DNA from: an uncultured Porphyromonadaceae bacterium
Lineage (GTDB): Bacteria; Bacteroidota; Bacteroidia; Bacteroidales; Muribaculaceae
Direction of reading: 5' to 3'
Assembly: GCA_947175645.1 (NCBI GenBank)
Contig: CAMWNP010000001.1
Coordinates: 124,001 to 188,000, forward strand
DNA: 64,000 nt
Part shown: in pieces, positions 1-64,000 of the stretch
How the letters are laid out: every line of letters starts with the position of its first letter
Position numbering within the stretch: the first letter of the stretch is position 1
The notes under the pieces: model-generated
Told to the model about the DNA's origin: nothing
Seen by the model: the letters and a program-made list of their open reading frames with translations, nothing else
The model's database searches: none
Made by a program: the position numbers and the translations under genes

Positions 1-100
1 CAACTACTCCGGTGTGTGATTCCAATTTACCTTTGGCGAAAACAGATAAACTTATCAATAGTGATAATAATATTACTGTTCTTTTCGTACTACAAGCCAT
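1..100 (-). CDS. Exported protein, N-terminus only (cut by window edge)
   Basis: Reading the minus strand from an ATG at 98-100 gives an open frame to the window edge that begins MACSTKRTVILLSLLISLSV, followed by FAKGKLESHTGVV. A short basic stretch followed by a hydrophobic core and a small-residue site (VFAKG) looks like a Sec signal peptide, so the product is probably periplasmic or outer-membrane. The start lies 28 bp inside the 3' end of the preceding lipoprotein gene in another frame, the same overlapping arrangement seen upstream in this operon. Only 33 residues are visible, so no family can be named. Confidence 0.6.
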   Translation of the reverse strand, partial: MACSTKRTVILLSLLISLSVFAKGKLESHTGVV

Positions 101-705
101 GCTACCTGATTGTTAATAAGAGAAACTTTTATAAAATTGACATCTTGGTCCTTATTTTCGAATTGCTCAATTGAAGTTACGGAATAACTGAGATTATTTA
201 TGAACAGAGATTTCTCTGTTAATTTTATGGAATTCCCATTATTCAGGTCTTTTATTTGCCATTCATAAGGCGAATTTATATGGAATACCATTATTCCGGG
301 ATTGTCACAGTTAATTACGAGTTCATTACTTTCAAATCGTGGTGTGGCATCGTTGAAAATATTCTCCGGTTCCGGACCTGATGAAACAACTATTTTCAGT
401 GTAAGAGGTGTATATTTCCCAGGCTTGACAGTCAGGATTGTTTCACCCGCATGGATGGCGGTTACAACAATACTCTTATTCCTGAGTACTGATTCTACTA
501 TATTATTTTCCCCGGAAATACTGAGATCAGACAATGTCGCTCTGTCAAGATCTCTTATTTCCACCGTTTGTGTTTCTCCAACAAGCATGTCAAGATGATC
601 GGTTGACAGAGTAGGGAAGATGTTCTCATGCTCTGTTTCTCTCTCATCTTTGCTGCATGACGCAAACAGCATTATTACTGCCAAAATTCCGATTAACTGC
701 TTCAT
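73..705 (-). CDS. Lipoprotein with a bacterial Ig-like (Big2-type) domain
   Basis: The 210-residue product starts with a type II signal peptide whose lipobox FASC puts the lipidated cysteine at residue 17, so it is an outer-membrane or periplasmic lipoprotein. Residues about 30-110 have the Big2 pattern: a beta-strand repeat starting LSTDHLDMLVGETQTVEI and ending in a GETILTV-type strand, as in adhesion and surface-exposed scaffolds. The C-terminal half has no recognised domain. Its start overlaps the stop of the upstream endonuclease-like gene by 4 bp, and its own stop overlaps the next gene by 28 bp, so translation is probably coupled in an operon led by the penicillin-binding protein. Function unknown; a cell-surface or matrix role is inference. 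Confidence 0.7.
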   Translation of the reverse strand: MKQLIGILAVIMLFASCSKDERETEHENIFPTLSTDHLDMLVGETQTVEIRDLDRATLSDLSISGENNIVESVLRNKSIVVTAIHAGETILTVKPGKYTPLTLKIVVSSGPEPENIFNDATPRFESNELVINCDNPGIMVFHINSPYEWQIKDLNNGNSIKLTEKSLFINNLSYSVTSIEQFENKDQDVNFIKVSLINNQVAWLVVRKEQ

Positions 706-1709
706 CTGACAATTTCAATAATAACAGTTCCGGAAAACCCTTTTCCTTTAAAGCGTACAAGATATTTCCCTACACTTATATCGTCCAACGGAACTGCTGT
801 TTCACCATCATATTTTTGACCGTTGAATTCAAATGACTCCACGTTACCCGGCAGATAAGGGGAATAACAAAAGAAGTACTTGTCCGATGCGGTATAGGTT
901 GCCTTGACCGGGACACGGTCAATACTTTCCGGCTGACTTTGAAAAGGCGTTTCTTTTTCACTCCCCCAGATGTGTGATGCCAGTTGCGGATATTCCACAA
1001 AAGGATTCCCCTGTCCCTGAACACGGGCAATAAGGTTGTTTCGTTCTGTCTCCCGTTGGTCAACCGGATCTATCGCCGCTATTTCAATCAGATCTTTAAT
1101 ATAATAGTTCTGGAATACCGGGAAACTGTTGTCCAGGCAGATATTGTTACCTTTACCTTGCCAACTTTCACAGGGATAAAGGGTTATCATCATCATTACA
1201 ATTCTTGCAAAATCACCCTCATGACCTTTGGGGGGATAATAGCAGTTGATATCAAAGCCGGGAGCGAGGGTATAAACTCCGGTTCCCCATATATCTGTCT
1301 GATAGTCCGGTGATATTTTACTGAAATTGAAGGCAGGAGGATAATCATGAACCAGTTCCAATGTATTGATATCGGTTGGAAATATGGCACAGAGATTTAG
1401 GGGATATATTTCAGGTTTCCAGTAGGTGTACGGAAGCACGTGAAACAGTCCGCATCCTTCCGGAGAAATACCATTGTTTTGTATTGTTATTTCCCTTCCT
1501 GAAAAAATGTCAGTTACTTTTCCGTCCCCGTTATTATCAATAACCGCAATGTTATGCCATACGTCCTTGATATCCAAGTCAATATCCTTGCCATAAGCGG
1601 CACGGACTGCTTTGAACAATTCCTCTCCACAAAGTCCGTCAAGCGGAGATTGGCCCCAAGCAATATGTGCCACGGTTAACATCAGCGATATGATAATCCC
1701 TCTTCTCAT
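702..1709 (-). CDS. Divergent exported endonuclease I family protein
   Basis: 335 residues with a signal peptide (cleavage probably after AWGQ). The segments EGDFARIVMMM and RNNLIARVQGQGNPFVEYPQ followed by SHIWG align with the conserved GDxAR and NNxIxxxQGNRNPFxDHPExxxxIWG blocks of Bacteroidota endonuclease I (EndA/Vvn, beta-beta-alpha metal nucleases). The usual catalytic region is only partly kept: a histidine is present in FHVLPYTYW, but the normal DLHHLYP block reads LNLCAIFPTD and the following asparagine/arginine-rich metal-binding stretch is replaced. A C-terminal beta-rich tail of about 80 residues follows. It sits in the PBP operon with 4-bp overlaps on both sides. Family membership is well supported; nuclease activity is doubtful. 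Confidence 0.65.
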   Translation of the reverse strand: MRRGIIISLMLTVAHIAWGQSPLDGLCGEELFKAVRAAYGKDIDLDIKDVWHNIAVIDNNGDGKVTDIFSGREITIQNNGISPEGCGLFHVLPYTYWKPEIYPLNLCAIFPTDINTLELVHDYPPAFNFSKISPDYQTDIWGTGVYTLAPGFDINCYYPPKGHEGDFARIVMMMITLYPCESWQGKGNNICLDNSFPVFQNYYIKDLIEIAAIDPVDQRETERNNLIARVQGQGNPFVEYPQLASHIWGSEKETPFQSQPESIDRVPVKATYTASDKYFFCYSPYLPGNVESFEFNGQKYDGETAVPLDDISVGKYLVRFKGKGFSGTVIIEIVR

Positions 1710-2425
1710 TTTCCGTGTGATTCCAACGTGGTGTCTGACGGCTGTTCAATTACCACATTCCCATTGACTTCATCTTCAATCAGTTGGATGCGTGCGGTAC
1801 GCGGTTTCCCTGTATCATTCCTGTCAATGGTCAACATGATTTTTCCGGGGGAAAGTGAATTGACGTGACAATATTCGGGCAGAATAATCTGAGGCGCGGC
1901 ACCATCCGTCAGATAGTCAATCTGAAAAGCCTGACCTGCACCCTCCGCAGTCATCTTTGCATTGAGAACCTCAATGTATCCGGCCTTTATGTTCTGAGTT
2001 ACAGGAATCGATACCTTGAAAGTGCCCGATCGGATGACTACTGAGTCCGATCTTTCTTCACCGGTAAGATTTGGTGCAGCATCAACATAAAGGGTATCTC
2101 CATGGGGTAGGGCATTGAGCCATTCCGGACAGTGACTTACTCCCCATGTGTATCCATCATAATCTATTGGAATTTTTACGGCGCCTCCGCTTTTAACGAA
2201 TGAAAGTCGATTCTGGTCAACATCAAGATAGGTTGTGGCAAAGAATCGGTAGATACCTATACCAATTAATAAAGCCAAACCTATCAGAACCACGCTGATA
2301 ATTATAGCACCGCGTTTCTTCGCTGATGTTTTTACATGGATATCATGATTAATTCTGATGCCGCACTTAGGGCAATATTTCAGATCATCATCAATGATTA
2401 CACCACAATGGGGACACTCCTTCAT
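1706..2425 (-). CDS. Zinc-ribbon, single-TM protein with a BACON domain
   Basis: 239 residues in three parts. Cysteines 4, 7, 18 and 21 (CPHC and CPKC) form an N-terminal zinc ribbon that would lie in the cytoplasm. A hydrophobic helix spans about residues 39-64. The rest, probably periplasmic, contains a BACON-type beta-sandwich (about residues 72-148) recognisable from the PEWLNALPHGDTLYVDAAPN region and the SVVIRSGTFKVSIPVTQ strand. BACON domains bind carbohydrate or mucin-like ligands in Bacteroidota, but a membrane-anchored form behind a zinc ribbon is unusual. The gene starts two bases after the penicillin-binding protein stop and overlaps the next gene by 4 bp. A peptidoglycan-sensing or scaffold role is inference. 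Confidence 0.7.
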   Translation of the reverse strand: MKECPHCGVIIDDDLKYCPKCGIRINHDIHVKTSAKKRGAIIISVVLIGLALLIGIGIYRFFATTYLDVDQNRLSFVKSGGAVKIPIDYDGYTWGVSHCPEWLNALPHGDTLYVDAAPNLTGEERSDSVVIRSGTFKVSIPVTQNIKAGYIEVLNAKMTAEGAGQAFQIDYLTDGAAPQIILPEYCHVNSLSPGKIMLTIDRNDTGKPRTARIQLIEDEVNGNVVIEQPSDTTLESHGK

Positions 2426-2427
2426 AA

Positions 2428-4833
2428 TCAGTCAAAAATTCCGGTTATAGATTCCTCGGCATCCTGTTCTTCTTCAACAACTCCGAGATCACCTTTTTCA
2501 CATAAATCAAAATCCGGGGAGGGAAACCGGACATCCTGTGAGTAATGAAGAGTCTTGTCGTCGTACACTTTTCTCATAAATAGACCATAAATGGGGAGTG
2601 CCATAGACGCGCCCTGACCGAATGCCATTGTGTTGAAGTGAATGAAGCGTTCTTCACCACCAACCCAAGTACCTGAAACAAGTTGCGGAGTGAACCCCAT
2701 GAACCAACCGTCGGAGTTAGAGTTCGTCGTACCGGTCTTACCACCGGTAGGTGCGGTGAGAGAGTAGGGTGGACGGCGCAAACGGCCAGCAGTACCACCA
2801 TCGACAACGTTCTGCAACATGGACAGAATTTTGGCATGAGCCTTGTGGCTTATGACATCAGTATGGCGCGTGTTAAACTCAGAGATTGTATTACCGCTAC
2901 CATCTGCAATGGCAGTCACAAACACAGGTTCCGCTCTAAGTCCATTATTTGCGAAGGCACTGTATGCTCCAACCATTTCTTTAACTGAAACTTCACAGGG
3001 ACCGAGACACAGCGAAATAACGGGATCAATGTGATTGGTGATTCCGAAATTATGCATGTTGCGTACAAGTTGTGCAGGTGAAAGTTCACTCATCAAACGG
3101 GCAGATATCCAGTTGTTTGAGTTTGTCAACGCCCACCGCAGAGTAACCATTTCGCCAATATTGTTATGCCCGGCGTTTCGCGGTTCCCACTGGCGTCCGT
3201 TTTCATCGAAAAGGACAGGCTGCTCGTTGAGAAACTCATCACATGGGGTATACCCTTCCTCCATTGCGTAAGTGTAGAGGAATGGTTTTATGGTTGATCC
3301 AATCTGTCGGCGTCCTGTCGACACCATGTCATACTGGAACTGTGAGAAATTCGGTCCACCCACATAGGCTTTGACATGACCGGTAACAGGGTCCATCGAC
3401 ATAAATCCGGCACGAAGGAAATGCTTGTGATAAAGAATTGAATCGCGTGGCGTCATCAGTGTATCAATCATTCCATCGTATGAAAATACACGCATATCAA
3501 TGGGTGTCACGAATGCTTTCTGAATATCAGATTCACTGAATCCGTTCTGTTTCATTACACGGTAGCGGTCACTTTGGGTAATGGCCCTTTTAATCAAACT
3601 CTCCAACTGACTTTGGGGAAGTTCTCCGCGATTGGTGGTGTATGGTGCGCCACTAACCCCTTTCTTTTCTTTGAAGAACTGTTTCTGCAGTGATTTCATG
3701 TGTTCCACCACCGCTTCTTCAGCATAACGTTGCATACGTGAATCAATAGTGGTGTAGATCTTCAGGCCGTCCGTGTATATATCATATTTGCTACCGTCAG
3801 GTTTGGGATTTTTTTCAATCCAACCATATAGCGGATTATTTTCCCAAGCGATAGAATCGTCAACATACTTCTGTTTTTCCCATCCTCTGTAATTGCTCTT
3901 AACCGGTTTTTTTGCCGTAAGATATCTGCGGAGTTCCTCACGGAAATAAGGTGCCGGACCCTCCTTATGATCAACTTTATGAAAGTCAATTTTCAAGGGA
4001 ATTGCACTTAAGGAGTCGAGTTGATGCTTCGTGATGAAGTCGTTGTTGTACATCTGCTGAAGTACGGTATTGCGACGTTGGAGCGTACGCTCAGGTTTTC
4101 GGATAGGATTATAATATGAAGGGTTCTTAACCATTCCAACGAGCATTGCAGCCTCTTCAATCGTCAGATCCATGGGGTCTTTACCGAAATACACATGCGC
4201 AGCCGATTTTATACCCACGGCATTGTAAAGGAAATCAAATTGGTTAAGATACATTTTTATGATCTCATCCTTTGAGTAGAAACGCTCAAGTTTAACCGCA
4301 ATCATCCATTCTATAGGTTTTTGCAAGGCACGTTCGGTGAAACTCTCCGATGCGGGTGAGAACAACTGCTTTGCCAACTGCTGGGTGATAGTGGAGCCAC
4401 CTCCCGCATTTTTCTGTTGGAGAAGGATGGTCTTGAAAAGAACACGACCCATGGCTCTGAGGTCTACGCCTGAGTGATCTTCGAAACGGGCATCCTCGGT
4501 TGCAATCAAGGCATCAAAAACATGAGGGGATATTTCATCGTAATCCACATAAACACGATTTCCTGTATTACGGAAATACCGTCCGAGTTCCTCGCCATCG
4601 GCTGAATACACAACAGTTGCGAATTTATCAGTTGGATTCCGAAGTTCCTCAACCGGAGGCATATAGCCGATCCAACCGTTATAAATCATGATAAGGAATA
4701 GGAAAAAGAGTATCATTCCTATGCCGAATACTATCCAAAGCCACATTATGACTTTTCGTACCCACGGCTTTTTGTTCTGATGATTGGTTCCTGATGTATC
4801 TTTTTCGGTCATATCTTTGCTTTTTTGCTGCAT
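2428..4833 (-). CDS. mrcA: Class A penicillin-binding protein 1A (glycosyltransferase and transpeptidase)
   Basis: 801 residues; polymerises lipid II and crosslinks peptidoglycan at the outer face of the inner membrane. A TM helix occupies about residues 27-50. The GT51 domain shows the catalytic Glu113 in ATEDARFEDHSGVD and the GGSTITQQLAKQLF block. The transpeptidase domain contains the nucleophile motif STIK in RRQIGSTIKPF, the SxN motif as SNN in TNSNNW, and KTGT in GGKTGTTNSNSDGW, so both activities should be intact. The length matches Bacteroidota PBP1A. It heads an operon with the zinc-ribbon/BACON, endonuclease-like and lipoprotein genes; a -7-like box lies 40 bp upstream. Confidence 0.93.
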   Translation of the reverse strand: MQQKSKDMTEKDTSGTNHQNKKPWVRKVIMWLWIVFGIGMILFFLFLIMIYNGWIGYMPPVEELRNPTDKFATVVYSADGEELGRYFRNTGNRVYVDYDEISPHVFDALIATEDARFEDHSGVDLRAMGRVLFKTILLQQKNAGGGSTITQQLAKQLFSPASESFTERALQKPIEWMIAVKLERFYSKDEIIKMYLNQFDFLYNAVGIKSAAHVYFGKDPMDLTIEEAAMLVGMVKNPSYYNPIRKPERTLQRRNTVLQQMYNNDFITKHQLDSLSAIPLKIDFHKVDHKEGPAPYFREELRRYLTAKKPVKSNYRGWEKQKYVDDSIAWENNPLYGWIEKNPKPDGSKYDIYTDGLKIYTTIDSRMQRYAEEAVVEHMKSLQKQFFKEKKGVSGAPYTTNRGELPQSQLESLIKRAITQSDRYRVMKQNGFSESDIQKAFVTPIDMRVFSYDGMIDTLMTPRDSILYHKHFLRAGFMSMDPVTGHVKAYVGGPNFSQFQYDMVSTGRRQIGSTIKPFLYTYAMEEGYTPCDEFLNEQPVLFDENGRQWEPRNAGHNNIGEMVTLRWALTNSNNWISARLMSELSPAQLVRNMHNFGITNHIDPVISLCLGPCEVSVKEMVGAYSAFANNGLRAEPVFVTAIADGSGNTISEFNTRHTDVISHKAHAKILSMLQNVVDGGTAGRLRRPPYSLTAPTGGKTGTTNSNSDGWFMGFTPQLVSGTWVGGEERFIHFNTMAFGQGASMALPIYGLFMRKVYDDKTLHYSQDVRFPSPDFDLCEKGDLGVVEEEQDAEESITGIFD

Positions 4834-4871
4834 AGTTTTGCTGCACTTCAGGTGCGGATTGGTTCAATTAA

Positions 4872-4879
4872 CAAAATTA
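4872..4879 (-). promoter_or_regulatory. Promoter -7 box for the PBP1A operon
   Basis: The minus strand reads TAATTTTG, a match to the Bacteroidota consensus TAnnTTTG, 39 bp upstream of the PBP start. No clear TTTG box is visible about 20 bp further upstream, so this is a partial match. Confidence 0.45.
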
Positions 4880-4956
4880 CAAACTTTCCGACATATACCG
4901 CCGCGACAGTTACAAAAAAAATGTTAAGAACAAAGAGCAAATTTATTTTTATCAAT

Positions 4957-4997
4957 ATAAAGAGGAAGGGTGTATCAGCATGACACACCCTCTTTAT
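4957..4997 (-). terminator. Rho-independent terminator of the receptor/DUF4249 operon
   Basis: Minus-strand hairpin AAAGAGGGTGTGTCA ... TGATACACCCTTCCTCTTT just past the DUF4249 stop, with a short loop and a small internal bulge, followed by AT-rich sequence. Confidence 0.75.
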
Positions 4998-5023
4998 CGT
5001 TATATTTGATTATCTTTTGACAT

Positions 5024-6193
5024 TCAGTCAGGATAGTTCGGATCTTCCTCTCCCGGAAACCAGTACCGGAGGACAAGGGGTTCGCCCATTGCGCCGAATA
5101 TCCCCACACCACCATTAATGTTAGATGAGAGTGATTTCGGTTCTGAAAAATAATCGCTGTTGTCGCTGACGCGTATTCTGTAGAGTGATGAAAGATAGTT
5201 CATCAGATCAACTGTTATAGGCTGGAGTTGCACCTCCATGAATCTGCGTTTATCACCGCCGTAAACTGAAGTATATGGATAGCGGGCCTGAACAGTGAGG
5301 ACATAACTTCCGTTGTTGAATTGTCTGTTGGTAAAAACATCAGTTGTATAGGCCTGCCATGCTCCGAACATGCTTGTTATGCTCGAATCATAGAGCAGCG
5401 GATCATTAGTAAAGAATGCATCAGTCCACCAAACGAGGTCCAGCGGTATCAGAGGCTCATCATAAATGGGGTTGTCAAGACTCCCTCCTATTGGAATTTT
5501 ACCACCTGAATCGCCTTGATAATTGTAACTGATTCCTCTTACGCGGATATGGTAGCAATGCAGGTCAGGAGAATCATCGTTGATGAGGATTTTCAACTCG
5601 TAGACCGAATCATTAGCCATTTCTATCAGGCTTAGATCCTCTCTTTCCTCGGTTGCTCTATAACGGCGTGTGGCTTCCAATATCTTTGCTTCCGGTTTCC
5701 ATCCCGGTACCACAGTCGAGGAATTGACATTCAGGGATTTTCCCTTTCTTGATGAAAGTGTGGCGGAAAATTGCAGACGTTCTCCGGCCACAGCCTTGTG
5801 GTCACTTTCAAAATTGAAAGTCTCCGGGTTAAATACCAGGGGATACACTTCACCTTGCTGATTGGTGACCTCAACTTCACCAACCCTTAATAGAAGTTCG
5901 TCATAGTACTTTTTCATTAAATATGTATCGCGGGAATATGCTGTGGTGTCAGGGAACATGAGGGCGCGGAGAAGCATGTTTCGGTCATCATAAACTTCAG
6001 AGAGATTGTCGTTGATGTCTTCAGTATAAGCCAGTCTCAGCGCAACGTTCTGACCGGGGATAATCAAAGATGAAGCAACAACATTTATACCATCTTTCTC
6101 CTCAGATGAAGGCATTGGAAGATGCACTTCACATGAACTGACTACGGTTAGGACTAAAGTTGCGGCGTAATATAATATCGAGCGTGTATTCAT
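5024..6193 (-). CDS. DUF4249 lipoprotein, partner of the TonB-dependent receptor
   Basis: 389 residues with a lipoprotein signal peptide (VVSSC, lipidated Cys about residue 21). The opening EKDGINVVASSLIIPGQNVALRLAYT and the later KILINDDSPDLHCYHIRVRG pattern match DUF4249, a Bacteroidota family of surface or periplasmic lipoproteins. DUF4249 genes regularly follow a TonB-dependent receptor, as here: the receptor ends 6 bp upstream, so the two are co-transcribed and probably co-function at the outer membrane, in the manner of SusC/SusD. The substrate cannot be deduced. A terminator follows the stop. Confidence 0.82.
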   Translation of the reverse strand: MNTRSILYYAATLVLTVVSSCEVHLPMPSSEEKDGINVVASSLIIPGQNVALRLAYTEDINDNLSEVYDDRNMLLRALMFPDTTAYSRDTYLMKKYYDELLLRVGEVEVTNQQGEVYPLVFNPETFNFESDHKAVAGERLQFSATLSSRKGKSLNVNSSTVVPGWKPEAKILEATRRYRATEEREDLSLIEMANDSVYELKILINDDSPDLHCYHIRVRGISYNYQGDSGGKIPIGGSLDNPIYDEPLIPLDLVWWTDAFFTNDPLLYDSSITSMFGAWQAYTTDVFTNRQFNNGSYVLTVQARYPYTSVYGGDKRRFMEVQLQPITVDLMNYLSSLYRIRVSDNSDYFSEPKSLSSNINGGVGIFGAMGEPLVLRYWFPGEEDPNYPD

Positions 6194-6199
6194 ATTGAT

Positions 6200-8908
6200 T
6201 TAGAATGAGTAAGTGTAAGATAACGAGGGCGTTATTGGGAAGTCACAAACTCCTACGATTGTGCTTTTCCCATCAGCAAAGGAACTGAGGTAAACGGTGG
6301 ATATGTTCTTTCTGTTAAGTACATTGGTGACCCCGACTGAAATTTTACTTTCGCCTGTCCGGTGATACATTGTGAAAGACAGATTCATGTCAAGTGTCAT
6401 TTCATAGGGTAATACATAGTTATAGCGTTCAGAATAGCCTTTGAAGCGCATGTACAAGTCAAACGCTTCTGAAGGAACCTGAACAGTGTTGTATAACATG
6501 GTGGCTGAAGTAAGTTGCGGGCTGAACCCATGGGTGTCATGTGAAATATAATGGTCGGCTACTTGAAGCATGGCGGCATAAGATATGTGGTCAGGAATAG
6601 TCACGCGACGACCTGACATATACTTGAACAGCAATGACACGTCAAAGTGATTACGCGGATATCCGCTGATACCCCACCATCGTTGTGAAAGGTTAATTGC
6701 AAGATTGTGGGGCCGGTCAGCAAGAGCCGGAATCTCAATGCCGTTGGATATTGCTTTTCCGGGAGTGTCATATTTATCAAACGAACGTGACCAGGTGTAT
6801 GAAATCCATCCGTTGGTTGAACCTGATGATTTCTGCAACAGGAATTCTACACCGTAAGATCGTGATTTTCCTATTGTTACTTGTTGCTGCCATGTTGTTG
6901 AAATGTCGTTGAAACTGGTTCCTTCAAGATAATCTATGTTCCCCTTTGTCGTCTTGTAATAACCATCAACAGAGAGGTCTATTCCATAGGGGAACTGATG
7001 ATAGAAGGAAAGAGAGAACTGGGTTGAACGCATAGGGGGCACAGAATCAGTGGCGGGTACCCAGATATCGTTAGGCGCTACAAGTGACACACCTGAAAGC
7101 AGACGCTCTGCCTGAGAAATTCTGGTTGCGGCTGCTTTTATGGAACTGTTCTTTCCAACCATATAATTAAGTGCAATCCTTGGCTCAGGATAGAAGTAAG
7201 TTTTTCCGTTGGCTCCATATAAAGCCAGATTTATACCGATATTGGCTTTGAACCTGCCATATTCCATGTCATCATTAAGAAAGAAATTGAATGAAGACAG
7301 ATTTTGCCGGTTGCTGGTTATGGTGTCAATGGAAGTCACTGTCATTTCATCGCGGTGATCAACGAAAATTATTCCGGATGACCAGTCGGCAATGCACCAG
7401 TTTTTATAATCCTCAGTATACTTGGTGAGATGTCTCCCGGGATTGAACCATGAGCGTCTGTACTCCAATCCATAGACAAGCGTATTAGACTTATCCAGTG
7501 GTAGATTCATTGAAGTGGCTAATCTGAGATTTCTGACCTTGGAGTAGTTTGACAATGTTGAATTTTCAAAAGATGAAGTGACAATACTGTCATTATATAA
7601 ATTATGGTACTGTTCGTTCCATTTAATAGAATGTTCAGAGGAGGTCATCCCTTTTTGTGATCTACGGTAGTCATATTCCGTGAACGCAATGGTTGCGTGA
7701 AGATTCTTTTCACTGCCGTCCCAACGGTGGTTCCAGTTCAGGGCACCAAGAGTGTTTCCCCACCTCATTCGGTCACCTATGGGCTGATTTTTTCCGTTCT
7801 TATATGAAAAGCCGGCAAGGACAGCATCGTTAACAGGCTCATAAGACGCTACACCGGTTCCATCCGGTGACAGGTAATAGGGAGTAGTAGTGCTGTTGCT
7901 TATCAGTTTACGCCCCGGCATGTTCTGTTTGTCATGATCCTTGACGAACGTCAGTGATATCCGGTCGTTATCAGAAAATTTGTGAGTGATTTTGGCATTT
8001 ACGTCCCAGAATTCCATGTCGGAATACGGGCATTTCTGGTTTATCTTGTTGTAGTGGTGTTCAACCGCTTTCTGATATATAAGACCAAAATATGACATAC
8101 GTGCAGCAACTGCAAAAGAAGTGGTCCCTTTGATTATTGGTCCGGATACGTTAAGTCTACCCAAAGCCGTACCTAAAGATAGTTCTCCGTGGTAATTATA
8201 AAAATCACCTTCTTTACCTGTTATATCAATTACAGATGAAAGTCTTCCCGAATACTTGGTGGGGAACGCTCCACGATAAAAAGCAAGAGTTGAAATTATA
8301 TCAGGATTAACTGCAGAGATGAATCCTCGCATGTGTTCACTTGAGTAGAGCGACCCACCGTCAATCATCAGATTGTTTTGATCGAAATTTCCTCCCCGGA
8401 CCATGATACCGGCATTTCCGGTTTTACCCGATTGGACACCGGGTGTAGTCTGTAGTGTTTTCAACAGGTCCGGTTCACCAAAGATTACAGGCAGATTTTT
8501 AATCTGCATCTGGGTAACGGCAATGGCGCTTGACTGTGGACTTCGCACACCAAAGTCGTATGGCTGCCCGTTGACTACTATCTCGCTCAATAATTTTTGA
8601 TCTGACTGAAGTTTAATATTAATAGTCTGAGATTGGATATTCTCACAGGTAACCTCTTTATTTGAAAAGCCTATGCAACTGTATTTGATTTTCAAGTCTG
8701 AGTTTCCGGGATGGTTAATGTGCAGGGTATACTTCCCGAAAATGTCAGTAAATGTTCCGGCTTTTCCAACGGTAACACTGACTCCGGGAAGTGATTCACC
8801 ATTTTCTGCGTCAGTAACCTTACCCGTTATTGTAATCTGTGAATGCACTATTGATGCTGTCATAAGGAATATCAATAGCAGGCAAGACTTTTTCCAGTAG
8901 TTTTTCAT
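6200..8908 (-). CDS. TonB-dependent outer-membrane receptor with carboxypeptidase-like N-terminal domain
   Basis: 902 residues. A signal peptide (ends IVHSQ) is followed by a CarboxypepD_reg-like beta domain (about 25-110; GKVTDAENGESLPGVSVTVG), then a plug domain (about 115-230; DLLKTLQTTPGVQSGKTGNA, MVRGGNFDQNNLMIDGG), then a 22-strand-type barrel ending in SLSYTYSF with the aromatic terminal residue expected for BAM insertion. It would import a substrate across the outer membrane using TonB energy. The downstream DUF4249 lipoprotein is the probable partner. The N-terminal domain is typical of Bacteroidota SusC-like receptors, but the partner is not SusD, so glycan uptake should not be assumed. 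Confidence 0.88.
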   Translation of the reverse strand: MKNYWKKSCLLLIFLMTASIVHSQITITGKVTDAENGESLPGVSVTVGKAGTFTDIFGKYTLHINHPGNSDLKIKYSCIGFSNKEVTCENIQSQTINIKLQSDQKLLSEIVVNGQPYDFGVRSPQSSAIAVTQMQIKNLPVIFGEPDLLKTLQTTPGVQSGKTGNAGIMVRGGNFDQNNLMIDGGSLYSSEHMRGFISAVNPDIISTLAFYRGAFPTKYSGRLSSVIDITGKEGDFYNYHGELSLGTALGRLNVSGPIIKGTTSFAVAARMSYFGLIYQKAVEHHYNKINQKCPYSDMEFWDVNAKITHKFSDNDRISLTFVKDHDKQNMPGRKLISNSTTTPYYLSPDGTGVASYEPVNDAVLAGFSYKNGKNQPIGDRMRWGNTLGALNWNHRWDGSEKNLHATIAFTEYDYRRSQKGMTSSEHSIKWNEQYHNLYNDSIVTSSFENSTLSNYSKVRNLRLATSMNLPLDKSNTLVYGLEYRRSWFNPGRHLTKYTEDYKNWCIADWSSGIIFVDHRDEMTVTSIDTITSNRQNLSSFNFFLNDDMEYGRFKANIGINLALYGANGKTYFYPEPRIALNYMVGKNSSIKAAATRISQAERLLSGVSLVAPNDIWVPATDSVPPMRSTQFSLSFYHQFPYGIDLSVDGYYKTTKGNIDYLEGTSFNDISTTWQQQVTIGKSRSYGVEFLLQKSSGSTNGWISYTWSRSFDKYDTPGKAISNGIEIPALADRPHNLAINLSQRWWGISGYPRNHFDVSLLFKYMSGRRVTIPDHISYAAMLQVADHYISHDTHGFSPQLTSATMLYNTVQVPSEAFDLYMRFKGYSERYNYVLPYEMTLDMNLSFTMYHRTGESKISVGVTNVLNRKNISTVYLSSFADGKSTIVGVCDFPITPSLSYTYSF

Positions 8909-8936
8909 AACATAATGATTGGTTTCATTTTTTTTT

Positions 8937-8968
8937 CAAAATTACAAAAAAAAAATTTATTTTCCAAA
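8937..8968 (-). promoter_or_regulatory. Promoter of the TonB receptor/DUF4249 operon
   Basis: On the minus strand a TTTG box (8965-8968) is followed after exactly 20 bp by TAATTTTG (8937-8944), matching the Bacteroidota -33/-7 consensus, 28 bp upstream of the receptor start. Confidence 0.7.
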
Positions 8969-8987
8969 TAATCGGCAATTCAGTTAG

Positions 8988-9005
8988 TGTCCACTTTTCT
9001 GGACA
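8988..9005. repeat. Short inverted repeat beside the IS-derived element
   Basis: TGTCCA, six bases, TGGACA form a perfect 6-bp inverted repeat immediately outside the left target duplication of the IS5-derived element. It could be a remnant end of another insertion or a small hairpin; nothing decides between these. Confidence 0.35.
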
Positions 9006-9012
9006 GTGTTTA

Positions 9013-9532
9013 GCCCCGGTTCCCCAATATTTGTTAATACTGAGGCGGTCAAGCGTTATGCAGATGTGTTGGCGCAGTGAGAGAGCAATGCGGTTGCATT
9101 GTGACCGAAACAAGCGGACGCAGATGCATGACGATTGACCGTGCCAATGGTAACTCATGCCACGGATAAGTAAGAATAATGATATGTAAGGATTTCGGGG
9201 TGGAGTTGGATTATACAAACCGGAACATAAACATTGCGCATGCTGCCATTGCAATCCCTTTTGAAGTGAGAAGAAATTGTTCGTAGTTTCTGTTTAATCG
9301 CCTGAAGGATTCAAGCCACGAAAATGTTTGTTCCACAACCCACCTGCCGTTAATTGGTTTGAATGCCGATGTGCCAAATACTGTGGCAAAAAGTAACCTC
9401 ACCACCGCATCTCACCGGCGCTTTTTGCCTTGTTCTTCAGTCACGTAACTACGGCTACGCTCCTCCATCACAAGCCAAAAATCTCTCAGCGATATGCGTC
9501 CTCAGCATTAACAAATATTGGGGAACCGGGTC
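9013..9532 (-). mobile_element. Internally deleted IS5-family element (copy A), 520 bp
   Basis: The ends are long terminal inverted repeats of about 33 bp: the left begins CCCCGGTTCCCCAATATTTG and continues TTAATACTGAGG, the right is its complement (CCTCAGCATTAAC ... GGGGAACCGGGTC) with one or two mismatches. TTA is present on both sides (9010-9012 and 9533-9535), a 3-bp target duplication as made by some IS5 subgroups. Only a C-terminal transposase fragment remains inside, so it is non-autonomous. The same ends and subterminal blocks recur in the shorter copy at 48244-48557, showing that this is a family. It separates the TonB receptor promoter from the grpB gene. Confidence 0.8.
9211..9363 (-). 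pseudogene. IS5-family transposase, C-terminal fragment
   Basis: About 50 residues beginning FKPINGRWVVEQTFSWLESF and continuing RRLNRNYEQF carry the conserved C-terminal signature of IS5-type DDE transposases (VVERTFAWLxRFRRLxxxYE), including the catalytic-region glutamate in VEQTF. The stop follows MFMFRFV. Everything upstream, including the two catalytic aspartates, is deleted: the reading frame runs into the subterminal repeat of the element. A GTG-started frame from 9405 would fuse these remnants, but a functional product is unlikely. Confidence 0.75.
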
Positions 9533-9582
9533 TTATAATGATAAGAAATAAAAAGAAGGTTCACAGAATTGAAAATAATTAC

Positions 9583-9590
9583 TAAATTTG
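9583..9590 (+). promoter_or_regulatory. Promoter -7 box for the grpB-like/nitroreductase pair
   Basis: TAAATTTG matches TAnnTTTG exactly, 46 bp upstream of the grpB-like ATG and downstream of the IS-derived element. A TTG lies only 11 bp upstream, so the -33 box is uncertain. Confidence 0.5.
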
Positions 9591-9636
9591 TTACATAATT
9601 TGATGAAACATAGTGATTATTTCATAATTCTGATTT

Positions 9637-10188
9637 ATGAGTTGTGCCTCGCTTAAAGACTTGTCTCTGCGTGAATTATGGGAATTATTTCCCGTTATAC
9701 TTGAACCTTATAAACCGGTTTGGAAAGAATGGGCGGCGGATGAAATAGCGTATCTCAAGGAAATTATTGATGATGATTCTATTGGTATAATCCACATAGG
9801 GAGTACTGCAATTCCTGGGATTTATGCCAAACCGATAATTGATATTCTGGTGATGACGCCTGACTCATCAGAATGGGCAAGATATTCTGATCTCCTGGAA
9901 GAACGTGGGTATATTTGTATGGCTTCAGACGTTCGCCGAATGAGTTTTAATAAAGGGTATTCTCCCGAGGGTTATTTGGAAAAGGTTTTTCATATTCATT
10001 TTCATCTCTTAGATGACAGGGATGAGATCTTGTTTCGGGATTATCTTTGCAGTCATCCTGATAGAGCGAAAGAATATGAAGCATTGAAACTCAGCCTTCT
10101 TCCGGAATTCAGAAACGATAGGGATGGTTACACAATGGCTAAATCAGAATTTATATATAAGATTTTGGAATTGGCTAAGCAAGGTTAA
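9637..10188 (+). CDS. GrpB/UPF0157 family protein (nucleotidyltransferase fold)
   Basis: 183 residues. The core IGIIHIGSTAIPGIYAKPIIDI, with paired acidic and polar residues after HIGSTAIPG, is the hallmark of the GrpB/UPF0157 family, which has a nucleotidyltransferase-like fold. A second conserved block is VFHIHFHLLD. In some organisms the domain is fused to dephospho-CoA kinase, but no biochemical role is established for the stand-alone form. The ATG at 9637 is preceded by a promoter-like box; the nitroreductase gene starts 19 bp after the stop and is probably co-transcribed. Confidence 0.82.
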   Translation: MSCASLKDLSLRELWELFPVILEPYKPVWKEWAADEIAYLKEIIDDDSIGIIHIGSTAIPGIYAKPIIDILVMTPDSSEWARYSDLLEERGYICMASDVRRMSFNKGYSPEGYLEKVFHIHFHLLDDRDEILFRDYLCSHPDRAKEYEALKLSLLPEFRNDRDGYTMAKSEFIYKILELAKQG

Positions 10189-10207
10189 CGATGATAAATT
10201 GGTAAAT

Positions 10208-12683
<2,476 letters not shown>

Positions 12684-12693
12684 TTCTTAAATC

Positions 12694-12987
12694 ATGGTAA
12701 AGCATATTGTAATGTTCAAACTAACCGGCACTCCTGAGGAACGGAAAGCAGTTGCAGAACAGTTCAGAGACGCTCTCATGTCTCTCCCTGAACAGATTGA
12801 CGTGCTCCGCTCAATGGAAGTTGGTTTGAATGAAAATCCGGCAGAAACTTGGGATGTGGTTCTCACTGCTATAGTGGACAAAATGGAGGATGTGGAGGTG
12901 TACGCCAAACATCCCGCTCATGTTGCAGCCGCCGGTTTACTGGCAGGTCATAAGGATCTTAGAGGTTGCGTGGATTACGAGTTCTAA
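12694..12987 (+). CDS. Dabb (stress-responsive alpha/beta barrel) domain protein
   Basis: 97 residues. The opening MVKHIVMFKLTGT, the central VLRSMEVGLN and the terminal DVEVYAKHPAHVA match the Dabb fold, a small dimeric ferredoxin-like barrel related to antibiotic-biosynthesis monooxygenases. The conserved HP near the C-terminus (KHPAH) is present. No specific reaction is known for most members. It follows the ABC-F gene by 10 bp and is probably co-transcribed; a strong terminator follows. Confidence 0.85.
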   Translation: MVKHIVMFKLTGTPEERKAVAEQFRDALMSLPEQIDVLRSMEVGLNENPAETWDVVLTAIVDKMEDVEVYAKHPAHVAAAGLLAGHKDLRGCVDYEF

Positions 12988-13007
12988 CAGGAACTACATA
13001 AATATCA

Positions 13008-13042
13008 GGAGTCTGTGTCATTTGCTCATGACACGGACTCCT
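13008..13042. terminator. Bidirectional terminator between convergent genes
   Basis: AGGAGTCtGTGTCA, an 8-nt loop, then TGACACgGACTCCT gives a 13-14 bp stem between the Dabb gene (plus) and the PepSY gene (minus). Confidence 0.75.
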
Positions 13043-13058
13043 GCTATTTCTGAAGAGT

Positions 13059-14183
13059 TCATTTTCTCCTTCTTCGTTTCTTAAGATGGCGTATCCAGAT
13101 ATAATATCCGGTAAGGGGAAGGGTTCCGCCAATAAGAGCGGCTATAAACCACAATATCCGTGTTGTCATGCCGCCGAAACTACCTGTATGTATGGAGTAA
13201 ATCCATCCGTGCATTTTATCGGATGTCTTACTCTCCGAATAGAATTTTGCAGGAGTAAGAGTACCACTTTTTGAGTTAAACAGATACTTGTCAGATGCCC
13301 GTCCGTTACCGGTTTCACTTAATGTTACCGAAGCCGCACCGTTGTTAATAGTGATAGAATGTGTACGGGGATAAAGGTCGTGTAAAGCATCATACGTCTC
13401 CTGCCATAATGCATACGTATTAATATTCACAGAGTCTGCCTTTGCGATTTGTATGGATTCGTGAACTATCGACATTCTTTTTTCCACCTCGTTCCCACTT
13501 TTTTCAACTCCGAAAATAGTATTTACGGCATTGCTGTACCATTTGAATGACCATGTCAGTCCTGTTAAGCCCAAGCAAAGGAGTATTACCAATGCATACA
13601 TACCACCGGCAACGTGCAATCCTTTTAAAAATTTTTTACCTCCGCCGGATACTAATATCCGCAAACTTGACCATAACCCTTTTTTCGTGCGTGGATACCA
13701 TATAAATATTCCGGTTAATAGAGTTATCATGAACATCAATGTGGATGTTCCCGTAATAGTCCTCCCCGTGATGATTCTATCTTTATCCGGTGTGTCCAGC
13801 AACCATCTGTGCAATTTGAAAACAAACAGGAAAAAACCTTTCCTGGAATATTCTCCTGTTATTTCGCCGGAGTACTGATCTATGAACAGGGAACTTTTCG
13901 GGGGCTTGGACAGGCTCACTTGATATGTTTGATGAGGATCATTATAAATCGTTACTCCCGTAATTTTTGCGGATCCGGCAAGATAATGATTCACACTATT
14001 CATAAGTGAGTCAAGTGGTATCGTTGAACGTTTTACTTCCTTGACATAATATCGATCATGATTCATGATCTTGTTGATATCATTTTCAAACACCAATATC
14101 GCTCCGGTGAAGGCGATGATTGAAATGATTATTCCAAATGGAAGTGCAAGCCACTTGTGGACTTTATAGAATACTTTCATCAT
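13059..14183 (-). CDS. PepSY-associated TM-helix protein
   Basis: 374 residues. Four TM segments are visible: about 13-34 (LALPFGIIISIIAFTGAILVF), 148-168, 190-212 and near the C-terminus (ILWFIAALIGGTLPLTGYYI). The start VFYKVHKWLALPFGIIISII is typical of PepSY_TM proteins, with conserved histidines (VHKW, LHRWLLD, DKMHGWIYSIHTG) that in this family are thought to bind heme or take part in electron transfer for siderophore-iron reduction. It is the last gene of a seven-gene minus-strand run, 33 bp after TrkA. Substrate unknown; the link to iron rests on the family. Confidence 0.78.
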   Translation of the reverse strand: MMKVFYKVHKWLALPFGIIISIIAFTGAILVFENDINKIMNHDRYYVKEVKRSTIPLDSLMNSVNHYLAGSAKITGVTIYNDPHQTYQVSLSKPPKSSLFIDQYSGEITGEYSRKGFFLFVFKLHRWLLDTPDKDRIITGRTITGTSTLMFMITLLTGIFIWYPRTKKGLWSSLRILVSGGGKKFLKGLHVAGGMYALVILLCLGLTGLTWSFKWYSNAVNTIFGVEKSGNEVEKRMSIVHESIQIAKADSVNINTYALWQETYDALHDLYPRTHSITINNGAASVTLSETGNGRASDKYLFNSKSGTLTPAKFYSESKTSDKMHGWIYSIHTGSFGGMTTRILWFIAALIGGTLPLTGYYIWIRHLKKRRRRK

Positions 14184-14216
14184 ATTCTCAAAATTTGATA
14201 TTGAGTAACAGGCTTC

Positions 14217-14906
14217 TTAGTTCAGATGCTGATAAAATCGTTTGAAATCCTTTAGTGAGCCATAAACTACAATTATGTCACCTTGCACTACTTTAGCATC
14301 CGGTGCATGAAAATCGTATGTCCGTGATCTGGGTTGGGAGACACCCATGATATTCTGATGCATTTCATTTCTGCAAACTGCCACAAGATTCAGGTCAAAA
14401 TCCCGGTCAAGATGAAGTTCTGAGTAATCCGTACCGACCATGAAGTCAGGAACTCGGAATTTCAGGATATAATGATCTTCCGTTATCATCATTGAAGTCA
14501 CGGCTGTGTCAAGTTCCATCTCGTTTGAAAGATCTCGGGCTGCTCTCTGTTCCGGAGTAAGAATACGGTCTACCTCGAATCCTTCCAGAATTGCCTCATG
14601 AAGTTCATCTATTGCACGCGCATAAATATGCTGTACTTTAAGTTTCTTAAGCAATGCTACTGTTTTTACGCTGGCTCCGAAATTCTCTCCGATGGCAACT
14701 ATCACCAGATCAACATTTTTCAGTGGCAGTACACTCAGTGAGGCTTCGTCGGTAGAATCAACGAGATAGGCGGTGGATATATAATCTTTAACAGCCTCTA
14801 TGTTTGAAGGGTTTATATCTGCACCTATGACCTCATGTCCCATCTGAGTCAGGTCAGTGGAAAGATTCATGCCGTATATCCCTAATCCTATAACAAGGTA
14901 TCTCAT
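14217..14906 (-). CDS. trkA: TrkA/KtrA potassium-uptake regulatory subunit (RCK domains)
   Basis: 229 residues. A Rossmann fold with GLGIYG (residues 7-12) and an acidic residue after strand 2 (IGADIN) binds nucleotide; a TrkA_C domain occupies about 140-220. It would form a cytoplasmic ring gating the adjacent TrkH channel in response to ATP/ADP or NAD(H). The gene is 19 bp downstream of trkH, the expected two-gene potassium uptake unit. The single RCK_N/RCK_C length matches KtrA-type proteins rather than the duplicated E. coli TrkA. Confidence 0.9.
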   Translation of the reverse strand: MRYLVIGLGIYGMNLSTDLTQMGHEVIGADINPSNIEAVKDYISTAYLVDSTDEASLSVLPLKNVDLVIVAIGENFGASVKTVALLKKLKVQHIYARAIDELHEAILEGFEVDRILTPEQRAARDLSNEMELDTAVTSMMITEDHYILKFRVPDFMVGTDYSELHLDRDFDLNLVAVCRNEMHQNIMGVSQPRSRTYDFHAPDAKVVQGDIIVVYGSLKDFKRFYQHLN

Positions 14907-14925
14907 AATTAAAATCGTACTTTTT

Positions 14926-16857
14926 TTAGTTAATTATTACATTATCAACAGGGTAATTTTTGAAATTGCCTGTTTCGCTGCTGAACAATCCGGTCAATAG
15001 TGATAATAATCCTACTCTTCCAAGAAACATGGCCACACATATCAGCAATTTTGAGTAAACGGAAAGGTCCGGTGTAATCCCAAGCGAGGACCCAACGGTA
15101 AATAATGCAGATACCATTTCATAAAGCACTCCTTTTACGGGTAAATCAGGCTCTAAAAGAATCAGGATCATTGCGAAAACAATGTATGAAAGAATTGAAA
15201 TGGCAATAACACCATTGGCACGCCGTATTGACCCCGGCGAAATCGTACGCTTGAAAACCGTAACCCGGTCGTCACCCTTTACTATCGCTTTGAGATATAA
15301 GAGCATTGTGGCAAATGTATTAACTTTTATACCTCCCGCTGTAGACTGTGATGCACCTCCGATCCACATCAGAACCACCATCATAAGAGTGGTTATGGTA
15401 AGGAAATTTACCGGATTGACAGATGCGAATCCTGAACTGCGGGGAACGAATGAATTGAACACTGATTGCACTATCTGATCATAAAGTGACATGTGTTCCA
15501 GCGTATTATTATGCTCAAAGAGGTAGAATAGAACGGAACTGACAATCGTTATTATAACAGTAGTTGCCAGCGTCAGTTTGGTGTTCATGTCATAAAGATG
15601 CACAGGTTCACGCTCAGAATTGTTGTGCAGTATGATATTGATGAACCGTCTGGCATGACGCATAAGTGCATCCTTGAAGTTTACCAGTATGGGGAATCCT
15701 ATTCCTCCGGCGAAAATCAATGCGGAAGCGATTATGTAAATCAACTGGTTTGAGTTCATGAGAAGTTCGTTGGACAGACCTCCTTGAAGATTTGAGAATC
15801 CTGCGTTGCAGAATGCTGACACGGAATGGAATGACGAGAAAATCAGTTTGTCTCTGAATGTCATAGGCAATATGTCATCCACACTGAAGAAGATTGCCAC
15901 CGCACCTATCGCTTCAACTACCAGAGTGAAGGATAAAATGTAAAGCAGGGTGGGGAGGAGCGAGTTGATTGATTTAGTGTATATCATGTCCTTAACCATC
16001 AACTGACTGTATATCGATGTATTTCCACTGAATGACAGCGCAAAGAAACTCGTGAATGTCATCACTCCAAGTCCTCCGATCTGGATAAGCAGACCAAGAA
16101 TCAGCAGTCCGAATGGCGTGAAGTTTGAAGCAATGTCAACCGGAGTCAGTCCAGTTATGCACACCGCACTTGTTGATATGAAAAGAGAGTCTATGAATCC
16201 TATACCGTTATATGTGCAACGGGGCATCATCAACAGAAACGATCCTGCAAGAATAAAGAAGATAAAACTTCCTGACAGAATTATTGCCGGGTTAGTTCGT
16301 TTGCCTAAAATTTTGATTATGAAAAAACATGTTCTGACAATGGAAAATGCTCCGATCACCGGAAACAGAAACCATCTCGAATAAAGAATGTTGCTAATGA
16401 ACGGAAACCATGGATGTTCAGGATTCGGAAAAATCAGGGGAATAAATGACAGAAGTACTCCCACGTCCACAATCCATTTAATGGCACGCATATCTTTTCG
16501 CTTGAATGTCAGTTCATATATGACATTACAAATGAATATTATCTGCGAGATATGCAGCAGTCGTCTGATCAGACTTGTTTCTGTTGAACTATGATCAAAT
16601 CCTATATAAATAACAAGTGAGACAATGCAAAGTAAAGCGGCTATCAGAGTGATGACATCAAGTGTTCCTGCCGCAATCTTGAGTGTGGTGGCGAAGTGAA
16701 GTTTGAATTTTTTAAACCTCACGGTTATACCTCTGATTAATTCCTTTGACTCATGTCTCACAATGGGCCATACATGGGTAAAGGTCTCTTTAACCCACGA
16801 GAAGTTGTGATCAAAAAGTTCAATTAATCTTTCTTTTATGTCATTGCCCGGTATCAT
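14926..16857 (-). CDS. trkH: TrkH/KtrB-family potassium transporter
   Basis: 643 residues, strongly hydrophobic. Pore-loop motifs TSAVCITGLTPVD, HSVSAFCNAGFSN, SFVPRSSGFASVN and FTVGSSLGITPDLS correspond to the four selectivity-filter repeats, each with the conserved glycine, of the superfamily of K+ transporters. About 150 extra N-terminal residues, including several TM helices before the pore repeats, make it longer than E. coli TrkH (483) and are common in Bacteroidota. It overlaps the upstream CPBP gene by 4 bp (ATGA) and precedes trkA. Confidence 0.9.
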   Translation of the reverse strand: MIPGNDIKERLIELFDHNFSWVKETFTHVWPIVRHESKELIRGITVRFKKFKLHFATTLKIAAGTLDVITLIAALLCIVSLVIYIGFDHSSTETSLIRRLLHISQIIFICNVIYELTFKRKDMRAIKWIVDVGVLLSFIPLIFPNPEHPWFPFISNILYSRWFLFPVIGAFSIVRTCFFIIKILGKRTNPAIILSGSFIFFILAGSFLLMMPRCTYNGIGFIDSLFISTSAVCITGLTPVDIASNFTPFGLLILGLLIQIGGLGVMTFTSFFALSFSGNTSIYSQLMVKDMIYTKSINSLLPTLLYILSFTLVVEAIGAVAIFFSVDDILPMTFRDKLIFSSFHSVSAFCNAGFSNLQGGLSNELLMNSNQLIYIIASALIFAGGIGFPILVNFKDALMRHARRFINIILHNNSEREPVHLYDMNTKLTLATTVIITIVSSVLFYLFEHNNTLEHMSLYDQIVQSVFNSFVPRSSGFASVNPVNFLTITTLMMVVLMWIGGASQSTAGGIKVNTFATMLLYLKAIVKGDDRVTVFKRTISPGSIRRANGVIAISILSYIVFAMILILLEPDLPVKGVLYEMVSALFTVGSSLGITPDLSVYSKLLICVAMFLGRVGLLSLLTGLFSSETGNFKNYPVDNVIIN

Positions 16858-17747
16858 GAAATCTGTTTAGCCCTACGGATAATCATATATATTATGGCGG
16901 AAGTTGCCACAACGCTGACAATCACCATTGCGATATCTGTGGCTGAACCCATTTCTACACCGAGTCTGTCAATGTCGGGTGTCGTGCCATTATTCTCTTT
17001 CACCCATTGGGCTATGACAACTATACTGTTATTGAGTACATGAATCAGTATAGGTAGCCATAACGAACCGCTCCACCATAGCAGATATCCGAAAAATGCG
17101 CCCAGCAATAACCTGGGTAAGAATCCGAAAAATTGAAGATGAAATGCACTGAAAATGAATGCGGTAACCCAAATCATAACATGTGGCGTCACGCCGCCTG
17201 ATGTCAGGAGACGCTGTAACGCACCTCGGAAAAACAGTTCTTCGCTGAATCCGGCTAAAACACCAATTATCAGAATGTTTACTACCAGTCCGGCTACACT
17301 TTCACCCTCGAGAAGTATTCTCACAGAGTCTTCGGCATTCTTTTCCATTGTTCTCATAACTTCTTCCACGGACTTTAATGAGTCAGGAAATGTTATATTC
17401 TGATTCCATTCCACCAGTTGATTAATTGCCGGAACGGACACCAGAAGGGTTAGAATCGCAAGAAGCGTCATCCTGAGATCAGGAAGTTTGTCAACGGCAA
17501 GCAGTGACGCCGGATAGCGTGTGGACAGCATGGCTACTGCAATAGCAGGTAATATAAATACAAGCAGATCCTGAATGACAGCACAAATCCTAAGGCCCGC
17601 GGCCGGGTTTGAGAATTTTCCGCTCACTGCCATTACAATCATACTTGTCACAACCAGAAACAGCAGCAACATACAAAACAGAAGGACCACCGCTAAGGGT
17701 GCTTTCTGTGACATTCTGTTTTTGGGAAATGTGAACATAATCGGCAA
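16854..17747 (-). CDS. CPBP (Abi) family intramembrane glutamic protease
   Basis: 297 residues with about eight TM helices. The diagnostic motifs are present: EE at 169-170 followed by xxxR (EELFFRGALQ), FH (FSAFHLQF, His203) and the later HVLNNS, which together form the catalytic site of Rce1/CPBP proteases. Bacterial members process peptides or serve in protein maturation; the substrate here is unknown. It lies one base after trmN6 and overlaps trkH by 4 bp, so it belongs to the operon. A second start three codons in (MFTFPKN) is possible. Confidence 0.85.
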   Translation of the reverse strand: MPIMFTFPKNRMSQKAPLAVVLLFCMLLLFLVVTSMIVMAVSGKFSNPAAGLRICAVIQDLLVFILPAIAVAMLSTRYPASLLAVDKLPDLRMTLLAILTLLVSVPAINQLVEWNQNITFPDSLKSVEEVMRTMEKNAEDSVRILLEGESVAGLVVNILIIGVLAGFSEELFFRGALQRLLTSGGVTPHVMIWVTAFIFSAFHLQFFGFLPRLLLGAFFGYLLWWSGSLWLPILIHVLNNSIVVIAQWVKENNGTTPDIDRLGVEMGSATDIAMVIVSVVATSAIIYMIIRRAKQIS

Positions 17748-17748
17748 T

Positions 17749-18471
17749 TTAAAAATCCAGATAAAACTCTTTTGTCAGATCTTGATATTGGGGAGTAAAT
17801 AGATTCATTTTGTTACGTATACAAAGGCTTTCATTTGATATTTCACCGTCATTCAGTGAGAATTCCCACAATATTCTTAACGGTTTTTTACCTTCGACGG
17901 TTGTAACCGTGCACCGTCGACGGAGATACATACGCTCCATAGTCGCGGTATAGATTATATCATCCTCACTTTCCGTCGGTGAAATAAACGCAAGTCTCCC
18001 ATTTTCACTCAGAAGTTTACGTGATTGCTGGAACAACAAACGGAATGGTAATGAACTTTCATGCCTTGCTTTTGCTCTGGCATTATCAGGGGAAGGATGT
18101 CCTGTTGTGAAAAATGGGGGATTACTGACAATCAAGTCAAATTTTGAAAAAGAAACAAATCCTGCGAAATCACCCTTTACGGTAATCAGACGATCTTTCC
18201 ATTCCGTACGAGAAAAGTTGTATTCTGCTTCATCTGCCGCCGTTGGGTCTATCTCAACTGCCGTTACGATGGCGTTTTCATATCGCTGAGCCATCATCAT
18301 CGCAATTAATCCGGTACCTGTCCCTACATCTATTATCCTCCTTGGATTTTCCGCAGACGCCCATGCACCAAGTATCACTCCGTCAGTTCCCGGTTTCATG
18401 GCAGAATCACGGTTGACAATCTCAAACCGTTTCATTCTGAATACTGTTTCTCGCTTAGGATTATTCCCCAT
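17749..18471 (-). CDS. trmN6: tRNA1(Val) (adenine37-N6)-methyltransferase
   Basis: 240 residues from the ATG at 18469-18471; a TTG five codons earlier would also be in frame but is less likely. Motif I (IIDVGTGTGLIAMM, 47-60) binds SAM and NPPF (117-120) is the N6-adenine catalytic motif. The opening FEIVNRDSAMKPGTDGVILG is characteristic of TrmN6/YfiC, which methylates A37 of tRNA-Val. It lies between rimM and a CPBP protease in a run of translation-related genes. Confidence 0.88.
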   Translation of the reverse strand: MGNNPKRETVFRMKRFEIVNRDSAMKPGTDGVILGAWASAENPRRIIDVGTGTGLIAMMMAQRYENAIVTAVEIDPTAADEAEYNFSRTEWKDRLITVKGDFAGFVSFSKFDLIVSNPPFFTTGHPSPDNARAKARHESSLPFRLLFQQSRKLLSENGRLAFISPTESEDDIIYTATMERMYLRRRCTVTTVEGKKPLRILWEFSLNDGEISNESLCIRNKMNLFTPQYQDLTKEFYLDF

Positions 18472-18475
18472 TCTC

Positions 18476-19009
18476 TTATTGATCAAGAAGTCCCTCCGGA
18501 AGAACCATCAGAATAGTGTGACTTTCAGGAATTATCTCTTCTATAAACTCGGCTGCCACAGGAATCATAATATTTTTACCATCGGGGCTTTCCACGATGA
18601 AAAGAATATTTTCAGTAGTATCATCCACATCAGTGATTACCCCCACGGATAGTCCGTTATCATTCAATACGGTATATCCTATTAGATCAGAAGCATACAT
18701 CCCGTCATTATCTGTATCGCTTTCTATCTCATCAAGGGCTTTATCATCATGCAGGGCAAAAATTTCCTTATTGACCATAATGCTGGCACTATCTTCTGAA
18801 TCCATTCGGTCAATCATGACAAGATATGCTCCGTTGCCACGGTCCCTTACCGAAGACAAAAAGAATGGCACAAATATTCCGTCTACATCCGCAACAATGC
18901 AACGGAGAGCGCACGGATCAATGTCAGGTATTATCATATTGATCTCCCCTTTTATTCCGTGAGTCTTCCCGAATTTTCCTATATTGACCAGTTCAGCAAG
19001 TTTAATCAT
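18476..19009 (-). CDS. rimM: Ribosome maturation factor RimM
   Basis: 177 residues. The N-terminal barrel starts VNIGKFGKTHGIKGEINMII, the family signature (G.HGxxGE), and the C-terminal PRC-barrel domain begins near DNDGMYASDLIGYTVLNDNG and ends VEFIEEIIPE-like (AAEFIEEIIPESHTILM). RimM assists 16S processing and 30S head assembly, binding S19. Overlaps the DUF4290 gene by 4 bp and precedes trmN6 closely. In other bacteria it pairs with trmD; here the neighbour is a different tRNA methyltransferase. Confidence 0.93.
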   Translation of the reverse strand: MIKLAELVNIGKFGKTHGIKGEINMIIPDIDPCALRCIVADVDGIFVPFFLSSVRDRGNGAYLVMIDRMDSEDSASIMVNKEIFALHDDKALDEIESDTDNDGMYASDLIGYTVLNDNGLSVGVITDVDDTTENILFIVESPDGKNIMIPVAAEFIEEIIPESHTILMVLPEGLLDQ

Positions 19010-19593
19010 TTCTTTTTCTTCTTTTTGCCTGTAGGCTGAGGAGGTAGTTTATAATCATTGATTATGCAGTTTTCGCTGTTTACTCTTATTGAGCCATGTG
19101 AGATATTTGCAAGATCATTGAAAATGCGCTCATCCTCAACTGAATCGCTCCCATTTGCTAACATTGCCTTTTTCATTTGATTGGCGATTGACGTTACCAG
19201 AGCGGAGCGTTCATCACCTTCTTCCATTTCGGCCGCTTTCGCTATCATTGCTATGATATGCTGCCCGTAGTGCCGGTACTTGAATCCATTACTGCTGTAA
19301 GCGATTTTTTCGGGGGCGCTTTGCAGAGAATCTCGTTGTACTATTTCAAAAGGATAATCTATATCAAGTTTGAAATCTGACATAATGGCGAGATGATCCC
19401 ATAATTTCCTCTTGTTATCTTCACCCTCGCGCAGATTCGGGAATAGATTTCCCATTGCTTTGATAATGCTTTGGGCGCATAGATTTCGTTCCTCCCGGCT
19501 TTCCAGATTAAGGCAGTGCTCAACCATCTTGTGGATTGTCCTGCCGTATTCCGGAAGGATTAGTTCTTTCTGTTGTGTATTGTATGTCAGCAT
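19006..19593 (-). CDS. DUF4290 protein
   Basis: 195 residues, soluble, ending in a lysine-rich tail (GKKKKKK). The opening LTYNTQQKELILPEYGRTIH and the RNLCAQSIIKAMGNLFPNLR stretch identify DUF4290, a family found in Bacteroidota and commonly encoded next to rimM. Function unknown; conservation beside ribosome-maturation genes and the basic tail suggest an RNA or ribosome association, which is inference. First gene of the seven-gene minus-strand run. Confidence 0.85.
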   Translation of the reverse strand: MLTYNTQQKELILPEYGRTIHKMVEHCLNLESREERNLCAQSIIKAMGNLFPNLREGEDNKRKLWDHLAIMSDFKLDIDYPFEIVQRDSLQSAPEKIAYSSNGFKYRHYGQHIIAMIAKAAEMEEGDERSALVTSIANQMKKAMLANGSDSVEDERIFNDLANISHGSIRVNSENCIINDYKLPPQPTGKKKKKK

Positions 19594-19605
19594 AATGTAA
19601 ATATA

Positions 19606-19646
19606 ATACGGTGTCCCTTACAATTAAAAAATCAGGGACACCGTAT
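19606..19646 (-). terminator. Terminator after trxB
   Basis: ATACGGTGTCCCT and AGGGACACCGTAT form a perfect 13-bp stem with a 15-nt loop, 5 bp past the trxB stop and before the DUF4290 start. Confidence 0.8.
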
Positions 19647-19651
19647 GGTGT

Positions 19652-20599
19652 TTAACGTAAATCGTTTTCTGTTATGTATCTCTCGGCATCCATAGCGGCA
19701 TGACATCCCATGCCTGCGGCGGAAATAGCCTGCTGATAACGTGGATCGGCTACATCACCGGCCGCAAAAACGCCATCCACATTGGTCATGCTTGAACCGG
19801 GTTCCAGTTTGATGTACCCGTTTTCATCAAGGCGAATGTATTCCTTGAATACTTCAGTATTCGGAGTATGACCTATGGCAAGGAAGAATCCGTCGATGGC
19901 AATGTCGAAGATCTGTTCGTTCTCCATTCCTTGATTCTCGATAAGTTTCGCTCCCTGAAGGTTCGGTTCGCCGAACAGCCCAAGGGTATTGCAGTTGAAC
20001 AATACTGTTATTTTCTCATTCTTGAGTACACGCTCCTGCATAACTTTTGAAGCGCGGAGGAACGGTTTGCGCACAATCAGAAATACTTTCTTTGCGAGTG
20101 AACTCAGGTAAAGCGCTTCCTCACATGCTGAGTCGCCACCTCCTACAACTGCCACGGTTTTACCACGATAAAAGAAACCGTCGCATGTAGCGCATGCCGA
20201 TACTCCCATGCCTGAATATTTCTCTTCATCAGGTAAACCGAGATAACGGGCCGACGCACCGGTGGCGATAATCACAGTGGCTGCTTTAACAACATCCCCG
20301 TTATCCACAGTAACCGTAAAAGGTCGTTGTGAAAAGTCTACCTTACTTATCATTCCTGAACGGATATCAGCACCGAAAGTTGTTGCCTGGGCACGCATAT
20401 CCATCATTAGTTGCGGCCCGCTCACACTTGTGGGAAAGCCGGGAAAGTTCTCCACTTCTGTCGTTGTGGTTAACTGACCTCCGGGCTGATGCCCTTCGTA
20501 TAATATGGGTGAAAGATTCGCACGGGATGCATAAATCGCTGCAGTATATCCGGCAGGACCTGCTCCGATAATCAAACAAGGGGTTGAAAATTCTGCCAT
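19652..20599 (-). CDS. trxB: Thioredoxin reductase
   Basis: 315 residues. FAD-binding GAGPAGYTAAIYA near the N-terminus, the redox-active CATC (Cys136, Cys139), the NADPH-binding GGGDSACEEALYL and the C-terminal FAD motif GVFAAGDV are all present. It transfers electrons from NADPH to thioredoxin in the cytoplasm. It ends the ftsK-lolA-trxB run, 16 bp after lolA. No anomaly. Confidence 0.95.
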   Translation of the reverse strand: MAEFSTPCLIIGAGPAGYTAAIYASRANLSPILYEGHQPGGQLTTTTEVENFPGFPTSVSGPQLMMDMRAQATTFGADIRSGMISKVDFSQRPFTVTVDNGDVVKAATVIIATGASARYLGLPDEEKYSGMGVSACATCDGFFYRGKTVAVVGGGDSACEEALYLSSLAKKVFLIVRKPFLRASKVMQERVLKNEKITVLFNCNTLGLFGEPNLQGAKLIENQGMENEQIFDIAIDGFFLAIGHTPNTEVFKEYIRLDENGYIKLEPGSSMTNVDGVFAAGDVADPRYQQAISAAGMGCHAAMDAERYITENDLR

Positions 20600-20615
20600 G
20601 GTTATCTAATTTATA

Positions 20616-21221
20616 TTATCTTAAATCGTTTATTACCGCCTTAGGGAGGAGTTGTTTCCTGAATCTGAAATCGGAATCAGGAAGCGTCTTCCCCCTTTTG
20701 ACGGCTGAAAGTTTTATATTTATTACATGTTTGTTTGCTGTGAGTGAAATCATCTTTATGTTATATGTCGATGCATCCACCGTCACAACGGCTTTATTTA
20801 TGTTGCTGCTTTTCTTTTTTGGTAAAAGTTCAACGGTGTAACTTCCGGGTGCAGTCTTCTGGAAACGTGGAGTGAAATCAACACGCGCGCTTTTTATGAA
20901 TTGAAAAGGATTGATTTCCGCGAGTTCAGAATCGGTGGGCTCCATTATTGTCACCTCATTGGTTTCCGGCGAATATGACCAAAGTGTATTTCCGTCAAAC
21001 CATGAGGAACCCATATCTGTGTCAATCACAAACCGTTCACCTGCAATAAGAATCGTGCCGGAAGATACATTACCCGTAGTGCTGACTGATATATTCGCAG
21101 ACATACTCGGAGCCTTTCTTATGTTCTCAATGACCTTATCCACCACTTCAGTTGCCGTAGGAGAAGCAGCAAACGCAAATGTTGGAACGAGCAGTGATAT
21201 CAGAAGAAGTAATTTTTTCAT
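20616..21221 (-). CDS. lolA: LolA-like periplasmic lipoprotein carrier
   Basis: 201 residues with a clear signal peptide (FAFAAS cleavage). The fold signature of LolA is visible: TATEVVDKVIENIRKAPSMS, FVIDTDMGSSWFDGNTLWSY and a C-terminal sheet ending FRFRKQLLPKAVINDLR. LolA carries lipoproteins from LolCDE across the periplasm. No LolB is expected in Bacteroidota, which fits this gene standing alone. It lies 42 bp downstream of ftsK and 16 bp upstream of trxB. The close ftsK-lolA order is also seen in other bacteria. Confidence 0.85.
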   Translation of the reverse strand: MKKLLLLISLLVPTFAFAASPTATEVVDKVIENIRKAPSMSANISVSTTGNVSSGTILIAGERFVIDTDMGSSWFDGNTLWSYSPETNEVTIMEPTDSELAEINPFQFIKSARVDFTPRFQKTAPGSYTVELLPKKKSSNINKAVVTVDASTYNIKMISLTANKHVINIKLSAVKRGKTLPDSDFRFRKQLLPKAVINDLR

Positions 21222-21263
21222 GTTATTGAAACATATTTTCCTGACTAAAGGTTGTGTTACTCG

Positions 21264-24053
21264 TTAAATTCCCATATCCTGGAGCAGATGATCGAGCGCA
21301 ACAACGTCAAGAAGTACCTGACGGGGTTTGCTACCCATGGCCGGTCCTACAATGCCCGCCGCTTCCATCTGATCCATAATTTTTCCTGCACGGTTATAGC
21401 CTATTCCATATCGTCGCTGAAGTGACGAGGTAGATGCCGTACCTGACTGCACCGTGAACTGCGCACATTCGGCAAATAACGGATCTCGTTCAGTTACTGC
21501 ACTTGCGTTACCTTCATTACCTCCGTTCGGATTATAATCGGGTAGGAGATAAGAGGTCGGATATCCCTGTTCATTCTCTATGAAGTTACATATTGCCTCA
21601 ACTTCAGGAGTATCGATAAATGCACATTGTACGCGTTCAAGATTGCTTCCATTGAGGAACAGCATATCACCCCTGCCAATCAGTTGGTTTGCTCCCGTTC
21701 TATCAAGAATAGTCTTACTGTCGGTGCTCTGTGGAACTTTAAATGCAATACGACCCGGAATGTTGTTTTTGATCACTCCTGTGATGACATCGATTGACGG
21801 GCGTTGGGTTGCTATGATCATGTGAATACCAACGGCGCGTGCTTTTGCGGTTATTCGGGCAACCGGCGTCTCAACCTCTTTCCCGAGAACTGTGATCAGA
21901 TCAGCGAACTCATCTATGATAACTACAATGTACGGCAGGAAGTTGTGTCCCTTTTCGGGATTGAGATGACGTCCTATGAATTTTTCGTTATATTCTTTTA
22001 TGTTTCGTACACCCGCAGATTTCAAAAGCATATAACGGTTATCCATCTCAATACACAGCGAGTTCAGTGTGGACAACACGCGGTCGGAAGATGTGATGAT
22101 AGGCTCTTCTTCATCAGGCATCTTCGCTAAGTAATGATGCTCAAGTTTGCTGTATAATGAAAATTCCACCATCTTCGGGTCAATAAGCACAAACTTCAGA
22201 GTAGAGGGATGCTTCTTGTATATAAGCGAAGCGATGATAGTGTTGAGCCCTACGGATTTACCCTGACCGGTGGCTCCTGCAACAAGCAGGTGGGGCATTT
22301 TTGCAAGATCTGCCACATATACCTCGTTTGAAATGGTAGCGCCCATTGCCATTGGCAACTCTCCTTTGAACTCCTGATATTTCTTTGATGACAACACCGC
22401 ACGTATACCCACTGTCTGCGGGTTTTTGTTTGGCACTTCAATACCGATTGTACCTTTACCCGGTATAGGTGCCACTATTCGTATACCCACGGCTGAAAGA
22501 CTCCTCATCAGGTCATCTTCAAGTCTTTTTATCTGTTGTATACGTGTCCCTTCTTCCGGTACTATCTCAAACAGCGTGACGGTAGGACCTACCGTAGCGT
22601 CAATCTTGTTAATATTGATGCCATACTCTCTGAGCGAACGGATTATCCGTTCTTTATCCTCATCCTGAACTGTGTTGTTAGTCGTATTTGTAGGATGGTC
22701 AATCAGCAGTTCAAGCGGAGGGAAATGATAATGCGATAGTTCCGCTGTCGGATCAAATGGCTGGTCGATATTTTCCGCCTTCTCTATCTGGTTATGGATG
22801 ATTTCCAGTGGGATTTCATCTTTGTTGGAAGGCTCGGAGTCAGTCTCATCTGTTGTTTCATCAGCCGGCTCATTTTTTGGCTTTTCCTCTGACGGTCCGG
22901 CAATTTTAACAGGTTCCGGTTCAACCTCCGGCAGTATATTTTCGTCAGCCAACTGACTGTCCTTCTTCAGCGCATCAATATTCAACAGAATTGATTCTCC
23001 GTTTGAGCCGTTATTTAAAGCAAGTAAAGCAACATCATCCTTTGTCGTCACTTCTTCCTTTATATCTTCCTCTACCGTTGGTTCTTCGGTATTGTTCTCA
23101 AATACGACATTTTCAGCCGGCTGATCAACATTGGCAACATCGGAGGGGACCCCGCTGTCTTCATCGGATTTGATATACTTGGATTCACTTTCATTGAACT
23201 CCCTTTCGCGTTGCTCACGTTCCAGTCGTTCCTGTTCTTTTCTCTCCCTGATAGCATCAATTTTTGCCCGGTAGGCTTTGTAAAGTGTAATTATTTCATT
23301 GAGATATATCATGGCTATCAAACCAACAAGAACGGCACTGACAATTATCGCACCTGTCAGTCCGAAGCGTTGGATAAGAAGCATATTCATCAGCCGACCA
23401 TGTTGTCCACCCCACAGAAAATGGCTCTCCATTCCGTAAGTCGCAAGTCCTGCCACCATAGAAAGAGTTAGCGCTATAAGTAACGATTTGAACGTGAATG
23501 ACCAGAATTTTATACTGGTCACACGTAACAGTGCGAGACCTATGGTAGTCAGATAAAATATTAAAACCAGTGCACCAACCCCGAATGAGTTTGTCAGAAC
23601 AACCTGTGACATCACTGCACCTGTCGGTCCCGCTAAGTTTTCAATACTTCCCGGTTGTGTCGCCAACTGTTCTATGCTCTGGGCACTTATCGCACTCAGA
23701 TCTTTTTCTCCTGATACAAAGAATGACAGTGACGCAATAAGAACGTATGCCGAGAAGCCAATCAGAAGCAGACCTAAGGCACCATGAGTTCTTCTGTCAC
23801 AAAAAAAATCAATTATATTACTCCACACGGACGGACCGGATTCTTCCGGTTCTTCTTTGACACGTTTCTGTTTCTTTTTCTCTCTGGCACTTGACGTTCC
23901 TTTTTTCTTCTCTTCCTCTCCATTATTTGGGGAAGAGTTATATTGATCAGTCTCAGTAGTGTTGCTGTTCTTGCCATCATCAGACGTTGTGTATGCATCG
24001 CTGTCAATGTCAAGGATAGATGGATCGTATGTATGGTTATCGAATGGACTCAT
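21264..24053 (-). CDS. ftsK: FtsK/SpoIIIE DNA translocase
   Basis: 929 residues from the ATG at 24051-24053 (a TTG nine codons earlier coincides with the promoter box and is unlikely). Four TM helices lie between about 90 and 260, followed by an acidic, low-complexity linker and the motor: Walker A GATGQGKSVGLNT, Walker B VVIIDEFADL, and a C-terminal winged-helix gamma domain (SSLQRRYGIGYNRAGKIMDQ) that reads polar KOPS-like sequences. FtsK pumps chromosome dimers toward the dif site at the septum and activates XerCD. The shorter linker compared with E. coli (1329 aa) is normal for Bacteroidota. First gene of the ftsK-lolA-trxB run. Confidence 0.94.
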   Translation of the reverse strand: MSPFDNHTYDPSILDIDSDAYTTSDDGKNSNTTETDQYNSSPNNGEEEKKKGTSSAREKKKQKRVKEEPEESGPSVWSNIIDFFCDRRTHGALGLLLIGFSAYVLIASLSFFVSGEKDLSAISAQSIEQLATQPGSIENLAGPTGAVMSQVVLTNSFGVGALVLIFYLTTIGLALLRVTSIKFWSFTFKSLLIALTLSMVAGLATYGMESHFLWGGQHGRLMNMLLIQRFGLTGAIIVSAVLVGLIAMIYLNEIITLYKAYRAKIDAIRERKEQERLEREQREREFNESESKYIKSDEDSGVPSDVANVDQPAENVVFENNTEEPTVEEDIKEEVTTKDDVALLALNNGSNGESILLNIDALKKDSQLADENILPEVEPEPVKIAGPSEEKPKNEPADETTDETDSEPSNKDEIPLEIIHNQIEKAENIDQPFDPTAELSHYHFPPLELLIDHPTNTTNNTVQDEDKERIIRSLREYGININKIDATVGPTVTLFEIVPEEGTRIQQIKRLEDDLMRSLSAVGIRIVAPIPGKGTIGIEVPNKNPQTVGIRAVLSSKKYQEFKGELPMAMGATISNEVYVADLAKMPHLLVAGATGQGKSVGLNTIIASLIYKKHPSTLKFVLIDPKMVEFSLYSKLEHHYLAKMPDEEEPIITSSDRVLSTLNSLCIEMDNRYMLLKSAGVRNIKEYNEKFIGRHLNPEKGHNFLPYIVVIIDEFADLITVLGKEVETPVARITAKARAVGIHMIIATQRPSIDVITGVIKNNIPGRIAFKVPQSTDSKTILDRTGANQLIGRGDMLFLNGSNLERVQCAFIDTPEVEAICNFIENEQGYPTSYLLPDYNPNGGNEGNASAVTERDPLFAECAQFTVQSGTASTSSLQRRYGIGYNRAGKIMDQMEAAGIVGPAMGSKPRQVLLDVVALDHLLQDMGI

Positions 24054-24077
24054 TTCAACAGGATAATTTGTAGCATA

Positions 24078-24085
24078 CAAAATTA
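24078..24085 (-). promoter_or_regulatory. Promoter -7 box for ftsK
   Basis: Minus strand TAATTTTG, 24 bp upstream of the ftsK ATG at 24053. A TTTTG stretch lies about 24 bp further upstream, slightly beyond the usual spacing. Confidence 0.5.
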
Positions 24086-24177
24086 ATCAAAAAACATGAC
24101 ATCTACACGCAAAATTTAAAAAAGCCATAAAATTTTACACCGGGGTGGAAAATTATGAAAATATATTTACAAGTTTA

Positions 24178-24209
24178 TTTGCAGTTCCGCATATTATTTT
24201 ATAATTTTG
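24178..24209 (+). promoter_or_regulatory. Promoter of clpP (clpP-clpX)
   Basis: TTTG (24178-24181), 20-bp spacer, TAATTTTG (24202-24209): a full Bacteroidota-type promoter. It implies a leader of roughly 145 nt before clpP; the leader contains the palindrome CCGTTAACGG, of unknown role. The rest of 24086-24362 is AT-rich and shows no other feature. Confidence 0.7.
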
Positions 24210-24362
24210 AATAGAAAAACCAAAATAATCAAAACCATCACGACTGATGATTGTATTTGAGTAATCTCCTGTCGCCGTTAACGGTTGATATTGCATATCC
24301 TGAGTGGCAGAACTATCTTAAACAATATCAGTCAGATTTATGAACTTCAATATTTTAATTAT

Positions 24363-25064
24363 ATGAATAAAGATTTTAGAGATTTTACAGTGAAGCACAT
24401 TGGCATGAATGGCCTGGCGTTTGATCAGGCAACGGATTACATGTCATCAAAGGCTGCTTCATCAAACATCGTTTCAAGTTACATTTCTCCGACTATCATT
24501 GAGGAACGTCAACTGAATGTCGCTCAGATGGATGTTTTCTCTCGCCTCATGATGGACCGTATAATCTTTCTCGGTACGGACGTAAATGAATACACTGCCA
24601 ACGTCATTCAGGCCCAGTTGCTCTACCTTGATTCCGCTGACCCCGGTAAAGATGTGTCAATCTACATTAACTCTCCCGGTGGATCTGTTTATGCAGGTCT
24701 CGGTATTTATGACACAATGCAGTATATCTCCAGCGATGTCGCTACAATTTGTACCGGTATGGCCGCTTCTATGGCGGCGGTGCTCCTTGTGTCCGGTGCG
24801 GCAGGAAAAAGATTCGCCCTCAAACATTCACGTGTCATGATTCATCAGCCTATGGGTGGTGCCCAGGGGCAGGCGAGCGACATTGAAATCACCGCTCGTC
24901 AGATTCAGATGCTTAAGAAAGAACTTTATGAAATCATCGCTACCCATTCTGGTCAGCCTTTTGAAAAAGTGGAGCGTGATTCCGACCGTGACTACTGGAT
25001 GACCGCTATGGAAGCCAAGGAATACGGTATGATTGATGATGTTCTCATTAAAGCGCGTCACTGA
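24363..25064 (+). CDS. clpP: ATP-dependent Clp protease proteolytic subunit
   Basis: 233 residues from the ATG at 24363; an in-frame ATG at 24285 would add 26 residues not typical of ClpP and lies inside the leader. The catalytic triad is Ser136 (GMAASMAAV), His161 (MIHQPMGG) and Asp210 (DRDYWM). It assembles as a tetradecameric chamber fed by ClpX, encoded 74 bp downstream. The N-terminus is about 30 residues longer than mature E. coli ClpP, which may be a processed propeptide. Confidence 0.95.
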   Translation: MNKDFRDFTVKHIGMNGLAFDQATDYMSSKAASSNIVSSYISPTIIEERQLNVAQMDVFSRLMMDRIIFLGTDVNEYTANVIQAQLLYLDSADPGKDVSIYINSPGGSVYAGLGIYDTMQYISSDVATICTGMAASMAAVLLVSGAAGKRFALKHSRVMIHQPMGGAQGQASDIEITARQIQMLKKELYEIIATHSGQPFEKVERDSDRDYWMTAMEAKEYGMIDDVLIKARH

Positions 25065-25138
25065 TAGGTTTTCTCCGTTTCACATACTTGAGCCTTTAAG
25101 GCTATGCATGGTGAATCGGTTGGTTAGATAATTTTTAT

Positions 25139-26395
25139 ATGGCAAAAAAGACTAATAATTACGGTAATTGCTGTAGTTTCTGCGGACAGCCAAGCAGCGA
25201 AAGTGAATTTTTCATTCCTTCGCCCATTAGCAATCAGACTTTCATCTGCTCAAATTGCGTGGAGCAGATCGAGATGATGATGAATGAATTCCGTAACGAA
25301 AACTCAAACAGAAAGACCGCCAAGTTTGACAATTCTCTGAAAAAAATCCCTACTCCTAAAGAAATATGTGCGTTTCTTGATCAATACGTAGTAGGGCAGG
25401 AAGAGGCAAAGAAATATTTGTCTGTGGCAGTCTACAACCACTACAAGAGACTCGGACAGAGTCTTGATGATGACACTGAAATTGAAAAGAGCAACGTAAT
25501 TCTCGTCGGACCTACGGGAACCGGGAAAACTTTGCTCGCCAGAACAATAGCCCGCCTTCTGAACGTGCCGTTCACTATTGTTGATGCAACGGTACTTACT
25601 CAAGCCGGATATGTAGGTGAGGATATTGAATCTCTTCTAACCCGACTGCTGCAGGCTGCTGACTATGATGTTAAGGCTGCAGAACGTGGAATTGTGTTCA
25701 TTGATGAAATTGACAAAATTGCCCGAAAAGGTGATAACCCGTCAATAACACGTGATGTCAGCGGGGAGGGTGTTCAGCAAGGGTTGCTCAAACTTCTGGA
25801 GGGCTCAATAGTAAACGTACCGCCTCAGGGTGGTCGTAAGCACCCGGAACAGAAAATGATACCGGTTGACACCAAAAACATTCTGTTCATTTGTGGAGGA
25901 GCGTTCGATGGTATAGAACGTCGCATCGCGCAGCGCCTAAATACCCATTCAGTCGGTTATGCATCTGATAACTCTCGGAAAAGGATTGATGAGAAAAACA
26001 TAATGAAACATGTGGCCCCACAGGACTTGAAAGCGTTCGGACTCATACCGGAAATTATCGGACGTCTTCCCATCATTACTAATCTTGAGCCTTTGTCAAG
26101 AGAAGCGCTGAGAAACATCCTCACAGAACCTAAAAATGCCATAATCCGTCAGTATATTAAACTGTTTGATATGGATGGCATTAAACTGGAGTTTACACCT
26201 GAGGCACTTGACCTGATCGTTGATAAGGCGGTGGAATATAAACTCGGTGCGCGTGGCTTGAGATCGATTGTTGAGACTGTTATGGTCGATGCAATGTTTG
26301 AAGCCCCATCAATGAAGAAAAAGAAATTCGTGGTTGATGCCGACTACTGTCTGCAGAAATTACGTGAAGCAAATTTTGAAACCCAAATCCCTTAA
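25139..26395 (+). CDS. clpX: ClpX unfoldase subunit
   Basis: 418 residues. An N-terminal zinc-binding domain (CCSFCGQ ... CSNC) recruits substrates and adaptors; the AAA+ core has Walker [11 protein letters not shown], Walker B IVFIDEID, the pore loop GYVGED and sensor/arginine-finger regions (RFI-type [11 protein letters not shown]). It unfolds tagged proteins for ClpP. It follows clpP on the same strand and probably shares its promoter. Followed by recQ after 91 bp. Confidence 0.96.
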
Positions 26396-26486
26396 TTATC
26401 GGAACCTGATATTAAGTTATCCCTGTAAACAGATTTCTCCTTATTATATTACAATCACTTGCAATATCTCCTGAAGTATTATCCTT

Positions 26487-28661
26487 ATGAAGAACGAACT
26501 TATTGATGCTCTGAAATATCACTTTGGATTTGACAAATTCAAAGGCAACCAGGAAGCCATTATCCGCTCCCTTATGGAGGGGCATGATACATTTGTTCTG
26601 ATGCCTACAGGAGGTGGAAAATCATTGTGTTACCAACTTCCTGCACTGTTGATGCAGGGTACTGCAATAGTGATTTCACCTCTTATTGCCCTCATGAAGA
26701 ACCAGGTTGATGCAATGCGGAATTTCTCGGAAGATGATGGTGTCGCGCACTTCCTCAATTCTTCTTTGAACAAGTCTGCCATCGACATGGTGAAACACGA
26801 TGTTCTGGCCGGTAAGACAAAGTTGCTCTATGTCGCTCCCGAGTCATTGACGAAGGATGAAAACATTGAGTTCCTGTCTACTGTGGATATATCTTTCTAT
26901 GCCGTTGACGAGGCTCATTGTATATCGGAATGGGGACATGATTTTCGCCCGGAATACCGCCGGATCAGACCTATTATTAATGAAATTTCCCAGCATCCGG
27001 TAATAGCACTCACGGCAACCGCTACGCCAAAGGTGCAGCATGATATCCAGAAAAACCTTGGCATGTCTGATGCCCGTGTGTTCAAGTCATCCTTTAACCG
27101 GGAGAACCTTTATTACGAAGTACGGCCTAAAACCGCAAATGTTGATAAAGATATTGTAAGGTTTATCAAGAATAACCCTGGTAAATCCGGGATTATTTAC
27201 TGCCTCAGCAGAAAGAAAGTCGAGGAACTGGCGGAACTTCTTAAACTCAATAACATTGAGTCACTGCCTTATCACGCGGGTATGGATGGACAGCAACGTT
27301 CTGAAAATCAAGACGCCTTCCTTCTGGAAAAAGTGGATGTCATTGTGGCCACTATTGCATTCGGTATGGGTATCGACAAGCCTGATGTGAGATTCGTCAT
27401 ACATTATGACATGCCCAAATCTCTTGAAGGATATTATCAGGAGACTGGTCGTGCCGGACGTGACGGTGGTGAAGGACGCTGCCTTACATTCTACTCTTCA
27501 AAAGACCTTCAGAAAATGGAGAAATTCATGCAGAGCAAGCCACTGACCGAACAGGAAATTGGAAAGCAACTCCTTTTGGAAACGGCGAGTTATGCTGAAT
27601 CTTCTGTTTGCAGACGGAAAACTTTATTGCATTATTTCGGAGAATATTTTGATTCTGATAATTGTGGAAACTGCGACAACTGTTTAAATCCCAAAAAACA
27701 AGTGGAAGCGAAAGACGATTTATGTGCCGTTATCGAAACGGTGATTGCACTTAAAGAAAAATTCAAAGCAAATCATATTATTGACGTCATGCTTGGAAAA
27801 AATACCAATGATGTCAAATCTTATCATCACGATGAACTCGATGTGTTCGGATGCACCGACAAGGCTGATGACCGTTACCTTAATTCGGTTATTCGTCAGG
27901 CCGTCATTGCTGGCTACCTCGAACGTGATATAGAAAATTTCGGACTCATCAAACTGACGCCGGAAGGTGAAAAGTTCCTCAAATCACCTAAATCTTTCAA
28001 GATCGTTGAAGATAATGATTTTAACGAGGAAGAAGAACCGGTAATGGCTAAGTCAGGTGGCTCCTGTGCTGTTGATCCTGAATTGTACTCTATTTTAAAA
28101 GATCTGAGAAAAAAACAAGCCAAAAAACTTGGACTTCCCCCTTACGTCCTTTTCCAGGATCCTTCTCTTGAAGCGATGGCAACCACATATCCCATCACTA
28201 TGGAAGAACTGGCAACCATCCCCGGAGTTGGAACAGGCAAGGCTAAACGCTATGGCGAGGAGTTCCTTAAGGTTATAAAAACTCACGTTGAAGAAAATGA
28301 GATTGAACGTCCGGAGGATCTCCGTGTGCGCAGTTTCGCTAACAAAAGCAAACTGAAAATCTCAATTATTCAGTCAATCGACCGAAAAATTGCCCTTGAT
28401 GAGTTTGCTGAATCTAAAGGTCTTGAATTCAGCGAGTTACTCGACCAGATTGAGGCAATTGTGTATTCCGGAACAAAAATCAATATCAACTATTTTATTG
28501 ATGAAGTAATTGATGAGGACCGTCAGGAAGAAATTTTTGACTATTTCAGAGAAAGTGAAAGTGATGACATTAATGAAGCCATAAGTGAACTCGGGGCAGA
28601 TTGCACTGAGGATGAAATAAGACTTGTAAGAATAAAATTCATTTCTGAAATGGGCAATTGA
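26487..28661 (+). CDS. recQ: ATP-dependent DNA helicase RecQ
   Basis: 724 residues. Superfamily 2 motifs: Walker A TGGGKS (41-46), DEAH in VDEAHCISEWGHDFRPEY including the aromatic-rich loop, and motif VI QETGRAGRDG. The zinc-binding RQC region has cysteines in SSVCRRKT and CGNCDNC. An HRDC domain lies at about 540-610 (LGLPPYVLFQDPSLEAMATT). A further C-terminal helical extension of about 100 acidic residues is present. It unwinds forks and recombination intermediates. Downstream, the chaperone cassette starts after only 36 bp, with no terminator visible, so read-through is likely. Confidence 0.94.
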   Translation: MKNELIDALKYHFGFDKFKGNQEAIIRSLMEGHDTFVLMPTGGGKSLCYQLPALLMQGTAIVISPLIALMKNQVDAMRNFSEDDGVAHFLNSSLNKSAIDMVKHDVLAGKTKLLYVAPESLTKDENIEFLSTVDISFYAVDEAHCISEWGHDFRPEYRRIRPIINEISQHPVIALTATATPKVQHDIQKNLGMSDARVFKSSFNRENLYYEVRPKTANVDKDIVRFIKNNPGKSGIIYCLSRKKVEELAELLKLNNIESLPYHAGMDGQQRSENQDAFLLEKVDVIVATIAFGMGIDKPDVRFVIHYDMPKSLEGYYQETGRAGRDGGEGRCLTFYSSKDLQKMEKFMQSKPLTEQEIGKQLLLETASYAESSVCRRKTLLHYFGEYFDSDNCGNCDNCLNPKKQVEAKDDLCAVIETVIALKEKFKANHIIDVMLGKNTNDVKSYHHDELDVFGCTDKADDRYLNSVIRQAVIAGYLERDIENFGLIKLTPEGEKFLKSPKSFKIVEDNDFNEEEEPVMAKSGGSCAVDPELYSILKDLRKKQAKKLGLPPYVLFQDPSLEAMATTYPITMEELATIPGVGTGKAKRYGEEFLKVIKTHVEENEIERPEDLRVRSFANKSKLKISIIQSIDRKIALDEFAESKGLEFSELLDQIEAIVYSGTKININYFIDEVIDEDRQEEIFDYFRESESDDINEAISELGADCTEDEIRLVRIKFISEMGN

Positions 28662-28697
28662 TTTTCCCATCGGATTTTTCTTTACTGTTTTATTTCC

Positions 28698-29657
28698 ATG
28701 GCTCTCCCTCGCTTCATAATCTCCAATCCGTTCAGGATTTTAGGTATTCCTGCTAACAGTACGGAAAGGCAGATTAGTGCGTCGTTAGCCCGACTGCATG
28801 CTTATGCAAGGGTGGGGAAGTACTGTCCGAGTCCATTGGAATTCCCTGCCATATTCGGTCCTTTAAACAGGAATACTTCCATATTGGAGAGTTGTTCACG
28901 GTTAAGATATTCCACACCATTGCGTGTCAGAAACGCCATGGTGTGGTTTTCTGTTTCAACCGCTGCGGATTCATCTGCATTGGATTTTCTCAAAGAAGGG
29001 AACATAGATTCCGCAAGATATGTTCTTGACACGGCACCTCGGAATTACTCAGCGATTCTGAACTCCGCTGTGATAGATTTTTCTCATGATAACGTTGAAG
29101 ACGGAACGAAAAAAGTCATATCACTATTACAGGATGAGTATCTTCGGAAAGAATTCCTTTCTTCGCAGTCAGTAGAGGATGATTATATTGAATATGACCT
29201 CTTGCAGATGTTTATAGAACTCCTTTCGGAAACCTTCCCTTTTGATTCCGTTTCTTTATGGGTCAGAGAATCTGCTGAAGCAGTCGCTATCTTAAATTCA
29301 TTCCACTCACGGAAACTGACGAATATAATTGAAAACAGATTGTCTGTTGTGAAGTCATTCTCAGGTACCGACTATTCCTCATTGTTAAATTCCGTTGATG
29401 ATATTAAGTCATTGCTTGAAAGAACTGAGGAAATCTCTGTTGTGACGGATCATGCATCTTTACTTTTGCGAGACACCATTTCAAGAACTTTGCTTGAAAA
29501 GTCAATCTCTCTCTACAACTCAGGAGTAAACGTTTCAGAGAGCAGAATACTGTTACGTATAATCAAAGACGCATCCTTGATAACGCTAAACACAGCCCTG
29601 AAGATGCGTTGTAAAGAAAACTATTCACTGTTACTAAAAAATATATCCGGACAATGA
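28698..29657 (+). CDS. J-domain-like, HPD-less putative Hsp70 cochaperone
   Basis: 319 residues, soluble, unnamed family. The N-terminus NPFRILGIPANSTERQISAS followed by LARLHAY resembles J-domain helices I-II (xxxxLGIPxxASxxEIxxAYRxLA), but the HPD tripeptide that stimulates Hsp70 ATPase is absent: the position reads ARVGKYCPSP. The remainder is helical, with a TPR-like stretch (ALDFLKEGNIDSARYVLDTA). The gene overlaps the next by 4 bp (ATGA), and the third gene is an Hsp70 homologue, so a cochaperone or substrate-receptor role is inferred from context and partial similarity. It may be transcribed from recQ. Confidence 0.55.
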   Translation: MALPRFIISNPFRILGIPANSTERQISASLARLHAYARVGKYCPSPLEFPAIFGPLNRNTSILESCSRLRYSTPLRVRNAMVWFSVSTAADSSALDFLKEGNIDSARYVLDTAPRNYSAILNSAVIDFSHDNVEDGTKKVISLLQDEYLRKEFLSSQSVEDDYIEYDLLQMFIELLSETFPFDSVSLWVRESAEAVAILNSFHSRKLTNIIENRLSVVKSFSGTDYSSLLNSVDDIKSLLERTEEISVVTDHASLLLRDTISRTLLEKSISLYNSGVNVSESRILLRIIKDASLITLNTALKMRCKENYSLLLKNISGQ

Positions 29658-30154
29658 TTTACATTTTTGGATTTATCGGATTCTTCATTCTCATTGTTAT
29701 AGCCACGTTGTTATTCTGTTCTGTCAGGAGAAACAACCGCGATGCTCAAACCATACGTGATTTAAGGATTAGATTGTCAAAGGCCGAGGATGCGTGTAAA
29801 GATATAAACCATAATCTGAATCTGGCTGTATTGAACGAAATATCAAGAATAGAACAGAACCTGCGGTCGATGGATTTCACTACTAAAGGTGTTACAAACT
29901 TATCTAATCGCGTGCTTGCAATGAAAGCCATTTATTCCTCTATCGGGTATGAATTGCCTGAACTCATTGGTAAACCCTATGAGAACTCCGAAAATCACCG
30001 GATTACAATGAAGTTTGATGATTCTCTTGACCCGGGGAAGGCCATAGTGACAAAAATTATACGTCCGGCCATACTCTTTAATGGTGTAATGATTCAAAGT
30101 GCAAATATCATAGTATCATATAATGAAGACAAACAGGATAATTTACGGAATTGA
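29654..30154 (+). CDS. Membrane-anchored GrpE-like nucleotide exchange factor (putative)
   Basis: 166 residues. A TM helix (residues about 3-24) is followed by a coiled coil (about 28-85; TIRDLRIRLSKAEDACKDIN) and a C-terminal beta region, about 100-160. The latter, with GKPYENSENHRITMKF, then DPGKAIVTKIIRPAILFNGV and MIQSANIIVSY, mirrors the GrpE head (GEPFDPxxHEAV ... GTVxEVxxxGYxLxxRVLRPAxVxVS) in order and spacing, and GrpE also precedes its head with a long coiled coil. The TM anchor is not found in standard GrpE. The gene is wedged between J-like and Hsp70 genes with overlaps of 4 and 32 bp. Homology is by eye; a profile search should decide. Confidence 0.6.
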   Translation: MIYIFGFIGFFILIVIATLLFCSVRRNNRDAQTIRDLRIRLSKAEDACKDINHNLNLAVLNEISRIEQNLRSMDFTTKGVTNLSNRVLAMKAIYSSIGYELPELIGKPYENSENHRITMKFDDSLDPGKAIVTKIIRPAILFNGVMIQSANIIVSYNEDKQDNLRN

Positions 30155-32621
30155 TCTCGGTACCACAAACTCCGCTATCTCACGGATGATTAACGGAGTG
30201 CCCGTTACACTGAAAAGCGTTTTGCAACGGCCCGTTATACCCTCATGCGTGGCTGTTACCAGAAAAGGGAATGTTGTTGTGGGTGACAAAGCGCTTAATC
30301 TCCTTCAGCGTGACTATGCGAACTCCTTTGTTTCAGGAGAATTTTCATTTAACTCTTTTATTGAGTTCAAACGGCAGATGGGTAGGGATGTACGTTATTA
30401 TTCTTCAATCATCAACCGGTATTTCTCTCCTGAGGAACTTTCCGCAGAAGTGCTTATGGAACTGAAACGAATGGTTTTTGATGACGATGTCCGGGCAGCC
30501 GTAATTACTGTTCCTGCAATGTTTGACAATAACCAGAAGGATGCTACCGTAAGAGCAGCCAGAAAAGCCGGTTTTGACTATGTCGAACTCATCCAGGAGC
30601 CATTGGCGGCATCTGTTGCCTACGGTCTGACTGCTGACAAGGAAAACAAGTATTGGATAGTTTTTGACATGGGGGGAGGCACTTTTGATGTTGCTCTGAT
30701 GCGTATGCGGGACGGCATTGTCACTCCACTTGATACCACCGGTAGCAACCACTTGGGGGGTAAAGATATTGATGATGCCATTATTGACAATCTCATAATC
30801 CCGCATCTGAAGTCCGGGTACTGTCTGGATGATGTTTTGGCAAAACAGTCTCAGCAGTTCAAGGCTCTTTTGAAACATAAAGTGGAGGAATGTAAAATCG
30901 CATTATCAACAGTTGAGCAATTCGCCATTGAATCTGATACGGATGAAGATCTCGGGCTTGATGATAATGGAATTCCTGTGGAACTTAATTTTGTCTTATC
31001 AAGAAACGTTCTTGACAGAATACAGGAGCCGGTTTTCCGTAAGGCTATTGATCTTACAATGGCTATGCTGGAAAGAAACGGAATCGCTCCTTCCTCTATT
31101 CGTGACATTGTTCTTGTCGGTGGTCCCACTATGGCTCCTTTGTTACGTGAAATGCTGCTTTCCCATATACCGGCAGTAATTCGAAACGATGTTGATCCCA
31201 TGACTTGTGTCTCCCAAGGTGCCGCTATATACGCCTCCACGGTGAGTCTGCCCGATCACATACTCAATAAATCACGAACACCTGAAAAAATCCAACTTGA
31301 GGTTGTCGCTCGCGGCAACTCGGCAGAGATGTCGGAATTCGTATCTGTGAAAATCTTGCCAAAACTCTCTGATTTGCCACCTGAACCTTGGGTTACTGTG
31401 GAATTTTCGCGTAATGACGGAATGTGTACTACATCTCCCGTAAAAATTGATCAGTCAGGTGACGTTGTGGAACTCCCGCTAAAAAAAGATACGGTTAATA
31501 TCTTTTCTATAAGATGTTTCAACTGGCAGGGTAATCAGGTTGAATGTGAACCTTCGGAAATATCGGTTATTCAGGGCCTTGACGGTATTGCGGATGCGGT
31601 AATCCCGTTATCTTTGGGAATTGGTGTAAGCAATAACGATAATGATGAGGTATTCAAGGAAATACAGGGTTTGCAACGTGGAGCGCATCTTCCTGCTCAT
31701 GGTGTGGTCCTCGGCTTAAGGACACGTCAGGACATCTATCCTGCCGACTCTGATTCTGAAATACGTATTTCCTTGTATCAGAAAGAGATATATAAGGATA
31801 TGCTCACACGAACAATTCTATGCAATCACCTTTATGACATCATTTTAACCGGTGATGATTTGCCGGCAATGCTTCCGATGGGAAGTGAGGTAAACCTTCG
31901 GTTGCATGCTGATAAATCCGGCAGAATAGACAATTTCATTGTGGATATTCCCTTCCTTGATTATGAGATTGACGTCACTGACAGGGTTACATCTGCAACT
32001 AAAAGCGAAGTCCCCTTGCATATTGTTATCCACGAAGCATCAACAGCAATTAGTAAGGCGCGTCAACTCGGAAACAATCAATACGTTTCTGAGATTTCAT
32101 CTCTTGTCAACCATTTCCGCGATTGCGATAGTCGTGAGCAGAAGGATATCCTTTTTGAACAATTGTGTCAACTTAGTGAAAAGATTGACTTGGAATTCAA
32201 CAAGGATAAACTGAAGCGCGGCATAAAACGTCTTAAGGCGTTGTTCCATTCTTACTGCAAGGATGTTGAGAAGTATGGTCAGCCAAAGGATCATGCCGCT
32301 GTACCGCGAATCCGTGAAAAAATGGATAGCCTGATTGAATCAGCCGATTACAAGGCTGTCTCGGAATACACTGAACAACTCTGGCTGCTTGATTACCAAC
32401 TTGCGAAAATTGACTACTTTATCTCATGGATTTACAGTTGGAACTGCGATTTTGAAAACATGGGATGGCGCGATCCCGTCAGGGCTAAATTACTGCTGGA
32501 AAAGGCTATGTGTTTGATTGATGCTGAGAAGTCTGTCCGTGATCTGACCCCGGTTATTGAGGATCTCAAGTCTCTGCTCCCGGAATATCAGATACCTGTA
32601 AATGACATTCTTCAGGGTTGA
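30123..32621 (+). CDS. Hsp70 (DnaK-like) chaperone homologue, non-canonical
   Basis: 832 residues, about 200 more than DnaK. The ATPase domain (1-370) has phosphate-1 GIDLGTTNSA, the EPLAASVAYGL connect motif, phosphate-2 FDMGGGTFDVAL and adenosine motif IVLVGGPTMAPLLREM, so nucleotide binding should be intact. The canonical interdomain linker (VLLLDVTPLS) is missing: the chain continues STVSLPDHILNKSRTPEKIQ into a divergent beta-rich region and then long helices with an acidic/basic pattern to the C-terminus. The ATG at 30123 lies 32 bp inside the GrpE-like gene, which suggests coupled translation. Substrate specificity cannot be read from the sequence. Confidence 0.8.
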   Translation: MKTNRIIYGIDLGTTNSAISRMINGVPVTLKSVLQRPVIPSCVAVTRKGNVVVGDKALNLLQRDYANSFVSGEFSFNSFIEFKRQMGRDVRYYSSIINRYFSPEELSAEVLMELKRMVFDDDVRAAVITVPAMFDNNQKDATVRAARKAGFDYVELIQEPLAASVAYGLTADKENKYWIVFDMGGGTFDVALMRMRDGIVTPLDTTGSNHLGGKDIDDAIIDNLIIPHLKSGYCLDDVLAKQSQQFKALLKHKVEECKIALSTVEQFAIESDTDEDLGLDDNGIPVELNFVLSRNVLDRIQEPVFRKAIDLTMAMLERNGIAPSSIRDIVLVGGPTMAPLLREMLLSHIPAVIRNDVDPMTCVSQGAAIYASTVSLPDHILNKSRTPEKIQLEVVARGNSAEMSEFVSVKILPKLSDLPPEPWVTVEFSRNDGMCTTSPVKIDQSGDVVELPLKKDTVNIFSIRCFNWQGNQVECEPSEISVIQGLDGIADAVIPLSLGIGVSNNDNDEVFKEIQGLQRGAHLPAHGVVLGLRTRQDIYPADSDSEIRISLYQKEIYKDMLTRTILCNHLYDIILTGDDLPAMLPMGSEVNLRLHADKSGRIDNFIVDIPFLDYEIDVTDRVTSATKSEVPLHIVIHEASTAISKARQLGNNQYVSEISSLVNHFRDCDSREQKDILFEQLCQLSEKIDLEFNKDKLKRGIKRLKALFHSYCKDVEKYGQPKDHAAVPRIREKMDSLIESADYKAVSEYTEQLWLLDYQLAKIDYFISWIYSWNCDFENMGWRDPVRAKLLLEKAMCLIDAEKSVRDLTPVIEDLKSLLPEYQIPVNDILQG

Positions 32622-32757
32622 CGGAATTTTTATTGCTGTTTGAGAAGTTTTAGACAAAATTTAGCGGGCATCTTGTTTTTGGAATATTTCTATTGATGTG
32701 ATATTGTTGAAAAAAATATAAATAATTCACAGTTGCATCCTTAATTCCCAATTTGTG

Positions 32758-32788
32758 TTGCCTATTAGATTTGAAATAGTTAAATTTG
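32758..32788 (+). promoter_or_regulatory. Promoter of glnS
   Basis: TTG (32758-32760), 20-bp spacer, TAAATTTG (32781-32788), 48 bp before the glnS ATG. The 32622-32757 interval before it is AT-rich without other clear signals; no terminator for the chaperone cassette is evident. Confidence 0.6.
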
Positions 32789-32836
32789 CACATTAATTAT
32801 ATTTCCTATAGATATTGAAACTACATTATAATAAAA

Positions 32837-34540
32837 ATGGAAGTAAATAAAGAAGCAGAAAGTACCGAAAAGAAGAGCCTCAGTTTCGTGGAACAGATGG
32901 TTCTCGATGATCTCAAGGCTGGTAAGAACGGCGGACGCCTTAACACTCGTTTTCCGCCGGAACCTAACGGCTATCTCCATATCGGACATGCTAAGGCTAT
33001 TTGTATGGATTTCGGTGTGGCTGAAAAATTTGGAGGTACATGTAACCTCAGGTTCGATGATACAAACCCCGTGAAAGAAGATGTCGAATATGTCGACTCT
33101 ATTCGTGAGGACATTCATTGGTTAGGTTTTGACTGGGGTGACAGAGAGTATTATGCCTCGGACTATTTCCCTCAGTTATTTGAACTTGCTTGCCGTCTGA
33201 TAAAAGAGGGTAAAGCATACGTTGACGATCAGACTTCGGAACAGATTGCTGCTCAAAAAGGAACTCCTACCACTCCCGGTACTGAGAGCCCTTATCGAAA
33301 CCGCACTCCTGAAGAAAATCTTGACCTTTTCATTCGTATGAACAATGGTGAATTTGAGGAAGGGGCAAGAGTTCTTCGTGCAAAAATTGATATGGCTTCA
33401 TCCAACATGCACTTCCGCGACCCTATAATGTACCGTATCATAAAGACTCCGCATCACCGTACCGGTACCCAGTGGAAAGTTTATCCAATGTATGATTTCG
33501 CCCACGGACAAAGCGATTTCTTTGAGGGAGTAACTCACTCCATCTGTACTCTTGAGTTCGTCCCTCACCGTCCTCTCTATGACTATTTCGTTGATGAACT
33601 TGCAGATGAAACTTACCGTCCCCGACAGATTGAGTTCAATCGCCTGAACCTGACTTACACAGTGATGAGCAAGCGTAAACTGCTTCAACTTGTTAAGGAA
33701 GGGCTTGTTGAAGGATGGGATGACCCGCGTATGCCAACAATCTCCGGAATGCGTCGCCGTGGTTTCACACCTAAATCAATTCGTAATTTCATCGAGCGTA
33801 TCGGTTACACAAAATACGAGGCGTTGAACAGTGTTTCTCTCCTTGAACATGCTGTGCGTGAAGACCTTAATGCAATTGCAACGCGTGGAATGGCAGTTAT
33901 GAATCCGGTTAAAGTAGTCATTACAAATTATCCCGAAGATAAAACAGAAATGGTTGAGATGGAGAATAATCCTGAAGACCCATCTGCCGGAACTCATTCC
34001 ATGCCTTTCTCTCGTGAAATTTTCATTGAACGTGATGACTTCATGGAGAATCCACCCAAAAAATTCTTCAGGCTTGCACCCGATGGTGAAGTACGGTTGA
34101 AAGGGGCATATATCATCAAATGTACCGGCATAAAGAAAAATGACAACGGTGAGATTGAAGAAATATATTGTACTTACGACCCCGAAAGCCGTAGTGGTCT
34201 GCCGGGTGCGAATCGTAAGGTAAAAGGTACTCTTCACTGGGTTTCAGTGCCTCATGCTGTTGATGCCACGGCTCGTCTTTATGACCGACTTTTCAACGTT
34301 GAGAACCCTTCTGCTGAAACCGAACGTGACTTCCGCGAACTTCTCAATCCTGATTCTCTCAAGGTTGTTGAAGGAATCAAGGTTGAACCTTTCATTGCAG
34401 AAAATGCTATTCCGGGAGCAAAGTTTCAGTTCCAGCGTATTGGCTATTTTACTCCTGACCTCACGTCAACTCCTGAACATCTTATCTTTAACCGTACCAT
34501 CGGACTTAAAGACAGTTGGGAAAAGGAACAGAAAAAGTAA
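32837..34540 (+). CDS. glnS: Glutaminyl-tRNA synthetase
   Basis: 567 residues, class I synthetase. HIGH is residues 48-51 in PNGYLHIGHAKA and the KMSKS loop reads VMSKRK. The catalytic core contains FDDTNP and the C-terminal half has the two beta-barrel anticodon-binding domains. GlnRS charging avoids the transamidation route. Its length is close to E. coli GlnRS (554). It has its own promoter and a strong terminator. Nothing unusual. Confidence 0.95.
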   Translation: MEVNKEAESTEKKSLSFVEQMVLDDLKAGKNGGRLNTRFPPEPNGYLHIGHAKAICMDFGVAEKFGGTCNLRFDDTNPVKEDVEYVDSIREDIHWLGFDWGDREYYASDYFPQLFELACRLIKEGKAYVDDQTSEQIAAQKGTPTTPGTESPYRNRTPEENLDLFIRMNNGEFEEGARVLRAKIDMASSNMHFRDPIMYRIIKTPHHRTGTQWKVYPMYDFAHGQSDFFEGVTHSICTLEFVPHRPLYDYFVDELADETYRPRQIEFNRLNLTYTVMSKRKLLQLVKEGLVEGWDDPRMPTISGMRRRGFTPKSIRNFIERIGYTKYEALNSVSLLEHAVREDLNAIATRGMAVMNPVKVVITNYPEDKTEMVEMENNPEDPSAGTHSMPFSREIFIERDDFMENPPKKFFRLAPDGEVRLKGAYIIKCTGIKKNDNGEIEEIYCTYDPESRSGLPGANRKVKGTLHWVSVPHAVDATARLYDRLFNVENPSAETERDFRELLNPDSLKVVEGIKVEPFIAENAIPGAKFQFQRIGYFTPDLTSTPEHLIFNRTIGLKDSWEKEQKK

Positions 34541-34558
34541 TACACACCGCCTTAATAG

Positions 34559-34600
34559 AAAAAAGAGGGAACTTCATGCTTAATGAGTTTCCCTCTTTTT
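34559..34600 (+). terminator. Terminator of glnS
   Basis: AAAAAGAGGGAA ... TTCCCTCTTTTT with the inner pair TCAT/ATGA and a 5-nt loop, ending in a T run. Confidence 0.85.
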
Positions 34601-34683
34601 ATGTGGTATTTTTCTTTATTAGGGATATATTGTCGGATTCTGAAATTTTTCCATCTCATTATCCGGTGTTAAAATTTTTTATA

Positions 34684-34691
34684 TACCTTTG
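34684..34691 (+). promoter_or_regulatory. Promoter-like -7 box before the candidate RNA
   Basis: TACCTTTG in an AT-rich context (preceded by TTTTTTATA), an exact TAnnTTTG match with no coding gene immediately after it. No TTTG box at the ideal distance is seen. The stretch 34601-34683 holds no other feature. Confidence 0.5.
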
Positions 34692-34875
34692 TTGTCGGAA
34701 AGGTTTAGACCTATCCACGACATTTTGGAAAAAAAGAAGCGTTATGCTCTCTTGTAAAATGAAAACGTAGGAAATTTTCAACTTGATACGAGAGAAAGCA
34801 TAGTGTTTCTCACGTGTATAGCGTGGGCTGCTATTGTTACATCTGTATCAAAGGTTTCCTACGACCCTCATTTTA
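34692..34875 (+). ncRNA. Candidate structured RNA (small RNA or leader)
   Basis: A gene-free stretch with nested pairing. Hairpin 1: TGTCG (34693-34697) with CGACA (34718-34722) and inner AGGT/ACCT. P2: TAAAATGA and CGTAGGAAA (34755-34774) with TTTCCTACG and TCATTTTA (34855-34875). P3 inside it: TTGATAC (34783-34789) with GTATCAA (34845-34851). P4: GAGAAA/TTTCTC (34792-34811). An alternative 13-bp stem TATGCT,CTCTTGT (34743-34755) with ACGAGAG,AGCATA (34788-34802) excludes P3 and P4, so two folds compete. It lies downstream of a promoter-like box and upstream of a Crp/Fnr gene. It matches no riboswitch consensus or 4.5S, tmRNA or RNase P core that I know. Stems are found by eye; covariation is unknown. 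Confidence 0.5.
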
Positions 34876-34913
34876 GAAGTGGCATAGTTGGCTCAAGTTT
34901 TCTTATTAATAAT

Positions 34914-34943
34914 TTTTCGGTGAAGAGCCTGCCGGAATTTTTT
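34914..34943 (+). terminator. Possible terminator or attenuator before the Crp gene
   Basis: TTTTCGG, an 11-nt loop, CCGGAA (one G-U pair) followed by TTTTTT, directly upstream of the GTG at 34955. It could end the candidate RNA or attenuate the regulator gene. The stem is short, so confidence is modest. Confidence 0.4.
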
Positions 34944-34954
34944 CAAACGAGACA

Positions 34955-35527
34955 GTGAGATCCTCCAACTTCAATACATATTACGATAACATTGATGCCA
35001 ATTTGTGGCGCAATCTATGCGTAGATAAAGGAGTATTGCTTAAATATGAAAAAGGAGATCTTTTTGCAGAAGAAGGTCGGAGTGCGAAATATTTGGGCTA
35101 CATTAAGTCTGGCTCTCTGAAATATGTTGTTTATGCATCCGATGGCACCGAGAGGGTTGTCGGCCTGGAATTTTCCGGTGGATTTGTCGCTGATTTTCCA
35201 TTCTCCCTCTACGGTAAAAAATCGCGTGTTTCAATAGTTGCGGTTACTCCATGCGAGATTTATTGCATCTCCGCTAAGGAAATCGGATCAAAAATGAAAT
35301 CTGATGCTGAATTATATAGAACTATTGCCGAAAGCAGTATGGCTCTTTTTGACACCACTTATAACCGGTATATCGACCTTTACATTAAATCTGCAAAAGA
35401 AAGATATTGTGAACTTGTTGAAAAACATGAAGACATTTTCTCGATTTTCTCCCTTAAGGACATTGCCTCTTACCTTAACATTACTCCTACTTATTTGAGT
35501 AGACTGAGAAAAAATAACAGCGAATAG
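34955..35527 (+). CDS. Crp/Fnr-family transcriptional regulator
   Basis: 190 residues. The N-terminal cyclic-nucleotide-binding-type beta roll is recognised from KYEKGDLFAEEGRSAKYLGY and IKSGSLKYVV; the C-terminal helix-turn-helix is FSLKDIASYLNITPTYLSRL. No Fe-S cysteine cluster is present, so it is not a classical Fnr. The start is a GTG, the first start after an in-frame stop at 34910; no internal ATG fits the domain. A candidate structured RNA precedes it and an outer-membrane barrel gene follows after 86 bp, with an inverted repeat between them, which suggests it controls that gene. Ligand unknown. Confidence 0.82.
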   Translation: MRSSNFNTYYDNIDANLWRNLCVDKGVLLKYEKGDLFAEEGRSAKYLGYIKSGSLKYVVYASDGTERVVGLEFSGGFVADFPFSLYGKKSRVSIVAVTPCEIYCISAKEIGSKMKSDAELYRTIAESSMALFDTTYNRYIDLYIKSAKERYCELVEKHEDIFSIFSLKDIASYLNITPTYLSRLRKNNSE

Positions 35528-35543
35528 TGTGTAAATCCTCGAT

Positions 35544-35561
35544 TCTCAACTTTGTTTGAGA
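35544..35561. promoter_or_regulatory. Inverted repeat, possible Crp/Fnr-type operator
   Basis: TCTCAA (six bases) TTGAGA centred 30 bp upstream of the -7 box of the outer-membrane barrel gene, between it and the regulator. Could be a regulator-binding site or a weak terminator of the regulator gene. Confidence 0.4.
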
Positions 35562-35587
35562 GTTAAGTATTTTTTTTCGTAACTTTG
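35555..35587 (+). promoter_or_regulatory. Promoter of the outer-membrane barrel gene
   Basis: TTTG (35555-35558), 21-bp spacer, TAACTTTG (35580-35587), 26 bp before the ATG. The -33 box overlaps the inverted repeat, so a protein bound there would be expected to affect transcription. Confidence 0.65.
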
Positions 35588-35613
35588 CATATAAAACTTA
35601 ATGAATCATAAAT

Positions 35614-37716
35614 ATGAAACGAAAAATTTTCATAATATGTACATTGCTTTGCTCTTTGAAAGTATTTGGTCAGAATGTTGAATCCGATTCAATCAAGACC
35701 AAGGATCTTGATGAAATTGTGGTTGAAGCACGCACTCAACGTGTGATAGAACGTGGGGTGGAATATATACCGGCAAAAAAGATTAAAAAAGCCGCCATTG
35801 ATGCTACGCAACTTTTAGAATTAATGAATATCCCGCAACTTGACATAACCCCGGGCAGTATGACCGTTAAGACTTATACAGGAAAGAATGTTGGCATGTT
35901 CATTGATTATATGGAGGCGACTGAGGAGGATTTAAAGGGATTACGTCCGGAAGATGTTCTTAGGGTTGAAGTATTACAATATCCTGAAGACCCTCGGTTC
36001 GGAGGACAGGCTAATGTTGTCAATTTCATTATGAGGAAATACGAATGGGGCGGATATACCAAATTGACTGCCATTGGTGCTACACTAAACTTTGACAAAG
36101 GTGAAGGCATACTGTATTCTAAATTTGTAAAAGGCAAGTGGACATTAGATGCCAACACAATAGGAAATATTGAATATTACAACACTTCACCGGCCTGTGA
36201 AACTGAAACTTTCCGGAATATTAATATTGGGAACAAACATTTTGATGAATTAGTCCGTACTACTAAATCCGGTGACGACTATATTCAGCAAAGTAATTCT
36301 CAATCGGTTTCATTTCGTGCTTCGTATAACACGAAATCAACAAGGGTTACTCATTCTGTCGCTTATAACCGTACAGGAAATCCGCATACAAGAAATTGGT
36401 CAGATCTCTTTTATTCCGATAATGTTTTTTCTGCATCTTCATCTCTGTCTAACGAATCAGGTCAGACAATATCACCCAGGTTAAGAGGCTACTATTACTT
36501 TGTTTTACCGAAAAATAATTTTTTGATTGCGTCATGGAGTTTCACGTATGCCAGTACACGAAGAAATTCTTCATATCTGCTTGGAGAGATGACTCCGATA
36601 TTAAACAATAACAAAGAAACGGTATACGAGCCCGTTGTTACAGTTCAGTATTCAAAGAAGTTTTCTCACAACAATACATTCAGAACATCTTTAATGAGTT
36701 ACAACACTGTCTATCACACTTATTATGAAGGGTCTTATGACGGATTGCAGAAACTTCTTTCATCTGAAAATATGATGTTCCTTGAATATTTGCAGAATTG
36801 GCAATCCGGCCTAAGCCTATATTCGCGCATTGGTGTATCTTATGTTATCGGCCGTTTGAACGGCGTTAATACCCTGGAGCAATGGAACCCTCGACTTGGT
36901 CTGCAATTGGAATATAAGATAAATGACAAGAACTCCGCTTCAATTGAAGGATGGTGGGGCAATAATCATCCTACTCCCGCCTCTTCAAATTCCGCTATTG
37001 TGCAGAGCAATGAACTTCTTTGGCTACAAGGCAACCCCGAACTTCGCAACACAACATTTACTACGGCTTCAGCCTCATATACCTTTATGCCGACGAATAA
37101 GTTGAACCTCTCGGCTACTGCGGAATACCATGGCTATTTGAACAAAACTGCATATGAATATTTTTCTTTAGAGGGTCATGACGGTCTTATTCGCAAAAAG
37201 ATAAACAGTGGAGACTTCTTTGATTTCTCGGGATATGTTTCTGCGTCTGTTAAACTATTCAGAAATTCTCTTTCACTACGTGCTACGGGAAAAATAGCAC
37301 ACCTGAAAAGTACCGGCATTGATGCTCAATCAATGAATATTGTAACGGCAAATGTTCAAGCCAATTACTATTTCAAGAATTTTTCATTCATTCTGTATTA
37401 TCAGACACCTAATAAAAACATCGCTCCTTTTAACAATGGTGTCAGAATTCGATACAAGAGTACCTATGGCCTTTTAGCAAATTATTCTGTTAGTGATTTC
37501 AAACTCGGCTTGCAGTTCCGGAACTGGTTCAACAAATATCAGTATTACTACTATTTTGATTCGGAACGATATTCATCTCACGGTTGGCAATGGAGCAGCG
37601 ACCTTGCCCGATCTGTTCAAATTACAGTTTCTTATACTTTACCTTATGGAAAGAAGGTGAAGCGAAATAACGAAATTCAAACTACAATAGAAAGCAATAG
37701 TGCAATCTTAAAATAG
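35614..37716 (+). CDS. TonB-dependent-type outer-membrane barrel protein
   Basis: 700 residues with a signal peptide (FGQ). A plug domain occupies about 25-140 (KDLDEIVVEARTQRV, RPEDVLRVEVLQYPEDPRFG, NVVNFIMRKYEWGG), then a strand-rich barrel to a C-terminal region ending ITVSYTLPYGKKVKRNNEIQ, without the terminal aromatic residue at the very end. The carboxypeptidase-like N-terminal domain of the other receptor in this window is missing. It resembles the PF14905-type barrel proteins of Bacteroidota. Substrate unknown. Encoded directly after the Crp/Fnr gene, with its own promoter and a perfect-stem terminator. Confidence 0.78.
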   Translation: MKRKIFIICTLLCSLKVFGQNVESDSIKTKDLDEIVVEARTQRVIERGVEYIPAKKIKKAAIDATQLLELMNIPQLDITPGSMTVKTYTGKNVGMFIDYMEATEEDLKGLRPEDVLRVEVLQYPEDPRFGGQANVVNFIMRKYEWGGYTKLTAIGATLNFDKGEGILYSKFVKGKWTLDANTIGNIEYYNTSPACETETFRNINIGNKHFDELVRTTKSGDDYIQQSNSQSVSFRASYNTKSTRVTHSVAYNRTGNPHTRNWSDLFYSDNVFSASSSLSNESGQTISPRLRGYYYFVLPKNNFLIASWSFTYASTRRNSSYLLGEMTPILNNNKETVYEPVVTVQYSKKFSHNNTFRTSLMSYNTVYHTYYEGSYDGLQKLLSSENMMFLEYLQNWQSGLSLYSRIGVSYVIGRLNGVNTLEQWNPRLGLQLEYKINDKNSASIEGWWGNNHPTPASSNSAIVQSNELLWLQGNPELRNTTFTTASASYTFMPTNKLNLSATAEYHGYLNKTAYEYFSLEGHDGLIRKKINSGDFFDFSGYVSASVKLFRNSLSLRATGKIAHLKSTGIDAQSMNIVTANVQANYYFKNFSFILYYQTPNKNIAPFNNGVRIRYKSTYGLLANYSVSDFKLGLQFRNWFNKYQYYYYFDSERYSSHGWQWSSDLARSVQITVSYTLPYGKKVKRNNEIQTTIESNSAILK

Positions 37717-37739
37717 CAAACAGCAATTCATACTTTTTG

Positions 37740-37778
37740 AAGAGGGTATGTCGAAATGCAATTTTGACATACCCTCTT
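37740..37778. terminator. Terminator after the barrel gene
   Basis: AAGAGGGTATGTC and GACATACCCTCTT form a perfect 13-bp stem with a 13-nt loop, 24 bp past the stop. Confidence 0.8.
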
Positions 37779-38109
37779 AAGGTTTGTCAGAATAGGTCGG
37801 ATGCAAGGCGCTGAGGATTAGGCTGATGGGAGCATACCTAAGTATGTGACCGAAGCCGAATTCCGAAAGCAACGACGCAGATGGCTTATTATGACACACC
37901 GCCTTTATTATGAAGTTGACTACGCCGGAGTCCTTTTGACCGGATAATTGTTCATCTTCCATTTTGTCAAATTCTGAACATGTTTGCATGACCTATCAGT
38001 AGCATCAAGTCCATACGGCCTATTTGCTACCTGAACTGGTTAATATCATTTTCCAGATTACCCGCCTTAATGAATTATAGTGACGGTGATAGGTTAGAAG
38101 AGAAGGGAA
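37779..38109. repeat. Gene-free stretch, probable dispersed intergenic repeat
   Basis: 331 bp without a convincing gene. It starts right after the terminator with GGTTTGTCAGAATAGGTCGG and contains the palindrome CATACCTAAGTATG within GGGAGCATACCTAAG. A 70-codon open frame exists on the minus strand but has no family features. The style resembles intergenic repeats of Bacteroidales genomes, but no second copy is present in this window, so the repeat call is tentative. Confidence 0.35.
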
Positions 38110-38553
38110 TTATTTAAGGCCGATAAATTCACCGTTTGTATTGAACATTAAATCCAGATTATTTACCAATTCAACCTCATAACCATAATGAGTCTTGGAA
38201 ATCTCATTGATTCCTGTCCCGGCGTAATTTGATACAATATATAGATCAATTTCTGATGGATAGAAACCATTAGGGATTGTTTGTCCTGGAGCACCGTCAA
38301 CATTCTTCCAATCCCCGGAAAGTGTGAAGTCTATTTCTGTACCACCGTTAAGAACTACCTCATATTCATCAGTATCTCTATGTGTTGACAAGATCTTTAC
38401 TCCGGGAAAAAACTGAGAAAGGAAGATTTTTGCCTGATTTGGAAGTTGTTCATAAGTGACATATTCTACTTCATCTTCGTTATCACAACTGATAATAGCC
38501 GATCCAAAAATGGGAATAAGCAGGACCAGAAGGAGGTTTGAAATTTTTTTCAT
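38110..38553 (-). CDS. PepSY-like (DUF2874-type) lipoprotein
   Basis: 147 residues with a lipobox (IISC, lipidated Cys about 23). Two repeats of the PepSY-like pattern are visible: LPNQAKIFLSQFFPGVKILS with DEYEVVLNGGTEIDFTLSGDWKNV, and a second, with YEVELVNNLDLMFNTNGEFIGL at the end. This is the Bacteroidota periplasmic family with small beta-alpha domains that bind unknown ligands or inhibit proteases. It is an isolated minus-strand gene with a divergent intergenic space upstream. Function unknown. Confidence 0.78.
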   Translation of the reverse strand: MKKISNLLLVLLIPIFGSAIISCDNEDEVEYVTYEQLPNQAKIFLSQFFPGVKILSTHRDTDEYEVVLNGGTEIDFTLSGDWKNVDGAPGQTIPNGFYPSEIDLYIVSNYAGTGINEISKTHYGYEVELVNNLDLMFNTNGEFIGLK

Positions 38554-38665
38554 AGTATAATAGATTTTTAGTGCGTTTGAATATTAAACCCAATTAGATA
38601 CAATTTTGTTTAGGAGAAACGACAAAATGTGTTGGTGTATGATCATCATGTAATACAACAATGAA

Positions 38666-38686
38666 AGGGTAATCAAACGTTACCCT
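38666..38686 (-). terminator. Hairpin after dnaA
   Basis: AGGGTAA, 7-nt loop, TTACCCT on the minus strand 38 bp past the dnaA stop, followed by a T-containing stretch. Modest terminator. Confidence 0.5.
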
Positions 38687-38723
38687 CTCGTTGGATCATA
38701 CCTTATGAATGATGAATGGAGCC

Positions 38724-40109
38724 TTAAATTGTTGTAAATGACTTTTCTATGGAGGCGACATCTTCCTGAAGTTGCTTTTCAAATGGAAGGCGTTCCTCAA
38801 TATTCTTACATGCATACAAAACTGTAGCATGGGTACGTGACAGACGTGTTCCGATAGCGGTCAACGGCATCTTTGCATATTTTTTTGCCATATACATAAC
38901 CATCTGGCGTGCATCTGAAATCTCCCGCTTTCTTGATTTTGTAAATAATTGATCGGGATCAACATTGTAGTAACTGCTTACCCCCTGGGTCACCATCTCG
39001 AAATTAATCTGACGTTGTGACACTTTCACCGCATTTGACAAGACGCTCTTGGCAAGGTCAACGGTTATCTCCATGTTCAAAATGGTGGCATGGGCAACCA
39101 GTGAAACCATAACTCCTTCGAGTTCACGGATACTTTCGGTTACGTTTTCCGCTATAAATTCTATAACATCATCACTGATTTTCAATCCGTCACGCTGTGC
39201 CTTTAGAGCAAGCACTTCACGACGTAATTCAAGATCCGGACGATCAAGTTTAACGGTCATGCCCCATTTGAACCGTGTCATCATTCGTTCCGGCAAACCT
39301 TTCATCTGCGACTGGGGACAATCGCTTGAAAGAATAATCTGCTTGTTGTTAAGATGAAGATGATTGAAAATATGGAAGAACGCGTTCTGGGTTTTCTCCT
39401 TTCCGATAAGGTCCTGAATATCATCAATTATCAGGCAGTCGATACTCTGATAGAAATAAATGAAATCATTAATTTTCTTATTCAGAAGAGCGGCAGTGAA
39501 CTGACTCTCGAACAGGCGGGCCGTTACATATAGTACACGAAGACGGGGATTACGTTCCTTCAGACGTATTCCTATGGCGTGCATAAGGTGTGTTTTGCCT
39601 ACACCTGACGGACCTATGATAAACAATGGATTGAAGGTCTTGCAGTTGGGATCATCTCCTATTGTCTCGCCAATGGAACGGGCAACTTTGTTTGACATGC
39701 TCCCACAGTAGTTCTCAAAAGTGTATCGCGGATTGAGTTGAGAATCAATGTTAGGCTCAATATTTACTGAAAATGGATTTGCGGGGGGGAGTCCGGGCTT
39801 GATTGCCTGGGAAGGATTTTCGCTACGGACATCAACAACGGTTGACGGTTCTTTGTCAACCTGATAATAACGGTAGAACAATCCTTCAACATTGCCATAG
39901 ACCCTTTTCAGTGTGGCCACAAGCAAGTTGATGTAATGCTCCTCAATGTGCTCCATATAATAAGAGGTAGGCACATTCAAGGTCAATTTGCCCTGTTCGA
40001 AACTATATGAGGATATAGGTTCAAACCATGTGGCATATTGCTCGGGAGAGAGATTATCTTTTATGATTCGTAGACAGTCCTCCCACAATTGTATGTGGTT
40101 TTTTTCCAT
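38724..40109 (-). CDS. dnaA: Chromosomal replication initiator DnaA
   Basis: 461 residues. Domain I (WEDCLRIIKDNLSPEQYATW) is followed by a short linker, the AAA+ core with Walker A GPSGVGKTHLMHAIG and Walker B CLIIDDIQDL, and the C-terminal DnaA-box-binding domain with KREISDARQMVMYMAKKYAK and SRTHATVLYA. It opens oriC. The gene lies alone, not next to dnaN; that separation is common in Bacteroidota. No perfect DnaA box (TTATCCACA) is visible in the adjoining intergenic space. Confidence 0.95.
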   Translation of the reverse strand: MEKNHIQLWEDCLRIIKDNLSPEQYATWFEPISSYSFEQGKLTLNVPTSYYMEHIEEHYINLLVATLKRVYGNVEGLFYRYYQVDKEPSTVVDVRSENPSQAIKPGLPPANPFSVNIEPNIDSQLNPRYTFENYCGSMSNKVARSIGETIGDDPNCKTFNPLFIIGPSGVGKTHLMHAIGIRLKERNPRLRVLYVTARLFESQFTAALLNKKINDFIYFYQSIDCLIIDDIQDLIGKEKTQNAFFHIFNHLHLNNKQIILSSDCPQSQMKGLPERMMTRFKWGMTVKLDRPDLELRREVLALKAQRDGLKISDDVIEFIAENVTESIRELEGVMVSLVAHATILNMEITVDLAKSVLSNAVKVSQRQINFEMVTQGVSSYYNVDPDQLFTKSRKREISDARQMVMYMAKKYAKMPLTAIGTRLSRTHATVLYACKNIEERLPFEKQLQEDVASIEKSFTTI

Positions 40110-40137
40110 TTAGTAAATTTATTGCGATACTTTTTCC

Positions 40138-40199
40138 AATACAAAATTCCCAATAATTTTTTATTAAAACAAATACTTTTTTATTTGGAATTTTGTGTT
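40138..40199. repeat. Inverted repeat upstream of dnaA
   Basis: Two 19-bp arms at 40138-40156 and 40181-40199, sharing the core ACAAAATTCC and matching at 17 of 19 positions, separated by 24 bp. It lies 28-90 bp upstream of the dnaA start, where a promoter should be. It could be an operator; no known motif was recognised. The rest of 40110-40433 is AT-rich, with a short ATGCTG/CAGCAT hairpin (40211-40227) and the terminator listed next. Confidence 0.5.
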
Positions 40200-40356
40200 T
40201 TCATGCAACTATGCTGACATTCAGCATGTTAGAATAGTAGATAATAAAAATTTGATGACCGCCCATTGGTGGTGAATCTCAATTCGCTGATTATCAGTGA
40301 ACTAAATTTGATCATTGAAGTGATGGTTTATTCGGAGTCAGTTCCCGATTTGTTAT

Positions 40357-40405
40357 AAAAAGGGGCTCAATCGCACTATTTAAAAGCATTTGCAATTAAG
40401 CCCCG
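40357..40405 (-). terminator. Terminator of the amidase-MCE operon
   Basis: Minus-strand GGGGCTtAATtGC ... GCgATTgAGCCCC followed by a TTTTT run, about 30 bp past the MCE stop. Confidence 0.75.
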
Positions 40406-40433
40406 AAAAAGCATTATTTAGAATGTGTCTAAA

Positions 40434-41324
40434 TTATAGAAGTTTGATGTTGATATATCGTTTCGGGTTCTTCTTTATGTCAATGAACAAGGAATCAAGT
40501 GACCCTACGGTACTGTTAAGATTATTATAAAGTGCGGGATCGTTCATCAATAATCCCAGTGTTGAATTAGGATTGTTCAGGTCTTCGGTGAGTTTGCGTA
40601 GATTGTCGGTTGTAACTTTCAGATTGTTCATTGTTGAATCAAGAGGCATTTGGGCTACATCAGCCGAAACTATCGCAAGATCCGAAGTGATTTTATTCAG
40701 ATTTCCGGTTGTATTATCCACATTATTCATGATAGCGGGTAGGGTAGACACGGATCGGTTAAGTTGTGTCATTGTCATTTCCAGATTCGCGGTTATTCCG
40801 TCAAGACGCTGAACCGAACTTCTCAAAGCCGGATCCGCAACCAAAGTATTGATGGCAGTCAGCAGTGAGTCAACCTTTGGTATAATATTGGCAACAGTTG
40901 GCAATAGATTGTCGGAAACGTTTGCCATAAGCCCTTTGTCGGTCTTGCCTATGAGTTTGTCTCCTACATTGTGATAATCTCCTGATGTGGATAACTTCAG
41001 GTTGACCGTAGCCGTTCCAAGCATATCTGTCACTATGATTGCCTCTGAGCCGGCTGGAACTTTCAATGCCTTGTCCAGACTCAGTTCAACCTTTATATGT
41101 CCCGGATTATCATATTCATATTCTATGCTGTTGACTTGTCCGACCTTGTAGCCGTTAAGCGTTACAGGTGCTGACAATGCCAGTCCGTTTACATCCGTAT
41201 ATGACACTTCATAATAGTTGGCCGGTTTAAATACATTAATACCTTTAAGGTATTCTATTCCTACGAAAAGAAAGCATAATGCCAGAATTACGCAGATGCC
41301 GATTGTAATTTCTTTTTTCTTCAT
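40434..41324 (-). CDS. MCE/MlaD-family lipid-transport protein
   Basis: 296 residues. One N-terminal TM helix (7-26) anchors a periplasmic MCE domain (about 35-115: YEVSYTDVNGLALSAPVTLN, GYKVGQVNSIEY) followed by a helical tail with heptad-like spacing (DGITANLEMTMTQLNRSVST). MlaD-type proteins form hexamers that carry phospholipid between the membranes. The usual mlaE/mlaF genes are not adjacent. It starts 2 bp after the cell-wall amidase, an arrangement common in Bacteroidota, so the two are co-transcribed. Confidence 0.88.
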   Translation of the reverse strand: MKKKEITIGICVILALCFLFVGIEYLKGINVFKPANYYEVSYTDVNGLALSAPVTLNGYKVGQVNSIEYEYDNPGHIKVELSLDKALKVPAGSEAIIVTDMLGTATVNLKLSTSGDYHNVGDKLIGKTDKGLMANVSDNLLPTVANIIPKVDSLLTAINTLVADPALRSSVQRLDGITANLEMTMTQLNRSVSTLPAIMNNVDNTTGNLNKITSDLAIVSADVAQMPLDSTMNNLKVTTDNLRKLTEDLNNPNSTLGLLMNDPALYNNLNSTVGSLDSLFIDIKKNPKRYINIKLL

Positions 41325-41326
41325 GA

Positions 41327-42448
41327 TTATTTTATTCTTTTTCCGTTTTTCATTTTTATGATAAATGCCGATGGAAATTTCTGTTGAACTTCAGCAAGAA
41401 GTTTCTTTGCTGACTGAATTTCATTGAAATTACCGACTGTATATTTATATAACCCGTTATCCTTGTAAAAAGATGTGTTAGAGAGTCCTTTAAATTCTTT
41501 TCCCGCCGCAGATAATTCTTTTGAACTCGTGAGGAACTGAATTTTGTATATTTCAACGTCTGTATTTACAGCGGATTCCGCTTCTTTAGAAATTGAACTT
41601 TCATCTTTGGCGGATTTCTTATAGTCCAATGTCAGAGGATCTGAAGCCTTGACATCAAGCGGAAGGTTCGCCTTGCTGGATTTGTATTTTGCAAAGGCTC
41701 TGACTATCGCGTCTGCCAGTTCTTGTTTCCCATTCTCAGACGCGAGATACTTTTCTTGCTCCGGATTGCAGATGAAATCCAGTTCAATCAGTACCGACGG
41801 CATACTTGTGCTCCACAGAACCCAGAAGCCGGCCTGACGGACACCCTTGTCCACACGGTTGGCATACCTCACAAGTTGATCCTGAATCGCTCCAGCAAGC
41901 CTCACGCTTTGTTCAAGATGTTGATTCTGCGACAACTCAAAAATTATATAACTCTCGCTTGAGTCAGGATTGAAACCCTCGTATGAACTGGTGTAATCAT
42001 CTTCCATGGCCATAACCGCATTCTCACGCTTGGCAACCTCAAGGTTGTCAGCCGATTTATGCAATCCAAGCGTATAAACCGATGCACCCTGGATGATGCT
42101 CCGGTTGCGGTTCTTCTTATCAACCGAATTCACATGGATAGAAATAAAAAGATCACCACCCGCTTCATTGGCAATTGTAGCCCTATCTTTCAGTGAAACA
42201 AATGAGTCATCGTCACGAGTGTAAACTATCTCCACATCATCATATAAATCCTCGATCTTCTCACCAACAAGTTGGGCAACCCGCAGATTTATGCTCTTTT
42301 CATTAGTGATCTTTCCTATAGCACCATAATCCTTACCGCCATGACCCGGGTCCAGCACAAGCACAAAGTCACGGGCATAGGTCATACCGAATGCCGATGC
42401 CGCAACAAACAGGGCCATACTCCCTTTTTTTAAGTACTTGCCGAACAT
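41327..42448 (-). CDS. N-acetylmuramoyl-L-alanine amidase
   Basis: 373 residues with a signal peptide (MTYARDF). The Amidase_3 zinc enzyme motifs are all visible: DPGHGGKDYGAIG (first His), NEKSINL (Glu), SIHVNS (second His) and the catalytic Glu in VLIELDFICNPEQ. A long insertion (NRSIIQGASVYTLGLHKSAD) is typical. The C-terminal 75 residues (VEIYKIQFLTSSKELSAAGK and onward to AFIIKMKNGKRIK) look like a SPOR domain, which targets denuded septal glycan. It cleaves the stem peptide for daughter separation. Confidence 0.9.
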   Translation of the reverse strand: MFGKYLKKGSMALFVAASAFGMTYARDFVLVLDPGHGGKDYGAIGKITNEKSINLRVAQLVGEKIEDLYDDVEIVYTRDDDSFVSLKDRATIANEAGGDLFISIHVNSVDKKNRNRSIIQGASVYTLGLHKSADNLEVAKRENAVMAMEDDYTSSYEGFNPDSSESYIIFELSQNQHLEQSVRLAGAIQDQLVRYANRVDKGVRQAGFWVLWSTSMPSVLIELDFICNPEQEKYLASENGKQELADAIVRAFAKYKSSKANLPLDVKASDPLTLDYKKSAKDESSISKEAESAVNTDVEIYKIQFLTSSKELSAAGKEFKGLSNTSFYKDNGLYKYTVGNFNEIQSAKKLLAEVQQKFPSAFIIKMKNGKRIK

Positions 42449-42465
42449 ATTCTTTAAAACTTATG

Positions 42466-42473
42466 CAAAAATA
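42466..42473 (-). promoter_or_regulatory. Promoter -7 box for the amidase-MCE operon
   Basis: Minus strand TATTTTTG, a TAnnTTTG match, 18 bp upstream of the amidase start. No correctly spaced TTTG box is seen. Confidence 0.45.
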
Positions 42474-42583
42474 GTCATTTGCCACAACATTTCGGCCTTT
42501 TTTTACGAATTATTCTTCATTTTTCGCGTATTTGCCCAATTCCACCGTAAAAAATGACATAAGGATATGCCTCTCGCACAAAA

Positions 42584-42616
42584 AAGATGAGCCCATGAAT
42601 TTCATGAGCCCATCTT
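42584..42616 (-). terminator. Terminator of the downstream lipoprotein gene
   Basis: Minus-strand stem AAGATGGGCTCATGAA with TTCATGGGCTCATCTT (two G-U pairs) followed by TTTTTTG. Placed 24 bp past the lipoprotein stop. Confidence 0.75.
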
Positions 42617-42639
42617 GAATGATAATTTAAGCGTTTGTT

Positions 42640-43113
42640 TTACTTCGTATCTGATGAGATTTTTGCGTAGTTGGTGATAGTGGGATTCTGCTGACCGTCA
42701 TCGGGCAAATCATCTTCTGATTCTACAATCTTGATTTTGAATTGCGCAGCCCCGAAACAAACGGGATAATCCTCTACGTAAATACCACAGTCCAATGAGA
42801 GAATATGGTTTCCTACAGGATCTCCGGTGGTCTCGAATGTGGCGGTATAAGGTGCTACTACCTGACTGCCGACTCTAATATAATCCCAGTAATAGGATAC
42901 TACACCTAAGGTTCCTTTCTTATCGGTATTGTTGATAAGTGACACAGATTCTATTGTGATGGGTTCACCTTGAACCACATAGATCACATCATCTTTAACG
43001 GTCACACCGCTGAACTGGATGTCGAGATCAACATTTGGCAAATCATCGTCATCATGACAGGCACTCAGCATAATCATAGGGAGTGCCACAAGTAAATAAA
43101 GTAGTTTTTTCAT
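42640..43113 (-). CDS. Lipoprotein of unknown function
   Basis: 157 residues with a lipobox (LSAC, lipidated Cys 19) followed by an acidic stretch HDDDD, often seen in surface-exported Bacteroidota lipoproteins. The body is beta-rich (VYVVQGEPITIESVSLIN-type strands, VVSYYWDYIRVGSQVVAPYT), suggesting an Ig-like fold, with an acidic C-terminal linker. No named family was recognised. It stands between the amidase operon and clpB with terminators on both sides, so it is monocistronic. Confidence 0.7.
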   Translation of the reverse strand: MKKLLYLLVALPMIMLSACHDDDDLPNVDLDIQFSGVTVKDDVIYVVQGEPITIESVSLINNTDKKGTLGVVSYYWDYIRVGSQVVAPYTATFETTGDPVGNHILSLDCGIYVEDYPVCFGAAQFKIKIVESEDDLPDDGQQNPTITNYAKISSDTK

Positions 43114-43153
43114 ACGTTGTTAAATTAAGATTTAGTTTATGTGTTTAAGTAAA

Positions 43154-43191
43154 CTTTGAAATGAGCCGGTTCAAACCGGCTCATTTCAAAG
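43154..43191 (-). terminator. Terminator of clpB
   Basis: A near-perfect palindrome, TTTGAAATGAGCCGGTT with AACCGGCTCATTTCAAA, directly past the clpB stop. Confidence 0.8.
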
Positions 43192-43212
43192 GGTAGGGTA
43201 TTGGTTCTGTTT

Positions 43213-45801
43213 TCAATTTCTGAAAATCAGTTCATCATCCTTCACATCAATAACGATGGGTTTGTCCTTCTCAACCTTTTGGGCAAGCATATCTTTGGCC
43301 AGTTGGTTAAGAACCAGACGGTGGATTGCTCTCTTAACCGGACGGGCACCGAATTCAGGATCGTAGCCTTCCTCGGCAAGATATTTGAGCGCGGCCGGAG
43401 TAATATTGAGTTCAACCCCGTTGGTTGCCAGCATCTTCTTGATACTCTTTATCTGCAGGCCAACGATTTCCTCAATCTCTTTCTCGTTAAGGGGAGTGAA
43501 CATGATAATCTCATCGATTCGGTTCAGGAACTCCGGTCGGATGGTCTGTTTGAGCATATCCAGAACTTCGTTCTTGGTCTTGTCAATGGTCTCTTCCTTA
43601 TTTTCATCGGTCATCTTGGCGAAGTTTTCGCGGATTAGATGTGAACCCATGTTTGTGGTCATGATGATGATAGTGTTCTTGAAGTTGACCAGACGGCCTT
43701 TATTGTCAGTCAGACGTCCATCGTCAAGAACCTGGAGAAGGATATTGAACACATCGGGATGTGCTTTCTCAATCTCATCGAACAGAACAACTGAGTAAGG
43801 TTTACGACGTACAGCCTCGGTCAACTGACCACCTTCATCATATCCGACATATCCCGGAGGCGCTCCGACAAGTCGGCTCACAGCGTGTTTCTCCTGATAT
43901 TCACTCATATCGATACGAGTCATCATATTCTCGTCATCGAACAGATATTCAGCGAGTGCCTTGGCAAGTTCGGTCTTACCAACACCGGTAGTACCCAGGA
44001 AGATGAATGAACCGATAGGACGACGGGGATCATTAAGTCCGGCACGGCTTCTGCGCACGGCATCTGCAATAGCGCGGATGGCCTCATCCTGACCTACCAC
44101 ACGGTTGTGGAGTTCTTCTTCCAGATGGAGCAGTTTCTCTTTCTCGCTCTGAACCATCTTGTTAACTGGGATTCCGGTCCAGCGTGAAACTACATCGGCA
44201 ATATCCTCGGCATCAACTTCTTCTTTGATGAGGGCTTTCTCGCCCTGCATCATTTTCAGTTGTTCCTGAATATTTTTGTTCTCATCTTCTTTCTGCTGAA
44301 TGCGTGAGTAACGTATTTCGGCAACCTTAGCGTAGTCGCCTTCACGTTCGGCACGTTCAGCATCGAAGTTGAGTTGTTCAATGTCAATCTTGTTCTGCTG
44401 AATCTTATTGATAAGTTCTTTCTCGGCTTTCCACTTGGCGGTGAATTCCTTTTCTTCCTCGCGCAGTTGAGCCAAATCCTTTTCAATCTCCTTGACATGT
44501 TCCTTATCGCCCTCACGTTTGATAGCCTCACGTTCAATCTCTTTTTGAGCGATCATGCGTGAAATCTCATCAAGAGCCTGGGGAACCGAGTCAATTTCCA
44601 GACGGAGTTTTGAGGCCGCCTCATCAACAAGGTCAATAGCCTTATCAGGGAGGAATCGGTCTGTTATGTAACGGACGGAAAGTTGTACGGCAGCGATAAT
44701 CGCCTCGTCACGGATACGTACCTTGTGGTGGTTCTCATAACGTTCTTTCAAACCGCGTAGGATAGCGATGGCACTTGTTTCGTCAGGTTCATTAACCATA
44801 ACCTTCTGGAAACGGCGCTCAAGAGCCTTGTCCTTCTCGAAATACTTCTGGTATTCATCAAGAGTTGTGGCACCGATGCTACGGAGTTCACCACGGGCAA
44901 GCGCAGGTTTGAGGATGTTTGCAGCATCCATTGCACCTTCACCTTTACCGGCACCGACAAGGGTGTGGATTTCATCGATAAAAAGGATAATCTCGCCATC
45001 ACTCTGAGTAACTTCGTTGACAATGGCTTTCAGACGTTCTTCAAATTCACCTTTATATTTGGCACCTGCGACAAGTGCCCCCATATCAAGGGAGAATATC
45101 TGCTTTGAGCGCAGGTTTTCGGGTACATCGCCTCTTACTATACGCTGTGCAAGACCTTCAGCAATGGCAGTCTTACCTGTACCCGGCTCACCAATGAGCA
45201 TAGGGTTGTTCTTGGTACGGCGGCTAAGAATCTGAAGTACACGGCGAATCTCATCATCACGACCGATGACGGGATCAAGTTTACCGCTGCGTGCACGCTC
45301 ATTGAGGTTAATGGCATATTTACTCAGTGCATTGTAGGTGTCCTCCGCACTCTGGTCAGTGGCTTTCTTTCCTTTACGGAGTTCGTTGATGGCCGCTTCA
45401 AGTTCTTTCTCGCTGAGCCCAGCATCCTTAAGGATGTTCGATGCCGGAGAATTTACCTGGAACAGAGCCATGAGAAGAGCCTCTATTGTAACGTATTCAT
45501 CACCTTGTTTTTTTGCGATGTCAAGTGCTTTCTGCAAAACATCGTTAGCCGTACGGCTAAGATAAGGTTCTCCACCACTAACTTTAGGGAGTGTGGAAAT
45601 TTCACGGTCAACTCTTTCTGCCACCACGGCAGGATTAGCGCCAATCTTCTGGAAAATGAATTTGATTAGTGCTTCACCCTCAGTCATGATGGCTTTCAGA
45701 ATGTGAACCGGCTCAATCTGCTGTTGTCCGGCGGCGCGGGTTATTTCCAGCGCTTTCTGAATCGCTTCCTGAGACTTGATAGTAAAACTGTTGAAATTCA
45801 T
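43213..45801 (-). CDS. clpB: ClpB disaggregase
   Basis: 862 residues. Clp_N repeats (1-145), NBD1 with Walker [17 protein letters not shown], the long coiled-coil middle domain (about 405-525, rich in E/K/R with [17 protein letters not shown]) and NBD2 with [17 protein letters not shown] and pore loop GYVGYDE. The order and length match ClpB rather than ClpA or ClpC. It dissolves aggregates together with DnaK; the atypical Hsp70 cassette of this window lies elsewhere and its link to ClpB is unknown. No CIRCE or HrcA site is visible upstream. Confidence 0.95.
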
Positions 45802-45974
45802 AATATCTTTGTTTAATGTTATAACTACAATTTTAACAAAATGTAAAGAAAAAGGTTTAAGTATTAAGTAGAAGTTGATAATATAAACTATTTTCTACAT
45901 CTGCTTATAATGCAAATTCCGTACCAAAATCCCTTTTGCGCCATATATTATTTCATTTTTTTGATTTTTATCCT

Positions 45975-45982
45975 TATCTTTG
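45975..45982 (+). promoter_or_regulatory. Promoter -7 box for dnaG
   Basis: TATCTTTG, an exact TAnnTTTG match, only 9 bp before the dnaG ATG at 45992, so the transcript would have almost no leader. The remaining interval 45802-45974 is AT-rich, with no other clear feature. Confidence 0.55.
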
Positions 45983-45991
45983 TATTTTGAT

Positions 45992-48244
45992 ATGGGAAGA
46001 ATAGATCAGGAAACTGTCCAGCGAATACTCGACGCCGCAGATATTGTGGATGTTGTCAGTGACTTCGTCAGCCTTAAAAGGCGGGGAGCCAACTATATTG
46101 GTCTTTGTCCCTTCCATAATGAAAGGACTCCTTCATTCTCGGTGTCAAAGTCAAAAGGGATCTGCAAGTGTTTCAGTTGTGGTAAAGGCGGATCTGCAGT
46201 GAATTTCATCATGCAGTTGGAGCAGATGTCATATCAGGAGGCACTGCGTTATCTTGCCAAGAAATACAATATCGAGATCAAGGAACGTGAACTGACAGAC
46301 AAGGAAAGGGAGACGGCATCCGAACGCGAGGCCCTCTTTGCTGTCAATGAGTTCGCCCTCAATCACTTTGAACATAATCTCCTTGAAACAACAGAAGGTG
46401 TTAACGTGGGATTAGCGTATTTCCGTGAACGCGGATTGAGCGATGCCATGATAAAGAAATTCCGACTCGGGTACTCGCTTGACAAACGTGATGATCTTCT
46501 TCAGGAGGCACTCAAAAAAGGTTACAGAGAAGAGAATCTATTGACAACAGGACTGATAGGAAGATCTGAAAAAGGTGAGTTTTACGACCGTTTCCGCGGG
46601 CGTGTCATCTATCCTGTCTTTTCCATATCCGGGAAAGTGGTTGCATTCGGCGGACGTATCCTCAGAAAAGATAAACCCGGTGGAAAATATGTGAATTCAC
46701 CTGAGTCGGTGATTTACAGCAAGAGCCGGGAACTCTACGGACTGTATCAGGCCAAACCTGCCATTGTGAAAAAGAATAAGTGCATAATGGTTGAAGGTTA
46801 CATGGATGTGATTTCCATGCATCAGAGTGGAATAGAGAATGTGGTTGCTTCATCAGGCACTTCGCTGACGGAGGGGCAGATTCGCCTATTACACAGGTTT
46901 ACTGATAATGTGACAGTAATATATGACAGCGATGCGGCCGGCATCAAGGCATCGCTTCGTGGTATTGATATGCTTTTAGCAGAGGGACTGAATGTGAAAG
47001 TCCTTCAGTTGCCGGAAGGTGATGACCCGGACTCATTCGCCCAGAATCACTCCTCTTCAGAGGTAGAGGCGTATCTTGAGAAAAATGAGGTGGATTTCGT
47101 CAAGTTCAAGATGAACATTCTGCTTGACGGAGTAGGGGATGACCCCATAAAGTGGTCGAGAGTAACTTCTGATATTGTAAGGTCCATAGCGGTAATTCCG
47201 GATGATATCTCCCGTAATGCCTATATCAAAGAGTGCTGCTATGCACTTGGTGTCGATGAGAAAATCCTCCTTAATGAAGTGGGAAAGAGCAGGGTTGCTA
47301 TACGGGAGCAGGAATTCAAGCGCCAGCAACAGGATAAAACAAGAGCAGCCCATGCGACAGTTCCGGAAGCCGTATCCGGGTCAGAAACTCCGGAGGTTCA
47401 GCAGGAAAAATCTACTGATGGTCAGGATGCAGAATACATTGTTTCAGCGGATTTAAGAAAGAATACAGACCGAAGTGCCATATTAGAGCCCTTTGAAAAG
47501 CAGGTGTTGCGCTATGTACTGAAATATGGGATGCTTACTCTTTTTGATGAGGAGGAAGATGGCATCAGCCAGCCGGTAAATGTGATGGATTTCGTTGAGT
47601 CAGAAATGGCAGCCGATGAAATACGTTTCACCGTTCCTGCCTATGGACGTTTGTTCAGTATGGCACTCGCTCTCCGTGACAGGTTTATGCAGGATTATTC
47701 ATCAGCGAGGGATAGAGCCATGCAGAAGCGAAGTGAAGCATGGACTTCCGGCGAGGAAAAAATAAGGTCGGAGGCTACCGGTATGGATGATATAATACAG
47801 AGAGAGAAGCATTTGACCGAGGAATGTGAGGAAATCATGAATCAATACATGCATGATTTTGCACAAAACTATGTTGAGCGGATTCTATCTTCATCAGATG
47901 ATGATGAAGCACGAACCATAACAGCCGAACTTGTAATGGAGAAACATCAGTTAAGCAAAATCCATACAAAATTCGCACATGTTGAAAGTGAACAGGAGCA
48001 GTTGGGGCAGTTGTTGCCACGAGCGTTATTTGAACTGAAAAATGCCATCCTTCTGTGTGATATCAATGATCTGCAGGATGAACTTAAAAAAGAGTATTCT
48101 TCCCAATCTCCTGACGGTGAGAGAATTATGGATATAATGAACGGTCTTGGCCGTATGTTGCAACTCAGGGCGGAATTTGCAAAGCGCATGGGAGAACGTG
48201 TTGTGACTCCCGGAGTGTCAAAAGTCAGATCTCGCAGGATTTAG
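45992..48244 (+). CDS. dnaG: DNA primase
   Basis: 750 residues from the ATG at 45992, four codons into the first open TTG frame. The CHC2 zinc finger (CPFHNERTPSFSVSKSKGIC, then CFSCG), the TOPRIM core (VEGYMDVISMHQSGI, VIYDSDAAG) and a long C-terminal helicase-binding region are present. The 750-residue length, against 581 in E. coli, comes from the acidic middle linker (EQEFKRQQQDKTRAAHATVP and following). The stop TAG is created by T and A from a TTA target duplication and G from the first base of an IS5-derived element, which begins at 48244. Confidence 0.93.
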   Translation: MGRIDQETVQRILDAADIVDVVSDFVSLKRRGANYIGLCPFHNERTPSFSVSKSKGICKCFSCGKGGSAVNFIMQLEQMSYQEALRYLAKKYNIEIKERELTDKERETASEREALFAVNEFALNHFEHNLLETTEGVNVGLAYFRERGLSDAMIKKFRLGYSLDKRDDLLQEALKKGYREENLLTTGLIGRSEKGEFYDRFRGRVIYPVFSISGKVVAFGGRILRKDKPGGKYVNSPESVIYSKSRELYGLYQAKPAIVKKNKCIMVEGYMDVISMHQSGIENVVASSGTSLTEGQIRLLHRFTDNVTVIYDSDAAGIKASLRGIDMLLAEGLNVKVLQLPEGDDPDSFAQNHSSSEVEAYLEKNEVDFVKFKMNILLDGVGDDPIKWSRVTSDIVRSIAVIPDDISRNAYIKECCYALGVDEKILLNEVGKSRVAIREQEFKRQQQDKTRAAHATVPEAVSGSETPEVQQEKSTDGQDAEYIVSADLRKNTDRSAILEPFEKQVLRYVLKYGMLTLFDEEEDGISQPVNVMDFVESEMAADEIRFTVPAYGRLFSMALALRDRFMQDYSSARDRAMQKRSEAWTSGEEKIRSEATGMDDIIQREKHLTEECEEIMNQYMHDFAQNYVERILSSSDDDEARTITAELVMEKHQLSKIHTKFAHVESEQEQLGQLLPRALFELKNAILLCDINDLQDELKKEYSSQSPDGERIMDIMNGLGRMLQLRAEFAKRMGERVVTPGVSKVRSRRI

Positions 48245-48557
48245 ACCCGGTTCCCCAATATTTGTTAATACTGAGGCGGCCAATGGTAACTCATGCCACG
48301 GATAAGTAAGAATAATGATATGTAAGGATTTATATCCCAATTTATCCTGACATGTTGCAAATGATTAAATTCATATAACCGAATTTTGGCACTTGTAATT
48401 GTGTACTGTGGCAAAAAGTTACCTTACCACCGCATCTCACCGGCGCTTTTTTCCTTGTTCTTCAGTCACGTAACTACGGCTACGCTCCTTCATCACAAGC
48501 CAAAAAACTCTCGGCGATATGCCTCCTCAGTATTAACAAATATTGGGGAACCGGGTC
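48244..48557. mobile_element. IS5-derived MITE-like element (copy B), 314 bp
   Basis: Ends are the same ~33-bp inverted repeats as copy A (GACCCGGTTCCCCAATATTT, continuing GTTAATACTGAGG; right end is the complement). TTA duplications flank it (48241-48243 and 48558-48560). The subterminal blocks CCAATGGTAACTCATGCCAC and ACTGTGGCAAAAAGT/ACCGCATCTCACCGGCG are shared with copy A, whose transposase fragment is missing here, replaced by an unrelated AT-rich centre. No gene inside. The remaining 48561-48601 holds nothing else. Confidence 0.8.
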
Positions 48558-48601
48558 TTAGATTGCAGAATATTTTATACTCCCTCAGAAATATTAGAGG
48601 T

Positions 48602-50605
48602 TCATTTCTTTTTGCGACGCAGTTTTGACGCTAACGCCTTGTATTTTTTTGATTCACCTTTTTCACCTACGCGCAGATAAATCTCAGCGATATAATCGTA
48701 AGGTTCAGGGTTGTCAGGCACAAGATTAACCGCTGTCAGGAATGTGTCAAGAGCCTGAAATAAAGAGTCGGAAGAAAGGGCAAGTTTTCCCAATATTAAT
48801 CTTGCTTCAAAATTGTCCGGTTCGGTTTTGACTGCTTTTTCGGCAAGGGAAATTGCAGCGTCAAATTCACCAATATCAAACAAAAGTTTTGATTTCTCAA
48901 TCAAAGCATCCACAAAATCAGGATATATGGAGATTGCCTTGTTGAAATTCTTAATGGCCGGTTCGGGACCGTTTCCTGTTTTCAGACATAACCTGCCCAT
49001 TGTAAGATATTCTTCTGCCAGGGTCCTGAGAGTAGTTTTAATGTCCGCTATTTCACTTTTAAGTTTAACGATTTCATCTTTTTGCTGAGATATTACGCTG
49101 AGTTTCTGCTTGATGTAACGTTTTACAACCGGGTTGTCGAGGCGGTATTCAACTGCGGAACCCTCGATAAGATTGTCGATTGCGTGATTGATATCCCCCT
49201 TATTCCAGTTCTTCGCCGCCAACCTGAACAGTTCCTTAACATGTGCTTCTTCGATAGCGCTTTTGAACAGCGTATCGGAATTAAAACGGTTACTGAAACT
49301 AACTATTGCAGGGTTTACAAACATATCCCGCTGATTGACAGTGGAACGAAGTGTCAAACCTTCCAGAGAACGGCAACGGCTTAGAGCCACATAAGTCTGT
49401 CCTCCGGAAAATGCACCCCTGCCCATGTCAATAATAACATTGTTGAAGGTAAGACCCTGACTTTTGTGGATAGTCAGTGCCCAGGCAAGACGTAGAGGAT
49501 ACTGTGTATATGAACCCAGTTCAACCTCGGTTATTTTTTTCGTATCCTCATCGTAGTCATATCGGATATTTGACCAGCGTTCCGGTTCGAGAATATGACG
49601 GTCGCCTGATTCAAGTTCTATTTCAAGTGAATCTGCCGAAGCACTATAAACCTTTCCCAATGTACCGTTGACCCAGCGGTGATCCTTGTCGTTCTTTATA
49701 AATACAACCTGGGCTCCCACTTTCAACTGGAGTTCCATGGGAGTGGGTAGTGCAGTTTCCGGGAACTCTCCGGTAACCACACCGAGATATGTCATAACCG
49801 GGGATTTTAATAGATTGAGGTGATGGTCATTGATGGAATCAACCATGTCACGATGTGTTGCGAGAGTCATGACGAAATCACCTTTTGACGGAGTTGTATC
49901 CTGTTGAAGATGAGAGTTAAGAAGCCGGATATCTTCACGTGTAGGCACGCCGGCTCTTACACGGTCAAGAAGAGATATGAAAAGAGGGTCATTCTGACGG
50001 TATATCTTCTTCAGTTCGATGGGTATTACACTGAACTCCTTGAACACATTGGCTGAGAAGAAGAAAGAATTGTCATAATATTTCCGTATTATGTCACGTG
50101 TCTCGGTTTGAACAACCGGTTCAAGTTGGAATATATCACCAACAAGGAGCATTTGCTTTCCCCCGAACGGCTCACGTCGCTTTCCCGTGTAAAATCTGAG
50201 CAGTTTGTCAATAAAGTCTATAGTATCAGCCCTGACCATTGAAATTTCATCGATGATTATAAGGTCAAGTTCCCTGAGAAGTCTCACAAAGTCGCCTGAA
50301 TATTTCATTCGTTCCCTCAGATAACGTATACTAAAATCGGGATCATCAGGCATTACAGGCTTGAATGGCAGTTTAAAGAACGAATGAAGAGTGACTCCAC
50401 CTGCATTTACGGCCGCGATCCCTGTAGGTGCGAGTACGACATATTTCTTCTTTGTGTTTTCAGTGATATAACGTAGAAACGTTGATTTACCCGCACCTGC
50501 TTTTCCGGTAAGAAACACGCTTCGGTTAGTGTGGGATATCAGTTCCCACACTTTCTGAAACTCCTTGTTATCAAGGTCAATATTTTCAGAATTACCAGAA
50601 CTCAT
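48602..50605 (-). CDS. Pif1-like helicase fused to C-terminal TPR repeats
   Basis: 667 residues. SF1B motifs: Walker A GKAGAGKSTFLRYI, APTGIAAVNAGGVTLHSFF, DEISMVRAD, GDIFQLEPVV and the later THKSQGLTFNNVIIDMG and ALSRCRSLEGL are typical of Pif1/RecD2-type helicases. After about residue 425 come charged helices and then at least two TPR units (about 540-660: NFNKAISIYPDFVDALIEKS, AISLAEKAVKTEPDNFEARL, ALDTFLTAVNLVPDNPEPYD). Such a tail is not part of ordinary Pif1 and may bring partners to the helicase. The gene lies 8 bp after the DEAD-box gene on the same strand. The exact DNA process is unknown. Confidence 0.8.
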   Translation of the reverse strand: MSSGNSENIDLDNKEFQKVWELISHTNRSVFLTGKAGAGKSTFLRYITENTKKKYVVLAPTGIAAVNAGGVTLHSFFKLPFKPVMPDDPDFSIRYLRERMKYSGDFVRLLRELDLIIIDEISMVRADTIDFIDKLLRFYTGKRREPFGGKQMLLVGDIFQLEPVVQTETRDIIRKYYDNSFFFSANVFKEFSVIPIELKKIYRQNDPLFISLLDRVRAGVPTREDIRLLNSHLQQDTTPSKGDFVMTLATHRDMVDSINDHHLNLLKSPVMTYLGVVTGEFPETALPTPMELQLKVGAQVVFIKNDKDHRWVNGTLGKVYSASADSLEIELESGDRHILEPERWSNIRYDYDEDTKKITEVELGSYTQYPLRLAWALTIHKSQGLTFNNVIIDMGRGAFSGGQTYVALSRCRSLEGLTLRSTVNQRDMFVNPAIVSFSNRFNSDTLFKSAIEEAHVKELFRLAAKNWNKGDINHAIDNLIEGSAVEYRLDNPVVKRYIKQKLSVISQQKDEIVKLKSEIADIKTTLRTLAEEYLTMGRLCLKTGNGPEPAIKNFNKAISIYPDFVDALIEKSKLLFDIGEFDAAISLAEKAVKTEPDNFEARLILGKLALSSDSLFQALDTFLTAVNLVPDNPEPYDYIAEIYLRVGEKGESKKYKALASKLRRKKK

Positions 50606-50613
50606 TCTTTCGG

Positions 50614-51897
50614 TTACTGTTTGGTGTTTTTATCAGCATTGCTTTTTCCGGAGCGATTCCGGAATCCGTTTCTACGCCCTGGCTTAGGTCTGTTACCAGC
50701 CTTAGAGCGATTGCTCCATTTTTTTCTGCTTTTGGACGGAGTGGGCGGATAAGCGGGTGATTCACCCATTCCTTCAGGAAGAGCCGGCTTAAGTATTTCG
50801 GTTTCAAGCAACTGTTCAATCCGTTGGAATCTGATTCTGTCACGTTCGCTGATAAAAGTAACCGCCTTTCCTGAGTTATTGGCACGTGCAGTTCTTCCCA
50901 CACGGTGGACGTATTCTTCCGGTTCAGCGGGAACATCGTAGTTAATGACGAGTTCAATATCATCAATGTCGATACCACGGGAGATGATATTTGTGGCAAT
51001 TAAAATATCAATTTTACCGGTGGTGAACCGGTGCATAATGTCGTCCCTGCGCTCCTGTTCAAGATCGGAGTGCATTTCGGCAACCTTATATTTGCTTTTG
51101 CGCATTTGAAGCGCAAGTTCCTTCACTTTAAGTTTTGATGATGCAAATACGATAACTCTCTGATGCGTTACGGAGTCAAGTATGTGACAAAGCATAGCCG
51201 GCTTGAAATTCTCATATATAAGATAAGCGGACTGTTCAATTTTTTCGGCCGGTTTGCTAACGGCAATTTTTATTTCCTCCGGCTGATAAAGTATTGACCC
51301 TGCAAGTTGTTTGATTTTCGGAGGCATGGTTGCAGAGAAGAGGAGTGTCTGACGATTTTTGGGCAACTTATTGACAATCTGCATGATGTCATCATAGAAA
51401 CCCATATCAAGCATACGGTCAGCCTCGTCAAGAATCAACACTTCAACATCGTTCAGATTGACGTACCCCATCTGGATATGGGCGATAAGACGCCCCGGAG
51501 TGGCAATTACAACATCTGCACCCTGTTTGAGTCCGTTTTGCTGGATTGCAAACGTTTTTCCATCAGTTCCGCCATAAATCGGAACACTACTGACGGGTAG
51601 AAAGTAACTGAATCCTTCCATCTGAACGTCGATCTGACGGGCAAGTTCTCGAGTGGGTGCCATGATGATGCACTTAATGGAATTGCTGTTATCCTTGTTG
51701 TAAGCCAGATAGTCAATTACCGGAAGTAAGTAAGCGGCTGTCTTTCCTGTTCCGGTCTGCGCTATGGCTATAAGGTCTTTTCCTTCAGTTATCACAGGTA
51801 TAGCCTGTTCCTGAATTGGTGTGCATTCTTCAAAATGCATCGCATCAAGTGCATCAAGTATTTCGTTGCTTAAATCGAGTTCTTCAAATTTCGTCAT
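50614..51897 (-). CDS. DEAD-box RNA helicase
   Basis: 427 residues from MTKFEELDLSN at 51897, the usual start for RhlE-like proteins; an ATG eight codons upstream (MKGISISE) cannot be excluded. Q motif and motif I AQTGTGKTAAYLLP, motif Ia PTRELARQI, motif II VLILDEADRML, motif III SATMPPK, motif VI HRVGRTARA are intact. The C-terminus is a basic, RG-poor tail (RKKWSNRSKAGNRPKPGRRN) suited to RNA binding. It could unwind ribosomal or mRNA duplexes, possibly during cold stress. Transcribed with the Pif1-like gene; a -7 box lies about 100 bp upstream. Confidence 0.9.
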   Translation of the reverse strand: MTKFEELDLSNEILDALDAMHFEECTPIQEQAIPVITEGKDLIAIAQTGTGKTAAYLLPVIDYLAYNKDNSNSIKCIIMAPTRELARQIDVQMEGFSYFLPVSSVPIYGGTDGKTFAIQQNGLKQGADVVIATPGRLIAHIQMGYVNLNDVEVLILDEADRMLDMGFYDDIMQIVNKLPKNRQTLLFSATMPPKIKQLAGSILYQPEEIKIAVSKPAEKIEQSAYLIYENFKPAMLCHILDSVTHQRVIVFASSKLKVKELALQMRKSKYKVAEMHSDLEQERRDDIMHRFTTGKIDILIATNIISRGIDIDDIELVINYDVPAEPEEYVHRVGRTARANNSGKAVTFISERDRIRFQRIEQLLETEILKPALPEGMGESPAYPPTPSKSRKKWSNRSKAGNRPKPGRRNGFRNRSGKSNADKNTKQ

Positions 51898-51994
51898 TTC
51901 TGATATGCTTATGCCTTTCAACAGAATCTTTCCCGGAGGACATCGGCTGATGTGTTTTTTTTGTTCAGAAACAAGATGTGTTGAAAATTTATTG

Positions 51995-52002
51995 CAAATT
52001 TA
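51995..52002 (-). promoter_or_regulatory. Promoter -7 box for the DEAD-box/Pif1 operon
   Basis: Minus-strand TAAATTTG. The implied leader is about 90 nt to the ATG at 51897. No matching TTTG box about 20 bp further upstream is visible. Confidence 0.45.
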
Positions 52003-52067
52003 CGGAATTTTCCATTTTATTTTAGTATAATTGCAGTGAAAAATAGTTTTGATAATATAAATGTAGT

Positions 52068-53444
52068 ATGGGAAAGTTCAGCACATTTGCGGATAAGGTT
52101 ACTTCATGGCTAAAAGAGTATTTGAATGTCAGTGAAGATCTGTTACCACAACCGGATATTGAAGAAAGTATCCGTAGCGGAGTAGTATTCAAGGGTAGTC
52201 AGTTGCTCACGCTTGTGTTTGCCATAGGAGTGGCATCGGTAGGTCTGAACGCCAACAGTATTCCCGTAATAATCGGTGCCATGCTCATTTCCCCGCTTAT
52301 GGGTCCGATAATAGGGATGGGACTTGCTATAGGAATAGAGGACTTTGAACTACTAAAGAAAGGTTTGCTCAATATCGGGCTTGCCGTATTAGGTTCATTG
52401 TTGGCATCGGCATTATATTTCACAGTTTCACCACAGTTTGAGGAGTCAAGTCAGTTGCTGGCCCGTACCACCCCTTCGTTCTATGACATCCTGATAGCGT
52501 TGTTCGGCGGAGCGGCAGGAATCCTTAGTATTGCGGTGAAAAATAAGGGACAGGTGCTTCCAGGAGTTGCCATCGCCACGTCACTTATGCCTCCATTGTG
52601 TACCGCCGGATATGGAATTGCAACCATGCAGGCAGATTTCTTCTTCGGTGCATTATATCTGTTCTTCACCAACATGATATTCATAATGTTCGCAACATGG
52701 GCCGGAGTAAAACTGATGAGACTAAAGAAAGTAGAAACCGGTGTTTCTACCCGATACCATAAGGTTAAACTCATTCTGTATGCTGCCGTGACATTTACCA
52801 TAGGTATGAGTGCTTTTCTGTCGTTCAGAATGTTCAGTAAACGAATATTTACTGTAAAGGCATCGGAATTCGTGGAACAGCAGATGGTGTTCCCAAATAC
52901 ACAGGTTCTCAACTATAAAGTGCTGTTTCAGAATGGCAAACGTATCATTGATGTGAATCTTATCGGTGCAGAATTACCAAAGGATTCATTGCAGTTGGCG
53001 ATGATGAACAAACTTGATTCATGTGGACTTGCCGGCACTGTGCTTAACATACGGCAGGGTGTGACAGTGGGAAACAACTCAGGAGTCACCGATCATGCTG
53101 ATTTTGCTCAATTTTTCAATGACCTTCAGATTAAACTTACTGATTCACGCGAAGAAGTTGACTCGCTCAAACGGGTGATCAATGAGGGTGATGGCAAGCA
53201 ATCAATGGAGATACTTAAGGAAATCAGAGTATTGTTTCCTACTGTCAGGAATATTGCGGTAAGTAAAATGTATCTTGGAAGTACGGAGGGTAACGAATCC
53301 ATAGACACTGTAAATGTGGCCTTTATCAGTAGTTCAGGGCAGATGGGAACTTCAGAAGAGAAGAAACTTAAAGAGTACCTTGAGGTACGCCTTGACAGGT
53401 CAGATGTTCACCTGATGGTCAATCCGTCAGGGTTCCCCTGGTAA
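52068..53444 (+). CDS. DUF389 membrane protein
   Basis: 458 residues. The opening helices include GLNANSIPVIIGAMLISPLM and GPIIGMGLAIGIEDF, the conserved core of DUF389 (TIGR00341), with about seven TM segments in the first 260 residues and a soluble C-terminal half. No transport or enzymatic role is established. It is the only plus-strand gene between the DEAD-box operon and rho, and its 3' end overlaps the convergent downstream gene by 26 bp. A TAGTTTTG box (52044-52051) just before the ATG could serve as its -7 element. Confidence 0.83.
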   Translation: MGKFSTFADKVTSWLKEYLNVSEDLLPQPDIEESIRSGVVFKGSQLLTLVFAIGVASVGLNANSIPVIIGAMLISPLMGPIIGMGLAIGIEDFELLKKGLLNIGLAVLGSLLASALYFTVSPQFEESSQLLARTTPSFYDILIALFGGAAGILSIAVKNKGQVLPGVAIATSLMPPLCTAGYGIATMQADFFFGALYLFFTNMIFIMFATWAGVKLMRLKKVETGVSTRYHKVKLILYAAVTFTIGMSAFLSFRMFSKRIFTVKASEFVEQQMVFPNTQVLNYKVLFQNGKRIIDVNLIGAELPKDSLQLAMMNKLDSCGLAGTVLNIRQGVTVGNNSGVTDHADFAQFFNDLQIKLTDSREEVDSLKRVINEGDGKQSMEILKEIRVLFPTVRNIAVSKMYLGSTEGNESIDTVNVAFISSSGQMGTSEEKKLKEYLEVRLDRSDVHLMVNPSGFPW

Positions 53445-54087
53445 CAATAATCTTGTCGTTCCAGCACTGTTCGGCTATCCATTCACTCATAGAAGGGAAG
53501 GGGGCAAATGTAATTTTATCACTTTCCAGTTGAGAGCATATCTCCATCTGCTCACGCAGTTTGGGGGCAAATGTTTTGATTTCTTCTTTAATCATGGGAA
53601 AGTGATATTTAAGGCGGGAAAATTCCTTCTGAATATCATCTTTCCTGGCGGGATAAAGGTCATAGAACTCCTTGAATGAGGAAAAAAAAGGATTTGAGGA
53701 AAGACTAACAAAAGGGACATTCCCGGAGTTTGGAAGTGATCTTTTGTTGAGTACCCGATGTTTCTCAACTGTTACTTTCGCCTGAGCCGAAGTTGGTGCG
53801 GATGATCCGGCAGGTGATTTTCCGGCAAAGCGTGAAGCGCGTTTCTCCTGTAATCGTTTTTTCCGTATTGCAGCCTCGCGCGCTCCATCAAAATCATACT
53901 CCTCGTTCATAGAGATAATCTCGGATTTTATAAGTTTATAGGCCAGCGATGCGGCCTTATCGAGATTTTCCGGATCTCTGCCATGGATAGCAAAAGTATA
54001 TATTGCGTCCATAACAGTGTCACGAAGTTCTTTTGATTCTTCTTCCAGAATTTTGAGCCAGTCTTCTTTTATGATAATATTCTTCAT
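53419..54087 (-). CDS. DUF6291-like protein of unknown function
   Basis: 222 residues, soluble and highly charged. Residues 1-65 (DTVMDAIYTFAIHGRDPENL, ASLAYKLIKSEIISMNEEYD) resemble the N-terminal part of DUF6291 proteins, a Bacteroidota family often carried by phages and thought to relate to replication, but a basic low-complexity linker follows and the C-terminal half (NPFFSSFKEFYDLYPARKDD, PSMSEWIAEQCWNDK) has no recognised match. There is no phage around it. It converges on DUF389 with a 26-bp overlap of coding sequence. A promoter-like box precedes it. Call is tentative. Confidence 0.5.
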   Translation of the reverse strand: MKNIIIKEDWLKILEEESKELRDTVMDAIYTFAIHGRDPENLDKAASLAYKLIKSEIISMNEEYDFDGAREAAIRKKRLQEKRASRFAGKSPAGSSAPTSAQAKVTVEKHRVLNKRSLPNSGNVPFVSLSSNPFFSSFKEFYDLYPARKDDIQKEFSRLKYHFPMIKEEIKTFAPKLREQMEICSQLESDKITFAPFPSMSEWIAEQCWNDKIIVTRGTLTD

Positions 54088-54107
54088 AGGTGTGTGTTTT
54101 TTTTCTG

Positions 54108-54140
54108 CAAAGATACAACCGGAATATCATGATTCTACAA
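54108..54140 (-). promoter_or_regulatory. Promoter of the DUF6291-like gene
   Basis: Minus-strand TTG (54138-54140), 22-bp spacer, TATCTTTG (54108-54115), 20 bp before the start at 54087. Confidence 0.55.
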
Positions 54141-54280
54141 AAAATTGTCACACCACCATATTTATCATTTCTGATATTTAACATAGAAATCTGAATATAA
54201 GGAACTGATTAAAAGAATATTGAGAAATGCATTTTACCATTGTTAATTATGCATGAAAAGTTCAAGAATATATAAAATAA

Positions 54281-54548
54281 TATTGGTGTCCAGTAAACGT
54301 GTATAATATCCTATTTAGATCTGTTTTAAGGTTTGACAAGCCCCCTATTCCAAGGAATATGTCGGCTGTCCGATAAAAACACTCTCCTTTATTGAGGTAT
54401 TGGTTGGGGTATGATACTAAATTTGCCCATCTTTGGTTCTCCCTATGGATTATCACCTCAAAATAGAGACTCTATACATTTTATATATCGGCTGTCCGGA
54501 GAAAAAGAATCTTCAAATTACACTTTTAAGTTTTACCGGACACCAATA
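54281..54548. mobile_element. MITE-like element, 268 bp, with 9-bp target duplication
   Basis: Terminal inverted repeats begin TATTGGTGTCCAGTAAA (left) and TATTGGTGTCCGGTAAAA (complement of the right end). ATAAAATAA occurs exactly at both outer edges (54272-54280 and 54549-54557), a 9-bp target-site duplication. TCGGCTGTCCG recurs twice inside (about 54365 and 54489). A 64-codon frame on the minus strand lacks a recognisable domain. Length and ends fit a non-autonomous insertion derivative mobilised by an IS of another kind than the IS5-type elements of this window. The surrounding 54116-54280 is AT-rich, with no gene. Confidence 0.75.
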
Positions 54549-54558
54549 ATAAAATAAT

Positions 54559-54593
54559 CAGAGGATATTGCAGAATTTCTGAAACATCCTCTG
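54559..54593 (-). terminator. Terminator of rho
   Basis: Minus-strand CAGAGGAT ... ATCCTCTG with inner CAG/CTG pairing, 28 bp past the rho stop. It abuts the MITE-like element. Confidence 0.65.
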
Positions 54594-54620
54594 AATTTAT
54601 TATTTTATGAAAATTCTTTG

Positions 54621-56657
54621 TCAGTCACCCATAGTACGCAGAAGTTCATCATTATCAGATGTACGCTCCATGCGTTCCTTGATGAATTCCATCGCTTCAA
54701 TAGAGTTACGGTCTGATAGGAACCTGCGCAGAATCCACATTCTGTTAAGAGTTTCATCCTGAAGAAGAAGATCGTCTCGTCGGGTACTTGAAGCCATGAT
54801 GTCAACTGCCGGGAAAATTCGTTTGTTGGATAATTTACGGTCAAGTTGGAGTTCCATGTTGCCGGTTCCTTTGAATTCTTCGAAGATAACCTCATCCATT
54901 TTTGAACTTGTCTCGGTGAGGGCCGTGGCAATTATTGTAAGTGAGCCACCGTTCTCAATGTTTCGTGCAGCACCGAAGAACCGTTTGGGTTTCTGCAATG
55001 CGTTTGCATCAACACCTCCTGACAGGATTTTTCCTGAAGCAGGCGAAACAGTGTTGTAGGCACGGGCCAGACGGGTGATCGAGTCCAGCAGGATGACAAC
55101 GTCATGACCGCACTCTACCATTCTCTTTGCCTTTTCAAGTACGATACCTGCAATTTTCACGTGACGTTCAGCAGGTTCATCAAATGTTGACGCTATAACT
55201 TCGGCGTTTACACTGCGCATCATATCGGTCACCTCTTCAGGACGTTCGTCAATAAGCAGGATCATGATATATGTTTCAGGGTGATTCTCCGCTATGGCGT
55301 TCGCAATATCCTTTAGCAGCAACGTCTTACCTGTTTTTGGCGGTGCTACGATCAATCCACGCTGACCTTTTCCGATGGGTGAGAACATATCCACGACACG
55401 TGTTGACAAATTGCTTGTCTTGCCACCGCAAAGATTGAATTTTTCATCCGGGAAGAGTGGTGTCAGATGTTCAAAAGGAACACGGTCACGAATAAAATCG
55501 GGACGTCGGCCGTTGACACTGATAACGTTGCACATGGGGAAGTATTTTTCGTTCTCCATGGGAGGACGGATAGTACACTCCACAACATCTCCGGCCTTTA
55601 ACCCCCATGATTTTATCTGTGGTTGAGTTAAATACACATCGTCGGGTGAGGCCAGATAATTATAATCGCTTGAGCGGAGGAATCCGAATCCTTCCGGCAT
55701 AATTTCAAGTACCCCCTGAGCCTGTATAAGATTGTCAAAATTATAAGCGGGCTGAGGTTGACGCTCCCTATTTTTTTTGTTTTTCTTTCCTTGTTGTGGC
55801 TGTTGTGCAACCTGAGTTGTTTTTGTAGGCTCTGTCAGTTGAATTGTCTGAGGACCCTGGGGAACGGTTGGTTGCTGCTTAGGCTGAGATTTCTGCACAT
55901 TGGTGTGCTCAGCCTGAACATTGTTGTTCGTGTTCTTGTCAAACTGACTGCGAGGAGTGAAAATTCGCCCCTGTGTACGTGGGAAAAACGATCCGAATTC
56001 GCCATCTTTTTTGGGACGGAAGTCACGAACCGGCTCCGGTATGTTCTTTTCTTCCGGTTTTGTGTCCTCTGTTGAAGAATTGGCGGGATTTTTAACATCT
56101 TCAGCAATAGGGAGGAGCACTTCACTCTTAACGGCAGGGGAATCTTCAGTTATTGCTGCGGGAGTAACGCTTGAATCCTGAGTGTCAGATTTCTTACGTC
56201 CACGTTTACCCTTATGCTCAGGTTTGTCAGTGTTTTCAGCGACAACAGACTCAGAGGTGTCCGCGTTCTCTGCTTTAACTGGATTGATTTCAGTGGGTTC
56301 TGTGGAATCCTGTTCTACCTGATCAGAGGGAGGGAGATTCTTTTTGGGACGACCTGCTTTGCGTTTGGTTGGTTTATCCGGAGTCTGCTCTGCTTCTGTT
56401 GTTACAGAATTTGCAGTTTGCTCCTCCTGAGCAGGCTCATTGCCTTGTTTCTTGGCCTTCGGCTGTTTATCCTTCTGCTGTTTTTTGATTTTGTTGTTGC
56501 GTTCAGGAGTTGCGGCATGAACCTCAGCCTGTTTGTCAAGAATATCGTAAATCAGATCTTGTTTTTGAGCAGGATTGCTATTTTTCAATCCCAGGGTATC
56601 TGCAACGGATTTCAGTTGGTCATCCGACATTGCAGTTAACTCGTCAATATTGTACAT
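54621..56657 (-). CDS. rho: Transcription termination factor Rho with a long N-terminal insertion
   Basis: 678 residues, against 419 in E. coli. A Rho_N-type helical opening ([20 protein letters not shown]) is followed by about 260 residues of low-complexity, charged sequence with AT-hook-like cores ([10 protein letters not shown] at about 97; [10 protein letters not shown]), then the RNA-binding cold-shock-like domain ([20 protein letters not shown]) and the ATPase with P-loop [30 protein letters not shown] and the [13 protein letters not shown] region. Such insertions are common in Bacteroidota and may support phase separation or DNA/RNA binding. The stop is followed by the rho terminator and the MITE-like element. 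Autoregulation through the leader is plausible. Confidence 0.93.
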
Positions 56658-56939
56658 AAAAAATGTATAAGTTTATTCAGATGTGGGGTGGGGTGGAGAG
56701 ATGCCTTTCGTATCATTAAAGGCTAACAGGCAACAGTAATTACTGAAATATCCTGCAAAAGAAATAGTTGAAAATAAGAATAAGGAATCTGTATTTCTTT
56801 TATTATCAAATACAGCGCGAAGTTATGAATATTCTTTCAATATTACAAATGTTTTTCATATTTTTTTATGTTCCTAAAAAGAAAAAGAGGTTTTTTCGAG
56901 AATGAAAAAACCTCTTTTATCAGATGAGAGAGTTATCTA
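56658..56939. other. rho upstream region and degP downstream region
   Basis: 282 bp without a gene. Within the rho leader or promoter is an 8-bp perfect hairpin, CTGTATTT (56789-56796) with AAATACAG (56808-56815). A GGGGTGGGGTGG tract lies near the rho start (about 56685), an unusual G-rich stretch on the plus strand for this AT-rich setting. No TAnnTTTG box for rho was identified. Confidence 0.4.
56883..56918 (-). terminator. Terminator of the degP gene
   Basis: AAAAGAGGTTTTTTC, six bases, GAAAAAACCTCTTTT, a perfect 15-bp stem, followed on the minus strand by a T run. Confidence 0.85.
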
Positions 56940-58448
56940 TCAGTCAGCAATGTCAACAGCGTAGTATACTTTTTTTCCGGTTGGATAAACTCCAACAATA
57001 AACATTACTTTGTCATACTCCGGTCCGCTGGTCAGAATCGCTTTATATATTTTTTCAATATCTTCCGGTGAGGTTACCTTACCGTTGTTGATCTCTGTGA
57101 TGATGAGCCCGTCACGAATTCCGGCCGATTTGAAAACACCATCCTTCAGTCCTGTAACCTGCACACCGTTGCTGATTTCAAGTTGACGCAATGTTTCTTC
57201 AGGAACTTTCTTGAACGCGCAGCCAAGTGCCATAAGATCGGCCGGGCGTGTAACTTCAGTACTTCCTTTGGAGTTACGTAAAGTGACGGTCACGGTGTGG
57301 GGCTTATTGTCACGATAGTATTTCACTTCTACCTTATCACCGGGACGATGTTTGGCAATCTCCTCCTGTAACTGTGCGGTGTTGGAAGTAGGATCACCCG
57401 CAATGCTTACAATTACGTCACCTTCCCTCAATCCGGCTTCGTAAGCGGCTGAGCGATCTTCCACACTACCAACATAAATACCTTGAGTGACAGCGGTGAT
57501 ATTCTTTTCCTGAGCCAGTTTGGGTGTAAGTTCAGCGAAGCGTATGCCAAGGATAGCCCGCTGTACGGTTCCATACTGTTTGAGGTCAGTAACAACTTTC
57601 TTTACAATTGATGTCGGTATGGCAAACGAATATCCTGCAAACGAACCGGTCTGTGAATAGATGGCGGTGTTTATACCCACAAGTTCTCCTTGCATGTTCA
57701 CAAGAGCGCCTCCCGAGTTACCCGGATTCACCGCGGCATCAGTCTGAATGAATGACTCTACCCCTGATGGAACAGACTGAGTGATCGATGATATGTTTCG
57801 GGCTTTAGCACTTACGATACCTTTGGTTACGGTAGATGTGAAGCCGAACGGATTACCAACGGCAAGTACCCATTCCCCAACTTTTAGGTTTTCTGAGTCA
57901 CCCATAGGGATCACATGAAGATTTTCTCCGTCAATCTTGATCAACGCGAGATCGGTTGTAGGATCTGTTCCAACCACCGTTGCATTGTATGTTTTGTTGT
58001 CATTCAGTGAAACTTCAAGTTTCTCGGCCCCATCGACCACATGATTGTTGGTTACGATATAACCGTCAGCACTGAGGATAACACCGGATCCCAGCCCTGT
58101 CTGGCGAGGTTCGTCAGAGTGTGGTTGCTGACGTGGCTGCTGTCTGCCACCGCCGAAAAAGTATTCAAAGAAAGGATCGGAGAAAGGCTGTGCCTGTGGC
58201 TGGTTATATCTTGGAGTAGCAAAACTTTTGATACTGACAACACCGTTCACCGTACTTTCGGCGGCCGTAACGAAATCAGGTGCAACTTCATTAGGTGAAA
58301 GTTTCACATTCCGGGTAAATCCATCGGGTGTTTCATTCCAGTTCAATGGTTCTGATTTTGATTCCTGGTGTAAGGCATATACGGTTGAAATTGAACTCAA
58401 TACGGCTACGCCTATTGCAAGAAGCGATGTTTTAAGATTGATGTTCAT
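56940..58448 (-). CDS. degP: DegP/HtrA-family periplasmic serine protease
   Basis: 502 residues with an N-terminal signal or anchor helix (about 7-27). The catalytic triad is His136 (NNHVVDG), Asp166 (DPTTDLALIK) and Ser245 (NPGNSGGAL). Two PDZ domains follow (about 285-375 and 395-490). It degrades or refolds damaged envelope proteins. A Q/P/G-rich loop (PQAQPFSDPFFEYFFGGGRQ) before the protease domain is the LA-loop region. It has its own promoter and terminator. Confidence 0.93.
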   Translation of the reverse strand: MNINLKTSLLAIGVAVLSSISTVYALHQESKSEPLNWNETPDGFTRNVKLSPNEVAPDFVTAAESTVNGVVSIKSFATPRYNQPQAQPFSDPFFEYFFGGGRQQPRQQPHSDEPRQTGLGSGVILSADGYIVTNNHVVDGAEKLEVSLNDNKTYNATVVGTDPTTDLALIKIDGENLHVIPMGDSENLKVGEWVLAVGNPFGFTSTVTKGIVSAKARNISSITQSVPSGVESFIQTDAAVNPGNSGGALVNMQGELVGINTAIYSQTGSFAGYSFAIPTSIVKKVVTDLKQYGTVQRAILGIRFAELTPKLAQEKNITAVTQGIYVGSVEDRSAAYEAGLREGDVIVSIAGDPTSNTAQLQEEIAKHRPGDKVEVKYYRDNKPHTVTVTLRNSKGSTEVTRPADLMALGCAFKKVPEETLRQLEISNGVQVTGLKDGVFKSAGIRDGLIITEINNGKVTSPEDIEKIYKAILTSGPEYDKVMFIVGVYPTGKKVYYAVDIAD

Positions 58449-58502
58449 AATTGTGATGTGTTAAATTTGATAATCTCGTTAAGTTAATTATTAACATTAC
58501 GC

Positions 58503-58533
58503 CAAAATTACCATAATATTATATCACTGTCAA
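58503..58533 (-). promoter_or_regulatory. Promoter of degP
   Basis: Minus-strand TTG (58531-58533), 20-bp spacer, TAATTTTG (58503-58510), 54 bp before the degP start. Good match in both boxes and spacing. Confidence 0.65.
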
Positions 58534-58628
58534 TTCAATTAAACTTAATTAACCGCAAATGCCATGTTTTAAACTGTTTTCACTATCAAAGGTGCAAGAA
58601 ATGTTAACGTAATATGTAACTTATTTTC

Positions 58629-58636
58629 TAAATTTG
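58629..58636 (+). promoter_or_regulatory. Promoter -7 box for the small membrane protein
   Basis: TAAATTTG, 22 bp before the ATG at 58659; purine-rich GAAAAAAGTAAAG follows it, a possible weak ribosome-binding site. Confidence 0.5.
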
Positions 58637-58658
58637 CGTCTAAAAGAAAAAAGTAAAG

Positions 58659-58820
58659 ATGAATACGTATATTTTTATTATTGGGTTGTGCGACCTTGTC
58701 ATAGGTTTTGCCGGTTTGAAAAAACGTGGAACAAAAAGAAATTTTCTTGGTTATTCCTGCATTATTCTTGGAATATTTATGGTTATTGCAAGTTTGACTA
58801 TGTTCAGTCATGAGAATTAG
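58659..58820 (+). CDS. Small two-TM membrane protein (53 residues)
   Basis: An ATG-to-TAG frame of 53 codons: MNTYIFIIGLCDLVIGFAGL, then a basic loop KKRGTKRNF, then LGYSCIILGIFMVIASLTMF and SHEN. Two hydrophobic helices (about 4-20 and 31-49) with a positively charged turn (KKRGTKR) are a typical topology. It has a promoter-like box and a purine-rich stretch before it, and the frame is clean. The family was not recognised. Function unknown; it lies between degP (divergent) and a TM2/GYF protein. Confidence 0.6.
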   Translation: MNTYIFIIGLCDLVIGFAGLKKRGTKRNFLGYSCIILGIFMVIASLTMFSHEN

Positions 58821-58923
58821 CAGGGTACGGACTCTCAATCCGGAATATTTGAATCTCAAATGCTGAAAGATAGAAAATTTGGTGAAATTTATAATAAAAG
58901 TTTCAAAAGTCTGATATTTTCTT

Positions 58924-58931
58924 TAAATTTG
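58924..58931 (+). promoter_or_regulatory. Promoter -7 box for the GYF/TM2 gene
   Basis: TAAATTTG, an exact TAnnTTTG match, 34 bp before the ATG at 58965. Confidence 0.5.
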
Positions 58932-58964
58932 CATAATTAATTAATAATCACGAAGATTACAATC

Positions 58965-59468
58965 ATGTATTACATTATCTACAACGGACAGAAATTCGGT
59001 CCTATGCCTGCTGAGGAGTTGGTGAAATATGGTCTTAATCCTGAGTCTGAAGTATGGACTGAGGGAATGGCAAACTGGATGAAAGCATTTGAGGTTGCTG
59101 AACTTGCTCCTTATCTTTCACGCCCCATGAGTGCCCCGGTTCCCCCCCAAGCACAGTATGGCTACCAGAATAATTACAACAACAACTATAATGGCGGACA
59201 AAATGGATATCCGGCTCCTTCAAACAATAATGCCGGAGAAAAGAAAATTATCTTTGCCGTTCTTGCGTTTCTGTTTGGCTACCTGGGAGTACAGTATTTT
59301 TACATTGGAAAGATAGGTGGAGGAATAATCTGTTTACTTCTCTCATTAGTAACTTGTGGAGCATGGGATCTGCTGATATTCATTCAGGCAATCATAGTTC
59401 TCACGATGAAAGATGAGGATTTCGACAGAAAGTTCATCAACTCTAATTCGATGATGCCTTTGTTCTAA
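58965..59468 (+). CDS. GYF_2 and TM2 domain protein
   Basis: 167 residues. An N-terminal GYF_2 domain (1-52; YYIIYNGQKFGPMPAEELVK, ESEVWTEGMANWMKAFEV) is followed by an N/Y/G-rich linker (NNYNNNYNGGQNGYPAPSNN) and a C-terminal TM2 domain with two helices (FAVLAFLFGYLGVQYFYIGK, GIICLLLSLVTCGAWDLLIF) carrying the TM2 polar signature. GYF_2 domains bind proline-rich or aromatic partners; the combination is common in Bacteroidota, with unknown function. Own promoter, terminator after the stop. Confidence 0.85.
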   Translation: MYYIIYNGQKFGPMPAEELVKYGLNPESEVWTEGMANWMKAFEVAELAPYLSRPMSAPVPPQAQYGYQNNYNNNYNGGQNGYPAPSNNNAGEKKIIFAVLAFLFGYLGVQYFYIGKIGGGIICLLLSLVTCGAWDLLIFIQAIIVLTMKDEDFDRKFINSNSMMPLF

Positions 59469-59478
59469 AATAAACAAT

Positions 59479-59528
59479 AATCATCCCCGCCATGAATAGA
59501 TTGAACAGTATTCTTGACGGGGTTGATT
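59479..59528. terminator. Bidirectional terminator between convergent genes
   Basis: AATCATCCCCG and CGGGGTTGATT pair (one bulge) with a 28-nt loop, with T-rich sequence on both sides; it serves the GYF/TM2 gene and, on the minus strand, the phosphorylase. Confidence 0.55.
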
Positions 59529-59544
59529 TTTATTATATTGTATA

Positions 59545-60417
59545 TCAGATTCGTTCCAGGACTGTGTGTATCAAATCGTGAATAGCGTTCTTGTAGGAAG
59601 GATTCACATTATTATTCATGCGGTTGGCGATAATTGAACATACTGTCATGGCACGGTGGCCCATCAGTTTTCCGAGACCCTGGAGAGGTGCTGATTCCAT
59701 TTCGTAGTTTGTCACTTTGCGTCCGTTGAAACGGAACTCCTCGATTGAACGGTTAAGGTCAGGATTTGCAAGCGGCAAGCGTAGTTCGCGTCCCTGTGGA
59801 CCGTAGAATCCAACTGCTGAGATAGTGTTGCCTCTCACCATATCATCTTTGCCAATCTGTGCTACCAGTTCAGGGTCGGCATCAACAACGTATGGCTTGG
59901 CCCAGAGAGGGTTCCATTTGGTGTGTTCAACAAAGGCTTTTTCAAAATCGAGGTCAGCCACCTCGTTTCTTCCCGCGTAGTAGTTTAGAACACCGTCAAA
60001 ACCGATAGCCTTTTCAGCGATCACCGGAGTCCCTATTGTCAACTCAGGCTGAAGTGCACCGGATGTGCCGATTCTTACCATTGTCAGTTGCCTGTGATCC
60101 GGCTTTACTTCACGAGTATTGAAATCAATATTGGCAAGAGCGTCAAGTTCATTGACCACAATGTCAATATTATCGGGACCGATACCGTGGCTGATAGCCA
60201 TGATCGGCTTCCCTTTGTATGTTCCACCTATCGTATGGAATTCACGTGACGAAACCTCAAACTCGCGGGTGTCGAAAAATTCTGCAATCATATTAACTCG
60301 TCCGGGGTCGCCGCACATAATAATACGATCAGTCAGTTGATCAGGACGGAGATGAATGTGGAACACACTTCCGTCGGGATTGATGATGAGTTCGGATGGT
60401 GCAATGATTTTTGTCAT
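59545..60417 (-). CDS. udp: Uridine phosphorylase-like nucleoside phosphorylase
   Basis: 290 residues. The nucleoside phosphorylase fold is recognised from IIMCGDPGRVNMIAEFFD (phosphate binding), AISHGIGPDNIDIVVNEL, VRIGTSGALQPELTIGTPVI and the terminal VTNYEMESAPLQGLGKLMGH. These motifs point to the uridine phosphorylase branch, which releases ribose-1-phosphate from uridine in pyrimidine salvage; purine specificity is not excluded. It is the last gene of a thioesterase-dprA-udp minus-strand run, 41 bp after dprA. Confidence 0.85.
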   Translation of the reverse strand: MTKIIAPSELIINPDGSVFHIHLRPDQLTDRIIMCGDPGRVNMIAEFFDTREFEVSSREFHTIGGTYKGKPIMAISHGIGPDNIDIVVNELDALANIDFNTREVKPDHRQLTMVRIGTSGALQPELTIGTPVIAEKAIGFDGVLNYYAGRNEVADLDFEKAFVEHTKWNPLWAKPYVVDADPELVAQIGKDDMVRGNTISAVGFYGPQGRELRLPLANPDLNRSIEEFRFNGRKVTNYEMESAPLQGLGKLMGHRAMTVCSIIANRMNNNVNPSYKNAIHDLIHTVLERI

Positions 60418-60458
60418 TAGTAAAAGATTTATAGTTAGTATTCGTTATTAATTAAAGG

Positions 60459-61577
60459 TCAGGGCAGGCGATATGTGCCGCCCGGATATGCTGTGATGTG
60501 CCCGTCAAACTCCATATCGGACATAATTCTCATAGCCTGAGGTATAGAAATAGCAAGTGCACGTGCAACAGTGGGGGTGTCAATTTCCCCTGCTATATTA
60601 ATGAGGTCTATGACCTTTTGTTCATTTTCGCTTAAATCAGGAGCATCGAACATCTGTTGCTGATCTCCTTCTGTTTTATCAGGAGTCCACATCATTGATG
60701 ATATCAAGTCTTCGGCAGATGTGATTACTGACGCAATATTGTTCCTTATCAGCGAATTTGTTCCTTCCGAAAATTTATCGGTAATACGTCCGGGAAGTGC
60801 AAAGACATCGCGCCCGTAGCCGGATGCCAGACGGGCTGTAAACATAGCCCCTCCTTTTATTGCTGATTCCGCTACGATAGTAGCGTCACTCATGGCAGCC
60901 ACTATTCTGTTTCTTGCCAGAAAGTTACCTTGATGAATCTGAGCGTCATGAAAATAGTCCGTAAGGAGTCCACCATCGTTTTTTAGCATTTCTTTTGCAA
61001 CAGATCTGTGTTGAGAGGGGTAAATTTGATTAAGTCCGTGAGCAAGAACACCAACGGTGGGTATATTGTTGTTTAATGCCGCCTTATGAGCCGTGACATC
61101 TATACCATAGGCTAATCCGCTTACAATAAGCAGGTCTGACAATCCGGAATGGAGGTCTTCGATAAGTTTATTAATGAATCCGATTCCGTAAGGGGTGGCT
61201 TTGCGCGTTCCCACTATTGAAATTACATACTTCGGATTAAGGTTAGGTTTTCCGCAAACAAACACCATAACCGGGGAATCATCGCACTGGAGCAATCGGT
61301 CTGGGTAGTCTTCGTCTGTGAAATATAGAGGCCGGACATTGTTTTCATGTATCCACTCAAGTTCTTTGCGCACGTCCTCCAGCATTTTTGTCCGCAATGA
61401 GATTTCAAACAGTTTGCTCTCCGACTTAAACAGATGTATGAGGTCTGTTTTATCGAGTTTGAAGAATTCTTCAGGAGAAGATACTGTTTCCAATATCTGC
61501 TGCGCAAGGACAAGCCTCATCCCAGGGAGATGAGAAAGTGCAAGTTTATACAACATGGATTTGTCAACGCTGTCCAT
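60459..61577 (-). CDS. dprA: DNA processing protein DprA (Smf)
   Basis: 372 residues. A helical N-terminal SAM-like domain is followed by the Rossmann fold with SIVGTRKATPYGIGFINKLI and VSGLAYGIDVTAHKAAL, and NNNIPTVGVLAHGLNQIYPS, then a C-terminal winged helix (ENEQKVIDLINIAGEIDTPT). DprA loads RecA on incoming single-stranded DNA. The gene is found in many bacteria that are not known to be competent. Between thioesterase and phosphorylase genes. Confidence 0.92.
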   Translation of the reverse strand: MDSVDKSMLYKLALSHLPGMRLVLAQQILETVSSPEEFFKLDKTDLIHLFKSESKLFEISLRTKMLEDVRKELEWIHENNVRPLYFTDEDYPDRLLQCDDSPVMVFVCGKPNLNPKYVISIVGTRKATPYGIGFINKLIEDLHSGLSDLLIVSGLAYGIDVTAHKAALNNNIPTVGVLAHGLNQIYPSQHRSVAKEMLKNDGGLLTDYFHDAQIHQGNFLARNRIVAAMSDATIVAESAIKGGAMFTARLASGYGRDVFALPGRITDKFSEGTNSLIRNNIASVITSAEDLISSMMWTPDKTEGDQQQMFDAPDLSENEQKVIDLINIAGEIDTPTVARALAISIPQAMRIMSDMEFDGHITAYPGGTYRLP

Positions 61578-61591
61578 CTTAATAGGCTGAA

Positions 61592-61996
61592 TTACAAATA
61601 TTTGCTGAATGCTTTCGCAACTTCTTCACCTTTTGATATACTCCCGTCCTTCAGCATGACAACGGTAACCAGTGCCTTGACAACCGGCTGTCCGTCACTT
61701 TTACGGAAAATGTCCTGATGAAAAATGAACCGTGGTCCTTTACGTTCCATGTTTATGAAACTCTGCATGACATCACCGCTGCGAAGAGGAACCAGATATT
61801 CTATTTCAACCTTGCGCAATACCGGGTCAATTCCTGATTCACGCATCTGAGAAAAGGTAAAACCTGCCATGCGGCAGAATTCATGCCGGGTATGTTCAAG
61901 ATAGTGCAGGTAGTTAGCGTTGTTCACAATCCCCTCAGCATCAAGTTCATAGTCGCGTACATCAATTTCCGTGCCGAAAATATATTTTTGTTCCAT
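61592..61996 (-). CDS. YbgC-like acyl-CoA thioesterase (hot-dog fold)
   Basis: 134 residues. The 4HBT signature is VRDYELDAEGIVNNANYLHY followed by LEHTR, with the catalytic Asp19 and the GxVNNAxYxxYxE pattern. The C-terminal sheet (VEIEYLVPLRSGDVMQSFIN, RFIHQD-type RFIFHQD) completes the fold. It cleaves acyl-CoA thioesters in the cytoplasm. First gene of the minus-strand run, with a -7-like box upstream. Confidence 0.87.
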   Translation of the reverse strand: MEQKYIFGTEIDVRDYELDAEGIVNNANYLHYLEHTRHEFCRMAGFTFSQMRESGIDPVLRKVEIEYLVPLRSGDVMQSFINMERKGPRFIFHQDIFRKSDGQPVVKALVTVVMLKDGSISKGEEVAKAFSKYL

Positions 61997-62078
61997 AATC
62001 TACTTTTTCATTGAAACGTGCTAACGGTAATATCCATCAATTTACCGAAAGTAAAGTTAAGAATAATTCGGAAAATTA

Positions 62079-62086
62079 CAAAATTA
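62079..62086 (-). promoter_or_regulatory. Promoter -7 box for the thioesterase-dprA-udp run
   Basis: Minus-strand TAATTTTG with the implied start about 75 nt before the thioesterase ATG. No matching TTTG box at 20 bp is visible. Confidence 0.4.
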
Positions 62087-62143
62087 GTCAGAATATTCTT
62101 TATTCTATATGGTGAAAATATTTTTTACAAAAGCCGCGTTGTG

Positions 62144-62151
62144 TATTTTTG
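62144..62151 (+). promoter_or_regulatory. Promoter -7 box for the tyrosine recombinase
   Basis: TATTTTTG, an exact TAnnTTTG match, 18 bp before the ATG at 62170. Confidence 0.45.
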
Positions 62152-62169
62152 AGAAAAAAGAGAAAAATC

Positions 62170-63405
62170 ATGACATCAATAAAGGTAAAATTTCGATACT
62201 CCACCAAAGAAGACAGGGATGGGGTCATTTATTATCAGATTATTCACGAAAGACGGGTCCGTCAGATTACAACAAAATATAGATTAAGGAGTTATGAATG
62301 GAATGAAGCCCGGTCACAGGTTGTGATGACAGGAGATTTGATAAGAATGTCGTATCTGGAGAAAGTAAGCAAGAAAGTCAGGGAGGATATCGGCAGACTA
62401 ACAAGAATTGTAAACCGAATGCGTGCTTCAGATCATTCTTTCAGCGTAAATGATATTGTGGATGAATATGACAGATTCATGCGTGATTACTCTCTGTTCA
62501 ACTATATGGATAGAATCATAGAAAGGCTGAAATTGCAGGGTAGGTGGAGGACCTCCGAAACCTATCATGCGGCACGGGAAAGTTTTCGGAAATTTATTTC
62601 TCAAACATCCGAAATCAACAGAGCGGAACTTAATGACGGTATTACACTCGACTGTCTGGACTCAGAAATGTTGGAACGATATGAAACGTGGCATAAAAGC
62701 CGAGGTAACACTCCCAATACAATTTCATTTTACATGAGAATTCTCAGGGCTGTTTATAGAAGAGGGGTAGAGGAAAATGCTATAGATAACCGCAATCCCT
62801 TCAAGCATGTTTATACAGGAGTCTACAAAACAGTGAAGCGTGCCCTTCCCCTAAGTGTGATACGAAAAATTCGTTATCTTGATCTGTCGGATTCGCCTTC
62901 ACTGGATTTTGCAAGGGATATGTTTATAATGAGTTTTTATTTGCGTGGCATGAGTTTTATCGACATGGCATTTCTAAGAAAAACAGACTTGAAAAACGGT
63001 TATATAACCTACCGGCGCCGGAAAACAGGACAACAACTGATTATTAAATGGACAAAGGAAATGCAGCAGATAATGGATAAATATTCCTGCTCACAGGGAA
63101 AGTATCTTCTGCCAATCCTCAAATCATCAAATACCGATGAACGGATGGCATATCGAAATGCAGGATATAATATTAATCGGAATTTGAAAGAAGTAGCACG
63201 GAAAGCAGAAATCAATGTGGCACTTACAATGTATGTGGCCCGCCACAGTTGGGCTTCTGCCGCACATACAATCGGTATTCCATTAAATGTAATAAGCGAG
63301 GGAATGGGACACGACTCAGAACTGACTACAAGAATATACCTTGCAAGCCTTGACACTTCTGTCGTAGACAATGCCAACTACATCATTCTTAACAGCATAC
63401 GTTGA
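62170..63405 (+). CDS. Tyrosine site-specific recombinase (Bacteroidota integrase type)
   Basis: 411 residues from ATG 62170; an in-frame TTG seven codons earlier overlaps the -7 box. An arm-binding N-terminal domain (FRYSTKEDRDGVIYYQIIHE) and SAM-like core-binding domain (RTSETYHAARESFRKFIS, EMLERYETWHKSRGNTPNTI) precede the catalytic domain. There the first Arg is in FYLRGMSFIDMAFLR, Lys in RRRKTGQQL, Arg in YVARHSWASAA (Tyr instead of His at the HxxR position, as in many Bacteroidota members), His in EGMGHDSE and the nucleophile Tyr in RIYLASLD. The gene is followed by a fimbrial-locus protein, the arrangement seen at Bacteroidales fimbriae. No attachment or invertible site was found. Confidence 0.88.
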   Translation: MTSIKVKFRYSTKEDRDGVIYYQIIHERRVRQITTKYRLRSYEWNEARSQVVMTGDLIRMSYLEKVSKKVREDIGRLTRIVNRMRASDHSFSVNDIVDEYDRFMRDYSLFNYMDRIIERLKLQGRWRTSETYHAARESFRKFISQTSEINRAELNDGITLDCLDSEMLERYETWHKSRGNTPNTISFYMRILRAVYRRGVEENAIDNRNPFKHVYTGVYKTVKRALPLSVIRKIRYLDLSDSPSLDFARDMFIMSFYLRGMSFIDMAFLRKTDLKNGYITYRRRKTGQQLIIKWTKEMQQIMDKYSCSQGKYLLPILKSSNTDERMAYRNAGYNINRNLKEVARKAEINVALTMYVARHSWASAAHTIGIPLNVISEGMGHDSELTTRIYLASLDTSVVDNANYIILNSIR

Positions 63406-63497
63406 CAAAACTTCAGAACCAAAATCAAAAGAGAATTGTTATAATATTGTACTTCAGACGCATTACGTTATGCTTTCCCTGACAGTTCATCATTATT

Positions 63498-64000
63498 ATG
63501 AAAAACTCACTACTGTTAACCGTCTGTTTGATAACGGGATACCAGTTGGCTGTATCTCAAAATTACAAAGATTCCGTTATGGTGGAATTCCATCAATCCA
63601 AAACGGAGTATGATTCTGCATATATGCATAACGGCGAGCGGGTCAACAGTTTTTTTAGGCGGTTTACTCCTGAAGGAGAGAACGGTATCCGTTACTATCT
63701 AAAATCTGTGAATGTTACCGGAGGCGCCTCACCTGAGGGATCAGTCAGTTTTAATAGATATCTTTCTGAAAAAAGAGCCGATGAAATATTCTCGGTTATT
63801 GATGAAAAGGAATTGCTTCCTGACTCTCTTGTAAAGTTTATCTTTTTAGGCCGTGACTGGAACGGTCTGTATGGAGAAGTGGAGAAAGACATGAATGTGC
63901 CATATCGCGCCGAGGTGCTTTCATTTATTGAAAGCAATATTGGCAATGATGACGCAGGTGATCCGCTTAACGGACTGAAATCTTTGAGAGGAGGTGTGCC
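63498..64000 (+). CDS. DUF3575-like outer-membrane protein, N-terminus (cut by window edge)
   Basis: 167 codons are visible. A signal peptide (MKNSLLLTVCLITGYQLAVS, cleaving before QNYKDS) precedes an OmpA-like N-terminal region: VMVEFHQSKTEYDS, SVNVTGGASPEGSVSFNRYL followed by SEKRADEIF, and FIFLGRDWNGLYGEVEKDMN with VPYRAEVL. This matches the pattern of DUF3575-type proteins (VGGASPEGSxxLNxxLSxxRA, FLGRDWEGL) that often follow a tyrosine recombinase at the head of Mfa/FimA fimbrial loci. It is expected to be an accessory fimbrial or outer-membrane protein. The start is chosen at the ATG giving a clean signal peptide. Confidence 0.65.
   Translation, partial: MKNSLLLTVCLITGYQLAVSQNYKDSVMVEFHQSKTEYDSAYMHNGERVNSFFRRFTPEGENGIRYYLKSVNVTGGASPEGSVSFNRYLSEKRADEIFSVIDEKELLPDSLVKFIFLGRDWNGLYGEVEKDMNVPYRAEVLSFIESNIGNDDAGDPLNGLKSLRGGV

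Follow-up and report, generated by a model that had tools for sequence, protein, structure and literature searches.

J proteins trigger Hsp70 through their HPD motif and, to our knowledge, bacterial GrpE is treated as soluble. In the gut-type Bacteroidota genome studied here, the nucleotide-exchange partner of an Hsp70 seems to be membrane-anchored and its activating partner lacks the signature motif. The nearest published arrangement that we have found is the HSP70-GrpE-DnaJ theme of the GAP1-N2 GTPase-centric conflict systems (Kaur et al. 2020, PMC7159879), which combine HSP70 with GrpE, and with DnaJ or TPR fusions, in conflict-type operons, occur predominantly in actinobacteria and firmicutes, and are built around a GTPase and FNIII proteins. 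The likeness lies in having HSP70 with GrpE and DnaJ in one operon; the portion of that description used here, however, speaks neither of a GrpE at the membrane nor of HPD loss or a kinase-AAA+ fusion, and has zero occurrences of TerB (PMC7159879). The CoCoNuT proteins CnuD and CnuCD also carry Hsp70-like NBD/SBD regions in accessory operons, some with TerY-P kinases, but they are joined to McrBC, and the available part of the text has zero occurrences of GrpE, DnaJ and TerB (PMC11090510).

An ORF survey of the window, i.e., the whole stretch of 64,000 nucleotides analysed, gave three plus-strand genes at 28698-29657 (319 aa), 29654-30154 (166 aa) and 30123-32621 (832 aa). They overlap by 4 bp (29654-29657) and 32 bp (30123-30154), as the original prediction had described. 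The locus comprises the following features:

26487..28661, + strand: upstream flank (context; ORF list), which we take to be recQ from its sequence
28698..29657, + strand: J-like protein, 319 aa, with a J-like domain at its N-terminus followed by a body that is all-helical in the model, and no TM helix (ORF, profile, hydropathy, model)
28722..28943, + strand: J-like domain, residues 9-82, without HPD, its helices II and III joined by a long loop (DnaJ profile match, model helices, weak PDB profile matches)
29654..30154, + strand: GrpE-like protein with an N-terminal TM helix, 166 aa (hydropathy, profile comparison, model, fold searches)
29663..29719, + strand: TM helix, residues 4-22, with RR after it, the C-terminal part being predicted cytoplasmic (hydropathy 2.89, flank charges)
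29813..30127, + strand: GrpE-like helices 54-72 and 80-96 and beta head at about residues 98-158 (model and fold searches)
30123..32621, + strand: Hsp70-like protein, 832 aa (PF00012, 8.3e-61 over residues 8-372)
30144..31238, + strand: Hsp70 ATPase domain, residues 8-372, with E at the R167 equivalent and Q at the N170 equivalent (PF00012, alignment)
31248..31604, + strand: residues 376-494, lying between the ATPase part and the SBD-like part and exceeding the DnaK counterpart by about 105 residues (alignment, motif spacing)
31605..32618, + strand: SBD-like part from PLSLGI (residue 495) onwards, with a long C-terminal region behind it (weak DnaK alignment; motif position)
32837..34540, + strand: downstream flank (context; ORF list), presumably the glutaminyl-tRNA synthetase gene (glnS), judged from its sequence

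Like DnaK-DnaJ-GrpE, the locus encodes an Hsp70 ATPase domain, a J-like domain and a GrpE fold together, but its GrpE-like protein has a TM helix, its J-like domain is without HPD and is attached to a helical body, and its Hsp70 has a changed R167 and the extra residues in place of the linker. The Hsp70 scored 228.9 bits against the DnaK equivalog TIGR02350, below the curated cut-off of 822.55, and canonical DnaK-DnaJ-GrpE copies are present in the same genome.

The GrpE profile comparisons of the second protein varied, and the fold search decided its assignment. With its AlphaFold model (pLDDT 91), the best 13 Foldseek matches in the PDB were all GrpE chains and so were the top six VIA-align entries; the modelled protein thus has the GrpE fold over its helices and head, which bears out the GrpE-head-like C-terminus proposed earlier. 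The TM helix, likewise foreseen, stands out by hydropathy and is part of one long helix (residues 2-49) in the model. Profile comparison with GrpE gave P values of 1.8e-4 (15 sequences), 1.5e-4 (90 sequences, scoring above 150/150 shuffles), 7e-4 (83 sequences, computed without column shuffles) and 0.0041 (alignment A6, with 2 of 200 shuffles scoring higher). Taken singly, 7 of 83 GrpE-like proteins exceeded 10 bits, as did 1 of 1660 residue-shuffled controls. The window protein matched no Pfam family at E values up to 1, GrpE included, 20 of the 74 members of alignment A6 gave a weak Pfam GrpE match, and a PDB sequence search with the GrpE-like profile had GrpE no higher than ranks 3 and 4 (E 0.55 and 0.66). 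A chance likeness to GrpE was set aside on the shuffle controls. The long form of this protein, found in relatives, has a probable signal peptide.

The J-like N-terminus resembled DnaJ in profile-profile comparison (P 2.1e-5, above 200/200 shuffles), with a score of 30.1 against 8.9-14.9 for controls, the proteobacterial stretches in that comparison being picked by eye. A chance likeness was set aside on these shuffles and control scores. In the model, the domain has helices at residues 11-15, 23-38, 60-70 and 73-80. Six of the eight PDB sequences matched by the N-terminal profile were named DnaJ or DNAJ, all weakly (best of these E 0.36), while PDB searches with the full J alignment found nothing relevant and those with the window N-terminus alone found no J domain. 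Pfam DnaJ was absent among the families listed for alignments A2 and A7, and a contig scan of genomes with the window protein alone gave no relative. Among the matches listed, a structure search with the full-length model brought up nothing but helical repeats and further helical proteins, with no J domain, in a list that one domain can fill. The similarity to J proteins that had been claimed holds, but the HPD motif was found in none of the 88 J-like N-termini examined, so the protein is not an ordinary J protein. A C-terminal hydrophobic segment occurs in 68 of 91 J proteins of at least 300 aa.

The Hsp70 matched PF00012 with 206.4 bits (vs. 20.6). Equivalents of K70, E171, D194 and T199 are present in it, in agreement with the intact ATPase read from the sequence at the outset, and are kept in 88-89 of 89; the R167 position is E in 86 of 89. 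These kept catalytic residues differ from the Walker-like motifs of CoCoNuT, reported as degenerate in the part of the source drawn on (PMC11090510). The VLLLD-type linker, the short hydrophobic segment joining NBD directly to SBD, is absent as noted before, with 129 residues between the GAAI and PLSLGI motifs versus 24 in the DnaK of the same genome. Beyond it, the SBD region gave a weak collinear match to DnaK (P 0.076), and the second HMMER stretch scored 9.8 bits.

Neither outcome that the original prediction had named as refuting it came about: the GrpE and J similarities were found, and a genome contig scan showed that the set is conserved well outside this genome. Related loci numbered 155. 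Among the best 80 of them, Bacteroidota titles occur in 77, the J-like, GrpE-like and Hsp70 genes are consecutive in 68, and 53 hold these three together with a kinase-AAA+ fusion and a TerB-like gene. All five are consecutive in 52 of the 53, and L134 has a second Hsp70. Hence, the predicted triad is real, but the wider system usually has five genes. The arrangement goes beyond chance: wherever both genes occur (83 of 83 loci, 7 copies or near-copies being left out), the GrpE-like gene immediately precedes that of Hsp70. The adjacency survey used 70 of 97 loci, with seven dropped as copies or near-copies (L032 so placed without proof) and the rest for lack of the GrpE-like gene or of room on the contig. 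The triad is common to Bacteroidota and to distant relatives on proteobacterial plasmids, several of them beside defence genes. A phage-borne operon was set aside after the viral contig scan, which found no relatives.

The window set looks like a stripped version of this widespread bacterial operon, which itself appears unstudied, and the window appears to have lost the kinase-AAA+ gene, the TerB-like gene and the GrpE ectodomain. In three genus genomes, the kinase-AAA+ query matched, apart from two weak hits in genome G121, proteins of 665-721 aa that are probably FtsH, and these by the AAA part alone, and a TerB-like search run without a positive control found none. In a quick family tree with SH-aLRT only and long branches, the noK group (n=12) includes L091 and L152, both keeping TerB, and L051. 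Among TerB-containing defence systems, Shango reportedly has an AAA ATPase partner. Shango and Bunzi resemble the five-gene operon in containing TerB, but the portion of their source considered has zero occurrences of Hsp70, DnaK or chaperone (PMC10952713).

The position of the operon beside clpPX and recQ, to which attention had been drawn, is real but local. The clpP-clpX-recQ surroundings are common to the window and to both congeners bearing the operon, recQ directly adjoins glnS in four congeners without it, and no sign of clpP-clpX-recQ as a general trait was seen in the loci examined outside the genus; a functional meaning of the adjacency was therefore set aside. The flanks, judged by eye, are recQ and glnS, where GAP1-N2 systems, as far as their description was drawn on, centre on a GTPase. 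None of the three window proteins matched McrBC in a family search, the neighbours being judged by eye only.

We consider it fairly probable that the three proteins form a dedicated machine for Hsp70-based remodelling that is tethered to the inner membrane. The specialised, membrane-anchored chaperone machine first proposed, whose tethering and Hsp70 partnership we infer, is thus supported. The computed basis is a conserved set in which a GrpE-fold protein bears a hydrophobic helix at its N-terminus and a J-like domain without HPD is fused to a helical body, both being encoded immediately upstream of an Hsp70 whose catalytic residues are conserved. The GrpE-like head would face the cytoplasm and bind the Hsp70 ATPase domain, holding Hsp70 at the membrane and driving ADP release there. 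The J-like protein may serve as client adaptor and ATPase trigger and, given that HPD and R167 are both altered, would make its contact by other means than this pair. The machine would remodel a membrane-associated protein complex, with the window as a reduced, chaperone-only form, and its role would be accessory, in stress or against phage, instead of general housekeeping.

Two roles are compatible with such a machine. A defence role is plausible, and its concrete version, with the triad as a chaperone-based sensor or threshold switch that frees effector action once the envelope is disturbed, or a client protein made, by a phage or plasmid, is possible if still doubtful. On a Haliscomenobacter plasmid, brxL and pglZ adjoin the full five-gene operon, and proteobacterial triads lie beside Tn7-like transposition genes, near ZorA, and near an ATP-dependent endonuclease and UvrD-helicase pair and a TaqI-like specificity gene. 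TIR-Sel1, NucC-like PD-DExK and NACHT-FGE genes were found in or beside three Bacteroidota loci, and the presence of the operon is patchy and its divergence fast. However, no known effector was seen by eye beside the window operon, at most 2 of 96 flanking proteins matched any one PADLOC family, viral contigs held no relative, many Bacteroidota flanks looked ordinary among the matches listed, and plasmid neighbours are biased to accessory functions anyway.

Somewhat less likely is a chaperone for envelope biogenesis, one that maintains the shape of an inner-membrane or exported client and has no immune part. The recQ-glnS site is the same in the window and one congener, with the recQ side the same in another, and dN/dS values of 0.25 for the J gene (dS near saturation) and 0.31 for the GrpE-like gene, from the 4 of 15 comparisons that were computable, hint at purifying selection. 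DUF6804, found in 12 of 96 flanking proteins, often directly follows TerB. Yet the operon had no match in 187 of 199 family genomes and 6 of 9 genus genomes, some incomplete, and relatives occur on plasmids of another phylum.

Distinctly unlikely is the absence of a working Hsp70 cycle, with J-like and GrpE-like folds recruited as scaffolds and Hsp70 as a slow ATP-dependent switch or nucleic-acid binder, as the consulted part of the CoCoNuT study proposes for CnuD homologues (PMC11090510): the lost HPD and the changed R167 and linker agree with it, but the four catalytic residues are kept and the invariable adjacency of the GrpE-fold protein to Hsp70 argues for nucleotide cycling.

For the tethered machine, the conserved changes in HPD and its DnaK partner residue R167, together with a membrane-anchored GrpE-fold protein, make the need for the HPD contact directly testable in a natural system. 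Such an operon would also supply a function for genes of gut bacteria and plasmids that are now annotated as hypothetical protein, septum formation initiator or Hsp70 family protein. In the five-gene form, the long GrpE-like protein may sense an envelope event, with the kinase-AAA+ and TerB-like proteins receiving the signal by way of the Hsp70 cycle. As a tentative and rather improbable extension, Hsp70 would be a transmembrane signalling device, in which an inner-membrane GrpE-fold protein detects an envelope or phage event with its outer part and thereby controls nucleotide exchange on a dedicated Hsp70, the J partner has a rewired HPD-independent contact, and output goes via the kinase-AAA+ fusion and TerB-like protein. 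In the long-form GrpE-like protein, the extracytoplasmic stretch resembles a coiled coil, judged by eye like all coiled coils here.

The three overlapping ORFs put forward in the original prediction, with their lengths and overlaps, were all reproduced by an ORF check of the window:

28698-29657, plus strand, J-like protein (319 aa)
29654-30154, plus strand, GrpE-like protein G (166 aa), with an N-terminal TM helix
30123-32621, plus strand, Hsp70-like protein (832 aa)

They lie on contig C1 of a 3.17-Mb host genome (completeness 99.94). Full-length DnaK, GrpE and DnaJ are encoded elsewhere in this genome, as is a second, short Hsp70 (518 aa, C2:26229-27725; locus L005, 1255-2811), which is followed by two smaller ORFs and showed no tie to the window operon. 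The window set is therefore an addition.

Pfam HSP70 matched the window Hsp70 over residues 8-372 (8.3e-61), and the NCBIfam DnaK equivalog score was far under its cut-off. In E. coli DnaK numbering, the equivalents of D8, T11, K70, E171, D194 and T199 were retained in 86-89 of the 89 distinct family sequences compared with the genome's own DnaK. In DnaK, R167 is a contact residue for the D of the HPD motif; its equivalent was E in 86/89 family sequences and that of N170 was Q in all 89. The similarity to DnaK resumed at PLSLGI (residue 495), with 129 residues separating GAAI from PLSLGI vs. 24 in DnaK (~105 extra). The SBD similarity was weak (P 0.076); a working peptide-binding domain is likely.

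A profile of 88 J-like N-termini matched the DnaJ J-domain profile with a score of 30.1 (P 2.1e-5), compared with a maximum of 19.2 in 200 column shuffles and 8.9-14.9 for control profiles and reversed DnaJ. The predicted model of the window J protein (75 sequences, mean pLDDT 95.9) placed helices at 11-15, 23-38, 60-70 and 73-80, the order seen in J domains, followed by a predicted helical body. When a profile of 24 J N-termini was searched against PDB sequences, eight matched at E up to 10; six of the eight bear a DnaJ or DNAJ name, all of these being weak matches (best of the six E 0.36). Pfam DnaJ was missing from the family matches listed for the J alignments A2 and A7, and whole-chain fold searches with the model listed nothing but helical proteins, helical repeats among them. 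HPD was found in none of the 88 N-termini, and the D aligned to that of HPD was conserved in 83. No TM helix is present in the J protein of the window; a C-terminal hydrophobic segment was present in 68 of 91 J proteins of at least 300 aa.

The Hsp70 C-terminal part was matched in 12 of 199 genomes of the window's family, and the GrpE-like profile in 9 of 395 genomes across the phylum (the window's own counted, three of the nine weak). A genome contig scan yielded 155 relatives, and among the best 80 of these 77 carried Bacteroidota titles. The others were titled Clostridia (L090, L094) or Lachnospiraceae (L116). Because L116 shares its contig with L031, assigned by genome search to the window's own family, and L090 and L094 fall among Bacteroidota in the tree, these titles were taken as mis-binning. 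The same 80 loci held J-like, G and Hsp70 genes in order in 68 cases, contig ends interrupting several others. A five-gene set was found in 53, in 52 of them ordered J-like, G, Hsp70, kinase-AAA+ and TerB-like. In the fourth protein a Pkinase domain is fused with an AAA domain (3.9e-32 and 9e-37, respectively, in L027). For the fifth, the two proteins tested gave weak TerB matches of 0.0024 and 0.004, under the cut-off. All five component profiles matched proteins of a Haliscomenobacter plasmid, annotated as CFI-box-CTERM protein, septum formation initiator, Hsp70 family protein, AAA family ATPase and TerB family. A DUF6804 protein, perhaps a sixth component, accounted for 12 of 96 proteins flanking loci L126-L160, frequently directly 3' of TerB.

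The Hsp70 tree placed the window together with two congeners as sister to L026, a five-gene locus from the same family, and six kinase-less loci (L117-L124) in a second group. G measured 109-166 aa in the former group and 171 aa in the latter. Across 70 usable loci, which are related rather than independent and thus give a pattern and not a test, TerB was present in 57/60 loci with a long G (250 aa or more) vs. 0/10 with a short G, and kinase-AAA+ in 58/60 vs. 3/10. This co-occurrence suggests that the ectodomain of long G works with the kinase-TerB branch. Based on the tree, we infer that the short form arose by loss, not gain. Two or more J-like genes occurred in 13 loci overall; three of the second group (L117, L120 and L124, from Bacteroidales MAGs) have two to four 5' of a single Hsp70, which suggests exchangeable adaptors. 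An AIR-synthase-related protein lies 3' of Hsp70 in three kinase-less loci (L117 10935-12113, L119 3228-4406, L120 11473-12639).

Close RecQ matches were found in 8/9 genus genomes. In four operon-free genomes (G078, G059, G108, G038) recQ adjoins glnS, and a fifth (G094) has different genes at the recQ site. Identity between the window and G014 was 94% for ClpP, 90% for ClpX, 93% for RecQ and 95% for GlnS in the flanks, and 43% for J, 55% for G and 66% for Hsp70 in the operon. Either the operon was acquired or lost at the site between recQ and glnS, or a distant copy replaced it there; it diverges fast.

The folds, conservation, adjacency, TM segment and altered contact residues are computed, and we consider a tethered Hsp70 machine at the membrane fairly probable. 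The GrpE head of G would be cytoplasmic and bring Hsp70 to the membrane, the J-like protein may serve as client adaptor, Hsp70 would be triggered without HPD, and the long form could sense the envelope.

A role in conflict, compatible with the tethered machine, is a more tentative reading on which the plasmid relatives bear. Seven proteobacterial loci were retrieved through plasmid searches (Shewanella, Vibrio, Sinorhizobium, Polaromonas, Aeromonas, Aminobacter, Pseudomonas). Each encodes a hypothetical protein of 114-123 aa immediately 5' of Hsp70, and Shewanella and Aeromonas share an identical G protein. In very small databases, the seven matched the G profile at E 1.8e-9 to 5.8e-4 and the GrpE profile alone at 4.9e-5 to 0.22, and a profile of five of them scored 34.7 against GrpE, exceeding 150/150 shuffles. 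J-like stretches chosen by eye from five loci scored 33.2 against the Bacteroidota J profile and 17.5 (P 0.011) against DnaJ, each exceeding 60/60 shuffles; single-sequence J matches were weak (best E 0.0041), that of Pseudomonas not being significant. The neighbours of these loci included Tn7-like transposition genes and ZorA, and in another neighbourhood an ATP-dependent endonuclease, a UvrD helicase and a TaqI-like specificity gene. Of 96 Bacteroidota flanking proteins, at most 2 were matched by any one PADLOC family. Therefore, the plasmid loci suggest a defence role, whereas the Bacteroidota flanks do not.

No recognised description of this gene set was found among the open-access papers listed by the searches. 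The closest published arrangement found is that of the GAP1-N2 GTPase systems, in ~14% of whose neighbourhoods HSP70 is accompanied by GrpE, and by fusions of DnaJ or TPR (PMC7159879). Other papers cover Hsp70 fusions in CoCoNuTs (PMC11090510) and list TerB for both Shango and Bunzi (PMC10952713). Phage sensing by a bNACHT protein is reported to require host DnaJ (PMC12169576), which makes a chaperone-based sensor plausible.

Three further loci carry GrpE-like proteins. L051 (7163-9970, G475) holds a minimal pair, a 96-aa GrpE-like protein immediately 5' of an 837-aa Hsp70, and a profile search of its 15 kb returned no J-like or kinase gene. In L050 (6198-7682, G587), a 494-aa protein carries a short GrpE-like tail (E 5.2e-4); nearby genes look by eye like CRISPR genes and like a MotA/OmpA-type pair similar to ZorAB. 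In L048 (1-1280, G413), whose contig looks foreign by eye within its genome, a 426-aa ORF with a GrpE-like tail (E 9e-29) adjoins a kinase-like ORF.
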